From NCBI GenBank assembly GCA_026388545.1, contig JAPLJS010000043.1, forward strand, positions 1 to 45,438: a stretch of DNA of 45,438 nt, written 5' to 3'. Positions 1 to 45,438 of the stretch are shown piece by piece. How positions within the stretch are numbered: the first letter of the stretch is position 1; each line of letters starts with the position of its first letter. Made by a program: the position numbers and the translations under genes. The notes beneath the pieces are model-generated. The model ran no database searches. It was not told where the DNA came from and worked only from the letters and a program-made list of their open reading frames with translations. Origin of the DNA: Deltaproteobacteria bacterium (GTDB taxonomy: Bacteria; Desulfobacterota; Syntrophia; Syntrophales; UBA2185).

Positions 1-321
1 ACCACTACGTCCACCTCTGAATCCACCGCCGGAGTTGGACTGGTGTGGTCTTGCTCGTCCTCTATCGCTATCCTTTTTCGGTCTGGCCTCACTGACGACA
101 ATTGTGTTTCCGTCAAGCTGGCCGCCATTGAATTTTTCAATAGCTTGTTTTGCTTCCTCTTCAGATTCCATCTCAACAAATCCGAAGCCTTTGGATAGTC
201 CCGATAACCTGTCTTTAATGATATTTACCGATAGAACTGTACCGGCTCCGGAAAAATTCGCCTTCAGGTCATCCTCTGTCACTTTGGCAGATAGATTTCC
301 GATGTATAGTTTTTTGTTCAT
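1..321 (-). CDS. RRM-domain RNA-binding protein (3' end outside window)
   Basis: The reverse strand encodes a protein starting MNKKLYIGNLSAKVTEDDL and running off the window edge. It has a single RNA recognition motif over residues 1 to about 80, with RNP2 (LYIGNL) and RNP1 (KGFGFVEM), followed by a low-complexity tail rich in Gly, Arg and Ser (SGGGFRGGRSG). This is the layout of bacterial Gly-rich RRM proteins, which bind single-stranded RNA and are often cold-induced. A GGGGAG ribosome site lies about 5 bases before the ATG at 319-321. A second RRM gene lies about 600 bases upstream and a cold-shock gene lies between them, suggesting a shared RNA-chaperone role. The C-terminus cannot be seen. 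Confidence 0.9.
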   Translation of the reverse strand, partial: MNKKLYIGNLSAKVTEDDLKANFSGAGTVLSVNIIKDRLSGLSKGFGFVEMESEEEAKQAIEKFNGGQLDGNTIVVSEARPKKDSDRGRARPHQSNSGGGFRGGRSG

Positions 322-366
322 TTTTATCTCCCCTCAGTTATCTGCATAAAAAAGATCCGCAAAAGG

Positions 367-410
367 AAAGAGGCACCCCGCTCAGGTGTTTACAGGGGTG
401 CCTCTTTTTT
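367..410. terminator. Rho-independent terminator between csp and RRM genes
   Basis: Perfect 13-bp inverted repeat (AAAGAGGCACCCC at 367-379 against GGGGTGCCTCTTT at 395-407) with a 15-base loop. On the minus strand it sits just after the cold-shock gene stop. The T-run is stronger on the plus strand (TTTTTT). It probably separates the csp transcript from the RRM gene. Confidence 0.8.
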
Positions 411-423
411 GCAAAATACCCGC

Positions 424-624
424 TTACACGGCCTTTACATTAACAGCAGACGGACCTTTCGGACTTTGCTCGACGTCAAATTTGACGCGCTGGCCCTCAG
501 ATAACGTCTTAAAACCACTGTCCTGAATAGCACTAAAATGAACAAATACATCGCCACCTTCATCATTGGCAATGAATCCGAAGCCCTTCTTCTCATTAAA
601 CCACTTAACGATTCCTTCTGACAT
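424..624 (-). CDS. Cold-shock protein, CspA family
   Basis: A 66-residue single cold-shock domain: starts [18 protein letters not shown], with RNP1 (KGFGFI) and RNP2 (VFVHFSAI), and ends SAVNVKAV. These are the nucleic-acid-binding aromatic patches of OB-fold Csp proteins, which melt RNA secondary structure. The ATG at 624 is chosen because AAAGGAGG ends about 9 bases before it; an ATG three codons upstream (633) touches the ribosome site. The leader appears to be about 170 nt, similar in size to the E. coli cspA leader, so cold-dependent translation is plausible. Family assignment is certain; which paralogue it matches is not. Confidence 0.95.
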
Positions 625-799
625 TGTTTGCATCCTCCTTTCTTAGATTTTTCAAAAGTTGGATTGCCACTATGACAGAAAGAACAGTCCACCATAACTT
701 TGATGAGTATGGTGGTTAACATAATACTTCAAAATGCTTATACCCAACTTTTATAATACCCCCGACTGCATAATCAGTTTTTTTACTTAGGGGTATAAA

Positions 800-828
800 T
801 ATTTATTATGACCTTTGTTTAAAGTCAA
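800..828 (-). promoter_or_regulatory. Putative sigma70 promoter for csp with long 5' leader
   Basis: On the minus strand TTGACT (823-828) is followed after 17 bases by TAAATA (800-805). A start near 793 would give the csp mRNA a leader of about 170 nt. The leader between 660 and 790 is A/T-rich with several near-repeats of the type CTTATACCC / TTATAATACCCC. Confidence 0.4.
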
Positions 829-915
829 GTCTTTTCTATAATTATGCTTTCGCGTATCTTGCTCAAGATCAGTAGATAAACCGGCGTTCATTTGAGTTTA
901 TCCAGTACCGCGTTA

Positions 916-1179
916 TTACCTTCTGAAATCCCTTTTTTGCTTGCCTCGATCCGGGAGTGCCTCACTGATCTTTAAGGATCGTCCCTTGAAGTCAGAGCCG
1001 TTGAGTGCTTTTTTGGCCTTTTCAGCTTCTGATTGATTGGACATCTCTACAAACCCAAATCCTTTGCCCTCGATGATATTAATGTGAAGTACCTCTCCAT
1101 AGTTGGAAAAAAGTTCCTGAATCTGATCAATGGTCACCGAGTAACCGAGATTTCCGACGTAAAGCTTGCTTCCCTGCAT
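916..1179 (-). CDS. RRM-domain RNA-binding protein, short form
   Basis: An 87-residue protein made almost entirely of one RNA recognition motif: RNP2 is LYVGNL (residues 6-11) and RNP1 is KGFGFVEM (about 39-46). A short basic tail (DRGKQKRDFRR) replaces the Gly-rich tail of its neighbour. An AAGGAT ribosome site lies about 9 bases upstream. It likely binds RNA non-specifically as a chaperone or post-transcriptional regulator. It is a paralogue of the RRM gene at the window start, sharing the block KGFGFVEM. Confidence 0.9.
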   Translation of the reverse strand: MQGSKLYVGNLGYSVTIDQIQELFSNYGEVLHINIIEGKGFGFVEMSNQSEAEKAKKALNGSDFKGRSLKISEALPDRGKQKRDFRR

Positions 1180-1280
1180 TCTAACCCATCCTTTCTTGTT
1201 TTTTTATTCATTTCTAACAGTTTCGGATCTGATATTCTCACCTCTGGTCCGGAGAAGGAATAGTATTTTGGACATATTGA

Positions 1281-1708
1281 TCAGTTAATTTCCAGGAGCT
1301 GGATCTTGAAAATCAGATCCTTCCCTGCCAGTGGATGATTTCCATCGAATGTCACACTTGAGTCGGATGCCTCAAGTACGGTAACTTCGATATGTAGCCG
1401 TCATTTCGACGGAATCGTAACACCTGGCCGATACTCGGTTGAAGGTCTGCCGGAAGCTGGTCCCGGTTGAAAACTACCACCATTTCTTCAAGGTGCGGTC
1501 CATAGGCCTTGTCGGATGTGATTATGGAAGTTTTTGTTTCTCCCGGGTTCATTCCGATGACAGCATCTTCAAACCCAGGAATGACCTGCCCTCCACCGAT
1601 TGTAAATTCCAGGGGGTCACAATCCAGGGATGAATCGAAGACCGTACCGTCATCCAATGATCCTTTGTAGTGAACCTTCACATTATCACCTGTGTTTGCC
1701 TGTTTCAT
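1281..1708 (-). pseudogene. SlyD-like FKBP peptidyl-prolyl isomerase, frameshifted
   Basis: Frame 1 (from the ATG at 1708) gives a typical SlyD/FKBP N-terminus: VKVHYKGSLDDGTVFDSS, GGGQVIPGFEDAVIGM, then the insert-in-flap region, to QVLRFRRNDGY. After about residue 105 this frame turns to junk and stops at 1352. The true C-terminus continues in the -1 frame: IEVTVLEASDSSVTFDGNHP, then LAGKDLIFKIQLLEIN and a TGA at 1281-1283. The FDGNHPLAGKDL block is diagnostic of SlyD-like proteins. The span is 428 nt, one short of 143 codons, so a single base is missing at about 1391-1396. It is either a real pseudogene or a sequencing error. No histidine-rich metal-binding tail is present. Confidence 0.88.
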
Positions 1709-2250
1709 TCCTTAAATCCGTTCCTTTTTTAAAAGTGTTGCCTTTGGGCGGAAAAGAAGCGATCATCTCTGTTACAGGCATTCCTCGTAATGGATGTTTC
1801 CTCTCTGCCAAACATTAACATAGGCCATTGAATATCAGGATGCCTGGAATGCCGCTTCTCCGTGGACCATCGTGTCCCCGGAATCTTCCCAATTTTTTCT
1901 GTCCATCGAGAATGATAAGAGGATTGGCGAAATGGACCAGGTTTCTTTGGAAAAGGTATATTCAGACAGGCTGGTCAATAATGGATTATATTAATAAGAG
2001 CGGTAGTATGCTGACATGAATAACGTGAATGGTCAAGTTTTTTTATTAAATGAGTGCTTGATCGGTCAATGAATCATGACCCGTGCTAAAAAAGCCTACC
2101 TACGTGCTTGAGTCTTTTTTTCTTTTCCCGGTAGAACAGTTTAATGGGGATGCCCCAGGTCTTCAGACGCTCTTTCATGATGCGGGAGAAGAAACGTCTT
2201 CCTCTTGCATTGGCGCCCCCGGCACAGCGCGCCGGTAGATCTATGTTTTT
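1709..2250. other. Intergenic stretch with one unassigned 54-codon open frame
   Basis: No recognisable gene. On the minus strand 2086-2250 is open for 54 codons directly after the patatin stop and in the same frame. It has a plausible protein-like, basic composition (ends YREKKKRLKHVGRLF), but no family is recognised and there is no start codon before an internal Met. It may be a decayed gene tail. The rest of the stretch shows nothing that can be supported. Confidence 0.35.
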
Positions 2251-3156
2251 CTAAAGTCTGCCTTCCTGCCTGAGTTTTGAAATAATCTGATTAATCTTTG
2301 GCAACGCTTCCATTGCTGCTTTCTCTCCTTCAAGGATGGCTTCGTGCCTCTTGGAGAAATCGGCTGATCCTATGTGTCCCACATTAGGAGTGATTACCAC
2401 ATCTGCCCTGCCGATTTGTATCTGAGACATCTTAGCGTACATGATACTTATCGATTGCAATATCGTTTCTATAGTACTCTGGGGGGCAGTACTACCAAGA
2501 CTTGAGGAGATATCCACGGCGATGACAACATCGGCGCCGTATCTCCTTGCGGCATCGACGGCCAGAGGGCTTGCGACACCTCCATCCACATACGTCTTGT
2601 CTGCAATTTTCACAGGCCTGAATATGCCGGGAATTGAACAGCTTGCCCGTACTGCCGTTCCCGTGTTGCCTGTACCGAAGACGATCTCTTCACCGGTTTG
2701 TATGTTAGTGGCAACGGCGTGAAAAGGGATCTGCAGTTTTTCAATGGCAGTATCTTTCAGTGCCCAGTTTACATAGCTTTCCAATTTCTCTCCCTTAACA
2801 AATCCGTTGTCAGGTATCGTCAGGTCTACAAGATCTTCCCTTTGCAGTGCAAAGGACATCGTTTGCAGCTGATAGGCATCGTATCCGTACGCGTAAAGAC
2901 TCCCCACAAAACTGCCGACACTTGTGCCGACTATCATGTGAATCGGAATTTTATTGAATTCAAGGATCTTCAGGACGCCGACATGCGCAAATCCCTTGGA
3001 TGCACCTGCTCCGAGAACCAGTGCTATCTTTGCGGGCTTAGGCGATGGCTGAAGTGTGGGTTTGGGTACGCATGAGACAATAACCAGGAGGAAAGCTATG
3101 AAGACGGTTAATAATACATAACGGTTCATTCTGTTCAAAGAGTTGGGATACTGCAT
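2251..3156 (-). CDS. Patatin-like phospholipase lipoprotein (RssA-like)
   Basis: A 301-residue patatin-family acyl hydrolase. Residues 13-29 form a lipoprotein signal with lipobox VIVSC (Cys29), so it is probably a membrane-anchored periplasmic protein. Catalytic features are visible: oxyanion-hole block GAGASKG (49-55), nucleophile elbow GTSVG (77-81, Ser79) and the DGG motif (191-193) carrying the dyad Asp. These proteins hydrolyse acyl esters of phospholipids or thioesters. The start at 3156 has a GAGG about 11 bases upstream; Met10 lacks a ribosome site. It stands alone between divergent or unrelated genes. The family is certain; the substrate is unknown. Confidence 0.92.
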   Translation of the reverse strand: MQYPNSLNRMNRYVLLTVFIAFLLVIVSCVPKPTLQPSPKPAKIALVLGAGASKGFAHVGVLKILEFNKIPIHMIVGTSVGSFVGSLYAYGYDAYQLQTMSFALQREDLVDLTIPDNGFVKGEKLESYVNWALKDTAIEKLQIPFHAVATNIQTGEEIVFGTGNTGTAVRASCSIPGIFRPVKIADKTYVDGGVASPLAVDAARRYGADVVIAVDISSSLGSTAPQSTIETILQSISIMYAKMSQIQIGRADVVITPNVGHIGSADFSKRHEAILEGEKAAMEALPKINQIISKLRQEGRL

Positions 3157-3326
3157 AGTCTACTGTACCTCGAATTGTTTTTTGATAGGAAATTCCTTTT
3201 CGGTGGATTCAGTATAGGTGAAGTAGTCTTGTGTGTCAAAAGAAAAGGCCACAAAACGTCGCGGCAGGCAGATTCTTTGTGCGCGAGGTTTATTGATAAT
3301 TCCGATGGAGAATGGTATTCCCTTTC

Positions 3327-3355
3327 TTGACACATTAAATTCGGTCTACTATAGT
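3327..3355 (+). promoter_or_regulatory. Strong sigma70-type promoter
   Basis: TTGACA (3327-3332), 17-base spacer, TATAGT (3350-3355). It points at the small Cys-rich gene starting at 3428, giving a leader of about 65 nt. Confidence 0.7.
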
Positions 3356-3427
3356 GTACTTTCTCGTTGACGTTGGGTAATAAATACAAAGACATGCAAA
3401 TGACAGTATCTGGAGAAAAATGTTCAC

Positions 3428-3640
3428 ATGACGGGAAACGATAAAGCGTGCAAGATATGCGGAAAACCGGAGGTTTTCGTAACATGTTCACGGTGCGGGA
3501 TTGAAACATGTGAGAAATGCACGCGCTATGAATTAATAATTTCAGGATGCTGTTTTATTTCACCGACATACTACTGCATTAACTGCGTCCGTGATTCTGC
3601 GCCTAATCAGAGCGCTGTGCTCGGAGGGCCGGAAGGATAA
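3428..3640 (+). CDS. Small cysteine-rich (zinc-finger-like) protein
   Basis: A 70-residue protein with four CxxC-type pairs: CKIC (8-11), CSRC (20-23), CEKC (28-31) and CINC near residue 49-52, plus a Cys-Cys pair in between. The spacing suggests a treble-clef or double zinc ribbon, so a metal-bound fold is likely. It has a good promoter upstream (3327-3355) and is followed 21 bases later by a small membrane protein, so the two are probably co-transcribed. I do not recognise a named family. The ribosome site is weak (GGAGAA, about 11 bases before the ATG). Confidence 0.6.
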   Translation: MTGNDKACKICGKPEVFVTCSRCGIETCEKCTRYELIISGCCFISPTYYCINCVRDSAPNQSAVLGGPEG

Positions 3641-3661
3641 GATAATAAGGAGTAAGGAATT

Positions 3662-3904
3662 ATGGAAATATTAAAAACTTTAATCCTCGGTTGGTCCCTG
3701 GTTATATCGTCTACCCTGTTTTTTAAGGGTGCCAATGGCGCTTCCGTCTTTGCCGCGGTCCTGTACCGGAGCACAGAGCAGGAAACCTCCCTCTTATGGA
3801 TTACCCCCATTTATGTTTTCGGTGTCTGGCTTATTGGCTGTCTGATAATCGGTTCCCTTTATTTAATCGTAAAAAACATACTCAATCGTGTCACTGATAA
3901 GTGA
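3662..3904 (+). CDS. Small two-TM membrane protein
   Basis: An 80-residue protein with a hydrophobic N-terminal segment (about 5-22) and a second one (about 47-70, PIYVFGVWLIGCLIIGSLYL), ending with a short basic tail. A GGAG ribosome site precedes the ATG (AATAAGGAGTAAGGAATT). It directly follows the Cys-rich gene and is likely in the same transcript. No family is recognised; function unknown. Confidence 0.55.
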   Translation: MEILKTLILGWSLVISSTLFFKGANGASVFAAVLYRSTEQETSLLWITPIYVFGVWLIGCLIIGSLYLIVKNILNRVTDK

Positions 3905-4027
3905 GCTTTGAATCCTTAAGAGAGCGCATTCCCCGAAACTTGCTTCGGGGTGAGCAGGGAAAAAGTTGCTTTCGTAATAATAACAAATAAATTTTGACAT
4001 TCCCTTTAATCCCTCAAGCGGGGTTCT

Positions 4028-5722
4028 TTACTTAACCGTCAGACCAATTACCCGGTAATTAAATTCATAGTTCAGGGCGCCGCTCCAATCATCCTGGAAA
4101 ACGCTTTTATAACGTGTGCCATCGACAGGTCCGACCGGTTTCCCGTAGGTATAAAACCAGTTGACGATGGGACTTCCCGTGAAACCCAGTGCTATCCAGT
4201 AAGATCCGGGCATGAGAACCGGCTTGTCCCGGCTGAAATCAAAGTCCGCCCATCGGTATCCCGGTTTAAGGGAGAACTGGTCCAGGTTAATAAAGTCACT
4301 GGTACTGATGGGCTTTCCGGGCTTACCCTGGTTATCTTCAAAGATATCTATCCAGAGCGAGCCTTCGCCACCGAAATTGTGCAGGGCTAAACCGATCTTC
4401 TGGAGTTTTACAGGTTTTTTCAGGACGACAATCTGGGCATACTGGGTAAGGTTGGTGGTCACATATTCTGCCGTCTCCACGAGAAAGTTCCGGGACATCT
4501 CAAATTGATTTGTCCCCGAGGCTTTTGTTACCCGTGGGAATGCAAAATCTATATTCTCAGGAAATTCTAAGTTGCCGAAAACGAATGGTACTTTAAAGCG
4601 GAGTTGCTTTTTCTTCTTTTCGGTGATCACCGGAGGCGGCGGGGGTGGTGGAAGTACTTCGATCTGTTTAAACTCCGCCTTCACAAAGGGAGAAAGGAGG
4701 AGGTTTTTGGGGCCATAGGTCTGCCGGTTTCCCTTGACATTAACCTGGTCGCTGTTAAAATTGCCGGCGATAGTCTCCTGGAGTTTTGGTCTCTCGGCTT
4801 CTTTGAGCTGTGCCCACTTTAAAAGCCCATCGTTTTTCGTCTCATTGTTATCAACGCCAACCTCTATACGAAGGTAACGAGTTGAGACGAAAAGCATGGT
4901 ATTCTGGGGATCGAGAGGTACCCAGCCGAGTTCCGGAAACCAGACCTCAATCCATGAATGGCGGCCCTGACCCATCTTGAAGGTTAGCGTTCCTTTCTGC
5001 CATGCGATATCAAAAGGCTGGTTGAATGTGACACCGTTGACAATGCGGACAGGTATACCGATAGCCCGGAGTAGCGCGGCGCTCAGATGGGAAAAATTCT
5101 GGCAGTTACCCTTGCCGGATTCTAGCGAATAGATGGCATCGTACCTGGCGGGAGGGTTTACGTAGTGGACGTTATCCACTACCCAGGAAATGACACGCTG
5201 CACCGCATCGAACTCGGTTTTGACGCCTGATGTGAGCTGCGTTGCCAGTTCACGGATGCGGGGATTATCGGATTGCACCTGTTCTGTTGGTTTGAGGTAA
5301 TCTTTAAATTCCGGGCCTACGTTTACAAGAGGGAATGGCTCCTGTGTCGTAAGAGAAGGCAGCTTTGTTTCACTGAGCGCGTTGCAGGAAAGCCGCACGT
5401 CGATGATATCCGGTGGCTTTATCCATGTTGCAACGATAATCTTGTTGCCCCGCCCGTCAGTATGACTTGTTCTCTCTTTGGGTTCAGGGGAAAAAGTCAG
5501 GCTAAACTCTTTGATTTCCTGACGAGAGGTGGGAGATTGGAAACTCTGGGGTACTACAAAGCTAAGTACCATCTTCTGGATACCTCCGCCTGCCGTAACC
5601 TGTTCCTGGAGCTCATAACGTATATTCGCCCCCATGTCTCCTTTGACGGTATAGTTTTCGGCCGAGGACGCGACAGGCCATAATAAGATCATGCCGAGGA
5701 TGGTACCGAGCAGTTTTTTCAT
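4028..5722 (-). CDS. Exported transglutaminase-like cysteine protease domain protein
   Basis: A 564-residue protein with a Sec signal peptide (MKKLLGTILGMILLWPVASS, cleaved near residue 21). A transglutaminase core follows, with the Cys-His-Asp triad at Cys207 (GNCQNFSH), His255 (GRHSWIEVWF) and Asp271 (WVPLDPQ). A polyproline linker (LPPPPPPP) leads to a C-terminal beta-rich domain of about 190 residues, possibly a jelly-roll binding module. Such proteins usually act on peptide or isopeptide bonds in the cell envelope. The ATG at 5722 has AAGGAG 7 bases upstream; a TTG six codons earlier is unlikely. It lies 19 bases after the pyruvate-kinase C-domain gene, so the two form an operon. Confidence 0.9.
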   Translation of the reverse strand: MKKLLGTILGMILLWPVASSAENYTVKGDMGANIRYELQEQVTAGGGIQKMVLSFVVPQSFQSPTSRQEIKEFSLTFSPEPKERTSHTDGRGNKIIVATWIKPPDIIDVRLSCNALSETKLPSLTTQEPFPLVNVGPEFKDYLKPTEQVQSDNPRIRELATQLTSGVKTEFDAVQRVISWVVDNVHYVNPPARYDAIYSLESGKGNCQNFSHLSAALLRAIGIPVRIVNGVTFNQPFDIAWQKGTLTFKMGQGRHSWIEVWFPELGWVPLDPQNTMLFVSTRYLRIEVGVDNNETKNDGLLKWAQLKEAERPKLQETIAGNFNSDQVNVKGNRQTYGPKNLLLSPFVKAEFKQIEVLPPPPPPPVITEKKKKQLRFKVPFVFGNLEFPENIDFAFPRVTKASGTNQFEMSRNFLVETAEYVTTNLTQYAQIVVLKKPVKLQKIGLALHNFGGEGSLWIDIFEDNQGKPGKPISTSDFINLDQFSLKPGYRWADFDFSRDKPVLMPGSYWIALGFTGSPIVNWFYTYGKPVGPVDGTRYKSVFQDDWSGALNYEFNYRVIGLTVK

Positions 5723-5741
5723 CGTTTCTCTCCTTATCAAA

Positions 5742-6332
5742 TCAAAACGCAGCTGGTTTACAGATCACTTCCTTAACCTTCAGGTCAAAGATAGAGGAGC
5801 TGTTAGCAGGCTGAAGGACCAAGGCAGCATCAATCCCCCTGGCAGTTCCTCCCATGGAGATGATATCCTCATCGGTTCTCACGAGGCCGGCATCTGCGGC
5901 CATCAAGGCCAGTTCTATGGCGACCTTGACACCCTGACCGAATATTCTCAGTGTGTAGGCCATAATTTCATCTACCTGATATGTGGCAAGCATGTTCCTA
6001 ACGCCACGGCCGACTCCACCGAAGGCGTGCTGGCAGGTAAGAACGGTAACACCATGCGATTCCAGCTCCCGCCGATCCTTTTCATCGAGTTCCTGAAAGT
6101 TGGGTTTTGCGTACCCTGTAACATGGGTAACGGCGACGATTTTAATGTTTTTGTCGAGAAACTTCAATGCTTCAAAGGCGGTTCGCCCGCTGCATGTGGC
6201 GATAAGGACCGTTCCTATCGAAAGCTCCTTCGCCCTTCTGGAGACGGCTTCAAGGACTGCATTTGTATTTTTCCCTCCCGGTTTAATGAAGTAACGGCAG
6301 GGTATGTCGTGGTACAGAGACGATTCAGCCAT
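5742..6332 (-). CDS. Pyruvate kinase alpha/beta (C-terminal) domain protein
   Basis: A 196-residue protein matching only the C-terminal domain of pyruvate kinase, without the catalytic barrel. Recognisable blocks are KELSIGTVLIATCSGRTAFE and a Rossmann-like IVAVTHVTGY; the C-terminal part contains GGTARGIDAALVLQPANS. This stand-alone family (PK_C superfamily) is common in Deltaproteobacteria and archaea; its function is not established. The ATG at 6332 has GGAGG 9 bases upstream; an extension to 6371 has no such site. First gene of the operon with the exported transglutaminase. Confidence 0.85.
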   Translation of the reverse strand: MAESSLYHDIPCRYFIKPGGKNTNAVLEAVSRRAKELSIGTVLIATCSGRTAFEALKFLDKNIKIVAVTHVTGYAKPNFQELDEKDRRELESHGVTVLTCQHAFGGVGRGVRNMLATYQVDEIMAYTLRIFGQGVKVAIELALMAADAGLVRTDEDIISMGGTARGIDAALVLQPANSSSIFDLKVKEVICKPAAF

Positions 6333-6462
6333 GATAGATAACCTCCATGAAAACTCACCTTTTCTCGACAATGTGTAGTTAGTGTCCCGTTCCTAACGAT
6401 TCTTTACATCGAGGTACCTCTGTCACTACGCAGAGGCGGGGAACTATAAAACAAAGACTGGG

Positions 6463-6481
6463 TGCCGCATCAAGTGCGGCA
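6463..6481. repeat. REP-like hairpin
   Basis: TGCCGCA / TGCGGCA arms with the loop TCAAG. It has the look of the short dispersed palindromes seen in intergenic regions of these genomes. It lies upstream of the PK_C-domain gene's start and upstream of the selenoprotein promoter, with no T-run after it. Confidence 0.6.
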
Positions 6482-6596
6482 TGACATAACACTATGTATA
6501 TAGGCAAGCATTCGCTGTGTGTCAATCAAAAGTTGAGATATCTGTCCCGGATAAATGATCATCGATCGGGAAGACACTGATCCTTCAAAATAACAT

Positions 6597-6624
6597 TTGA
6601 CAAAACGGTTTAAGTGTATAGGTT
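6597..6624 (+). promoter_or_regulatory. Putative promoter of the HesB-like selenoprotein gene
   Basis: A perfect TTGACA (6597-6602), followed after 16 bases by TAGGTT (6619-6624). The -10 match is weak. The region downstream carries the 18-bp palindrome at 6643-6660. Confidence 0.45.
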
Positions 6625-6642
6625 AGAAATAAGTTTTTATTA

Positions 6643-6660
6643 GACTGACACAAGTCAGTC
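6643..6660 (+). promoter_or_regulatory. Operator-like palindrome upstream of the selenoprotein
   Basis: GACTGAC-ACAA-GTCAGTC, a perfect 7-bp inverted repeat, lies between the putative -10 and the ribosome site (GAAAGGAG, 6666-6673). Its position near the transcription start fits a repressor operator, for example of an Rrf2/IscR-type regulator; it could also be a leader stem. No T-run follows. Confidence 0.5.
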
Positions 6661-6679
6661 AATCTGAAAGGAGTTAACC

Positions 6680-6997
6680 ATGTTACAAGTAACCGAAAAA
6701 GCAGTAGAAATGATAAAAGACTTTCTCAAGGACAGGGGTGAGGAGCATATCATCAGGTTCATGATGAATGAGGGCGGGTGATCCGGTCCCTCCTTGGGCA
6801 TGGCTCTGGACGAGCCAAGAGATGGTGATGAGATATTTAAAGAAAACGGGATTACCTTCCTGATCAACAAAGAAATATTTGAACTGGTGAAACCAATTAC
6901 AGTAGATTTTATCAGTACACCGCGGGGAAGCGGATTCAAGGTGTCATCCAGTCTGGAAACCGGCAGTTCATGTGGAAAATCGTGCAGCAGTTGTTAG
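6680..6997 (+). CDS. HesB/IscA-like selenoprotein (UGA at codon 34)
   Basis: Read through the in-frame TGA at 6779-6781, this is a 105-residue HesB/IscA-type protein: MLQVTEKAVEMIKDFL, then NEGG-U-SGPSLGMALDEP, then a C-terminal domain ending SSCGKSCSSC. In IscA-family proteins the residue after GG in the GG(C)SG motif is a metal- or cluster-binding Cys; here it is replaced by Sec34. The C-terminal Cys cluster (98, 102, 105) replaces the usual CGCG motif. HesB-like selenoproteins are a known family in anaerobic bacteria. The ATG at 6680 has GAAAGGAG about 7 bases upstream, while the part after the UGA has no ribosome site of its own. A conserved hairpin follows the UGA. It probably has a redox or Fe-S role. 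Confidence 0.92.
6779..6822 (+). promoter_or_regulatory. UGA Sec codon and bacterial SECIS hairpin
   Basis: UGA at 6779-6781. Downstream, GGCTC (6802-6806) pairs perfectly with GAGCC (6812-6816) around the loop TGGAC. The stem extends with CTCCTT against AAGAG across a 6-base internal bulge. The apical loop begins 25 bases after the UGA and has G at positions 2 and 3. This fits the bSECIS pattern, with a short stem-loop roughly 16-37 nt after the UGA. Confidence 0.75.
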
Positions 6998-7048
6998 CAT
7001 GACAGCGGATGATCTCTTGAAAGGTCGTAAACTAAGATAAACAATGAT

Positions 7049-7162
7049 CGGCTTCCTAAAAAGCTCCGAAGCAAGGCGTGCGAGTCGCAAGGAATGAGGC
7101 GTGCTGAGACGTACGCCGTATAGCCTGCCCCGGCGCAGGCAGGGGGACTTTTTAGGAAGCCG
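7049..7162. repeat. Dispersed inverted-repeat element, 114 bp
   Basis: Two perfect 15-base inverted arms (7049-7063, CGGCTTCCTAAAAAG; 7148-7162, its exact complement) enclose about 84 bp with internal palindromic character. This arrangement matches a class of intergenic repeats in Deltaproteobacteria that end in GGAAGCCG(TC). Possibly a MITE-like non-autonomous element. It ends 13 bp before the TPR gene start, so it forms part of that gene's leader. Confidence 0.75.
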
Positions 7163-7175
7163 TCACAGAAGGCTT

Positions 7176-8123
7176 ATGAGTGAAGAAAGGAAAATAGATT
7201 ATTTTCTCCACCTTGCCGATGATTTAATGAAAGCAAAGCGGTATGATGCTGCTGTCATTCTTTATCGGAAGTTAGTTGATATGCATCCAGGTGAGGATTC
7301 CTTTCTTCTTTCATTGGCGTGGGCCTATCATGACAGCGGTAGGCTGGATGAGGCTGTCGATTGTTTTGAGCGCCTTCTCAACCGTGAACTGCAGCGGGAA
7401 GTCTTTACCGGGTTTGCCTTTGATGAGCTTGTCCGGATTTTTAAGGAAAAGGGAGAATACGAACGCCTCGTTGGTGTTTGTGAAAGAGTGGTTGCCATGC
7501 AGCCGGATGATATCGCACTCCTTAGTGATCTCGGCGACGCCTATCTCAAGGCGGGCAGGCCAAGTGATGCTGTTAAAGTGTTTGAAAAAATGATAGAGAT
7601 GGAACCGGATGCATCAGTAACGTATTGCAGTCTTGGGAATGCACTCATTGCGACAGGGGCCTTTGATGGCGCCGAAGAGGCGTACAGGAAAGCGGTTGAG
7701 ATTGATCCTTCAGAGGCTGGTTCCTTTTATAACAGGCTGGCTAGTGCTTATTTCAATGCGGGACATGCTGAAATGGCAGAAAGGACTTTCAGAAAATGTC
7801 TCGAATTCCGATTTGATGAACCCATGTACCACTGCGGCCTTGGGGATGTCTTGGTGAAACAGGGAAAGATTGACGATGCCGAGGGTGCATACGAAAAAGC
7901 CGCTCAGCTTGATCACGCTTCTTCAAGTGCTTACTACAACAGATTTGGAAACACCCTCGCCCGGGGAAATTTCTACCTTCAGGCGATAGAGGTTTTCAAA
8001 AAAGCCATTGCTGCAGATCCCGAAAACCCCTTCTATTATATCCACCTTGCAGAATCGTATACCGCAATCGGCCTTCCCGATATGGCGGAAAAAACGTATC
8101 GTAAGGCTGAGTCTCTCAGGTGA
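7176..8123 (+). CDS. TPR-repeat protein
   Basis: A 315-residue soluble protein built from about eight tetratricopeptide repeats; units such as LLSDLGDAYLKAGRPSDAVK and YYIHLAESYTAIGLPDMAEK show the typical A/G/Y/A/P spacing. No signal peptide or other domain is visible. The ATG at 7176 is chosen because AGAAGG lies just upstream and any earlier in-frame start would read through the inverted-repeat element. It is convergent with the receiver gene (4 bases between the stops). Its proximity to the PilT cluster might mean a scaffold role in motility, but that is inference. Confidence 0.9.
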   Translation: MSEERKIDYFLHLADDLMKAKRYDAAVILYRKLVDMHPGEDSFLLSLAWAYHDSGRLDEAVDCFERLLNRELQREVFTGFAFDELVRIFKEKGEYERLVGVCERVVAMQPDDIALLSDLGDAYLKAGRPSDAVKVFEKMIEMEPDASVTYCSLGNALIATGAFDGAEEAYRKAVEIDPSEAGSFYNRLASAYFNAGHAEMAERTFRKCLEFRFDEPMYHCGLGDVLVKQGKIDDAEGAYEKAAQLDHASSSAYYNRFGNTLARGNFYLQAIEVFKKAIAADPENPFYYIHLAESYTAIGLPDMAEKTYRKAESLR

Positions 8124-8127
8124 AAAA

Positions 8128-8643
8128 TCAGATCCGTCCCTTCTTTTTCAGGGTTTCTTTATAGACGTAGTAAAATGCCTCATGATCGGCGATGGCACCC
8201 TTAATAATCGTAACGGCATCATCGATGTTTTTCGCATTGATAATAAGATTGACACTATTATTAAAGGCGGCCATGTTATCCATGGTACGAAATCTGTTAC
8301 TGATCATGGCTACAAAAATCTCTCTGCGTGTACTCATATTAAGATTGGCCAGATAATTGAGTACTTCATTATTAGCAGGGTTATCGGTGTCGAAGTTTTC
8401 ATTAACTATAACAACATTGTATGTGTGATATCGCATATTTTTGAGAGCATCTTTTGCAGATGCCGCTTCGGTGATCTGGTAATCCAGGGATTGCATCGCA
8501 GCAGGGAGCTTCTCTTTAAGAGAGGCATCAGATTCGCATATTAAGGCTGTTCCAACATCCGCTCCCACAAAATCAAAAGGTCTGTCCGACGCGTCGTATG
8601 TTTCTGATAGAACTTCGCTCGTAAGGGTTTTTTCTTCTTCCAT
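8128..8643 (-). CDS. Degenerate response-regulator receiver-like protein
   Basis: A 171-residue protein with the alternating pattern of a receiver domain: GTALICESDASLKEKLPAAM at the start and YNVVIVNENFD at the beta-3 end. The phospho-acceptor Asp is replaced by Asn (VVIVNEN), so it is unlikely to be phosphorylated in the usual way. No output domain. A GGAG ribosome site lies 6-8 bases before the ATG. It follows the PilT-like gene by 24 bases and is its likely operon partner, suggesting it is a pilus accessory or a non-phosphorylated pseudo-receiver. Confidence 0.72.
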   Translation of the reverse strand: MEEEKTLTSEVLSETYDASDRPFDFVGADVGTALICESDASLKEKLPAAMQSLDYQITEAASAKDALKNMRYHTYNVVIVNENFDTDNPANNEVLNYLANLNMSTRREIFVAMISNRFRTMDNMAAFNNSVNLIINAKNIDDAVTIIKGAIADHEAFYYVYKETLKKKGRI

Positions 8644-8667
8644 GGCATTCTCCTTATACGCTTTTAC

Positions 8668-9849
8668 TTACCACGGTTTTTTTTTGGGTTTACCGTAACC
8701 CTTGTCGACTTCAAGCTTACCTAAGAGATCTGTCGTAGCCTGTCCTCTTTCACTCTTTACGGTGTCAATGCCGCGGCCTACTATTCCCTTGTTGGATGCG
8801 TAGGCCTTGGCAGTATCTTCACTAATGAGTCCCTGCCTGTATAAATCGACGATGTAATCATCAAATGTAATCATGCCGAAGGCCTTACTGGCCTCGATAA
8901 TCTCATAAAAGGTTTTTCCTTCTGACTCACCATTCAGGATGGAATCTCTTACCCGGATGTTGGTACCCAGTATTTCAAAGGCTGCTACACGCCCTCCACC
9001 CTCTTTGGGGAGAAGCCGCTGGCAGACGATCCATCGAACTGTGTCGGCAAGGCGTATGCGAATCTGGGTTTCTTCTTCCTTAGAGAACATGCCCAGGATA
9101 CGATTAATGGTATGGCCGGAATCAATCGTATGGAGTGTACTCAAAACGAGATGTCCTGTTTCTGCCGCGCTGAGGGCAATTTCTACGGATTCCCTGTCCC
9201 TCATTTCTCCGACGAGGATAACCTTAGGGGCCTGCCTTAGAGCTGCGCGGAGTCCAGTGGCAAAAGTGTCAAAATCTTTACCCAATTCTCGTTGGTTGAA
9301 CGTTGATTTCTTGTGGGGATGGGAAAATTCCACCGGGTCTTCGAGAGTAACGATATGCACGGATTTCTGCTCGTTCATATCGTTCAATACTGCTGCGAGC
9401 GATGTTGATTTACCACTGCCCGTTGCGCCGGTGACAAGGATAATCCCGTTCTGTTCCTGGCTCATTTTCGAAAAAGCCTCAGGTAAGTTCAATTCGCTAC
9501 ATGTGGGAATTTGGGATTCCAGTTTTCGAAGGACGATGGAGTAGTTATCCCGCTGTGAAAAAATGTTTACTCTGAAACGGGCCCTTCCCGGCAATTCGTA
9601 TGAAGTATCACATGACCCCTCGTTCAGAAGTATCTCTGTCAGGCGGCGGTCCCTATTAATCAGGTTCAGTGCAAATATTTCCGTCTGGAAAGGGGTTAAG
9701 TTGTTGAAAGGCGGGTCAAAATTGATGGCGTTTAATTCCCCTGAACTCACTACCTGGAATGGTTTACCAACAGTAATGTTCAGGTCAGAGATGTCTTTGT
9801 GAGAATCCAGCATCCTGTTTAATATATAATCGATTTCCTGTTTTCTCAT
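8668..9849 (-). CDS. PilT/PilU-like type IV pilus retraction ATPase
   Basis: A 393-residue GSPII_E/PilT-family ATPase. It has Walker A GATGSGKST (about 141-149), an Asp box, Walker B ILVGEMRD and the His box LVLSTLHT. A C-terminal extension of about 45 residues (ends KKKPW) lacks similarity I can name. The N-terminus is the usual PilT regulatory domain. It lies 61 bases downstream of pilT. Being the second PilT-like gene, it fits a PilU-type accessory motor; ATP hydrolysis would drive pilin depolymerisation and twitching. The ATG has GAGGA 7 bases upstream. Confidence 0.88.
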   Translation of the reverse strand: MRKQEIDYILNRMLDSHKDISDLNITVGKPFQVVSSGELNAINFDPPFNNLTPFQTEIFALNLINRDRRLTEILLNEGSCDTSYELPGRARFRVNIFSQRDNYSIVLRKLESQIPTCSELNLPEAFSKMSQEQNGIILVTGATGSGKSTSLAAVLNDMNEQKSVHIVTLEDPVEFSHPHKKSTFNQRELGKDFDTFATGLRAALRQAPKVILVGEMRDRESVEIALSAAETGHLVLSTLHTIDSGHTINRILGMFSKEEETQIRIRLADTVRWIVCQRLLPKEGGGRVAAFEILGTNIRVRDSILNGESEGKTFYEIIEASKAFGMITFDDYIVDLYRQGLISEDTAKAYASNKGIVGRGIDTVKSERGQATTDLLGKLEVDKGYGKPKKKPW

Positions 9850-9910
9850 AGTGCATTCCTCAAAATTGATAGGTTAATACCTTTCGGAGAGTAAATCCCC
9901 GAACAAACCT

Positions 9911-10993
9911 TTATGCTTCTGTAAAATCAGTCGGCGGGACTTTTAAAAGGGGTCTGAATCTCGTTTTATCGTTGGCTTTCATATATGCGTCCTCCGCGCC
10001 GATCCATCCCCTGTTGACAAGCTCAAAAATACCATCATCCAGCAATTGCATGCCGTACTTCTTGCCTGTTTGAATCATCGATGGAATCTGGAATGTCTTG
10101 GCTTCCCGGATGAGATTCCGGACAGCTGAGTTGGCGATCATGATCTCCAGGGCGGCGCAGCGCCCTTTCCTGTCAATTCGCTTGAAAAGAACCTGGGAAA
10201 TGACCGCCCGGATTCCATCCGCCAGGGTGGATCGGATCTGCATCTGTTCCTCGGCGGGAAAAACCTCAATGATCCGGTCAACCGTTCTGGCGGCGCTTGA
10301 GGTATGCAGGGTGGCAAAAACCAGGTGTCCTGTGTTTGCCGCTTCGACGGCGAGCGATATGGTTTCCAGATCCCGCATTTCACCGACGAGAATAATGTCC
10401 GGGTCCTCACGAAGGGCTCCGCGAAGCGCCGCAGCAAAGCTCTTGGTGTGGATGCCGATTTCTCTGTGATTTATGATACAGCTCTGGCTTTGGTGAACAA
10501 ATTCAATAGGATCTTCAACCGTGATGATGTGATCTTTTCGGTTACGGTTTGCTTCATCGATGATGGCGGCAAGCGTCGTCGATTTTCCGCTTCCCGTCGG
10601 GCCGGTTACCAGCACGAGTCCCCTCGGCAGAGAGGCCAGCTTGGAAATAACGGGAGGAAGTCCTAACTCCTGGACAGAAAGTATTTTGCTCGGGATTTCC
10701 CTGAAAACTGCCGCCACACCATATTTTTGCTGAAAAAAATTGGCTCGGTACCTCGCAAGATTCGGTATTTCATATGCAAAATCCACATCGCCCGTTTCTT
10801 CGTATTGTTTGATCTTGTGCTCGGGCGCTATTTCATACAGCATTGCTTTGAGTTCGTCATTATCCAGTGGGTTGTATTTTATCCGCTCCATATCTCCCCG
10901 TATCCTGAGGGCCGGCTGCTGGCCCGACACGAGGTGGAGGTCTGATGCGCCCTGTTCATGCATCAGTTGAAAAAAGGCGTCAATTTTTGCCAT
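9911..10993 (-). CDS. pilT: Twitching motility ATPase PilT
   Basis: A 360-residue hexameric AAA-like ATPase. It has Walker A GPTGSGKST (around 130-138), Asp box HIITVEDPIEFVH, Walker B DIILVGEMRD and His box HLVFATLHT. N-terminal DLHLVSGQQPALRIRGDM is the characteristic PilT beta-strand domain. Length matches PilT (about 345-365). AAGGAGG is 8 bases before the ATG. First of a three-gene minus-strand group (pilT, PilT/PilU-like ATPase, receiver-like protein). It powers retraction of type IV pili from the inner membrane platform. Confidence 0.92.
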   Translation of the reverse strand: MAKIDAFFQLMHEQGASDLHLVSGQQPALRIRGDMERIKYNPLDNDELKAMLYEIAPEHKIKQYEETGDVDFAYEIPNLARYRANFFQQKYGVAAVFREIPSKILSVQELGLPPVISKLASLPRGLVLVTGPTGSGKSTTLAAIIDEANRNRKDHIITVEDPIEFVHQSQSCIINHREIGIHTKSFAAALRGALREDPDIILVGEMRDLETISLAVEAANTGHLVFATLHTSSAARTVDRIIEVFPAEEQMQIRSTLADGIRAVISQVLFKRIDRKGRCAALEIMIANSAVRNLIREAKTFQIPSMIQTGKKYGMQLLDDGIFELVNRGWIGAEDAYMKANDKTRFRPLLKVPPTDFTEA

Positions 10994-11194
10994 AAAAAGG
11001 CCTCCTTGGTAAATTTAGAATGTTCTGTAGTGTGTGTACATTATTTATCTTTTCATGATCGGGATTATGAATTTATGGACGTTTCGGTAGAGTGGAATTT
11101 CACTTTCTCAATTCGTCAGATTTCGATTCCACGTGGCGGATTATAGGGGAAGGATATATGTTTGTCAAGATGAAAAGCCTTTAGTAACTATTGC

Positions 11195-11222
11195 TTGACA
11201 TATGTTGCCGGGATCGTATATT
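11195..11222 (+). promoter_or_regulatory. tRNA-Ala promoter
   Basis: TTGACA (11195-11200), 16 bp spacer, TATATT (11217-11222). It drives the tRNA 55 bases downstream. Confidence 0.75.
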
Positions 11223-11277
11223 ATTCCGCTCACCAATTCTTGGAGGTTCGCGGCCGGACGGGAATTTGAAATAGTGT

Positions 11278-11353
11278 GGGGATGTAGCTCAACTGGGAGA
11301 GCGCGGCGTTCGCAATGCCGAGGTCAGGGGTTCGATCCCCCTCATCTCCACCA
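11278..11353 (+). tRNA. tRNA-Ala (anticodon CGC)
   Basis: A 76-nt cloverleaf. The acceptor arm GGGGATG pairs with CATCTCC, the D arm is GCTC/GAGC, the anticodon stem CGGCG/TGCCG holds the loop TTCGCAA (anticodon CGC at 11311-11313), and the T arm contains GGTTCGATC. The 3' CCA is encoded. It decodes GCG (alanine). Confidence 0.97.
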
Positions 11354-11362
11354 GATATAAAG

Positions 11363-11410
11363 ACGGGTTGTTTTTTGTAAATCGTACAGAAAACAGCCCG
11401 TTTTTTTTTA
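11363..11410 (+). terminator. Rho-independent terminator after tRNA-Ala
   Basis: ACGGGTTGTTTT pairs with AAAACAGCCCGT (one G-T pair, 15-nt loop), followed by a run of nine T residues. Clear end of the tRNA transcript. Confidence 0.85.
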
Positions 11411-11457
11411 GAATTACATACCATGTCATCCACAGTCAGTTTACCATGGGATCCTTA

Positions 11458-11497
11458 GTAACACTTTTAATTTGCTTCTATGGAACAGAAGTGTTAC
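11458..11497 (+). promoter_or_regulatory. Nested inverted repeats in the toxin-antitoxin promoter
   Basis: GTAACACTT (11458-11466) is the exact complement of AAGTGTTAC (11489-11497), and CTTCT/AGAAG (about 11475-11491) is nested inside. It lies about 30 bases before the antitoxin ATG, the usual place for autoregulation by a RHH antitoxin. Confidence 0.6.
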
Positions 11498-11525
11498 ACT
11501 CTATCCTTAGAAAGGAGGGTTGTAA

Positions 11526-11753
11526 ATGCCGACAAAGAATCCAAGAATCAACATCTCCGTTGATCAGCCCCTTTACGGTTTCATGCAGGGTCTTGCTGAA
11601 GAGACGGGTATGTCAATGTCTATGCTGGCCCGTGATCTGATCAGGGAGGCCCTGGAATTGCGGGAGGACTCGTTACTTGCCGTTTTCGCAGAGAAAAGGG
11701 AAGAGAGTTTTGATCCCTCCACTGCCTTGTCTCACAAACAGGTCTGGGAATAA
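11526..11753 (+). CDS. RHH-type antitoxin (RelB-like)
   Basis: A 75-residue protein with an N-terminal ribbon-helix-helix motif: strand PRINISVDQPLYGFMQGLAE, then helix TGMSMSMLARDLIREALELR. The C-terminal region (LLAVFAEKREESFDPSTALS) is typical of the toxin-binding tail. A strong AAAGGAGGG lies 8-9 bases upstream of the ATG. The RelE-family toxin follows 3 bases later. The protein should neutralise the toxin and repress the operon by binding the inverted repeats at 11458-11497. Confidence 0.88.
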   Translation: MPTKNPRINISVDQPLYGFMQGLAEETGMSMSMLARDLIREALELREDSLLAVFAEKREESFDPSTALSHKQVWE

Positions 11754-11756
11754 ATA

Positions 11757-12032
11757 ATGACATTCCTTTTACGCTATCATCCCGATGTGCGCGAAGTTGA
11801 CCTGCCCCTGTTGGATGAACGAATAAAAACTCAGATCAGGAAAGCTATCGAAAAGCGACTGCAGAAGGCCCCCCAGGATTACGGCGAACCCCTGCGGAAA
11901 ACCCTGAAAGGCTACTGGAAACTGCGGGTCGGTCACTACCGCGTTGTTTATAAGATTTCAGGTTCCGAAGTCCGGATTCTGGGGATCTGCCATAGGCGGG
12001 ACGTTTACCGTAAAATGTTCACAAGGGCGTAA
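11757..12032 (+). CDS. RelE/ParE-superfamily toxin
   Basis: A 91-residue RelE-fold protein: the helix pair IKTQIRKAIEKRLQKAPQ, then LRKTLKGYWKLRVGHYRVVY and VRILGICHRRDVYRKM. The basic RVGHYRVVYKI and HRRDVY residues match the mRNA-interferase RelE family, which cleaves ribosome-bound mRNA; a ParE-like role is also possible. Translationally coupled to the antitoxin (3-base gap). The gene pair lies just downstream of tRNA-Ala, in a region of decayed genes (PIN remnant, tandem repeat) that suggests acquired DNA. Confidence 0.88.
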   Translation: MTFLLRYHPDVREVDLPLLDERIKTQIRKAIEKRLQKAPQDYGEPLRKTLKGYWKLRVGHYRVVYKISGSEVRILGICHRRDVYRKMFTRA

Positions 12033-12057
12033 GATACGCTTCCCGGTCACATCCGCC

Positions 12058-12144
12058 GGGATGCTGCCCAGGGCCGAATTGATCACAGGAGACGACGATT
12101 TCAGACAACTGGAAGGTGAGATTAAAATTCTCCGGATTGACTGA
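12058..12144 (+). pseudogene. C-terminal remnant of a PIN-domain toxin (VapC-like)
   Basis: The frame reading MLPRAELITGDDDFRQLEGE and on to IKILRID, stop at 12142-12144, matches the end of PIN nucleases, in which the ITGDxDF motif carries an acidic metal-binding residue. The N-terminal domain is absent. It is followed by the 22-bp tandem repeat, so the toxin was likely lost by deletion. Confidence rests on one motif only. Confidence 0.5.
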
Positions 12145-12331
12145 TTGCGATTTAACTGAATTTTCTCTGCAAAGCCGGTGATTGACGCAGTCACGTGTGT
12201 ACCTAACTTCCTAAACTCCACACCCGCTTATCTTACTGGATTATACATGATTACAGATGGGAATGATAATCTCCTGGGTGCATCTTATTTTTCAGTTAAC
12301 ATCAAAATCGCCTTGAAATTTGATAAGTTTA

Positions 12332-12375
12332 GGTCGCAAAGGGGTCAAATCTGGGTCGCAAAGGGGTCAAATCTG
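12332..12375 (+). repeat. Perfect 22-bp tandem duplication
   Basis: Two exact adjacent copies of a 22-base unit (12332-12353 and 12354-12375) that contains the core AGGGGTCAAATCTG. This core resembles the termini of REP-like sequences associated with REP-element transposases. It lies in the 550-base gene-free stretch 12033-12586, which otherwise holds only the PIN remnant. Confidence 0.8.
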
Positions 12376-12586
12376 CCTTTGACCTTTGTAAATTGCAGAC
12401 GGAATACTGTGTTGCACTTTGAAATTGAATGCACCTGAAATCGTTCCTTCACCCCCATTGTATCACTGCTTATAAGTGGTAAGCCTCACCTAATCCCAAA
12501 TCGAAAACCCTTGATTTGTAGGTAACAGCGTTATTCAGGATCAGTTCAGACGATATCTTTAAGGACAGTGGTTGTTCGTTCTTTTT

Positions 12587-13600
12587 TTAGAATATCTTTG
12601 CGAACTGCCGCTTCGGTCTCGTTTTCCAGTTTCGCTTGTGATAGGCGTAGCTTGCGAGCAACGGCAATACGGAAGTTGCCTCGGCATAGACCATCTGCTC
12701 GCAGGCCATGTCCACTTTTCCCCATGACGTCGCTTCCTTCAGCGTGGAGCTGGAACAGGCCCCATCCCTCACATCAGCCACGGTGATCTGCACGGCATAT
12801 TTGTGCATGGGAGCATCAAATCCCAGGATTTCGGCACAGATTACCGTATCCTGGGCAAAGTTTTTTGGTACCCCTCCGCCGATAATAAGAAGTCCCGTCG
12901 TCTCCGCTTTTATCTTAATCATGGTCAATTCGCGAAAATCTTTTACCGCATCGATGGAAACGTGCTTTTCAGGACGCAGGTACTGGTGGAGGACAAGGCC
13001 GAACCCGGCGCTGCTGTCGGAAAAAGCGGGGCAGAAGATCGGGACGTCATGTTCATAAGCGACCTGTACAAGTGAATCCTTCTTTACGGCGTGCGTTGTC
13101 AGATATCTTCCCATCTCATGGATAAATTCCCGGGAGGAATAGGGAACCGGCGGCAGGGAATCTGCTATCTCTTTGATCGTTTTGTCACAGGTCTGGAGCT
13201 CTTCCTCATCGATAAAGGTATCGTATATCCGATCAATATATAAATTTCTCAGCGCCCGGTCATCACCATGCGGCGTACCCTGGTAGTGCCTGAACCCCAG
13301 AGCCTCAAAAAAATCCATGTCGACGATCGTTGCACCTGTGGCGACAATTACGTCCACCATGTTGTGTTTCACGAGGTCCGCATAGATCTGCATGCAACCC
13401 GCGGCGCTCGTGCTGCCTGCTATGGTGAGAATGACGGTGCAATTGTTGTCGGTGAGCATCCTGTCATAGATATCGGCGGCCTGGGCTAAGTCTCTTGCCG
13501 AAAAAGACATGCCCCGCATGGCATCAATGATATCCACGGCATTAAATGATTTAATATCAATGTGTTCAATCGGCGTCTTCAGATAGTCTTTCTTTTCCAT
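12587..13600 (-). CDS. Deoxyhypusine synthase-like protein
   Basis: A 337-residue protein with the full deoxyhypusine synthase (DHS) fold. Visible are GSTSAAGCMQIYADLVKHN (NAD-binding), GGGVPKNF, and a C-terminal LKEATSWGKVD carrying the position of the catalytic Lys (Lys329 in human DHS). Bacteria do not have the eIF5A substrate; bacterial family members have been reported to act as homospermidine synthase-like polyamine enzymes. Thus a polyamine role (putrescine/spermidine NAD-dependent transfer) is most likely. The start at 13600 has GAGGAG just upstream; a start at 13627 is also possible. No partner gene is adjacent. Confidence 0.85.
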   Translation of the reverse strand: MEKKDYLKTPIEHIDIKSFNAVDIIDAMRGMSFSARDLAQAADIYDRMLTDNNCTVILTIAGSTSAAGCMQIYADLVKHNMVDVIVATGATIVDMDFFEALGFRHYQGTPHGDDRALRNLYIDRIYDTFIDEEELQTCDKTIKEIADSLPPVPYSSREFIHEMGRYLTTHAVKKDSLVQVAYEHDVPIFCPAFSDSSAGFGLVLHQYLRPEKHVSIDAVKDFRELTMIKIKAETTGLLIIGGGVPKNFAQDTVICAEILGFDAPMHKYAVQITVADVRDGACSSSTLKEATSWGKVDMACEQMVYAEATSVLPLLASYAYHKRNWKTRPKRQFAKIF

Positions 13601-13755
13601 ACTCTCCTCGGTAAACTTACTGATCATTTTTATCCCCGGATTATTAAACCATGGTCATAGAAATGTCAATTAAGACTTTGAAGTCGACCAGTTCAACCGT
13701 GGTTCAATCAAAATCCATCTTGTCATTGGGTTGAATATCTGGTAGTTGCACATCA

Positions 13756-15108
13756 ATGAAGGAAATACTTACCGTTACGCAGTTAAATGAAAATATCAAG
13801 CGCCTCCTGGAGACGAGTTTCGATAATCTCTGGGTGGAGGGAGAGGTTTCCAATCTGCGCCGGCCCGCATCCGGCCATATATACTTTACCCTGAAGGATG
13901 AGAAGAGCCAGATCAGGGCAGTCATCTTCAGATCTTTCCCGGGACAAAGACCGTCCTCATGGGCCAGAATTCCACAGTTTGATCTTGAAGAGGGGATGAG
14001 CGTCATCTGCTACGGAAGGCTAACTGTTTATCACCCGCGAGGCGAATATCAGTTGATTGTGGAGACTGTAGAACCCAGGGGTCTCGGCGCCCTCCAGAAG
14101 GCATTTGAACAGCTTAAAGCCCGCCTTCAGGCCGAGGGCCTTTTTGATCCCGCCCATAAAAAACAGATTCCCTTTCTACCCCGCAGGATCGGAGTGATCA
14201 CGTCTTCGACGGGAGCGGTAATCAGGGATATCCTGAATATCACGCGGCGGCGGTTTTCTTCTGTTGATATTCTTATCGCCCCGGTGAGGGTGCAGGGTGC
14301 AGAGGCGCCTTATGAAATCATCAGGGCCATCGCCGATATGCAGGCTGTTGGAAATATTGATGTGATTATCATAGCCAGGGGAGGAGGGTCACTGGAGGAT
14401 CTGGCCCCCTTCAACGATGAGGGGGTGGCCAGAGAGATGTATCGTTCCCGGATCCCCATCATCTCCGCAGTCGGTCATGAGATCGATTTTACTATCGCGG
14501 ATTTCGTAGCGGATCTCAGGGCGCCAACTCCTTCGGCGGCAGCCGAGTTGGTTGTTCCGGTAAGAAGAGAACTTATCGTTTCACTGGAAACCCTTGAGAT
14601 GAGATTGATCAATCATCAGCGCCGGTTATTGGCAAAGCTTCGTGAACAGGTGATATTGTCGGAAGGGCGGGTAAAAGACCCGAAGAGAAGGATTGCCGAT
14701 CACCGCATGATGATTGACGACCGCCTGGACAGGCTTAAATTGAGTCTTGATCATAAGCGGGCCATACGGAGGCCTAAACTTCACAATTGTGAAGTTCGCC
14801 TGCACCATGCAAACCCTCTTTTGAAGATCCGCGATCATCGGTTTATCCTTGATAATTTAAGAAAGAATGTGATAGCCGGATGGCATGATGTGGCGGAACG
14901 CCTCAAGGTACGGGTGGCAACAAACATGGTCCTCCTGGATACATTAAGTCCGCTGGCTGTCCTGAAAAGAGGGTACAGCATCGTAAAAAAACTTCCGGAA
15001 GGTTTTATTGTAAAAGAGGCTGCATCGGTCGCTGTCGGCAGCAGCGTGGACGTTAAGGTTTCGTCGGGAGGCTTTCGGGCGAAAGTAACGGATGTTCATC
15101 AGGAGTAA
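13756..15108 (+). CDS. xseA: Exodeoxyribonuclease VII large subunit
   Basis: A 450-residue protein with an N-terminal OB domain (LWVEGEVSNLRRPASGHIYF), a catalytic core (RIGVITSSTGAVIRDILNIT, then VIIIARGGGSLEDLAPFNDE and PIISAVGHEIDFTIADFVAD) and a coiled-coil tail that binds the small subunits. The enzyme degrades single-stranded DNA to oligonucleotides. xseB follows 4 bases later. The start ATG lacks a strong ribosome site. First of an operon xseA-xseB-ispA. Confidence 0.95.
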   Translation: MKEILTVTQLNENIKRLLETSFDNLWVEGEVSNLRRPASGHIYFTLKDEKSQIRAVIFRSFPGQRPSSWARIPQFDLEEGMSVICYGRLTVYHPRGEYQLIVETVEPRGLGALQKAFEQLKARLQAEGLFDPAHKKQIPFLPRRIGVITSSTGAVIRDILNITRRRFSSVDILIAPVRVQGAEAPYEIIRAIADMQAVGNIDVIIIARGGGSLEDLAPFNDEGVAREMYRSRIPIISAVGHEIDFTIADFVADLRAPTPSAAAELVVPVRRELIVSLETLEMRLINHQRRLLAKLREQVILSEGRVKDPKRRIADHRMMIDDRLDRLKLSLDHKRAIRRPKLHNCEVRLHHANPLLKIRDHRFILDNLRKNVIAGWHDVAERLKVRVATNMVLLDTLSPLAVLKRGYSIVKKLPEGFIVKEAASVAVGSSVDVKVSSGGFRAKVTDVHQE

Positions 15109-15112
15109 AAAT

Positions 15113-15349
15113 ATGGCTAAAGATAAGTTTGAAGAAGCACTGGGAAGATTGGAAGACATTGTAAAAAAGATGGAGGCAGGGGATATGACCCTGGAAGAAT
15201 CTCTCAAGGCTTTTGAAGAGGGGATAAAACTTGCCCGTTTATGTTCCCGGAGGCTTGATGAGGCGGAAAGACGGGTAGAAATACTGCTCAAGCAGGAAGA
15301 GGAACCGGTTGTCAAACCTTTTCAGGTGGAAGAGAATGAATCCGAATAA
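15113..15349 (+). CDS. xseB: Exodeoxyribonuclease VII small subunit
   Basis: A 78-residue helical protein (MAKDKFEEALGRLEDIVKKM, then GDMTLEESLKAFEEGIKL and LLKQEEE) typical of XseB, several copies of which bind one XseA. AGGAG lies 7 bases before the ATG at 15113. Its end overlaps the start of ispA by 14 bases, indicating translational coupling. Confidence 0.93.
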   Translation: MAKDKFEEALGRLEDIVKKMEAGDMTLEESLKAFEEGIKLARLCSRRLDEAERRVEILLKQEEEPVVKPFQVEENESE

Positions 15350-16244
15350 TAACAGCTTGTTGAGCGCATATTTAAAGGCGAGAAAGAAGATTATCGATGA
15401 GGCCCTTGAGAGATACCTGTCCGGAGAGGACAACTATCCACCGGTGATTTTCAAAGCAGTCCGGTACAGTGTCTTTGCGGGAGGAAAAAGAATCAGGCCG
15501 ATCTTATGCATGGCGTCTGCAGAGGCAGTGGGAGGCAATGTCGAATCGATCCTTCCTGTGGCCTGTTCATTAGAGCTTATCCATACCTATTCCCTCATCC
15601 ATGACGATCTTCCCGCCATTGATGATGATGATTACCGGAGGGGGAGGCTTACGAGCCACAAGGTTTTCGGTGAAGATATCGCTATTCTGGCCGGGGATGC
15701 CCTTTTGACAGAGGCATTTCGCCTGATGTCGGAGAGAACCCTGATGGACAAGATTCCGCCTGAAAAGTTGCTGGCCGTGATCCATGATGTTGCCGAGGCG
15801 GCGGGATATTTCGGTATGGTCGGAGGTCAGGTGGTTGATGTTCAGTCGGAGGGAAAGGACGTTGACAGCGAAGTCTTAAACTATATCCACACACGGAAAA
15901 CGGGTGCAATGATTACTGTTGCAGTGAAGGCCGGGGCACTATTGTCAAATGCCGGTGAGGTCGAAATCAATGCCCTTATATCATATGGACGGCATGTAGG
16001 GCTTGCCTTTCAGATAGCCGATGATATTCTTAATGTCGAAGGGGACAAGGTATTACTCGGAAAAGGTACGGGGAGCGACGCGAAGCGGGGTAAGGTTACA
16101 TACCCTGCCCTGATGGGTCTTGATGCGTCCCGGAAAAAGGCCGCAGACCTTGTTGAAAGTGCGCTCTCTGCGATAAAGAACTTTGATCACAGGGCCGAAC
16201 CGTTACGGATGATTGCCGGATATATCGTGGAGAGAAGGGCATAA
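15336..16244 (+). CDS. ispA: Farnesyl/geranylgeranyl diphosphate synthase
   Basis: A 302-residue trans-prenyltransferase. First Asp-rich motif IHDDLPAIDDDDYRRGR (DDxxxxD insertion, typical of bacterial IspA) and second DDILNVEG. KRIRPILCMASAEAVGG is the region-I lysine/arginine site for IPP binding. The ATG at 15336 overlaps xseB. Catalyses condensation of IPP with DMAPP/GPP to C15 (possibly C20) diphosphate. xseB-ispA-dxs is a widespread bacterial order and dxs follows 62 bases later. Confidence 0.93.
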   Translation: MNPNNNSLLSAYLKARKKIIDEALERYLSGEDNYPPVIFKAVRYSVFAGGKRIRPILCMASAEAVGGNVESILPVACSLELIHTYSLIHDDLPAIDDDDYRRGRLTSHKVFGEDIAILAGDALLTEAFRLMSERTLMDKIPPEKLLAVIHDVAEAAGYFGMVGGQVVDVQSEGKDVDSEVLNYIHTRKTGAMITVAVKAGALLSNAGEVEINALISYGRHVGLAFQIADDILNVEGDKVLLGKGTGSDAKRGKVTYPALMGLDASRKKAADLVESALSAIKNFDHRAEPLRMIAGYIVERRA

Positions 16245-16306
16245 ATTAGTGAAAAATTCAGAAGACAGGAGACAGAATACAGAATACATCTGGATTCGAA
16301 TTTGCC

Positions 16307-18226
16307 ATGGTGAGTGAATTAGAAAAGAGTAAGAACAGTGTTCTGGAAAAAGTCAATTTTCCGGAAGATATCAGAAGACTTGATATTGCTTCGTTGAATA
16401 GACTTGCCAGAGAGATACGGGAAAAGATGATCGACACCGTTTCCAGAAATGGCGGCCATCTTGCTTCGTCTCTGGGAACGGTTGAATTGACGCTTGCAAT
16501 TCACTATGTGTTTGATACACCCAGGGATAAACTCATCTGGGATGTGGGACATCAGGCCTATGCTCATAAGATCATAACGGGTCGCAAAGACCTGTTCCAT
16601 ACGCTCAGGAAGAAGGGTGGAATCAGTGGATTCCCCCGGAGGGAGGAGAGCCCTTACGATGTCTTTAACGCGGGGCATAGCAGTACATCAATATCTGCGG
16701 CGATTGGTATTGCTGAAGCAAAGTGTCTCACCGGAGGAGACTTTAAAGTCGTTGCCGTCATCGGTGACGGTTCCATATCGGCAGGGATGGCCTTTGAGGC
16801 TTTAAATTGGGCAGGAGACCGAAATAAAAACCTGATTATCATATTAAATGATAATGAACTGTGCATCTCGCCCAATGTGGGGGCCATGTCTTCCTATCTG
16901 AACCGTGTTATGACCGGTAATACCGTTACAAAATTCAAAACTGAGTTTAAGCACTTCCTGAAGTCTATTCCCTCCATCGGAGAGCAGATGGTGAAATTTA
17001 CAAAACAGGTCGAGGAATCTCTGAAAGCATTGGTTGTTCCCGGCGCCCTGTTTGAGGAACTGGGTTTCACTTATGTCGGCCCCCTTGAGGGGCATCGCCT
17101 GGACCATCTCATTAAGAACCTGAAAAACGTGAGGGAATTAAAAGGGCCGGTTCTTGTACACGTCATTACGAAAAAAGGAATGGGGTATAAATACGCCGAG
17201 GACGATCCTGCAAAATTTCATGGCATTGCACCTTTTAAGGTCGATACAGGTGAACCTCTTGCCGAAGACTCTGCACCGCTGTCTTACACGAAAATGTTCG
17301 GAAAGACAATGGTGAAACTGGCCCGTGACAATCCCCTTATTGTTGCTGTAACAGCGGCCATGAGCGAAGGTACGGGGCTTGATGCGTTTGCCAGGGAATA
17401 TCCCGGTCGCTTCTATGATGTAGGTATGGCAGAACAACATGGTGTGACCTTTGCTGCCGGGCTTTCCACACAATCGTTAATCCCGGTGGTGGCGATCTAT
17501 TCAACCTTCATGCAAAGAGCTTATGATCAGGTTATCCATGACGTCTGTCTCCAGAAACTGCCGGTTGTGCTTGCCCTTGATCGGGGAGGCTTTGTGGGAT
17601 CCGATGGTCCTACTCATCATGGACTTTTTGACTATTCCTATCTCCGCTCTATTCCGAATATTGTTGTGATGGCGCCCAAGGACGAAAATGAACTCCAGCA
17701 TATGCTGAAAACGGCTGTTGAGTGCGGCGGACCTGTTTCAATACGATATCCCCGCGGCAGGGGAATCGGCGTGCCTATTGATGATCTTCCTGTTTCTCTT
17801 GAGATAGGAAAGGGTGAAATTGTCTATGATACAGAAGGCGCGAATCTCGCTATCGTAGCCATCGGTTCTACGGTTTATCCTGCCATTGCTGCTGCCCTGA
17901 AGCTGAAAGAAGAAGGAATCAATGTCAGGGTCATCAATGCCCGCTTCGTCAAACCCCTTGATGAAAAGTTGCTGTGTGATACGGCAAAGTCCACGAAGAT
18001 GATCCTGACTGTTGAAGAAAATGTCCTGATGGGGGGGGTCGGGAGTGCCGTACTCGAATTGCTTGAAGAAAAAGCTGTTCGTGGCGTGATCGTAAAGAGG
18101 ATCGGTATTAAGGATGAATTTGTAGAACATGCCTCGCAGGCGGAATTAAGAAGGATGTACGGGATTGACGAAGAGGGCATCATGGAAGCTGCACGGTCTA
18201 TGATGGGTATAGGGGACTGTCCTTAG
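16307..18226 (+). CDS. dxs: 1-deoxy-D-xylulose-5-phosphate synthase
   Basis: A 639-residue ThDP-dependent enzyme (typical length about 620-640). The ThDP-binding motif is GDGSISAGMAFEALNWAGD, with HSSTSISAAIGIAEA before it. The catalytic Glu lies in MAEQHGVTFAAGL, and a transketolase C-domain follows. It condenses pyruvate with glyceraldehyde-3-phosphate to DXP, the first step of the MEP pathway. Adjacent genes ispA and ispH provide later steps, so this is an isoprenoid cluster. The region before the start (about 16255-16295) contains short repeated AGACAGAATAC-like units of unknown meaning. Confidence 0.97.
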   Translation: MVSELEKSKNSVLEKVNFPEDIRRLDIASLNRLAREIREKMIDTVSRNGGHLASSLGTVELTLAIHYVFDTPRDKLIWDVGHQAYAHKIITGRKDLFHTLRKKGGISGFPRREESPYDVFNAGHSSTSISAAIGIAEAKCLTGGDFKVVAVIGDGSISAGMAFEALNWAGDRNKNLIIILNDNELCISPNVGAMSSYLNRVMTGNTVTKFKTEFKHFLKSIPSIGEQMVKFTKQVEESLKALVVPGALFEELGFTYVGPLEGHRLDHLIKNLKNVRELKGPVLVHVITKKGMGYKYAEDDPAKFHGIAPFKVDTGEPLAEDSAPLSYTKMFGKTMVKLARDNPLIVAVTAAMSEGTGLDAFAREYPGRFYDVGMAEQHGVTFAAGLSTQSLIPVVAIYSTFMQRAYDQVIHDVCLQKLPVVLALDRGGFVGSDGPTHHGLFDYSYLRSIPNIVVMAPKDENELQHMLKTAVECGGPVSIRYPRGRGIGVPIDDLPVSLEIGKGEIVYDTEGANLAIVAIGSTVYPAIAAALKLKEEGINVRVINARFVKPLDEKLLCDTAKSTKMILTVEENVLMGGVGSAVLELLEEKAVRGVIVKRIGIKDEFVEHASQAELRRMYGIDEEGIMEAARSMMGIGDCP

Positions 18227-18239
18227 TCTTTTTCACTTC

Positions 18240-19013
18240 ATGAGTGTTAAAATCAAGAAAGTCAGATTGGACAAATTACTGGTGGACAAGAATATTTGCC
18301 CGACCCGTGAAAGAGCCAGGGCGCTTATTATGTCAGGTGCAGTGCTTGTGGGCGAGATCAGGACGGATAAGGCAGGCGCCCTCATCTCCCCGGATGCGGA
18401 TATCAGGATCGAAGGAGAAGATAATCCATATGTCAGCAGGGGTGGATTGAAACTAAAGGGTGCTCTCCAGGGGTTCGGCATCGATGTCGGAGATCTGGTC
18501 ATCCTTGATGTGGGAGCATCGACCGGTGGGTTTACTGACTGCCTTCTTCGGGAAGGGGCGAGAAAGGTCTATGCCCTTGATGTCGGCTACGGCCAGTTGG
18601 CATGGAAACTCAGGATTGATGGACGGGTGGTCTGCATTGAGCGGACAAACATCCGGTACTTTGAAGGTATGGGAATTGAGGATACCATCGATATGGCAAC
18701 TATTGATACGTCCTTTATTTCTCTCAAAATTGTACTTCCAGCCGTACTTAAGCTGATCAAAAAGAATAACGCAATCATACTTGCCCTTATTAAACCCCAG
18801 TTTGAGGCGGGTCGCGGGGAGGTTGAAAAACACGGTGTGGTAAGAAACCCTGAGGTACATAAAAAGGTAGTAGAAGAAATAAAGGAATTCTGCATGGGAT
18901 TGGGGCTTTCCGTTATCGGTGTCTGCGAATCCCCTCTTATGGGACCTAAAGGCAATAGAGAGTTTTTTATCTATTTGAGCAAACGGGGCGCTGTTGTCCC
19001 TATCTGCTGTTAA
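18240..19013 (+). CDS. tlyA: TlyA family rRNA (cytidine-2'-O)-methyltransferase
   Basis: A 257-residue protein with an N-terminal S4 RNA-binding domain (VRLDKLLVDKNICPTRERAR) and an FtsJ-like Rossmann methyltransferase domain (LDVGASTGGFTDCLLREGAR, then IDTSFISLK and LIKPQFEAGR). The DVGASTGG motif is the SAM site. TlyA 2'-O-methylates 16S and 23S rRNA cytidines; hemolytic activity is ascribed to this family in older names. No strong ribosome site. It follows dxs by 13 bases, a common order. Confidence 0.93.
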   Translation: MSVKIKKVRLDKLLVDKNICPTRERARALIMSGAVLVGEIRTDKAGALISPDADIRIEGEDNPYVSRGGLKLKGALQGFGIDVGDLVILDVGASTGGFTDCLLREGARKVYALDVGYGQLAWKLRIDGRVVCIERTNIRYFEGMGIEDTIDMATIDTSFISLKIVLPAVLKLIKKNNAIILALIKPQFEAGRGEVEKHGVVRNPEVHKKVVEEIKEFCMGLGLSVIGVCESPLMGPKGNREFFIYLSKRGAVVPICC

Positions 19014-19057
19014 AATATGATTCTCATATCGTTAAGAGTAAAGGTTCTCCGAAACAG

Positions 19058-20809
19058 ATGAACGTTAAACTGGCCAGAACAGCAGGGTTTTGCATGGGTG
19101 TCAGAAGGGCCGTTGATATGGTCCTCGATATTGCCCAGCATAAGAAAAAAGAAAATGTCTATACCTATGGTCCCCTGATTCATAATCCCCAGACTGTTGA
19201 ACTCCTCAGGACGAGGGGCATTATTCCTATAAATCACATCGATGATATTGATGAATCCGATAAAGGGGCAACAATCATAATCAGGGCACACGGCATATCA
19301 CTCGAGGAAAGAAAAAAAATCAAGGCGAAGGGGATTAAAATAATTGATGCCACCTGCCCTAAGGTGGCTCATGTCCAGGCCATTATTAAAAAACACGTAT
19401 CTTTGGAGTATACGGTTCTTATCATTGGCGACAGGGAACACCCGGAGGTGAATGGTCTGCTGGGCTATGCCCACAGCAAAGGGATCGTTATCGGCAGCGC
19501 TGACGAAATCGAAAAACTTCCTCCTCTGGACAAGGTTTGTGTGGTCGCTCAGACAACGCAGAGTATGGATGAATTTGTTGATATTGTAGATAAAATCAGA
19601 GCCAGATTTCCTGACACTTTAGTCTTCAATACCATTTGCGATTCCACAGAAAAGAGGCAGGCGGAAGTTAAAAGTCTGGCTGCAGAGATGGAGGCCATGT
19701 TTATTATCGGCGGCAGGAACAGTGCGAATACAAAAAGGCTGGTCAGGATTTCAGAGCTTCAGGGTAAACCGACGTTTCATATTGAAACTGCGGATGAATT
19801 AAATGATATACCCGCAAACCAGTATGAAAAAATCGGTATCTCTGCCGGAGCATCGACACCCAACTGGATCATTGACCGGGTTGTTGATGGTATTACAAGC
19901 CGGCAGAGCGAGAAAGAGAAGAAGGTTGGGAAACTCTTTAAATTATGGGTATTTGCTGTCAAAACGAATGTCTATTCAGCTCTGGGAGCAGGATGTCTAT
20001 CGCTCTCAAGCATGCTGTTGCAGAGACTCGATGTGAATATGCTTAATATCCTGATAACATCCCTTTATGTGTATGCCATGCATACCCTCAACCGGCTCAT
20101 CGACAGAAAATCAAGCACGATCATCGGCTCATTCAGAGAAGAGTCGTATCGAAAACACGAAAAGGCTTATGTATCAGCGGCGATTGTTTCCATGATTCTG
20201 GCTCTGGCAAGTTCTTTTATTGCAGGTATCAACACATTTATATTACTTTTTTTGATTTCCGCCCTTGGTGTGCTTTATAATACGAGAATACTTCCGGAGG
20301 ACTGGCGATTTAAGAGTTTTAAAGACCTGCCGGGTTCAAAGAATATCTTCGTGGCCATGGCATGGGCTGCTGTAGCGGCGGTGTTGCCGCAGTTTGAAAT
20401 CGACCTGTCGATTACCCCAGGTATGATTATAGCGTTTCTTTTTACCTTCGGTGTTGTTTTTGTCAACTCTGCCATATCTGATATAATGGACATCCAAAGC
20501 GATAGACTCATTGGAAGAGAAACGATTCCTGTACTCATCGGCAAGAAACCCACACAGATTCTCCTGAAGGTGATACTGTTTATGTTGTTCATTTTGCTTG
20601 GAATATCGTATCCCTGCGGATGGACTTCTTCATTGAGTTTTGCCCTTCTCGTATGCATATTTTTTATATGGATTTATTTCAAACTTTATGATAAAAGGGC
20701 GGCGTTTTCCGGCGCTGTACAGGAAGGTATTCTTGAGACCAGCTATATTTTGGCTGGTGTAAGTTCCCTCATATGGCTTTACTTGAGGGCGGTCTTTACT
20801 TCAATATGA
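19058..20809 (+). CDS. ispH: IspH fused to a UbiA-type prenyltransferase
   Basis: A 583-residue fusion. Residues 1-280 are IspH (HMBPP reductase): the [4Fe-4S] ligands are Cys12 (GFCMGVRRAV), Cys100 (DATCPKV) and Cys194 (NTICDST). Residues about 295-583 form an integral membrane domain with about 7-9 TM helices and UbiA motifs: N345xxxD349 and a second acidic motif with Asp475, Asp478 and Asp482 (SDIMDIQSDRLIGRE). IspH makes IPP/DMAPP; UbiA enzymes transfer prenyl groups to aromatic or lipid acceptors. The fusion could anchor IspH at the membrane and channel product. No internal start with a good ribosome site is seen near the junction. It is in frame throughout, so it is unlikely to be two genes. 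Confidence 0.9.
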   Translation: MNVKLARTAGFCMGVRRAVDMVLDIAQHKKKENVYTYGPLIHNPQTVELLRTRGIIPINHIDDIDESDKGATIIIRAHGISLEERKKIKAKGIKIIDATCPKVAHVQAIIKKHVSLEYTVLIIGDREHPEVNGLLGYAHSKGIVIGSADEIEKLPPLDKVCVVAQTTQSMDEFVDIVDKIRARFPDTLVFNTICDSTEKRQAEVKSLAAEMEAMFIIGGRNSANTKRLVRISELQGKPTFHIETADELNDIPANQYEKIGISAGASTPNWIIDRVVDGITSRQSEKEKKVGKLFKLWVFAVKTNVYSALGAGCLSLSSMLLQRLDVNMLNILITSLYVYAMHTLNRLIDRKSSTIIGSFREESYRKHEKAYVSAAIVSMILALASSFIAGINTFILLFLISALGVLYNTRILPEDWRFKSFKDLPGSKNIFVAMAWAAVAAVLPQFEIDLSITPGMIIAFLFTFGVVFVNSAISDIMDIQSDRLIGRETIPVLIGKKPTQILLKVILFMLFILLGISYPCGWTSSLSFALLVCIFFIWIYFKLYDKRAAFSGAVQEGILETSYILAGVSSLIWLYLRAVFTSI

Positions 20810-20829
20810 TCCGGGGAGGTGTTTTGGTG

Positions 20830-21417
20830 ATGAGAAGAGTATTCATAGTATCCTTGGTGATACTTCTATTTGTAACGTTATTTGGCTGCGGCGGACTTCG
20901 CTATTCTCAGGTTGCTCCGGAAGCCAAGAATTTCCATCCCAAGAGCGTCGGTGTGTTTCCTGTTGATGTAGGGACATATGAAGAGGCAAGGGGGGTAATT
21001 GATCAGGTCATAGCGGGTGTTCTCGTTGATACACAGTGGTTTACCGATGTTGTTGCGGCAGATACAATAAGCAACCAGCTTCAGTCCAATGAGGAACTTC
21101 GGAAGGTTTACCTTGATTATATTTCGAAACTCAAAGCGGTCAACTTTTCTGATCCTGAAATGAGTAAAAAGATTGGTGAAATATCAAAAGTCGATGCCTT
21201 TTTAGTTATCAATGTGGACTATTGGAATTACACGAAAGAAAACGAAAAAAAGGTGGCCAAGGTAGGTATCGGCATTAAGATGATTGATGCTTCTTCCGGA
21301 AAAATACTCTGGAAAGCCGGTCATCATGAAGCAGAAGATTACACGTTTTTTAAACCAAAACTTCCTGACGTGGCAAAAGACCTCGTCAAAAAGATGATAA
21401 AAGAAATGCCCCATTAA
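20830..21417 (+). CDS. Lipoprotein (CsgG/DUF799-like)
   Basis: A 195-residue secreted lipoprotein: signal MRRVFIVSLVILLFVTLFGC (Cys20 lipobox LFGC), then PKSVGVFPVDVGTYEEARGV and a later VDAFLVINVDYWNY and GIKMIDASSGKILWKAG. These blocks look like DUF799/GNA1162-type outer-membrane lipoproteins, which fall in the TolB/CsgG-like fold. An SD (GGGGAGG) lies about 10 bases before the ATG at 20830; a GTG at 20827 is an alternative. It follows the IspH-UbiA gene by 20 bases. Exact role unknown. Confidence 0.75.
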   Translation: MRRVFIVSLVILLFVTLFGCGGLRYSQVAPEAKNFHPKSVGVFPVDVGTYEEARGVIDQVIAGVLVDTQWFTDVVAADTISNQLQSNEELRKVYLDYISKLKAVNFSDPEMSKKIGEISKVDAFLVINVDYWNYTKENEKKVAKVGIGIKMIDASSGKILWKAGHHEAEDYTFFKPKLPDVAKDLVKKMIKEMPH

Positions 21418-21510
21418 GTCACAGGGGCACATATAATAAAAGACTAAGGACAAACTTTTTGATATTGTACCGTTAGCTTTTGATATTGGTGAAAAATGGA
21501 GGTCATATTT

Positions 21511-21735
21511 ATGAAGGATAAAGTTCGTAGTGCAATAGAGCGTGTCCGGCCGAATCTTCAGGCTGACGGAGGAGATGTTGAGCTGGTTGATGTTAGTGAT
21601 GATGGTATTGTCAAGGTAAAACTGCTGGGGGCCTGTCATGGTTGTCCCATGTCGCAAATGACCCTGAAGATGGGTATACAGAAATATCTGCAAAAAGAAG
21701 TTCCGGGGGTAAAAGAAGTAGTTTCCGTGACGTAA
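21511..21735 (+). CDS. NifU C-terminal domain (Fe-S scaffold) protein
   Basis: A 74-residue protein (MKDKVRSAIERVRPNLQADG, then GDVELVDVSDDGIVKVKLLG) with the CxxC motif CHGCPMSQMT that binds a [4Fe-4S] cluster. It matches NifU-like single-domain proteins (NfuA C-terminal domain). The ATG at 21511 has GGAGG 8 bases upstream. Next gene is a 2[4Fe-4S] ferredoxin (93 bases downstream), so it might supply clusters to it. Confidence 0.9.
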   Translation: MKDKVRSAIERVRPNLQADGGDVELVDVSDDGIVKVKLLGACHGCPMSQMTLKMGIQKYLQKEVPGVKEVVSVT

Positions 21736-21816
21736 ACTCTAAAAAGGGGAACCCATTTAAAATCGAAGAGAGACGGCCTGGATTTTATTACTAAGCCGAT
21801 AATATTAAAAAATTAA

Positions 21817-22008
<192 letters not shown>

Positions 22009-22035
22009 GTTTACATCCGGCAACTAAGATCAAAA

Positions 22036-22089
22036 AGGGGAATTCATCCACCTTAGTGATGGGGGTGTTTTCCCCTCTTCTATTTTTTA
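22036..22089 (+). terminator. Terminator after ferredoxin
   Basis: AGGGGAA (22036-22042) pairs with TTCCCCT (22070-22076), with an inner CACC/GGTG pair, then a T-rich tract to about 22089. Confidence 0.7.
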
Positions 22090-22251
22090 CTAAGGTTCCC
22101 CCCGATCTGATGTAAAGATCTAAATCCAGCGATTCGTCGGGAATGGCAGCAGATCCTGAGTTCTAAGCAAATCCAGATCACTAAAGCGTATTTTAAGTAT
22201 TTTCGTATTTCTCATTTATTTCGAATTGAGACATCAAGACAGGAATTTTTT

Positions 22252-22908
22252 ATGGAAATGGGACGATTTATTTCCTTTGAAGGTATCGAAGGTTGTGGAA
22301 AAACCACCCAGATTAAGCTGGCCGGAGAGTATTTTCAGCAGCGTCGTGTTCCTTTCATAATTACCGAAGAGCCGGGAGGAACACCTATAGGAAGAAGGAT
22401 CAGAGAAATTCTTTTAAACGAAGGTTCGTGTGAGCAGATTTGTAAAGAAACGGAGGTCCTTCTTTTCTCGGCGGCCAGGGCTCAACATATCAGGGATGTG
22501 ATAATTCCGGCGCTGAAGGAAGGTACGGTAGTTTTATGCGACCGGTTCTATGATGCAACGATTGCCTACCAGGGTTTCGGCAGGGGATTGGATATCGATT
22601 TTATCCGGATTCTCAATGACTTTTCCTCGGCTAAGCAAAAGCCCGGATTAACCATTCTCTTTGATCTGCCGGTTGAGGTAGGTTTGGAAAGGGCCATGGA
22701 CAGAATATCCCGTATGAACAAAAGTTCAGCGGAAGATCGATTTGAAAGAGAGGATCTGGAATTTCACAAAAAGGTGAGAGAAGGGTATCTTTTCCTCGCA
22801 AAACAGGATAACGAAAGGTTTAGGATCATCGGCAGCGCAAGAGGAGTTGATGAAGTCCATCGTGAGGTCTGTATCCATCTTTCGACATTCATAGACAAGA
22901 AACTCTAA
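22252..22908 (+). CDS. tmk: Thymidylate kinase
   Basis: A 218-residue P-loop kinase: FEGIEGCGKTTQ (around 9-20), DR motif CDRFYDATIAYQGFGRG (with the Tmk signature), and a lid region (RISRMNKSSAEDRFEREDL). It phosphorylates dTMP to dTDP. The tmk-holB order is highly conserved in bacteria and holB follows 59 bases later. No ribosome site is strong at 22252; MGRF three residues on is an alternative. Confidence 0.96.
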   Translation: MEMGRFISFEGIEGCGKTTQIKLAGEYFQQRRVPFIITEEPGGTPIGRRIREILLNEGSCEQICKETEVLLFSAARAQHIRDVIIPALKEGTVVLCDRFYDATIAYQGFGRGLDIDFIRILNDFSSAKQKPGLTILFDLPVEVGLERAMDRISRMNKSSAEDRFEREDLEFHKKVREGYLFLAKQDNERFRIIGSARGVDEVHREVCIHLSTFIDKKL

Positions 22909-22967
22909 AGACGAAATCCGAAATTCTCAACAATAGGTGAGTAAGAATTTCATGAGCCGGTAATTAT

Positions 22968-23957
22968 ATGTCCTTCAAAGATATTTATGGTCATGAAAAA
23001 CAGATAAGTGTCCTTCAGGCGTCTATCGCAAGGGATCGTATCCCCCACGCATATCTTTTTTACGGCATGAAAGGCATCGGCAAGAGGACGGTGGCAGAGG
23101 TCTTTGCCAAGGCCCTGAATTGTAAAAGTAGGGGAGACAGCCCTGATGCATGCGATAGGTGTTCGTCCTGTTTAAAGATAGACCGCAGAAATCATCCCGA
23201 TGTCATAACAATAAAAGCCGAAGGGCAATTTATAAGAGTTAATGAGATCAGAGAACTCCAGGAGCAGATGAAATTCAGACCCTTTGAAGGGGGGAAACGG
23301 GTTTTTATCATCGTAGATGCCGATACAATGAATATCATTTCAGCCAACGCCCTCTTGAAGACATTGGAAGAACCATCGACATCCAATATATTGATATTGA
23401 TCACATCACGTCCCCATCAACTTCCCATGACGATTCTCTCCCGGTGCCGGCAATTGAGGTTTAACCCTCTGCAGCGGGAAACGGTTGCCTCATTCTTACA
23501 GAAAAAATTTTCGCTGGATCACCAATCGTCTTATTTGATTTCTTCATCATCCGGCGGAAGCATTGGAAAAGCAATGACTTTGAATGATGATTCCTATCTC
23601 AAAATGAGGGAAGCAGTCGTTGAAATAATGTCAAAAATCAAAATGAGAGATCCCCTCAAATTGTTATCCGTCGCCAACGATTTCGGACAGGAAAAAAAAG
23701 AAATTATGGAAAAGCTCAGTATCTTAATAACCGGGTACAGGGATGCGATGGTTTATAAAGAAACCGGTGAAACGGATCGTGTTATCAATAGGGATTATAT
23801 TGATATAATAAAATCTGTTGCGGAGGGTTTATCAGGGCGGAAGATTCTGAACAGCATAAAAGCCGTGGATCAAGCTTTCCATGCCATGAATCAGAATGCC
23901 AATAAACAATTGACTTTAGAGTCGATGATGTTTAAACTCAGCAGATATTATGAATGA
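22968..23957 (+). CDS. holB: DNA polymerase III delta' subunit
   Basis: A 329-residue clamp-loader AAA+ protein. N-terminal MSFKDIYGHEKQISVLQASI, P-loop-like YGMKGIGKRTVAEVF, zinc-binding Cys cluster (CDRCSSCLKI) and sensor region MNIISANALLKTLEEP. Typical of DnaX/HolB-type clamp loader proteins; the position next to tmk makes delta' most likely. Assembles with delta and tau/gamma to load the beta clamp. Confidence 0.92.
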   Translation: MSFKDIYGHEKQISVLQASIARDRIPHAYLFYGMKGIGKRTVAEVFAKALNCKSRGDSPDACDRCSSCLKIDRRNHPDVITIKAEGQFIRVNEIRELQEQMKFRPFEGGKRVFIIVDADTMNIISANALLKTLEEPSTSNILILITSRPHQLPMTILSRCRQLRFNPLQRETVASFLQKKFSLDHQSSYLISSSSGGSIGKAMTLNDDSYLKMREAVVEIMSKIKMRDPLKLLSVANDFGQEKKEIMEKLSILITGYRDAMVYKETGETDRVINRDYIDIIKSVAEGLSGRKILNSIKAVDQAFHAMNQNANKQLTLESMMFKLSRYYE

Positions 23958-24006
23958 TTAGATATTTTACAAAGTCTCTCAGTGAATGGAAAAGGAGTAA
24001 GTCCCT

Positions 24007-24795
24007 CTGAAAAATATTGTTGGAATAAGGTTTAGAAAAGACGGAAAGATATATAGCTTTGATGCTTCTGATCTCCTATTGGAAAAGAACGATGAGGTGA
24101 TTGTCAATACCGAAAATGGTATATCTATGGGCAAAGTTATTGTCGATGTGAAACCTGTGCCGATTTATCACTTGCCGACGGGTCTTAAAAACATTATCCG
24201 TAAGGCTACAGAGCAAGATGTGAAGATCAGAAAAGAGAATGAAACTCTGGAACAGGAATCCCGTCAATTTTGCCTGGAGAAAATCAGAGAACGGAATCTT
24301 CCCATGAAACTGATTGATGTGGAATGTTCTTTTGATAAGAGCCAGATCATATTCTATTTCACTGCAGAAAACCGGGTAGATTTCAGGGATCTTGTAAAGG
24401 ATCTGGTCCAGCGCTTCAAGATAAGGATTGAGTTAAGACAGATTGGCGCCCGGCATGAGGCAAGGATGATAAAAGGTTTGGGGATTTGCGGCAGAGAAGT
24501 ATGTTGTGCCAGTTTGATACCCAATATTGACAGGGTTTCTGTAAAGATGGCCAAAGAGCAGAGTGTTTCTCTTAATCCGGAGAAGATTTCGGGACTCTGC
24601 GGCAGGTTAATGTGTTGTCTTTCCTTTGAATTCGACGTATATCAGGATCTGAAAAAGAACATGCCAAAGAGTGGAAAGGTTATTAACACTGCTGAGGGAC
24701 CCGGTAAGATCATAAGACAGAATATCCTTAAAGGAGAAGTGATTGTAGTGTTGGAAGGTGGTAAGGAAATCACCGTCAAAATAGAAGACTTGTAG
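24007..24795 (+). CDS. PSP1 (RicT/YaaT-like) protein, probable CTG start
   Basis: A 262-residue PSP1-domain protein. Residues after the start are KNIVGIRFRKDGKIYSFDAS, which match the conserved N-terminus of this family (M-K-x-I-V-G-I-R-F), so translation must begin near 24007. No ATG or GTG exists between the in-frame TAA (23998-24000) and this block: the codon before KNIVG is CTG, with AAAAGGAG 9 bases upstream. Other visible blocks are GICGREVCCASLIP and GLCGRLMCCLSFEF, the paired Cys motifs of RicT. RicT-like proteins work with RicA/RicF in RNA processing. Located in the conserved tmk-holB-ricT-metG group. Confidence 0.9.
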   Translation: MKNIVGIRFRKDGKIYSFDASDLLLEKNDEVIVNTENGISMGKVIVDVKPVPIYHLPTGLKNIIRKATEQDVKIRKENETLEQESRQFCLEKIRERNLPMKLIDVECSFDKSQIIFYFTAENRVDFRDLVKDLVQRFKIRIELRQIGARHEARMIKGLGICGREVCCASLIPNIDRVSVKMAKEQSVSLNPEKISGLCGRLMCCLSFEFDVYQDLKKNMPKSGKVINTAEGPGKIIRQNILKGEVIVVLEGGKEITVKIEDL

Positions 24796-24850
24796 CTGTA
24801 AGATTCTCTACCGATGCCGACAGCTTTTTATTAAAAGAGAGGGATTATTA

Positions 24851-26755
24851 ATGGAAAAAACATATTATATTACGACGCCGATATACTATGTCAACGCCTC
24901 ACCCCATATAGGCCATTCCTACACCACTATTGTTGCCGATGTCCTGGCAAGGTATCACCGCTTATCCGGATACAGGACGTTTTTTCTGACCGGTACGGAT
25001 GAACATGGCGACAAGATCGCTGAGGCTGCCCAGAAATCCGACACAACACCGAAAGAGTATGCAGATAGAATCAGTGCCCAATTCAGGAATCTATGGCCGG
25101 AACTCGCTATCACCAATGATTATTTTATCAGGACCACCGATGCCAATCATGTCGAGACGGTCAGACTGATCCTGAAGAAGGTCTACGATGCCGGCGATAT
25201 CTACTTCGGAAAATACGAGGGATACTATTGTGTCGGCTGCGAGCGATTCTACATGGAAAAAGAACTGGTGGGGGGGCTCTGCCCGGATCATCAAGCAGCG
25301 CCGGAGTACCGGGAAGAGAGCAATTACTTTTTCAGAATGAGCAAATATCAGGATTGGCTGATAGAATATATCAATAATCATCCTGATTTTATCAGGCCGG
25401 AGCGTTATAAAAACGAAGTCCTTGCCTTCCTGAGAGAGCCTTTAGAAGATTTATGTATATCGAGGCCGAAGAGCAGGTTGAACTGGGGGATTACACTCCC
25501 CTTCGATGAAGACTACGTAACCTATGTATGGTTTGACGCCCTTATCAATTATATAACAGGACCGGGTTATCCGGACGGTGTAAATTTCGGGATATTCTGG
25601 CCCCATGCCGAGCACCTTATCGCTAAGGATATTCTCAAACCGCATGGAATTTACTGGCCCACGATGCTGAAGGCGGCCGGCATTGAACCGTACCGGCATT
25701 TGAACGTCCATGGCTACTGGATTGTTGACCATAGTAAAATGTCTAAAAGCCTCGGTAATGTTGTCAAGCCATTAGAATTAAAGGATAAATATGGAATTGA
25801 CCCCTTCCGGTATTTTCTCCTGAGGGAAATGGTTTTCGGCCTCGATTCCAACTTCAGTGAAGAGAGTTTCGTCCGGAGGATAAACTCGGATCTGGCGAAT
25901 GATCTTGGTAATCTGGTAAGCAGGACCATGACCATGGCTATGAAATACTGTGCAGGTAAGGCGCCTGAAGCCCATACGCCATCCGACGAAGACCGGCTGC
26001 TCATGGAAGCAGCGGGGAGAACTGTTGCTGAGGTGAAGGTATGCTTTCAGGAACTCGCCCTCCATAAGGCCCTGATTGCCATATGGGAGTTTATCAATGT
26101 GGCAAATAAGTATATTGTGGCGCAGGAGCCCTGGAAGCTTGCGCAAGACGCCGTAAAGAAGACCCGGCTGGAGACGGTTATCTATAACCTCTTGGAATCA
26201 CTTCGTATAATTGCAGTCCTGGTTTCGCCATTCATGCCGGGCTCGGCACAGAAGATTGTGGATCAACTGGGTATCACGAGTGCAGATTCGAAGGATTTTG
26301 ATAGTATCCGCCGCTGGGGGGGGCTTACTCCCGGGAATAATCTGAATAGGGCCGATGCACTCTTCCCGAGGGTTAACAATGAAAAAGAAAAGGAAAAACC
26401 GGAAGTGGAAAGTACTAAAGTCCAACCGATAAAGCCGTTCATCGATTATGGAGATTTCGATAAGGTAGACCTTCGCGTTGCAAGGATCATCGAGGCGGAG
26501 GCCGTTCCCAAATCAAGCAAGCTCCTGAAGCTGAAGATCGATATGGGTGAAGAAAGGACTCTCGTAGCGGGTATCGCGAAGGATTACAAACCTGAGGAAC
26601 TCATCGGCAAAAAGATCGTCGTTGTGGCAAACCTGAAACCGACGAAGTTAATGGGTGTAGAATCCCAGGGGATGCTCCTGGCGGCTGAAACGGATGATGG
26701 CCTGACACTCCTGTCTTTCGATAAAGATCCTAAAATTGGTGTGAGTATCCGGTAA
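24851..26755 (+). CDS. metG: Methionyl-tRNA synthetase with C-terminal tRNA-binding domain
   Basis: A 634-residue class I aaRS. HIGH motif is HIGH (residues 19-22), KMSKS at about 297-301 (DHSKMSKSLGNVV); a metal-binding knuckle CVGCERFY ... CPDHQ is in the CP domain. The C-terminal 100 residues form an EMAP-II-like OB domain (DKVDLRVARIIEAEAVPKSS), responsible for tRNA binding and dimerisation. It charges tRNA-Met. Follows ricT (55 bases). Confidence 0.97.
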   Translation: MEKTYYITTPIYYVNASPHIGHSYTTIVADVLARYHRLSGYRTFFLTGTDEHGDKIAEAAQKSDTTPKEYADRISAQFRNLWPELAITNDYFIRTTDANHVETVRLILKKVYDAGDIYFGKYEGYYCVGCERFYMEKELVGGLCPDHQAAPEYREESNYFFRMSKYQDWLIEYINNHPDFIRPERYKNEVLAFLREPLEDLCISRPKSRLNWGITLPFDEDYVTYVWFDALINYITGPGYPDGVNFGIFWPHAEHLIAKDILKPHGIYWPTMLKAAGIEPYRHLNVHGYWIVDHSKMSKSLGNVVKPLELKDKYGIDPFRYFLLREMVFGLDSNFSEESFVRRINSDLANDLGNLVSRTMTMAMKYCAGKAPEAHTPSDEDRLLMEAAGRTVAEVKVCFQELALHKALIAIWEFINVANKYIVAQEPWKLAQDAVKKTRLETVIYNLLESLRIIAVLVSPFMPGSAQKIVDQLGITSADSKDFDSIRRWGGLTPGNNLNRADALFPRVNNEKEKEKPEVESTKVQPIKPFIDYGDFDKVDLRVARIIEAEAVPKSSKLLKLKIDMGEERTLVAGIAKDYKPEELIGKKIVVVANLKPTKLMGVESQGMLLAAETDDGLTLLSFDKDPKIGVSIR

Positions 26756-26895
26756 ATCTGTTTTGAATAACTAAATAAAATAAATGTGCATTCACCCCTG
26801 ACAATGCCTCTTTTTGTAAAGGGACAGGAGGAGATAAATTTTTTTCGAAGGAATGACACAGTAAACTTTATGTAAAGAAGGTACATAGTGAAGCT

Positions 26896-27807
26896 ATGAG
26901 ACCTGAAGGATATATGAACTGCATGACTACAACAACAACGAATGAAAAACCTCATCCGGAAGATATTGCCGGTGGACAGGCAATTATAGAAGGCGTCATG
27001 ATGCGTTACGGAAATAAAATCGCAGCCGCCGTCAGAAAGCCGGACAAGGAGATAGCCTTTCAAGAACAGTATTATGTTCCACTCACCAAAAGGTATAAAT
27101 TCCTGGGATTGGCGTTTGTCCGCGGATCGGTCACTTTGTTTGAAATGATGATCATTGGGATGAAATGCCTTTTATTTTCCGCTGAGTTGGCCTTAACAGA
27201 AGATGAAAAGAAGCCGCAAAAATGGGAAATGACCGTTTCGGTAATGATCAGTTTCGGAGCGGCGTTATTCTTTTTCATCGTCGTGCCCGCCTACTGCTTT
27301 TCATTATTAAAAAGTGCGGTGTCCAACACACTGCTTTTGAACATTATGGAAGGTTTTATCCGCCTGGGACTTTTCCTGTGTTTTTTAGGCGCCACCCTGT
27401 TAATGGAGGATATGAGGCGTGTATTCATGTATCACGGGGCGGAACATAAAACGGTATTCGCCTGGGAAAACGGTCAGGAATTGACCGTCGAAAATATTAA
27501 AAAATACTCTACCCGGCATCCGCGCTGCGGGACAAGTTTTGTCCTGGTAGTCATGGTCACCGCGATCTTAGTGTTTTCACTGCTTGGAAGGCCTGATTTT
27601 GTGCATAGAATTTTTTATAAACTTATGCTCCTTCCTGTTATTGCCGGGATATCCTATGAGGTTATCCGGTTTACCGGAAAATACAGGAACTTAAAATGGG
27701 TACAAATCGTGAGTTGGCCGGGATTACTATTGCAGAAAATTACCACTAAGGAACCAACAGACGATCAGATTGAAGTAGCAATTGCAGCAATGAAAAAAGT
27801 TATTTAG
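26896..27807 (+). CDS. DUF1385 integral membrane protein
   Basis: A 303-residue multi-pass membrane protein. Diagnostic blocks are GGQAIIEGVMMRYGNKIAAA and YHGAEHKTVFAWENG, followed by TRHPRCGTSFVLVVM. About five hydrophobic segments. DUF1385 proteins often sit next to prfA/rpmE; here the neighbours are metG and a small exported protein, so context gives no function. The start is uncertain: Met1, Met7 and Met10 are candidates without a convincing ribosome site. Confidence 0.87.
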   Translation: MRPEGYMNCMTTTTTNEKPHPEDIAGGQAIIEGVMMRYGNKIAAAVRKPDKEIAFQEQYYVPLTKRYKFLGLAFVRGSVTLFEMMIIGMKCLLFSAELALTEDEKKPQKWEMTVSVMISFGAALFFFIVVPAYCFSLLKSAVSNTLLLNIMEGFIRLGLFLCFLGATLLMEDMRRVFMYHGAEHKTVFAWENGQELTVENIKKYSTRHPRCGTSFVLVVMVTAILVFSLLGRPDFVHRIFYKLMLLPVIAGISYEVIRFTGKYRNLKWVQIVSWPGLLLQKITTKEPTDDQIEVAIAAMKKVI

Positions 27808-27816
27808 GTGTTGAAT

Positions 27817-28323
27817 ATGAAAATGAAAAAGTTACTAAAAGAACGTTTTTTTCTTCTTGTGTTTTCAGTACTGTCCTTTATAGCTATATCGAGCCTTATA
27901 GACCATCCCCTGCATGCAGGCATCTGGGATGATGTTAAAGAACACGTTCTTTTGAAAAACCTAACCGGCCGGGGACAGTTCATAGCATATCAGCGCACTG
28001 TTGATAAGAAAGTTCCGGACTTTCCCATAGAGGTTATCAGCGATGGCTATAAAATGGTCCGTGTCTATCAGACTCTAATGGACAGCTATGTAGTGGAATG
28101 GGCATGGAGGGTGACTCTGAAAAACAGGACAATGAATGAAGTGATTTTATCTTTTGATTACAAGCTTTTGGACAAAGATTCGTTTTTGGTGGTATCCAGT
28201 CGTGAGCAGTCTAAGAAAATCGCTCCTGGGGAAACGTTAACATTAGAGAAAACAGATACTCTGCCTTACGAGAGCGCTAAGCGGGTAACTGCCAGTACGT
28301 TTTATATTCAACTTCAGAAATAA
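27817..28323 (+). CDS. Small exported hypothetical protein
   Basis: A 168-residue protein with an N-terminal hydrophobic signal (FFLLVFSVLSFIAISSLI, cleavage near HAGIWDD). The mature part is a beta-rich domain: YVVEWAWRVTLKNRTMNEVI, then LSFDYKLLDKDSFLV and GETLTLEKT, like a FxLYD/immunoglobulin-like fold. No named family is recognised. It sits 9 bases after DUF1385; the AGGTG just upstream fits an ATG at 27817. Probably periplasmic. Confidence 0.65.
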   Translation: MKMKKLLKERFFLLVFSVLSFIAISSLIDHPLHAGIWDDVKEHVLLKNLTGRGQFIAYQRTVDKKVPDFPIEVISDGYKMVRVYQTLMDSYVVEWAWRVTLKNRTMNEVILSFDYKLLDKDSFLVVSSREQSKKIAPGETLTLEKTDTLPYESAKRVTASTFYIQLQK

Positions 28324-28375
28324 ACATTCAAGTTTAGTTATTTTTTAGATTACATATCGTAATCAAGGGGTATTT

Positions 28376-28729
28376 ATGGATCAAGAGAGAAGAAGACGTT
28401 TGCGTGTGCCCATGCATATTGATGTTAGCGTTTTACTCCAGGGGGACGTGATACAGTTACAGACTCTCAACGTCAGCCTTACGGGGATTCTCTGTACCTC
28501 CTCCAATCCCCGGTTTCAAAAGGATGACCTTTGTACAGTAATCATTACTTTGAATAAGGAATTCCAAATTTCGATTGATTCTAAAATCTTGAGAGTAGAA
28601 CAAAAGGAAACGGCCATCAGTTTTATTTCCACGGATGATGAAAGTTTTGTTCACTTAAAGAGGATGCTGCAATACAATATTGGGGATGCAGAACGCATTG
28701 ATGAAGAACTGAGACATCCTGCTTTTTGA
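28376..28729 (+). CDS. PilZ-domain c-di-GMP-binding protein
   Basis: A 117-residue single PilZ domain: RRRRLRVPM supplies the RxxxR motif near the N-terminus and NVSLTGILC supplies (D/N)xSxxG. Both motifs are required for c-di-GMP binding. The stand-alone form acts as an adaptor that changes activity of a partner, often in pilus, flagella or polysaccharide systems. PilT genes lie elsewhere in the window; direct linkage is not shown. Confidence 0.88.
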   Translation: MDQERRRRLRVPMHIDVSVLLQGDVIQLQTLNVSLTGILCTSSNPRFQKDDLCTVIITLNKEFQISIDSKILRVEQKETAISFISTDDESFVHLKRMLQYNIGDAERIDEELRHPAF

Positions 28730-28901
28730 CTAAGCTGTATGGCAGTGTATCAATGAAAAAAGCCGAAGATGTAACCGGAGATTGTGAGAATGGAATCCGA
28801 TAAAATGTGTTGATATTCCGGTGAAATCTTTTTATACTACAAGAGATATTATTTTTGGTTAGCAGCAACGCATATTCAAAATGCAGATTGGATAGGTGAG
28901 T

Positions 28902-29126
28902 ATGTCTGAAGATGTGAAAATAAGGAAAGCAAATATCCGCCTGACGGATGGGTCTCACATCAAGGGTCAGGTTAATATCAAAAATCATGACAGGCTATCT
29001 GACTTGCTCAATGCGGGTGAAGATCCTTTTATCGTAGTATTTAATGCTACAATCCCCGGCGGTCTCTCAGGAAAGGTAGTTTTCGTCAGCAAAGGCCAGA
29101 TTTTGTGGATTTGCCCCGACGAGTAA
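28902..29126 (+). CDS. Small conserved hypothetical (DUF6812-like) protein
   Basis: A 74-residue protein (MSEDVKIRKANIRLTDGSHI, then KGQVNIKNHDRLSDLLNAGE) that looks like a short beta-barrel/Sm-like unit found in Desulfobacterota. AGGTGA lies about 5 bases before the ATG at 28902. Function unknown; a GTG two codons upstream is possible. Family assignment is tentative. Confidence 0.55.
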   Translation: MSEDVKIRKANIRLTDGSHIKGQVNIKNHDRLSDLLNAGEDPFIVVFNATIPGGLSGKVVFVSKGQILWICPDE

Positions 29127-29329
29127 ACGTATATAACGAATACGCTTACTTCTTCCTCTTCAAATCACAGCATTCATAGAAATACATTCGCTCCGGCAAA
29201 GTGAATAGTGTAGTTCATGTCTTTTGAAGGATGTACGAACAACCTTTTAATGGCAATAGTGTGTGATTTTGACAAGGCAGTTTCTCATGACTTCCGATAA
29301 TAAAAAATCCACCGTCAAAAGATACAGGC

Positions 29330-29358
29330 TTGACAAGAAACGCTCATTTCTCCATAAT
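29330..29358 (+). promoter_or_regulatory. Sigma70-type promoter for the LUD gene
   Basis: TTGACA (29330-29335), 17-base spacer, CATAAT (29353-29358), 41 bases before the LUD start. The rest of the 273-base gap 29127-29399 shows nothing else I can support. Confidence 0.6.
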
Positions 29359-29399
29359 GCCGCAATAGTGAATTATTTAATCAAAGCAGGAGGTGGAGC

Positions 29400-30053
29400 A
29401 TGGGTAACGTGGTTGACAGCTTCTGGAAGATTAAGCTCGATGATATCAAAAAATCATTGGAGGCAAATAACTTCGAGGTATTTGTGGTAGAAAATACCGC
29501 TGAAGCAAAAAAGATTGTTCTCGAAGAAATTATTCCCAAGACCGGCGCCAAGAGTGTTTCCTGGGGCGGTTCCATGACGTTTATCGCTACAGGGCTTTAT
29601 GAGGCGCTCAAGAACGATAAGAAAATGAAGGTGCTTGATACCTTTGATAAAACCATCCCGCGCGAAGAGAACTGGGAACGCAGGAAACAGTCGCTCCTGG
29701 TGGACCTGTTCATCACAGGAACAAATGCGGTGACTGAATCGGGAATGTTGGTGAACCTTGATATGATAGGCAATCGCATTGGAGGCATTTCTTTCGGACC
29801 AAAAGATGTGATCATTCTGGTTGGGAGAAATAAGATCGTAGCGGATTTAGAAGACGCAATGATGCGTATCAAAAACTTTGCGGCGCCGGCAAACGCCATA
29901 CGATTGGCGCTGAAAACACCCTGTGCTAAAACCTCTTATTGCGAGGAATGCAAAAGTAAGGATCGCATCTGCAACAATTGGGCGATTACGGAAAAGTCCT
30001 TTCCGAAAGGCAGGATAAAAGTCGTTTTGATAAACGAGAATTTAGGATTATAA
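29400..30053 (+). CDS. LUD-domain protein (LutC/YkgG-like)
   Basis: A 217-residue protein of the LUD (lactate utilisation) family: SVSWGGSMTFIATGLYEALK, then VTESGMLVNLDMIGNRIGGI and FGPKDVIILVGRNKI. The C-terminal region carries a Cys-rich stretch (CAKTSYCEECKSKDRICNNW), which could bind a metal. LUD proteins occur as LutB/LutC subunits of lactate oxidation; this stand-alone form is common in Desulfobacterota. AGGAGGTGG lies close before the ATG. The polyprenyl synthase gene follows 22 bases later. Confidence 0.88.
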   Translation: MGNVVDSFWKIKLDDIKKSLEANNFEVFVVENTAEAKKIVLEEIIPKTGAKSVSWGGSMTFIATGLYEALKNDKKMKVLDTFDKTIPREENWERRKQSLLVDLFITGTNAVTESGMLVNLDMIGNRIGGISFGPKDVIILVGRNKIVADLEDAMMRIKNFAAPANAIRLALKTPCAKTSYCEECKSKDRICNNWAITEKSFPKGRIKVVLINENLGL

Positions 30054-30075
30054 ACGAAAAGGGGACCGGACGCTT

Positions 30076-31050
30076 ATGCAGATACAGGATGTCTTCCGCT
30101 ATTACGGGGATGACTTAAAACGCGTCGAAGAACACATGGAGATGTATCTTCGCTCCGAGGTGCATCTTATACCTGAAATCATCCAGCATCTCATAGGCAG
30201 CGGCGGGAAAAGGTTCAGGCCCCTCCTGCTGCTGGCCGCATCCTCTCTCTGTGGTTACAGGGGAGAAAAAAGATACCCCTTATCCGCCGTGATTGAATTC
30301 ATCCATACAGCCACGCTGCTGCATGATGATGTAATCGATGCAGCAACAACGCGGAGGGGTAAAATTTCGGCGAATAATGTATGGGGGAATGCCGCCAGCG
30401 TACTTGTGGGTGATTTCCTCTATTCCAAATCCTTTAAACTGATGACGGAGCATGGCAACCTTGCCGTCATCAAACTCCTCTCAACAACGACAAACACCAT
30501 GTCGGAAGGGGAAGTTTTTCAGCTTGTAAAGTGCGGCGACATCAATATAAACGAAAAAGAATACCTTACCATTATCGAGAAAAAAACGGCAATCCTCATC
30601 TCTGCAGCCTGTGCGGTGGGCGGGATTCTCGGCAGCGCATCAGATACTCAGATTGAGGCCCTGACCCGGTTCGGTATGCGCCTCGGCTCTGCCTTTCAGA
30701 TAACCGATGACACCCTCGATTATGTTGCAAAGGAAGAAGAATTTGGAAAGGCCATCGGTAAGGATATTGAAGAAGGTAAAATAACCCTTCCCCTTATCCG
30801 TACCATGAAAAAATGTACACCCGAAGAGAAAAACATAATCAGAAGAGCTGTTGAGAATAAAGAAAAGGATGGACAGGTCATCTCAGATATTCTTTCTCTG
30901 ATTCACCGTTATGACGGCATCAACTATTCCCTCAACAAGGCGAAGACATATATTGACGAGGGGAAGGAATTTCTTGAATCTTTTGAAGATTCTGAACCCA
31001 AAGCATCACTGCTTGCAATATCAGACTACATTATTGAAAGAAGGTTATAA
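30076..31050 (+). CDS. Long-chain polyprenyl (octaprenyl-type) diphosphate synthase
   Basis: A 324-residue trans-prenyl synthase. The first Asp-rich motif is LLHDDVIDAATTRRG (DDxxD with no insertion, as in long-chain synthases) and the second is ITDDTLDYV. GGKRFRPLLLLAASSLCG is the IPP-binding region. It probably makes C35-C45 side chains for menaquinone, complementing the short-chain ispA at 15336. Chain length cannot be set from sequence by eye. The C-terminus ends IIERRL. Confidence 0.9.
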   Translation: MQIQDVFRYYGDDLKRVEEHMEMYLRSEVHLIPEIIQHLIGSGGKRFRPLLLLAASSLCGYRGEKRYPLSAVIEFIHTATLLHDDVIDAATTRRGKISANNVWGNAASVLVGDFLYSKSFKLMTEHGNLAVIKLLSTTTNTMSEGEVFQLVKCGDININEKEYLTIIEKKTAILISAACAVGGILGSASDTQIEALTRFGMRLGSAFQITDDTLDYVAKEEEFGKAIGKDIEEGKITLPLIRTMKKCTPEEKNIIRRAVENKEKDGQVISDILSLIHRYDGINYSLNKAKTYIDEGKEFLESFEDSEPKASLLAISDYIIERRL

Positions 31051-31063
31051 ACTTCCTCCATTT

Positions 31064-31091
31064 CCCTCTCCCCTGCGGGATAGGGTGAGGG
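31064..31091. repeat. Dispersed CCCTCTCCC-type hairpin between convergent genes
   Basis: CCCTC-T-CCC pairs with GGG-T-GAGGG around a 10-base loop, with one T-T mismatch. Similar C/T-rich hairpin pieces occur at about 32748-32790 and 45301-45319. It lies between the polyprenyl synthase (plus) and NAD(P)HX repair (minus) genes and may help both end. Confidence 0.65.
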
Positions 31092-31123
31092 GCTTAAACA
31101 AACGACCAGTGACCATTGTCTTC

Positions 31124-32698
31124 TTACACTACACAAGGTCCCTCGTATATTTCCCTAAAAGCATCAGGAGGGCCTTCTCTATCGTACTTCATGGCAAGGG
31201 GGAGATAATCAAGAATATCCTGGGCTGTTATACCGTCTTCACCTTTGTCTGCCGCCGCCAGGTCGCCTGAAAATCCGTGGATAAAGACACCTTTTCTCAC
31301 CGCATCCTCCAGTGAAAGGCCAAGCCCGAACATGGCCGCAATGGTTCCCGTCAGTACGTCGCCTGAACCTGCGGTTGCCATTCCCGGATTCCCGCTGAGA
31401 TTGATAAACACGTTCTCATCGGGGTAGCCAATCAATGAATGGGCTCCTTTAAGGACAATAACGGCATGCAGCGACATGGCTGTAAGCTGCAGGATATCTA
31501 TTTTTTGCTTGTTGATCTCGCCGGTACTTTTCTTCGCGATTCGGGCCATCTCACCCAGATGGGGAGTGAGGATGGTTTCCCCCTTCCTTTCCCTGATCAT
31601 CTCCAGTTCATTCGCAATAGCCGTAATTCCGTCTCCATCGATGAGGATGGGCTTTTTGATAGCCCTCACGAGTTCCCTGACCAGTTGCTGCGTTTCAGCA
31701 TCCAGAGACAGACCCGGTCCGATGACGACCATATCCATTTTTTCCGAGAGTTCAACCAGGCTGTCTCTATTTTCCAGTGCGAGGCTCCCTGTTTTTGTTT
31801 CTTTCTGAGGGACAAAGACAATCTCGCTTCCCTTCGTGGCAATGAACGGTGTTATCGATACAGGTGCGGCAAGACGGGCATAGCCGCCACCGGCCTTTAA
31901 AAACGATAAGGCGGAAAAATACGGCGCACCAAAGTAAGATGCGGCGCCGGCGATAAAGAGCACCTCTCCCATGCCTCCTTTATAGACGTCTTTCTCCCGG
32001 CGTGGAAGCGGCACATAATCGTTGATCTGTATCTTGATGGCATCGCCGTTATGGAGGGAAGGCGGAAAAGAAATATGAGTAACGTAGAGTTTTCCGCCAA
32101 GATCATATCCGGGATAAAGCATGTTTCCGATCTTGGGTAGACCGAAAGTGACCGTATAATCGGCCTTTACCGCCACCCCCATGATCTCTCCCGTGTCGCC
32201 GTGAACGCCGGAGGGGATATCAAGACTGAGAACTACTTTGCCGCTCTCATTAATCAACTGAATCACCTCTTTATAGAGGCCCACCGCCTCCCGATCGAAA
32301 CCTGTGCCAAAAAGCGCATCCACAATACTGTGACAGTGGAGGACATCCTTCATTGCCTCTTCGGTAGATTTGATTATCCTGACTTCAATGGGAAGTTTCG
32401 AAATAATGTTCCAGTTGGTCCTGGCTGCCCCCTTATACTTCTCCGGATCTCCTGTGATGAATACCTTGACCAGTCCGCCATTGCTGTGAATCTTCCGCGC
32501 GACGACAAGGCCGTCACCACCGTTGTTGCCGACACCGCAGAAAACAATGAATTTCTTGTTTCTTATGCCGATCTCCTGCTCCAGGACAAACGCCGATGCC
32601 AACCCTGCATTCTCCATGAGAATCTCTTCCGGTATATCAAGCTTTTCGACTGCAAACCGGTCCATGTACCTCATATTACCGACTCTGCTGACTTTCAT
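31124..32698 (-). CDS. nnr: Bifunctional NAD(P)H-hydrate epimerase / ADP-dependent dehydratase
   Basis: A 524-residue fusion. N-terminal YjeF_N epimerase domain (residues 1-215: ENAGLASAFVLEQEI, CGVGNNGGDGLVVARKI, VDALFGTGF), then a ribokinase-like dehydratase (residues 220-505: GEVLFIAGAASYFGAPYFSA, TPHLGEMARIAK, NPGMATAGSGDVLTGTIAAM). Repairs hydrated NADH/NADPH (R- and S-NADHX). The ATG at 32698 has GAGG upstream. Confidence 0.95.
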   Translation of the reverse strand: MKVSRVGNMRYMDRFAVEKLDIPEEILMENAGLASAFVLEQEIGIRNKKFIVFCGVGNNGGDGLVVARKIHSNGGLVKVFITGDPEKYKGAARTNWNIISKLPIEVRIIKSTEEAMKDVLHCHSIVDALFGTGFDREAVGLYKEVIQLINESGKVVLSLDIPSGVHGDTGEIMGVAVKADYTVTFGLPKIGNMLYPGYDLGGKLYVTHISFPPSLHNGDAIKIQINDYVPLPRREKDVYKGGMGEVLFIAGAASYFGAPYFSALSFLKAGGGYARLAAPVSITPFIATKGSEIVFVPQKETKTGSLALENRDSLVELSEKMDMVVIGPGLSLDAETQQLVRELVRAIKKPILIDGDGITAIANELEMIRERKGETILTPHLGEMARIAKKSTGEINKQKIDILQLTAMSLHAVIVLKGAHSLIGYPDENVFINLSGNPGMATAGSGDVLTGTIAAMFGLGLSLEDAVRKGVFIHGFSGDLAAADKGEDGITAQDILDYLPLAMKYDREGPPDAFREIYEGPCVV

Positions 32699-33131
32699 TT
32701 CTCAAACCTCTTTAATCAATGTTACCGGTTTAAGTCCCGCCCCCTAATCCTCTCCCGCTAATTTCTCTTCCTTGATGGGAGGGGCTTGAGGAAGGGTGAC
32801 CATTTTCCCTAAAGTCAATGATAGTGCCTCTTTTGCAAGCACGCTGTACTGGAGTGATGATATAATGCATTTACGATTGATTATCAAGGATGATCTTGCA
32901 GGAATTGGATACTGAGAAAAAATCGGAAACCAAGCTCCCAGGACTATCTTGTCACTCTGGCCTAGCGCCGCAAACTCCCCAAACCAAAACTCCTTGACAT
33001 CATTTGCCATTCGCATCATAATCCCTCCAAATTGGTAGACAGTTCCATCAGAATTCATGTTTGAAATTACCCGGAGGTAGTAGGGATATCACAATTTGTT
33101 ATCTCCAAAGAAGAATAGAATATCAATTTAT
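32699..33131. other. Intergenic region without a supported gene
   Basis: It holds degenerate C/T-rich repeat pieces (about 32738-32790, core CCTTGATGGGAG, shared with 45304-45317). A minus-strand open frame (32744-33058) has no recognisable domain and runs through the repeat. The right part is the A/T-rich upstream region of the HigBA-type module. Confidence 0.4.
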
Positions 33132-33150
33132 ATTAACACATCATGTTAAT
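33132..33150 (+). promoter_or_regulatory. Operator-like palindrome upstream of HigB
   Basis: ATTAACA and TGTTAAT (7-base arms, 5-base gap) lie 22 bases before the HigB ATG, suggesting binding of the HTH of HigA. Confidence 0.5.
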
Positions 33151-33172
33151 TATTACTTGACTTAGCGATGCC

Positions 33173-33508
33173 ATGGATATATACTTCAGGACAAAGAAGC
33201 TGCAAAAAATCTGCTCTGAGGAAAAGGAAATGCAGAAACAGCTGGGAATGAAATGCGCAGAGAAACTCAAACAACGGATGATGGAATTAAAAGCAGCAGA
33301 TGCATTATCCGACATTTCACACCTTCCCCCTTCACGTTGTCATGAGCTGTCCGGAAAAAGAGCCCGTCAGTTTTCTGTTGATATTGAACAGCCTTATCGG
33401 CTGCTATTTGTTCCAACAAATAACCCCATACCGCGCCTCAAAGACGGAGGAATTGACAAGCAACGGGTCACTGAAATTGAAATCATTGAAATTACGGATA
33501 CACACTGA
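33173..33508 (+). CDS. HigB/RelE-type toxin
   Basis: A 111-residue RelE-superfamily toxin: MDIYFRTKKLQKICSEEKEM (edge strand and helices), then HELSGKRARQFSVDIEQPYR and a C-terminal VTEIEIIEITDTH. This is the typical pattern of HigB, in which the toxin gene comes first and the HTH antitoxin second. It would cleave mRNA at the ribosome. The antitoxin follows 11 bases later. No strong ribosome site is visible. Confidence 0.85.
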   Translation: MDIYFRTKKLQKICSEEKEMQKQLGMKCAEKLKQRMMELKAADALSDISHLPPSRCHELSGKRARQFSVDIEQPYRLLFVPTNNPIPRLKDGGIDKQRVTEIEIIEITDTH

Positions 33509-33519
33509 AAGATTAAAAT

Positions 33520-34596
33520 ATGAATAGCAAAAGGAAATACAGATTTATCCCGGATTATGCGGTGCCCCCCGGTAAGACGCTCCAGGAGGTAATGGTATCG
33601 CTCGGCATGTCCCAGAAAGAGATGGCCACGCGCGCAGGACTGACCGTGCAGACGCTGAACAGAATCTTTAAGGGTGATCAGCCCATTACCCACGAAACAG
33701 CCAATCGTCTCGAACTGGTGACCGGTGTACCCGCCCGTTATTGGAACAATCTTGAACTCAACTATCAGGAACAGTTGACCAGGGTTGCAGAACAAAAGCG
33801 GATGGCATCCGATTTGGATTGGCTGAAAACCATTCCCACCAAAGAGCTCACAGAACGCGGCTACATAAAGCCTACGAAAGAGGACGTTGAATTAGTCCGG
33901 GAAACCCTGGCATTTTATGGCGTCAGCAGCGTCGGGGCATGGCATGGCATTTGGGACGTATCTCCTGTGGCGGCACGTCGTTCCCCATGTTTTGAATCAC
34001 GACCCGGTCCGGCTTCCGCATGGATCAGGCAAGGCGAATTGCAGACCCAAAAAATAGAATGCAAGCCATATGACAAAGACCGTTTTTATAAGGCTCTAAA
34101 AGAGATCCGTCATATGACCCGCGAAGAGCCCGAAGTTTTTGAACCGGAAATGAAAAGGCTTTGTGCAGACGCGGGGGTGGCCGTTTCGCTTGTCCAGGAG
34201 ATGAAGAATGTGCCTTGGAACGGGGCCACCAAGTGGCTGTCGCCCCAAAAAGCCATGATCCTCCTTTGCCTGAGAGGGAAAGGAGAAGATAAATTCTGGT
34301 TCTCATTCTTCCATGAGGCAGCACATGTACTACACGATAGCAAGAAAGACCTGCTGATCAACAATGGCAGCCGCGAGGATCCTCGTGAAGAAAGGGCGGA
34401 CCGGTTTGCGGCCGAACATCTGATTCTTTCCCGCTACGATAATGAAATCCGTACATACTGCTCTAAAGAAGAAATCATCCATCTGGCCGATAAACTTGGC
34501 ATCTCGCCGGGGATCATTGCCGGACGCTATCAGTTTCTGACAAAGAGATGGAATTACTTCAAGGATCTAATCAGAACGTTTGAATGGAAGACGTGA
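33520..34596 (+). CDS. HigA-type antitoxin fused to ImmA/IrrE metallopeptidase domain
   Basis: A 358-residue protein. Residues about 15-70 are an XRE-type HTH of the HigA family (PGKTLQEVMVSLGMSQKEMA, TRAGLTVQTLNRIFKGDQPI). The C-terminal half is a ImmA/IrrE peptidase with HEAAH at residues 265-269 and a downstream acidic EERADRFAAEHL that supplies the third zinc ligand region. Typical HigA is about 100 residues; the fused protease may let the antitoxin be cleaved or cleave a repressor on signal. The pair sits at the left edge of the defence island. It is not a full-length known system. Confidence 0.87.
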   Translation: MNSKRKYRFIPDYAVPPGKTLQEVMVSLGMSQKEMATRAGLTVQTLNRIFKGDQPITHETANRLELVTGVPARYWNNLELNYQEQLTRVAEQKRMASDLDWLKTIPTKELTERGYIKPTKEDVELVRETLAFYGVSSVGAWHGIWDVSPVAARRSPCFESRPGPASAWIRQGELQTQKIECKPYDKDRFYKALKEIRHMTREEPEVFEPEMKRLCADAGVAVSLVQEMKNVPWNGATKWLSPQKAMILLCLRGKGEDKFWFSFFHEAAHVLHDSKKDLLINNGSREDPREERADRFAAEHLILSRYDNEIRTYCSKEEIIHLADKLGISPGIIAGRYQFLTKRWNYFKDLIRTFEWKT

Positions 34597-34729
34597 TTGT
34601 CACATGCAAGATAACGATGATTCGTAACGGCATTCTGCAGTTTTGTATTCGATCAGACATCAAAAAGTAGGGATAGAAATAGGAGTTGTATTACTGGAAT
34701 TTTGTTACATGCGATAAAGAGAGAAAGCA

Positions 34730-35656
34730 ATGGCAAATCAAAAGAGGGACATTTTCATCTGTCATGCCAGCGAGGACAAAGAGGAGATCGTTCGTCCTGT
34801 GGTGGAAGCTTTCAGCCAAGCGGGAATATCGTGCTGGTATGATGAGGCGGAAATCAAATGGGGCGACAGCATAACCCAAAAGGTAAATGAGGGGCTGCGT
34901 ATATCACAATATGTAATCGTTGTCTTGAGTTCAGCTTTTCTTGCAAAGAAATGGCCCCAACGCGAACTCAATGCCGCCCTTAATCTTGAAGCCTCAACCG
35001 GCGATGTTAAAGTGCTTCCTCTTCTGGTCGGCACCGAGAGTGAGAAAGCGGCCATCATCGCCAAACTTCCATTGCTGAATGACAAACGATACCTGCCTTG
35101 GGACGGTGATCGGAAAAAGATCGTTACAGCGATGCAGAAGCGTCTTGGAAGTGAGCTTGGTTCTAACGATACCAAATCTTCACAGGGCCGTGCCAGCACC
35201 CTCAAAATACCCATACCAAAGATCGGGAAAACATTTTCACAAAGAGACAGGGATCTCTTCCTCCGCAACGCCTTCATCGTTGTTAAGCAATACTTCAGAA
35301 CCGCCCTGGTAGAATTGGAACGCCATTACCAGGAAGCGGAAACAGATTTTATGGAAGTGCACAACTTCAAATTTCTGTGCACGATCTATATCCGTGGTGA
35401 AGTTGCCAATCGGTGCAAGATCTGGTTAGGCGGGCTTGCGTCTTCCGACTCGATTGCGTATTATGATGGTCAGTCCAGCATCGACTCTGACAATTCCATC
35501 AACGACATGCTCTCTGTGGGAGACAATGAACAGGTTTTGGGATTCAAGCCATCCAGCTTTGGGTTTGGCCGCCAAGAGTATTCAGAAAGGGATATCCTCA
35601 CGGCCGAACAGGCGGCCGAGTATTTTTGGCGTCGTCTCACAGACAGACTTGGGTAA
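34730..35656 (+). CDS. TIR-domain protein with uncharacterised C-terminal domain
   Basis: A 308-residue protein. N-terminal TIR domain (about 5-130): DIFICHASEDKEEIVRPVVE, box SCWYDEAEIKWGDS, and SSAFLAKKWPQREL with the expected catalytic Glu79, so NADase activity is plausible. Residues about 170-308 (FSQRDRDLFLRNAFIVVKQY onward) form a domain I do not recognise; it probably senses or oligomerises. A ribosome site AGAGAAAG lies just upstream of the ATG. Neighbours are a zinc ribbon (14 bases later) and the Gabija-like genes. No ThsA-type effector is present, so Thoeris is not supported. Confidence 0.85.
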   Translation: MANQKRDIFICHASEDKEEIVRPVVEAFSQAGISCWYDEAEIKWGDSITQKVNEGLRISQYVIVVLSSAFLAKKWPQRELNAALNLEASTGDVKVLPLLVGTESEKAAIIAKLPLLNDKRYLPWDGDRKKIVTAMQKRLGSELGSNDTKSSQGRASTLKIPIPKIGKTFSQRDRDLFLRNAFIVVKQYFRTALVELERHYQEAETDFMEVHNFKFLCTIYIRGEVANRCKIWLGGLASSDSIAYYDGQSSIDSDNSINDMLSVGDNEQVLGFKPSSFGFGRQEYSERDILTAEQAAEYFWRRLTDRLG

Positions 35657-35670
35657 GGAGGGCCTTCAAA

Positions 35671-35817
35671 ATGATCAAGGTGCGGTTCATTTGTCGAAAT
35701 TGCGGACACAGGTTTACTGCAGATATATTCGAGCAAGGAGAAGCACAACAGAAGAGACTCCCCACTATTCCAGTAAGGTGTCCAAACTGCCAAAGTAGCG
35801 CAGTCGAGCGGGACTGA
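35671..35817 (+). CDS. Small zinc-ribbon protein
   Basis: A 48-residue protein (MIKVRFICRNCGHRFTADIF, then EQGEAQQKRLPTIPVRCPNC) with two CxxC knuckles (Cys8/Cys11 and Cys37/Cys40) forming a zinc ribbon. AAGGAGG lies about 9 bases before the ATG at 35671. It follows the TIR gene by 14 bases and is probably its operon partner; function unknown. Possibly a nucleic-acid binding subunit. Confidence 0.75.
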   Translation: MIKVRFICRNCGHRFTADIFEQGEAQQKRLPTIPVRCPNCQSSAVERD

Positions 35818-35965
35818 AGTAAATATAAAGACGTCGAATGGTTTTGCATTGAGCAGTTAGAGCTTGTGAAGAAAAAGATTTGGTTTCATTTTTTTTGGGA
35901 ATTACCGAGTATTGTTTTCTTGGAATTCCCCCCTAACAGATTGTAAAAGTGGGGTTATATCTGTC

Positions 35966-38035
35966 ATGTATGTGTCAGACATCCGAATTCAGAACTACCG
36001 TTGTTTTAATGATGTCTCCGTTAAATTCAAATCCGGGGTCAATGTCATCATTGGTGAGAACAATGCAGGTAAGACAGCGCTCCTCAAGGCGATGGGGCTA
36101 TTGTTCGACCGCAACAGCCGCCCACGCATGCAGGTATATGACTTTTATCAAGGTATTGAAGATTTCTCTGAGCCACCGAGCATAACAGTAACCGTCACAA
36201 TTGCTTCGGATCAACATGATACTATCGTGGACAAAGCCCTTGTGGCTACCTGGCTTACTAAGCTGGAATCGCCTTGGGAAGCCCGGTTAACTTATCAGTT
36301 TTTCCTTACCGAAGAAGCTATTCCTGAATTCAAGAAAGCAATGGGTATGACTTCCGAGCTATCAGATAGAGACAATTTCTGGAGCATCGTCCAGAGGTAT
36401 TTGCCGAAATATGTCTCGCGAATCTATGGTGGCACGCTGGATGCACAAATAAAGGCAGAGCCAGAGTTCCTCAATAAGTTTGACTATCAGTTTATAGACG
36501 CCATTCGTGATGTTGAGTCAGAGTTATTCTCTGGAAGCAATCCTATGCTAAAGGCTATGTTGCAGCAGGTCTTGGATATTGATGCTTCCGATGATGCTAT
36601 CCTTGTGCAGAAGGAAATCCAATTTAGAGGCCTGGCCCAACAGTTGACAGCGAGCCTCGTCAACCGCATTCATCTTTCAACCCTCCTTGAGCTTGTCGAC
36701 AAAATTGGGGCAGAAGATGGAGGCACTCCGAATTTGAGGGGGACGGTCACCGAAAACGATCTTATGACAGCAATTAAACTTTTCATTGAACGAGAAGGGT
36801 TGAACCTACCTGCAAACTACAACGGCCTCGGTTACAATAATTTAATCTATATCTCTCTCGTCCTGTCAAGTCTAAAGTTTAAATCTTCTGTGGCACGCCG
36901 GGGACCAAACGCTGCCCTCTTTCCTATGCTCCTAATAGAAGAACCGGAGGCTCACCTTCACCCTTCTTTGCAGTACAAGCTCCTCAAGTATATTAGAGGG
37001 CGAGTTGAGCGAACAAATGACAGCCGTCAGGTATTCATTACCACCCATTCGACGCATATAACAGCAGCATCTGAATTAGACTCGATCATCTGCATGTGTG
37101 CACCGCAAAAGGATCGTGGCGTCCGAATATCCTATCCGGGGCAAGTTTTCCCGGACAATCCTCAAGGAAAAGCCTCCAAGAAATACGTTGAAAGGTACTT
37201 AGATGCCACCAAGTCGAACATGCTCTTCGCAAAGGGAGTCATCTTTGTGGAAGGAATAGCCGAGCAGTTGCTGATCCCCTGTTTCGCAGAGTATCTCAAT
37301 CTTCCCATTGAAGAGAAACACGTTGCTGTAATAGCTGTCGGTGGATCCACTTTCAAGCATTTCCTTCCCCTTTTTGGTGCGGCTCGTTCGCAAGACAAGC
37401 GCTCATATGCGCTTGATCGCCTGGTTTCATGCTTGCTTGACGGCGATCCCATGCTGAAGAAGCGAAATGAAAAACAAAGAAGAATATGCTGGCCTTACCA
37501 GATTGATCTTACTGACAAGCCTAACAGGTGCTATGCATTCTCCAGTGTGTCTGATCAAACGCAATACTTTCCCATCTCAAGTATTGTAAAAAACCTTGAA
37601 ATGGCATGTACCGACTGTGCTAACATAAAGATTTATCATGGAACTAAGACACTGGAATATGATTTAGCAGTCGTCAACGTATGCTCACCTATCCTCCTTG
37701 ACGCAGTCCTCAATAACAACGAGTACCTGCTCAAATATTCCCAAGACCCCACAAGTCATCATACTGAGCTTGTAAACATGCTTGACGACGAAACAAAGTC
37801 TGCTCTGGTTGCACTGAATGAGGATACTGATGCCAAAAGCCGGGCAACATTCGCAACATACTACTTGAAATGTATTGAAACCTCCAAGGGTGAACATGCC
37901 TTTGATCTAGCGCACAAACTAAAACAAAACCTGGAGGCAGTATCCGAGGATAGGAAGCCCTTTGAAATTCCTACACACATCAGACAAGCCATCCTATGGG
38001 TAGCGGGCATTGATCTCAATGGAGTTGATCTATGA
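35966..38035 (+). CDS. Gabija-like GajA: OLD-family ATPase/TOPRIM nuclease
   Basis: A 689-residue OLD-family protein. Walker A is GENNAGKT (residues 30-37), an ABC-like Walker B is LLIEEPEAHLHP (about 323-334), the H-loop is ITTHSTH, and a TOPRIM domain begins with FVEGIAEQLLIP (about 423) and has an acidic LDGDPM (about 491). GajA is an ATP-sensing DNA-nicking endonuclease in Gabija defence. It is about 100 residues longer than the reference GajA. The gene overlaps the next by 4 bases (ATGA). I chose the ATG at 35966, with GGGG about 12 bases upstream. A general OLD class 1/2 nuclease is the alternative name. Confidence 0.85.
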   Translation: MYVSDIRIQNYRCFNDVSVKFKSGVNVIIGENNAGKTALLKAMGLLFDRNSRPRMQVYDFYQGIEDFSEPPSITVTVTIASDQHDTIVDKALVATWLTKLESPWEARLTYQFFLTEEAIPEFKKAMGMTSELSDRDNFWSIVQRYLPKYVSRIYGGTLDAQIKAEPEFLNKFDYQFIDAIRDVESELFSGSNPMLKAMLQQVLDIDASDDAILVQKEIQFRGLAQQLTASLVNRIHLSTLLELVDKIGAEDGGTPNLRGTVTENDLMTAIKLFIEREGLNLPANYNGLGYNNLIYISLVLSSLKFKSSVARRGPNAALFPMLLIEEPEAHLHPSLQYKLLKYIRGRVERTNDSRQVFITTHSTHITAASELDSIICMCAPQKDRGVRISYPGQVFPDNPQGKASKKYVERYLDATKSNMLFAKGVIFVEGIAEQLLIPCFAEYLNLPIEEKHVAVIAVGGSTFKHFLPLFGAARSQDKRSYALDRLVSCLLDGDPMLKKRNEKQRRICWPYQIDLTDKPNRCYAFSSVSDQTQYFPISSIVKNLEMACTDCANIKIYHGTKTLEYDLAVVNVCSPILLDAVLNNNEYLLKYSQDPTSHHTELVNMLDDETKSALVALNEDTDAKSRATFATYYLKCIETSKGEHAFDLAHKLKQNLEAVSEDRKPFEIPTHIRQAILWVAGIDLNGVDL

Positions 38036-39801
38036 CAGCTATAGTGATAGATTCCAGCACCGTCTTAGCTGATTTTGACTATCACTTCCGGGTGTTTGCC
38101 GGACCTGGAGCAGGTAAAACGTACTGGCTTGTCAACCACATAAGAAATGTAATCAGAGCCTCGCATCGGATAACGCCCGCCTCCTATGTTTCCTGCATAT
38201 CATATACAAATGTTGCAGTCAGTGAAATTATTAAGGGGCTATGCAATGCATCTGAAAGAACTGAAGTATGCACTATTCACAGCTTTCTTTACAAGAACGT
38301 TGTCAAGCCTTATCTTCACCTTCTCAAAGATGAGGCAGGGCAACCACTTGTCAATTACACACTCGTCGACGGACATGACGAACATAGACCCACATTCACT
38401 GCTGTAAAGGGCTGGCTTGATTCTGTTGGCGCTAGGCTGGACTTTTATGGCAAACAGGCTGAGATATTTAGATATCTCAAGTCTCTCACTTGGCAACATG
38501 ACGATAACACTGGTAAGTGGTCACTCAAGACGATGCGCTGGGTCAAACCCGTAGCATATTTGCCAACTTCCAAGTTGGATTCGTACAAGTCATTCTACTG
38601 GCGTGAAGGTATTATCGATCATGACGACGTCCTGTATTTTGCCTATCGGATTCTTGAGGAATATCCAATAGCATGTGAATTTCTCAGTATGCGCTTTCCA
38701 TACCTGTTCATTGATGAGTTTCAGGATACGAATCCCATACAGACACAAGTAGTCAAATGGTTGGCTGAACAGAACACACTGGTTGGGGTCATAGGAGATG
38801 TAGAGCAATCTATATATAGCTTCCAAGGTGCAAAACCAAACGATTTTAACTACTTTAGTCTACCAGGACAAATTGATTACATGATGAATGATAATTGGCG
38901 TAGTACAGATTACATAATCAGTCTTCTTAACCATGTTCGCGGAGATGGTATTGCACAGAAGGGCCTTCGCCAAGTTGCTGGGGAACCAGTGAGGATATAC
39001 ATTGGCGACGTCAAGAACGTGGTCCCCTACTTACACAGTCAATTGTCTCCGGGAGTCCAGCTGGTAATCCTTACCCGGAAAAATGACGAGGCATCCAAAA
39101 TTAGGAGATTAGATTCCTCACAGGTCGATGACTTGTGGGATCAAATGGCCGGAATAGATCCCAACCGTTCCCATTTTCTCGAGCATCTGATAGCTGCGGG
39201 TGAAATGGCAAAGCTCCAGCGTTATTCAATAGCTATCACTAAGCTTATTCGTGGAATTCGAATGAGCAAGGGGGTTTTCAAGGACCCTTTGAAACTCAAC
39301 AGAAATGTGACCAATTTGGAACGTAGGGGAATTGCTGTTTCACTGATGCACTTCATCGTAAATAACTATTCATATCTCTTTCATGCCTCCCTCTTAGATA
39401 CATACCAGCAGATCACTAAAAGCCTCTCGGCTACTGTGAACGGACTGTCCTTAACTGCTATCAGGACAGGTAAATTTCGGGATTTTGCAGTTTCGACAAC
39501 CTATGGAATGTTGGCAGATGCTCTTCGCTTACCAGACGAAACACGGACCACGCGAACCATACATCAGGCCAAGAGTTCAGAATTCAGCAATGTGTTAGTA
39601 TCGTTACATGATAAAGCACAGATTGACCATATTGTTGACCCTCAGAAGGGAAGAAGTGATACAGATGCTGAGGAAAAAAGAATTACATACGTTGCCCTTA
39701 GTCGTGCACGTGACAGGCTATCGATTTCAATACCCGAACTTTCCGAAGGAGACGAGAAACGCTTACGGGAGTTAGGTGCTGAAGTTGTTCGATTGGATTA
39801 G
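38032..39801 (+). CDS. Gabija-like GajB: UvrD/Rep-family helicase
   Basis: A 589-residue superfamily 1 helicase: Walker A FAGPGAGKT (residues 22-30), motif II FIDEFQDTN (about 226-234), motif III VIGDVEQSIYSFQGA, later TIHQAKSSEFSNVLVSL and motif VI YVALSRARDR (about 552-561). The 4-base overlap with the OLD-type gene implies translational coupling. In Gabija, GajB senses DNA ends and activates GajA. The reference GajB is about 490 residues, so this one is longer. Not a chromosomal UvrD/PcrA, which is about 700 residues. Confidence 0.85.
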   Translation: MTAIVIDSSTVLADFDYHFRVFAGPGAGKTYWLVNHIRNVIRASHRITPASYVSCISYTNVAVSEIIKGLCNASERTEVCTIHSFLYKNVVKPYLHLLKDEAGQPLVNYTLVDGHDEHRPTFTAVKGWLDSVGARLDFYGKQAEIFRYLKSLTWQHDDNTGKWSLKTMRWVKPVAYLPTSKLDSYKSFYWREGIIDHDDVLYFAYRILEEYPIACEFLSMRFPYLFIDEFQDTNPIQTQVVKWLAEQNTLVGVIGDVEQSIYSFQGAKPNDFNYFSLPGQIDYMMNDNWRSTDYIISLLNHVRGDGIAQKGLRQVAGEPVRIYIGDVKNVVPYLHSQLSPGVQLVILTRKNDEASKIRRLDSSQVDDLWDQMAGIDPNRSHFLEHLIAAGEMAKLQRYSIAITKLIRGIRMSKGVFKDPLKLNRNVTNLERRGIAVSLMHFIVNNYSYLFHASLLDTYQQITKSLSATVNGLSLTAIRTGKFRDFAVSTTYGMLADALRLPDETRTTRTIHQAKSSEFSNVLVSLHDKAQIDHIVDPQKGRSDTDAEEKRITYVALSRARDRLSISIPELSEGDEKRLRELGAEVVRLD

Positions 39802-39837
39802 TTGTAACCAAGATATTTAAACTCATAAGGTCAATTT

Positions 39838-40194
39838 ATGAGGAAAAGGAAAGCGGATGCAAGCAAGGCCGGGGAAAATGTTGTTGATTACCGGTATAAG
39901 ACGGTCACGCGGCTGAATATTCCGTCGGCGGGGTTGGAGGCGCGGGGGGAGATTGCCAGGGAAAAGCGGATCAAATGCGCCTATAATCCACATCTTGCGC
40001 CTGCATTGCGGTTCGACGGTACCGGCAGAGCCGACGATATCGAAAAGCTCATCGACGAGGCAGGGAAGAGGCAGCGGGGGCCGGAGGAACTGGCGAGTCT
40101 TAAAGAATCTCTCCGCAGTCATGAGCCCTGGCTGGAATGGGCGGGCATAGCCTGCGGTTTTACCAGCCTTTTGACGTATCATCAGGCTATATAA
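39838..40194 (+). pseudogene. N-terminal fragment of a type III Mod-like DNA methyltransferase
   Basis: The frame MRKRKADASKAGENVVDYRY, YKTVTRLNIPSAGLEARGEI and FDGTGRADDIEKLIDEAGKR to SHEPWLEWAG matches the N-terminal region of large site-specific methyltransferases of type III or related systems. That family goes on for several hundred residues with a DPPY motif. Here it diverges after WLEWAG into IACGFTSLLTYHQAI and stops at 40194. So it is a truncated remnant. A ribosome site is absent. It separates the Gabija-like genes from the next methyltransferase. Confidence 0.7.
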
Positions 40195-40235
40195 AAGAAC
40201 GGAATATAAGCAACCTCGACTACAGTATATATAAT

Positions 40236-41798
40236 ATGACGGTTCAACTCTTAGATATAATGGATAATGTTCGCAAGTCGTTAAACGGTAGCACGTGTCG
40301 TCATGAACGCTCGCGTATAGGGCAGTTCTTGACGCCTGTTACTATTGCGCGGTTTATGGCATCGTTGTTTGAGCTTGAGAGGGAGAATGTGCGGGTTCTG
40401 GATGCAGGTGCTGGGGCGGGTGTGCTATTTGCGGCGCTTGTGGAAACGCTAATTTCAAGCAGACATCGTCCCTTTTCAATTGAAGTAATTGCATACGAAA
40501 ACGACAGGCAGATTCTTCCCGAATTAAAAGAAACAATGAACCGTTGCGAGAATGCCTGCAAGGAAGTCGGCATTACCTTTCAAAGCGAGATACGGACAGA
40601 GGATTTTATCACTGCTGCCATAAAGCAGACAGAAGAAGGGTTGTTCGCTGTTCAGGGAGAGCGTTTCACACATGCAATCCTGAATCCACCCTATAAGAAG
40701 ATCAACGGGTTATCCACTACACGCAGATTGCTTGATTCAGCGGGGATCGAAGTATCGAACCTTTATGCTGCGTTCGTCTGGTTATCGGCACGGATGCTGA
40801 CGTCTGGGGGGGAGTTGGTGGCAATTACACCCCGAAGCTTTTGCAACGGCCCCTATTTCCGCCGGTTTCGCTTTGCACTGCTTGATATGATAAGCCTGCG
40901 GCGTATCCATGTTTTTGAGTCGCGCAAAAAGGCTTTTGGGGACGACGACGTGCTCCAGGAAAATGTGATTTACTATGCCGTTCAGGGCGCAGGAAAACCA
41001 GAACGATTGACAATCTCATCATCCGAAGGTGCATTTTTCGAAAATGCGACCATCCGTTCAGTACCATTCGAGTACGTGGTGTTGCCGGACGACCGTGATG
41101 CCTTTATCCATCTGGTGAAAGATAATAAAGATAATCAGGTGATGGATAGAATGGGGTACTTTACGACATCACTCGACGAGCTTAGGTTAGACGTCTCCAC
41201 CGGGCGCGTAGTGGATTTTCGTGCGAGGGAATATCTTCGTCCTCAACCTGAAGAAGGAACCATGCCGCTTGTCTATCCCTCCCATTTTCAGAATGGGTTT
41301 GTGAACTTGCCGCTGAAGGTAGGAAAGAAACCAAGTGCAATTGTGGTTTCGGAGCAAACGGAAGATTTAATGGTGGAATCGGGATATTATGTCCTCACAA
41401 AGCGTTTCTCATCAAAAGAAGAACGTCGCCGTGTGGTAGCGGCAATATATGATCCGTGCAGAATTAATGCGCCGTTTGTCGGGTTTGAGAACCATTTGAA
41501 TTATTTTCATGCAATCGGGGTAGGGCTGTCTGAAATTTTGGCAAAAGGCTTGGCCTTGTATCTCAATACATCACTCTTCGACCGATACTTCCGGCTGTTT
41601 AGCGGACATACGCAGGTCAACGCCACGGATCTCAAAAAAATGCATTATCCTTCTCGTGAGCAACTAATACGACTCGGTGCGCACGTCAAAGATCGAATGC
41701 CGGATCAGGAAACGATTGATGTGATTTTAGAAAAGGAATGCAAGAGTGAGGACTTCCTCGATCGCCGGACCATGATGCAATACCATGGCGGGATTTGA
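40236..41798 (+). CDS. N6-adenine DNA methyltransferase (Eco57I/BsuBI-like)
   Basis: A 520-residue class I methyltransferase. Motif I is VRVLDAGAGAGVLFAALVE (Asp56 region) and the catalytic NPPY motif is AILNPPYKKI. The N-terminal MTVQLLDIMDNVRKSLNGST and RIGQFLTPVTIARFMASLF blocks are typical of Eco57I-class methylases, which supports the ATG at 40236 over an earlier one at 40137. The C-terminal half looks like a target-recognition region. A partner endonuclease usually follows in BsuBI-type systems; none is present, so it may be an orphan or decayed restriction-modification system. Confidence 0.85.
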   Translation: MTVQLLDIMDNVRKSLNGSTCRHERSRIGQFLTPVTIARFMASLFELERENVRVLDAGAGAGVLFAALVETLISSRHRPFSIEVIAYENDRQILPELKETMNRCENACKEVGITFQSEIRTEDFITAAIKQTEEGLFAVQGERFTHAILNPPYKKINGLSTTRRLLDSAGIEVSNLYAAFVWLSARMLTSGGELVAITPRSFCNGPYFRRFRFALLDMISLRRIHVFESRKKAFGDDDVLQENVIYYAVQGAGKPERLTISSSEGAFFENATIRSVPFEYVVLPDDRDAFIHLVKDNKDNQVMDRMGYFTTSLDELRLDVSTGRVVDFRAREYLRPQPEEGTMPLVYPSHFQNGFVNLPLKVGKKPSAIVVSEQTEDLMVESGYYVLTKRFSSKEERRRVVAAIYDPCRINAPFVGFENHLNYFHAIGVGLSEILAKGLALYLNTSLFDRYFRLFSGHTQVNATDLKKMHYPSREQLIRLGAHVKDRMPDQETIDVILEKECKSEDFLDRRTMMQYHGGI

Positions 41799-41838
41799 AC
41801 TTGTGCGCTTTGCAGGTGAGTACTATGACATGAGGCTA

Positions 41839-42195
41839 ATGATGTTTGAGCGAAAACATGAGAAACTGGCGCCGGTATCAGTTTTTGTCAGAAGGATGAT
41901 CGCATCTGTCCTCATTGCCGGTCTCCTGGTTGCAGTTGCTTTATTTATAGGCATTACAGGATATCACTGGATAGCCGGATTTGGTTGGATTGATTCTCTT
42001 CTGGAGGCATCCATGATTCTCGGGGGAATGGGGCCTGTCAATCAGCTTACAACGACATGGTCAAAGATATTCGCTTCAGGGTATGCACTTTTTAGCGGGC
42101 TCATGTTTATAGCCGTAATGGGGATAGTTCTTGCCCCGGTTACTCATCGGCTGCTGCATATATTTCATATTGATGAGGCAGATCAGAAGAAATGA
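41839..42195 (+). CDS. Small two-TM membrane protein (potassium-channel-like?)
   Basis: About 118 residues with two TM segments (MIASVLIAGLLVAVALFIGI and LFSGLMFIAVMGIVLAPVTH) and a re-entrant-like LLEASMILGGMGPVNQ between. I recall the pattern SMxLGGMGPV...FASGYALFSGL in a recurrent family of small 2-TM proteins. A pore-loop ion channel is possible but no filter motif GYG is present. The start is uncertain: ATG at 41839, 41842, or an extension to 41785 that would overlap the methyltransferase. It marks the right flank of the defence island. Confidence 0.7.
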   Translation: MMFERKHEKLAPVSVFVRRMIASVLIAGLLVAVALFIGITGYHWIAGFGWIDSLLEASMILGGMGPVNQLTTTWSKIFASGYALFSGLMFIAVMGIVLAPVTHRLLHIFHIDEADQKK

Positions 42196-42237
42196 TGCCT
42201 GTGATAAGGTGCTTTATAGAAAGAAAGGGCAGATGAT

Positions 42238-42546
42238 ATGATAAATGTAATCGCATCGGTACGCGTTAAGGCCGAAAGCCTGTCTGCGTTTATTGAAATA
42301 TTTAAGTCTAATGTGCCGGAGGTCAGGAAAGAGAAAGGATGCATCGAGTACTTTCCGGCGATTGATATTGATGCAGAGTTACCCGTACAAAATCTTGATA
42401 AGAATGTTGTTACTATTATTGAAAAGTGGCAAAGTCTTGAAGCACTCAGGGCTCATCTTAAAACTACTCATATGATAGCCTATAGGGAAAAGGTCAAGGA
42501 TATAGTCGAGAGCGTTTCTATCAAAGTACTTCAGGAAGTGCAATGA
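42238..42546 (+). CDS. Antibiotic biosynthesis monooxygenase (YgiN-like) protein
   Basis: A 102-residue ABM-fold ferredoxin-like protein: MINVIASVRVKAESLSAFIE, then KEKGCIEYFPAIDIDAELPV and IIEKWQSLEALRAHLKTTHM. ABM proteins are small dimers acting on quinones or peroxides (YgiN: quinol monooxygenase). The selenoprotein gene follows 13 bases later and then DUF362, so a redox operon is likely. Ribosome site weak. Confidence 0.85.
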   Translation: MINVIASVRVKAESLSAFIEIFKSNVPEVRKEKGCIEYFPAIDIDAELPVQNLDKNVVTIIEKWQSLEALRAHLKTTHMIAYREKVKDIVESVSIKVLQEVQ

Positions 42547-42559
42547 ATGGAGGATATGA

Positions 42560-43027
42560 ATGATTGAGAAGACATCTCGAAGGAGCGGAGAGCTCTTCAA
42601 ATCTGGTTATCTTTGAGCGGAAAGCGTTCTGCTTTCCGTGGCAGAGAGCAAAAATATTCAATCGGAATTGATCCCGAAAATCGCTACCGGCCTCTGTGGC
42701 GGCATAGCGAGGACGAGCGGAATCTGCGGGGCAGTGAGCGGAGCAGTTTTGGCGATAAATATTTTTTATGGCAGAAGCCTGCCGGATGTGCCGTTCGAGA
42801 AAAGCTACACTCCTGTTCAGAAATTGATTAAGATGTTTGCGGACACATTTGGCTCAACGAACTGCAAGGAACTCATAGGAGTCGATCTGGCAACCGCAGA
42901 GGGCCGTAAGGCGTTTCATGTGAACAATCTGCGTGAGCAATGTGGGAAATATACGGAAGAAGCCACAAGGATGGCAATGTCGCTCATTGAAAATCTTTAT
43001 AAAATAATAGCTCCAAGCGAGGTATAG
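42560..43027 (+). CDS. C_GCAxxG_C_C-family selenoprotein (UGA at codon 19)
   Basis: Reading through the in-frame TGA at 42614-42616 gives 155 residues: MIEKTSRRSGELFKSGYL-U-AESVLLSVAESKN. Then come GLCGGIARTSGICGAVSGAV and FGSTNCKELIGVDL, and a final EQCGKYTEEATRM. Canonical members have GYNCAQAVL at the UGA position, so Sec19 replaces the first conserved Cys; Cys46, Cys56, Cys102 and Cys128 are the others. GGAGG lies 6 bases before the ATG at 42560. Without readthrough, a caller would start at an internal GTG at 42638 and lose the first motif. The family is predicted to have a redox function; NCBI uses a (seleno)protein label for it. DUF362 follows 3 bases later. Confidence 0.93.
42614..42649 (+). 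promoter_or_regulatory. UGA Sec codon and candidate SECIS hairpins
   Basis: Two alternative stems follow the UGA. (a) GGAAAGC (42619-42625) pairs perfectly with GCTTTCC (42631-42637) around the loop GTTCT; its loop is only 9 bases after the UGA. (b) GCGTTCTGC (42624-42632) pairs with GCAGAGAGC (42641-42649) with one G-A mismatch and an 8-base loop starting 16 bases after the UGA. The second fits usual bSECIS spacing better, the first is a stronger helix. Confidence 0.6.
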
Positions 43028-43030
43028 ACT

Positions 43031-44101
43031 ATGTCAAAAGTAATGATCCATCCCGCTACCTATGAGAATGTCCGGGAGGCTGTCGACCGGGCATTTGATC
43101 TATTTCCTCTGGAATTGCGGGGGAAGAAAGTCCTGATAAAACCGAACGTCCTTCGCTCTTCGGAGGCGAGAGAAGGCATTGTCACAAATCCTGCCGTCCT
43201 TCGCGCCGTGGTAGAAAAGGTGGAAACGATGAAGCTGGCATCTATCGTCGTGGGCGATAATCCGGGACTTTTCAACTACGGTGCGAATGAGGAATGCTTC
43301 AAAATAACGGGCCTGATGGAAGCAGCCAAAGGCTATTACCAAAATATCGGGAACGATTCGCAGAAGGTTGACTTCAATCCCGCCTTCATTCCCACCGTAA
43401 GCGTCTCACAGGCTGTTATGGATGCTGATATCGTCATCAGCCTGCCGAAATTCAAAACCCACGGCTTAACCGTCATTACCGGAGCGATTAAAAACAGTTA
43501 CGGCATTTTGCCCGGCGCCCAGAAAGCATGGCTGCACAAGGAGTCAGGCGGCCCGGAGCGATTCCAGGAAATGCTGGTTGACGTATTTCGCCTCCGGGTG
43601 CCAGACCTGTTCATCATGGACGCCGTGGTCGGTATGGAGGGTAATGGACCGGCTTCCCCCGACCTCAGAGACATCGGCCTGATCCTTGCCTCTGACAACG
43701 CCGTGGCAATGGATGCCATCGTGGCAACCATGATGGGGTGCGAGCCAGGACGTCTGCGGATCCTTCAGAAAGCAAGGGAATTGGGTTTGGGGGACTATGA
43801 CCTCAGTACAATTGAAGTCATCGGTGAGTTGAAACCACTGCCTGATTTCAAACTTCCACCGTTCAGCGGCGAAGTGCTGCTTCACAACGAGGCCATTCAA
43901 ACACTGATCCGCAATCGAATGATCATGCGGCCGAAAGCTGATCCCGAGTTATGCACGGGGTGCGGCGCCTGTGTCGATCAGTGTCCGGTATCGGCTTTGT
44001 CAATGAGCGGCGAAAACCTTCCCCAGGTGGACGCCGATACATGTATCGCCTGTTTTTGCTGCCAGGAAATCTGTCCTGAGAAAGCCATTACATTAAGATA
44101 A
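43031..44101 (+). CDS. DUF362 protein with C-terminal 2[4Fe-4S] ferredoxin domain
   Basis: A 356-residue protein. DUF362 core (residues 1-290): GKKVLIKPNVLRSSEAREGI, then DIVISLPKFKTHGLTVITGA and DAVVGMEGNGPASPDLRDIG, LILASDNAVAMDAIVATMMG. The C-terminal ferredoxin has two CxxCxxCxxxCP motifs (CTGCGACVDQCP and CIACFCCQEICP). Its role is unknown but its cluster context implies electron transfer. It begins 3 bases after the selenoprotein stop, so the two are probably translated from the same mRNA. Confidence 0.92.
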   Translation: MSKVMIHPATYENVREAVDRAFDLFPLELRGKKVLIKPNVLRSSEAREGIVTNPAVLRAVVEKVETMKLASIVVGDNPGLFNYGANEECFKITGLMEAAKGYYQNIGNDSQKVDFNPAFIPTVSVSQAVMDADIVISLPKFKTHGLTVITGAIKNSYGILPGAQKAWLHKESGGPERFQEMLVDVFRLRVPDLFIMDAVVGMEGNGPASPDLRDIGLILASDNAVAMDAIVATMMGCEPGRLRILQKARELGLGDYDLSTIEVIGELKPLPDFKLPPFSGEVLLHNEAIQTLIRNRMIMRPKADPELCTGCGACVDQCPVSALSMSGENLPQVDADTCIACFCCQEICPEKAITLR

Positions 44102-44279
44102 ATCGTATTTCATGGTTACCCAAGCCTTTGTGATAATAGGTCCAGTCATTAACAGAGGATATTTTTATAGAACCACCGGATAAATGCCGACGGGCGTACA
44201 GCTTTACTATATGGCCGAAGATAACCCATAACGTCAGGCGTTATTCAAAGACTATCACATAAAATGGAGGAGATATTAC

Positions 44280-45242
44280 ATGATTAAGGAAATTACTGTG
44301 CAGGAGCTTAACACTGAGAGATTCATCGATGAGAAGGTCAAAGAGATCAAGGAAGCTGTCGGGGACGGAACTGCAATCAACGCCCTTTCGGGAGGCGTCG
44401 ATTCGTCTACTGTTACGATGCTCGGGCACCGAGCCCTGAGAAATAGTCTTAAGACCGTCTTTGTCGAAAACGGTCTCATGCGCGAGGGAGAGCCCGAACA
44501 GGTAGCGGGTTTTTTCCGAAAACTCGGCGTCACGGTCGAAATAGTCGATGCGCGCGAAGAGTTCTTTGCCGCACTTAAGGGAATCACGGACCCGGAAGAG
44601 AAGCGCGAGGCTATTACCCAGACCTTCTATCGAAACGTATTCGGACGCATCGTCAGGGAAAGCGGTGCGAAGCATCTTCTCCAGGGGACTATCCTGACCG
44701 ATGTCGATGAAACAATCGCAGGGATCAAGCGGCAGCATAATGTCTTCGAACAGCTCGGTATCGACACTCAGAAGGCTTTCGGTTACCGTATCATTGAACC
44801 GCTCGTTCAGCTTCGTAAGGACGGCGTCCGAAAGGTAGGAGAGGCCCTCGGGCTTCCGATCGAGCTATTCGACCGCATCCCGTTTCCGGGACCGGCGCTT
44901 TCGGCGCGGGTGATCGGTGAGGTGACGCCGGAGCGCATTGACACCGTCCGTAAGGCAACTGTCGTCGTTGAGAGGTTGCTCAAGGGAACCGGTGCATTCC
45001 AGTACATGGCGATCCTTCATGAAGACCGTGTGACCGGCATGCGTGACGGCAAACGCGATTTTGGTCAGCAGATCGAGGTGCGCTGCTGGGAGAGCATTGA
45101 CGCCCGTATTGCGACACCGACGCGGCTTTCGTTTGAAATTCTTGAGAAGCTTGCCCAGGATATTATCCGTGAGGTGCCCGGCATCGTCAGCGTCACGTAC
45201 AATATAGCTTCGAAGCCACCCTCAACGATTGAGGCGGTCTGA
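44280..45242 (+). CDS. guaA: GMP synthase ATP-pyrophosphatase subunit (no glutaminase domain)
   Basis: A 320-residue protein matching only the C-terminal part of GuaA: PP-loop LSGGVDSST (residues 36-44), then HLLQGTILTDVDETIAGIKR, EALGLPIELFDRIPFPGPAL (PGP site), and the C-terminal dimerisation domain ending TYNIASKPPSTIEAV. The class I amidotransferase domain (about 200 residues) is missing. This split type is usual in archaea (GuaA-B) and some bacteria. It aminates XMP to GMP; the glutaminase would be a separate protein, or ammonia is used directly. SD GGAGGAG lies about 9 bases before the ATG. Confidence 0.9.
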   Translation: MIKEITVQELNTERFIDEKVKEIKEAVGDGTAINALSGGVDSSTVTMLGHRALRNSLKTVFVENGLMREGEPEQVAGFFRKLGVTVEIVDAREEFFAALKGITDPEEKREAITQTFYRNVFGRIVRESGAKHLLQGTILTDVDETIAGIKRQHNVFEQLGIDTQKAFGYRIIEPLVQLRKDGVRKVGEALGLPIELFDRIPFPGPALSARVIGEVTPERIDTVRKATVVVERLLKGTGAFQYMAILHEDRVTGMRDGKRDFGQQIEVRCWESIDARIATPTRLSFEILEKLAQDIIREVPGIVSVTYNIASKPPSTIEAV

Positions 45243-45300
45243 CGGTAGTTTTGTATTCAAATGGAAAAATGATAAACTCACAAGAATTATGAAAAAAACC

Positions 45301-45319
45301 CTCTCCCTTGATGGGAGAG
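45301..45319. repeat. CTCTCCC hairpin repeat
   Basis: A perfect 7-bp stem (CTCTCCC / GGGAGAG) with the loop TTGAT. It shares its core with about 32770-32785 and is related to 31064-31091. It lies in the 104-base gap between guaA and the transposase fragment. Confidence 0.7.
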
Positions 45320-45346
45320 CAACTGTGTTAGGTGTCAAGTGTTTTT

Positions 45347-45438
45347 TTAAACTGGTAACTCCTTCCAAGTGCTATGGTTTTTTAGCATGGTGTTCAGGAT
45401 TACCAACAACTTTCTCATACAGGCGGTCAACGCAACTT
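45347..45438 (-). CDS. IS110-family transposase, C-terminal end (partial)
   Basis: Reverse frame ends VALTACMRKLLVILNTMLKN, then HSTWKELPV and TAA at 45347-45349. The block VALxACMRKLLxILNxML is the characteristic end of IS110/IS1111-family transposases (transposase IS116/IS110/IS902 domain). The N-terminus lies beyond the window. It indicates a mobile element immediately to the right of guaA. Confidence 0.85.
   Translation of the reverse strand, partial: VALTACMRKLLVILNTMLKNHSTWKELPV

Follow-up and report, generated by a model that had tools for sequence, protein, structure and literature searches.

A short gene in the stretch of 45,438 nt analysed here (the window) is interrupted by an in-frame TGA, which raises the question of whether this codon is read as selenocysteine (Sec) and, if so, what the resulting protein might do. 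The original prediction, made from the DNA letters and their open reading frames, described a HesB/IscA-like selenoprotein whose frame is broken by UGA alone, and direct reading agrees with the second part of this statement, as codon 34 is the single in-frame TGA and the frame ends at a TAG. The elements of the gene are, in positions of the window:

6667–6673, plus strand: Shine-Dalgarno sequence AAAGGAG, from direct reading and comparison with homologues
6680–6997, plus strand: gene for a HesB/IscA-family selenoprotein of 105 amino acids with predicted Sec34 and stop codon TAG, from NF038090, PF01521 and the IscA fold
6779–6781, plus strand: UGA predicted to be read as Sec34, from its conservation across loci and its alignment with the first ligand Cys of IscA
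6801–6817, plus strand: apical stem-loop of a bacterial SECIS element, UGGCUC-UGGAC-GAGCCA, from stem conservation and codon choice
6971–6994, plus strand: C-terminal Cys motif C98-G-K-S-C102-S-S-C105, aligned with the C-terminal Cys region of IscA

The AAAGGAG lies 6 nt 5′ of the ATG at 6680, and a GGAG-type site precedes the start in nearly all of the relatives' homologues. The sole in-frame start listed 3′ of the UGA is TTG 6794, and reading the sequence directly reveals no Shine-Dalgarno-like sequence preceding it. A ribosome-binding site is thus found for the full-length start only, as had been claimed.

With Cys in place of Sec, the protein matches the NCBIfam model NF038090 (IscA_HesB_Se) over its full length with 111.4 bits, above the curated cut-off of 85, and Pfam PF01521 with 33.6 bits (cut-off 26.3), which places it in the A-type carrier superfamily. 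The score for TIGR01911 (HesB_rel_seleno) is 46.3 bits, below the cut-off of 66.35, and those for the IscA, SufA and ErpA equivalog models also fall short of their cut-offs (44.1 against 150.6, 44.2 against 136.2 and 40.5 against 117, respectively). An AlphaFold model with a pLDDT of 82 has its best structural matches in IscA (PDB codes 1x0g and 1r94); its last 11 residues (95–105), which include the C-terminal cysteines, have a pLDDT under 50. When the sequence was aligned to the solved chains 1nwb, 1s98 and 1r94, Sec34 fell on the first ligand Cys, the residue that Sec had been predicted to replace, and the C-terminal Cys motifs matched. The Cys-rich C-terminus had been regarded as unusual for IscA; given this alignment it is not out of the ordinary among IscA-like proteins. 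All 18 sequences in an alignment of the family keep C98 and C102, and the UGA is followed by SGP, forming a UxGP motif at the position of the first ligand Cys.

A protein search of 149 relatives' genomes returned matches in 122, most of them with exactly one internal TGA. The Sec position could be read at 87 homologous loci, a few of which are duplicates between collections, and is UGA in 73, Cys (TGC/TGT) in 12 and Trp (TGG) in two. Compared with seven close relatives, nucleotide changes fall mostly at third codon positions, both 5′ and 3′ of the UGA, in agreement with the claim of coding similarity on either side. Because the UGA is kept across loci and third-position changes dominate beyond it, we conclude that the 3′ part is translated and selected for. 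A stop, or a loss of conserved residues, after the UGA of the homologues would have spoken against a selenoprotein; the homologues keep both the UGA and the residues that follow. The two Trp loci (L079 and L080) are paralogues from two genomes, each of which has seven HesB-like matches. Three genomes from the same family contain a second Sec paralogue (L084, L085 and L086), which has the shorter motif AGU-G-GP.

Bacterial SECIS elements have a small apical loop containing a guanosine (PMC1088965). The hairpin at 6801–6817 follows soon after the UGA and has such a loop, UGGAC, which starts 25 nt after the UGA, the distance originally given. Of 67 distinct UGA genes, 66 retain the complete 5-bp core of the hairpin stem, while 5 of the 12 Cys genes do so (Fisher p = 2e-6), although the UGA genes are kin and their counts are not independent. 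Synonymous shuffling, in which the protein is kept and the codons are redrawn, would be expected to leave the stem in only 2.7 of the 67; for the present gene, the chance of a 5-bp stem at this place given the protein is ~4.6%. The Ala at Sec+8 is encoded by GCU in 63 of 63 cases, while GCU makes up 11% of Ala codons in the remainder of these genes, and all 67 UGA genes have a G within the first two loop bases. The codon choice and the contrast with the Cys homologues are hard to explain other than by a SECIS stem. Single-sequence folding of the hairpin was no better than that of shuffles (z = −0.21), and an Rfam search returned no SECIS match at the gathering score. In a 24-row alignment, one compensatory (two-sided) change was seen, a value reached by 17 of 500 shuffles. 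The stem shows hardly any variation, which leaves little formal covariation; since covariation is weak when taken alone, the argument for the SECIS rests on codon choice.

The machinery for decoding UGA as Sec is encoded in the genome. All four components that the original prediction had proposed to look for score over their cut-offs, namely selC (the tRNA-Sec, 74 bits), SelA (612 bits), SelB (347.5 bits) and SelD (392 bits), and selD itself has one in-frame TGA. A genome lacking selB or selC would have counted against a selenoprotein, and both genes are present. In the assembly, the selB reading frame is broken into one of 592 aa and a second, overlapping one of 118 aa in which the C-terminal end is encoded:

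About 1015–1132 of locus L030 (G000:C15), minus strand: selB frameshift, with the C-terminal end in another frame

This frameshift may be an assembly error, which is the simplest explanation for a draft assembly.

We are highly confident that the gene product is a HesB-like selenoprotein within the superfamily of IscA/A-type carriers, with a predicted Sec at residue 34. The NF038090 match, the UGA in the large majority of loci, the selected hairpin and the Sec genes of the genome all agree with the initial assignment. In the mechanism that we propose, SelB carrying Sec-tRNA(Sec) would recognize the apical hairpin, and selenocysteine would be inserted at UGA 34 to give the 105-residue protein, which would fold like IscA. 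Sec34, together with C98, C102 and possibly C105, would then bind iron or an Fe-S cluster in the manner of the three Cys residues of IscA, and Sec might make this ligand more reactive, which would suit an anaerobic life. By analogy with IscA, an iron or Fe-S binding role with Sec34 as a ligand is thus predicted as the probable function.

A selenoprotein that binds no cluster, and in which Sec34 and the C-terminal cysteines instead form a Sec-Cys redox protein, is the alternative that survives best, though we consider it rather unlikely. It would account for the invariance of C98 and C102 alongside Sec34, and many selenoproteins are homologues of thiol oxidoreductases or hold redox motifs (PMC13188914); however, the positions concerned are those of the IscA ligands, and the fold is that of an A-type carrier. 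Readthrough of the UGA by another route, with a near-cognate Trp or Cys tRNA, or a genome-wide reassignment of UGA, is very improbable. The TGG codons at the Sec position of two paralogues in other genomes could be taken to favour insertion of Trp, but Sec is replaced mainly by Cys, the codon is followed by a SECIS hairpin, selA, selC and selD are present, and TGA is the normal stop codon at the end of homologous genes in many relatives. Least probable of all is a decaying pseudogene, a Cys-type hesB that gained a nonsense TGA, a view to which the in-frame stop and the frameshifted selB might lend themselves but which is refuted by the conservation across genera of the UGA and the residues downstream, by purifying selection beyond the TGA and by the selected hairpin.

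Two elements had been predicted upstream of the selenoprotein gene:

6597–6624, plus strand: promoter consisting of TTGACA (6597–6602), a 16-nt spacer and TAGGTT (6619–6624), kept in relatives
6643–6660, no strand assigned: perfect 7-bp palindrome GACTGAC-ACAA-GTCAGTC, previously called an operator

The promoter is supported, because TTGACA-N16-TAGGTT is recognizable in the aligned relatives, whose upstream regions keep TTTGACA and a TAnnTT-like hexamer 16 nt further on. The weakness of the second hexamer explains why a generic promoter scan did not pick up this promoter. None of the upstream regions compared from 12 relatives contains the palindrome, and a genome search for further copies returned 6643–6660 as the only one. 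We therefore reject its interpretation as an operator, and no functional role is assigned to it.

Downstream, the next gene of interest is linked to the selenoprotein gene in many relatives:

7176–8123, plus strand: gene for a TPR-repeat protein, from Pfam TPR families

Of 67 loci in genomes belonging to the same order, 41 have a TPR homologue 3′ of the hesB-like gene and in the same orientation; this is a raw count, and since TPR proteins are common, part of these could be unrelated TPR genes. In the nearest relatives, the gap between the hesB-like and TPR genes is within about 20 nt, and in Desulfobacterales-type loci the downstream TPR gene is absent. At three loci (L048, L049 and L059), hairpins followed by T runs were read by eye between the two genes, which therefore do not always form one simple transcript. 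In the window, the space between hesB and the TPR gene holds a repeat element (7049–7162), which folds very stably (−63 kcal/mol, z = −5) and ends on both sides in perfect inverted repeats of 15 nt (CGGCTTCCTAAAAAG); it is absent at the same place in the closest relatives and has six more partial matches elsewhere in the genome. Further along the window, at 12587–13627, lies a gene for a deoxyhypusine synthase family protein (PF01916), here in a bacterial context.

Searches with two models, PF01521 and TIGR00049, found no other A-type carrier in the genome, which encodes one SufB/D-type and four NifU/IscU-type proteins. In several relatives, the protein search detects Sec proteins that PF01521 misses, and we therefore hold only weakly to the claim of a sole A-type carrier. 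That the HesB-like selenoprotein is the lineage's only A-type carrier and has the TPR protein encoded immediately behind it as a dedicated partner is a speculative and on balance doubtful proposal. If true, it would describe a HesB-like/TPR gene pair that many genera of the order have retained and that is undescribed in the papers searched; no paper combining HesB, selenoprotein and tetratricopeptide was found in a literature search. This genome may then have a Sec-containing protein as its only A-type Fe-S carrier. The TPR neighbour and the apparent lack of another A-type carrier offer a concrete handle on the function of the family.

HesB-like selenoproteins were listed in 2006, with hosts that include Syntrophus aciditrophicus and Syntrophobacter fumaroxidans, and two Sec-to-Cys conversions were described in the family, one of them with a remnant SECIS-like structure (PMC1794560). 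A 2026 review tabulates the HesB-like selenoprotein with the motif UxGP and the model TIGR01911 (PMC13188914). In the archaeon Methanococcus maripaludis, a HesB-like selenoprotein was found by mutagenesis and 75Se labelling, its function not being clear (PMC11097638). Because the family has been catalogued for two decades, the present gene adds a well-supported member to a known group of selenoproteins.

Compared with NF038090, the protein differs by ordinary sequence divergence alone, the match being full-length and over the cut-off, whereas it stays below the cut-off of the HesB-like family model TIGR01911. With the HesB-like selenoproteins listed earlier (PMC1794560) it shares the Sec in UxGP, the bacterial SECIS and deltaproteobacterial relatives. 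IscA, SufA and ErpA have in common with it the fold, the position of the first ligand Cys and a C-terminal Cys motif, but here Sec takes the place of the first Cys and is followed by GP rather than GM, and the C-terminal cysteines are spaced as CGxxC(S)xC instead of CxC.
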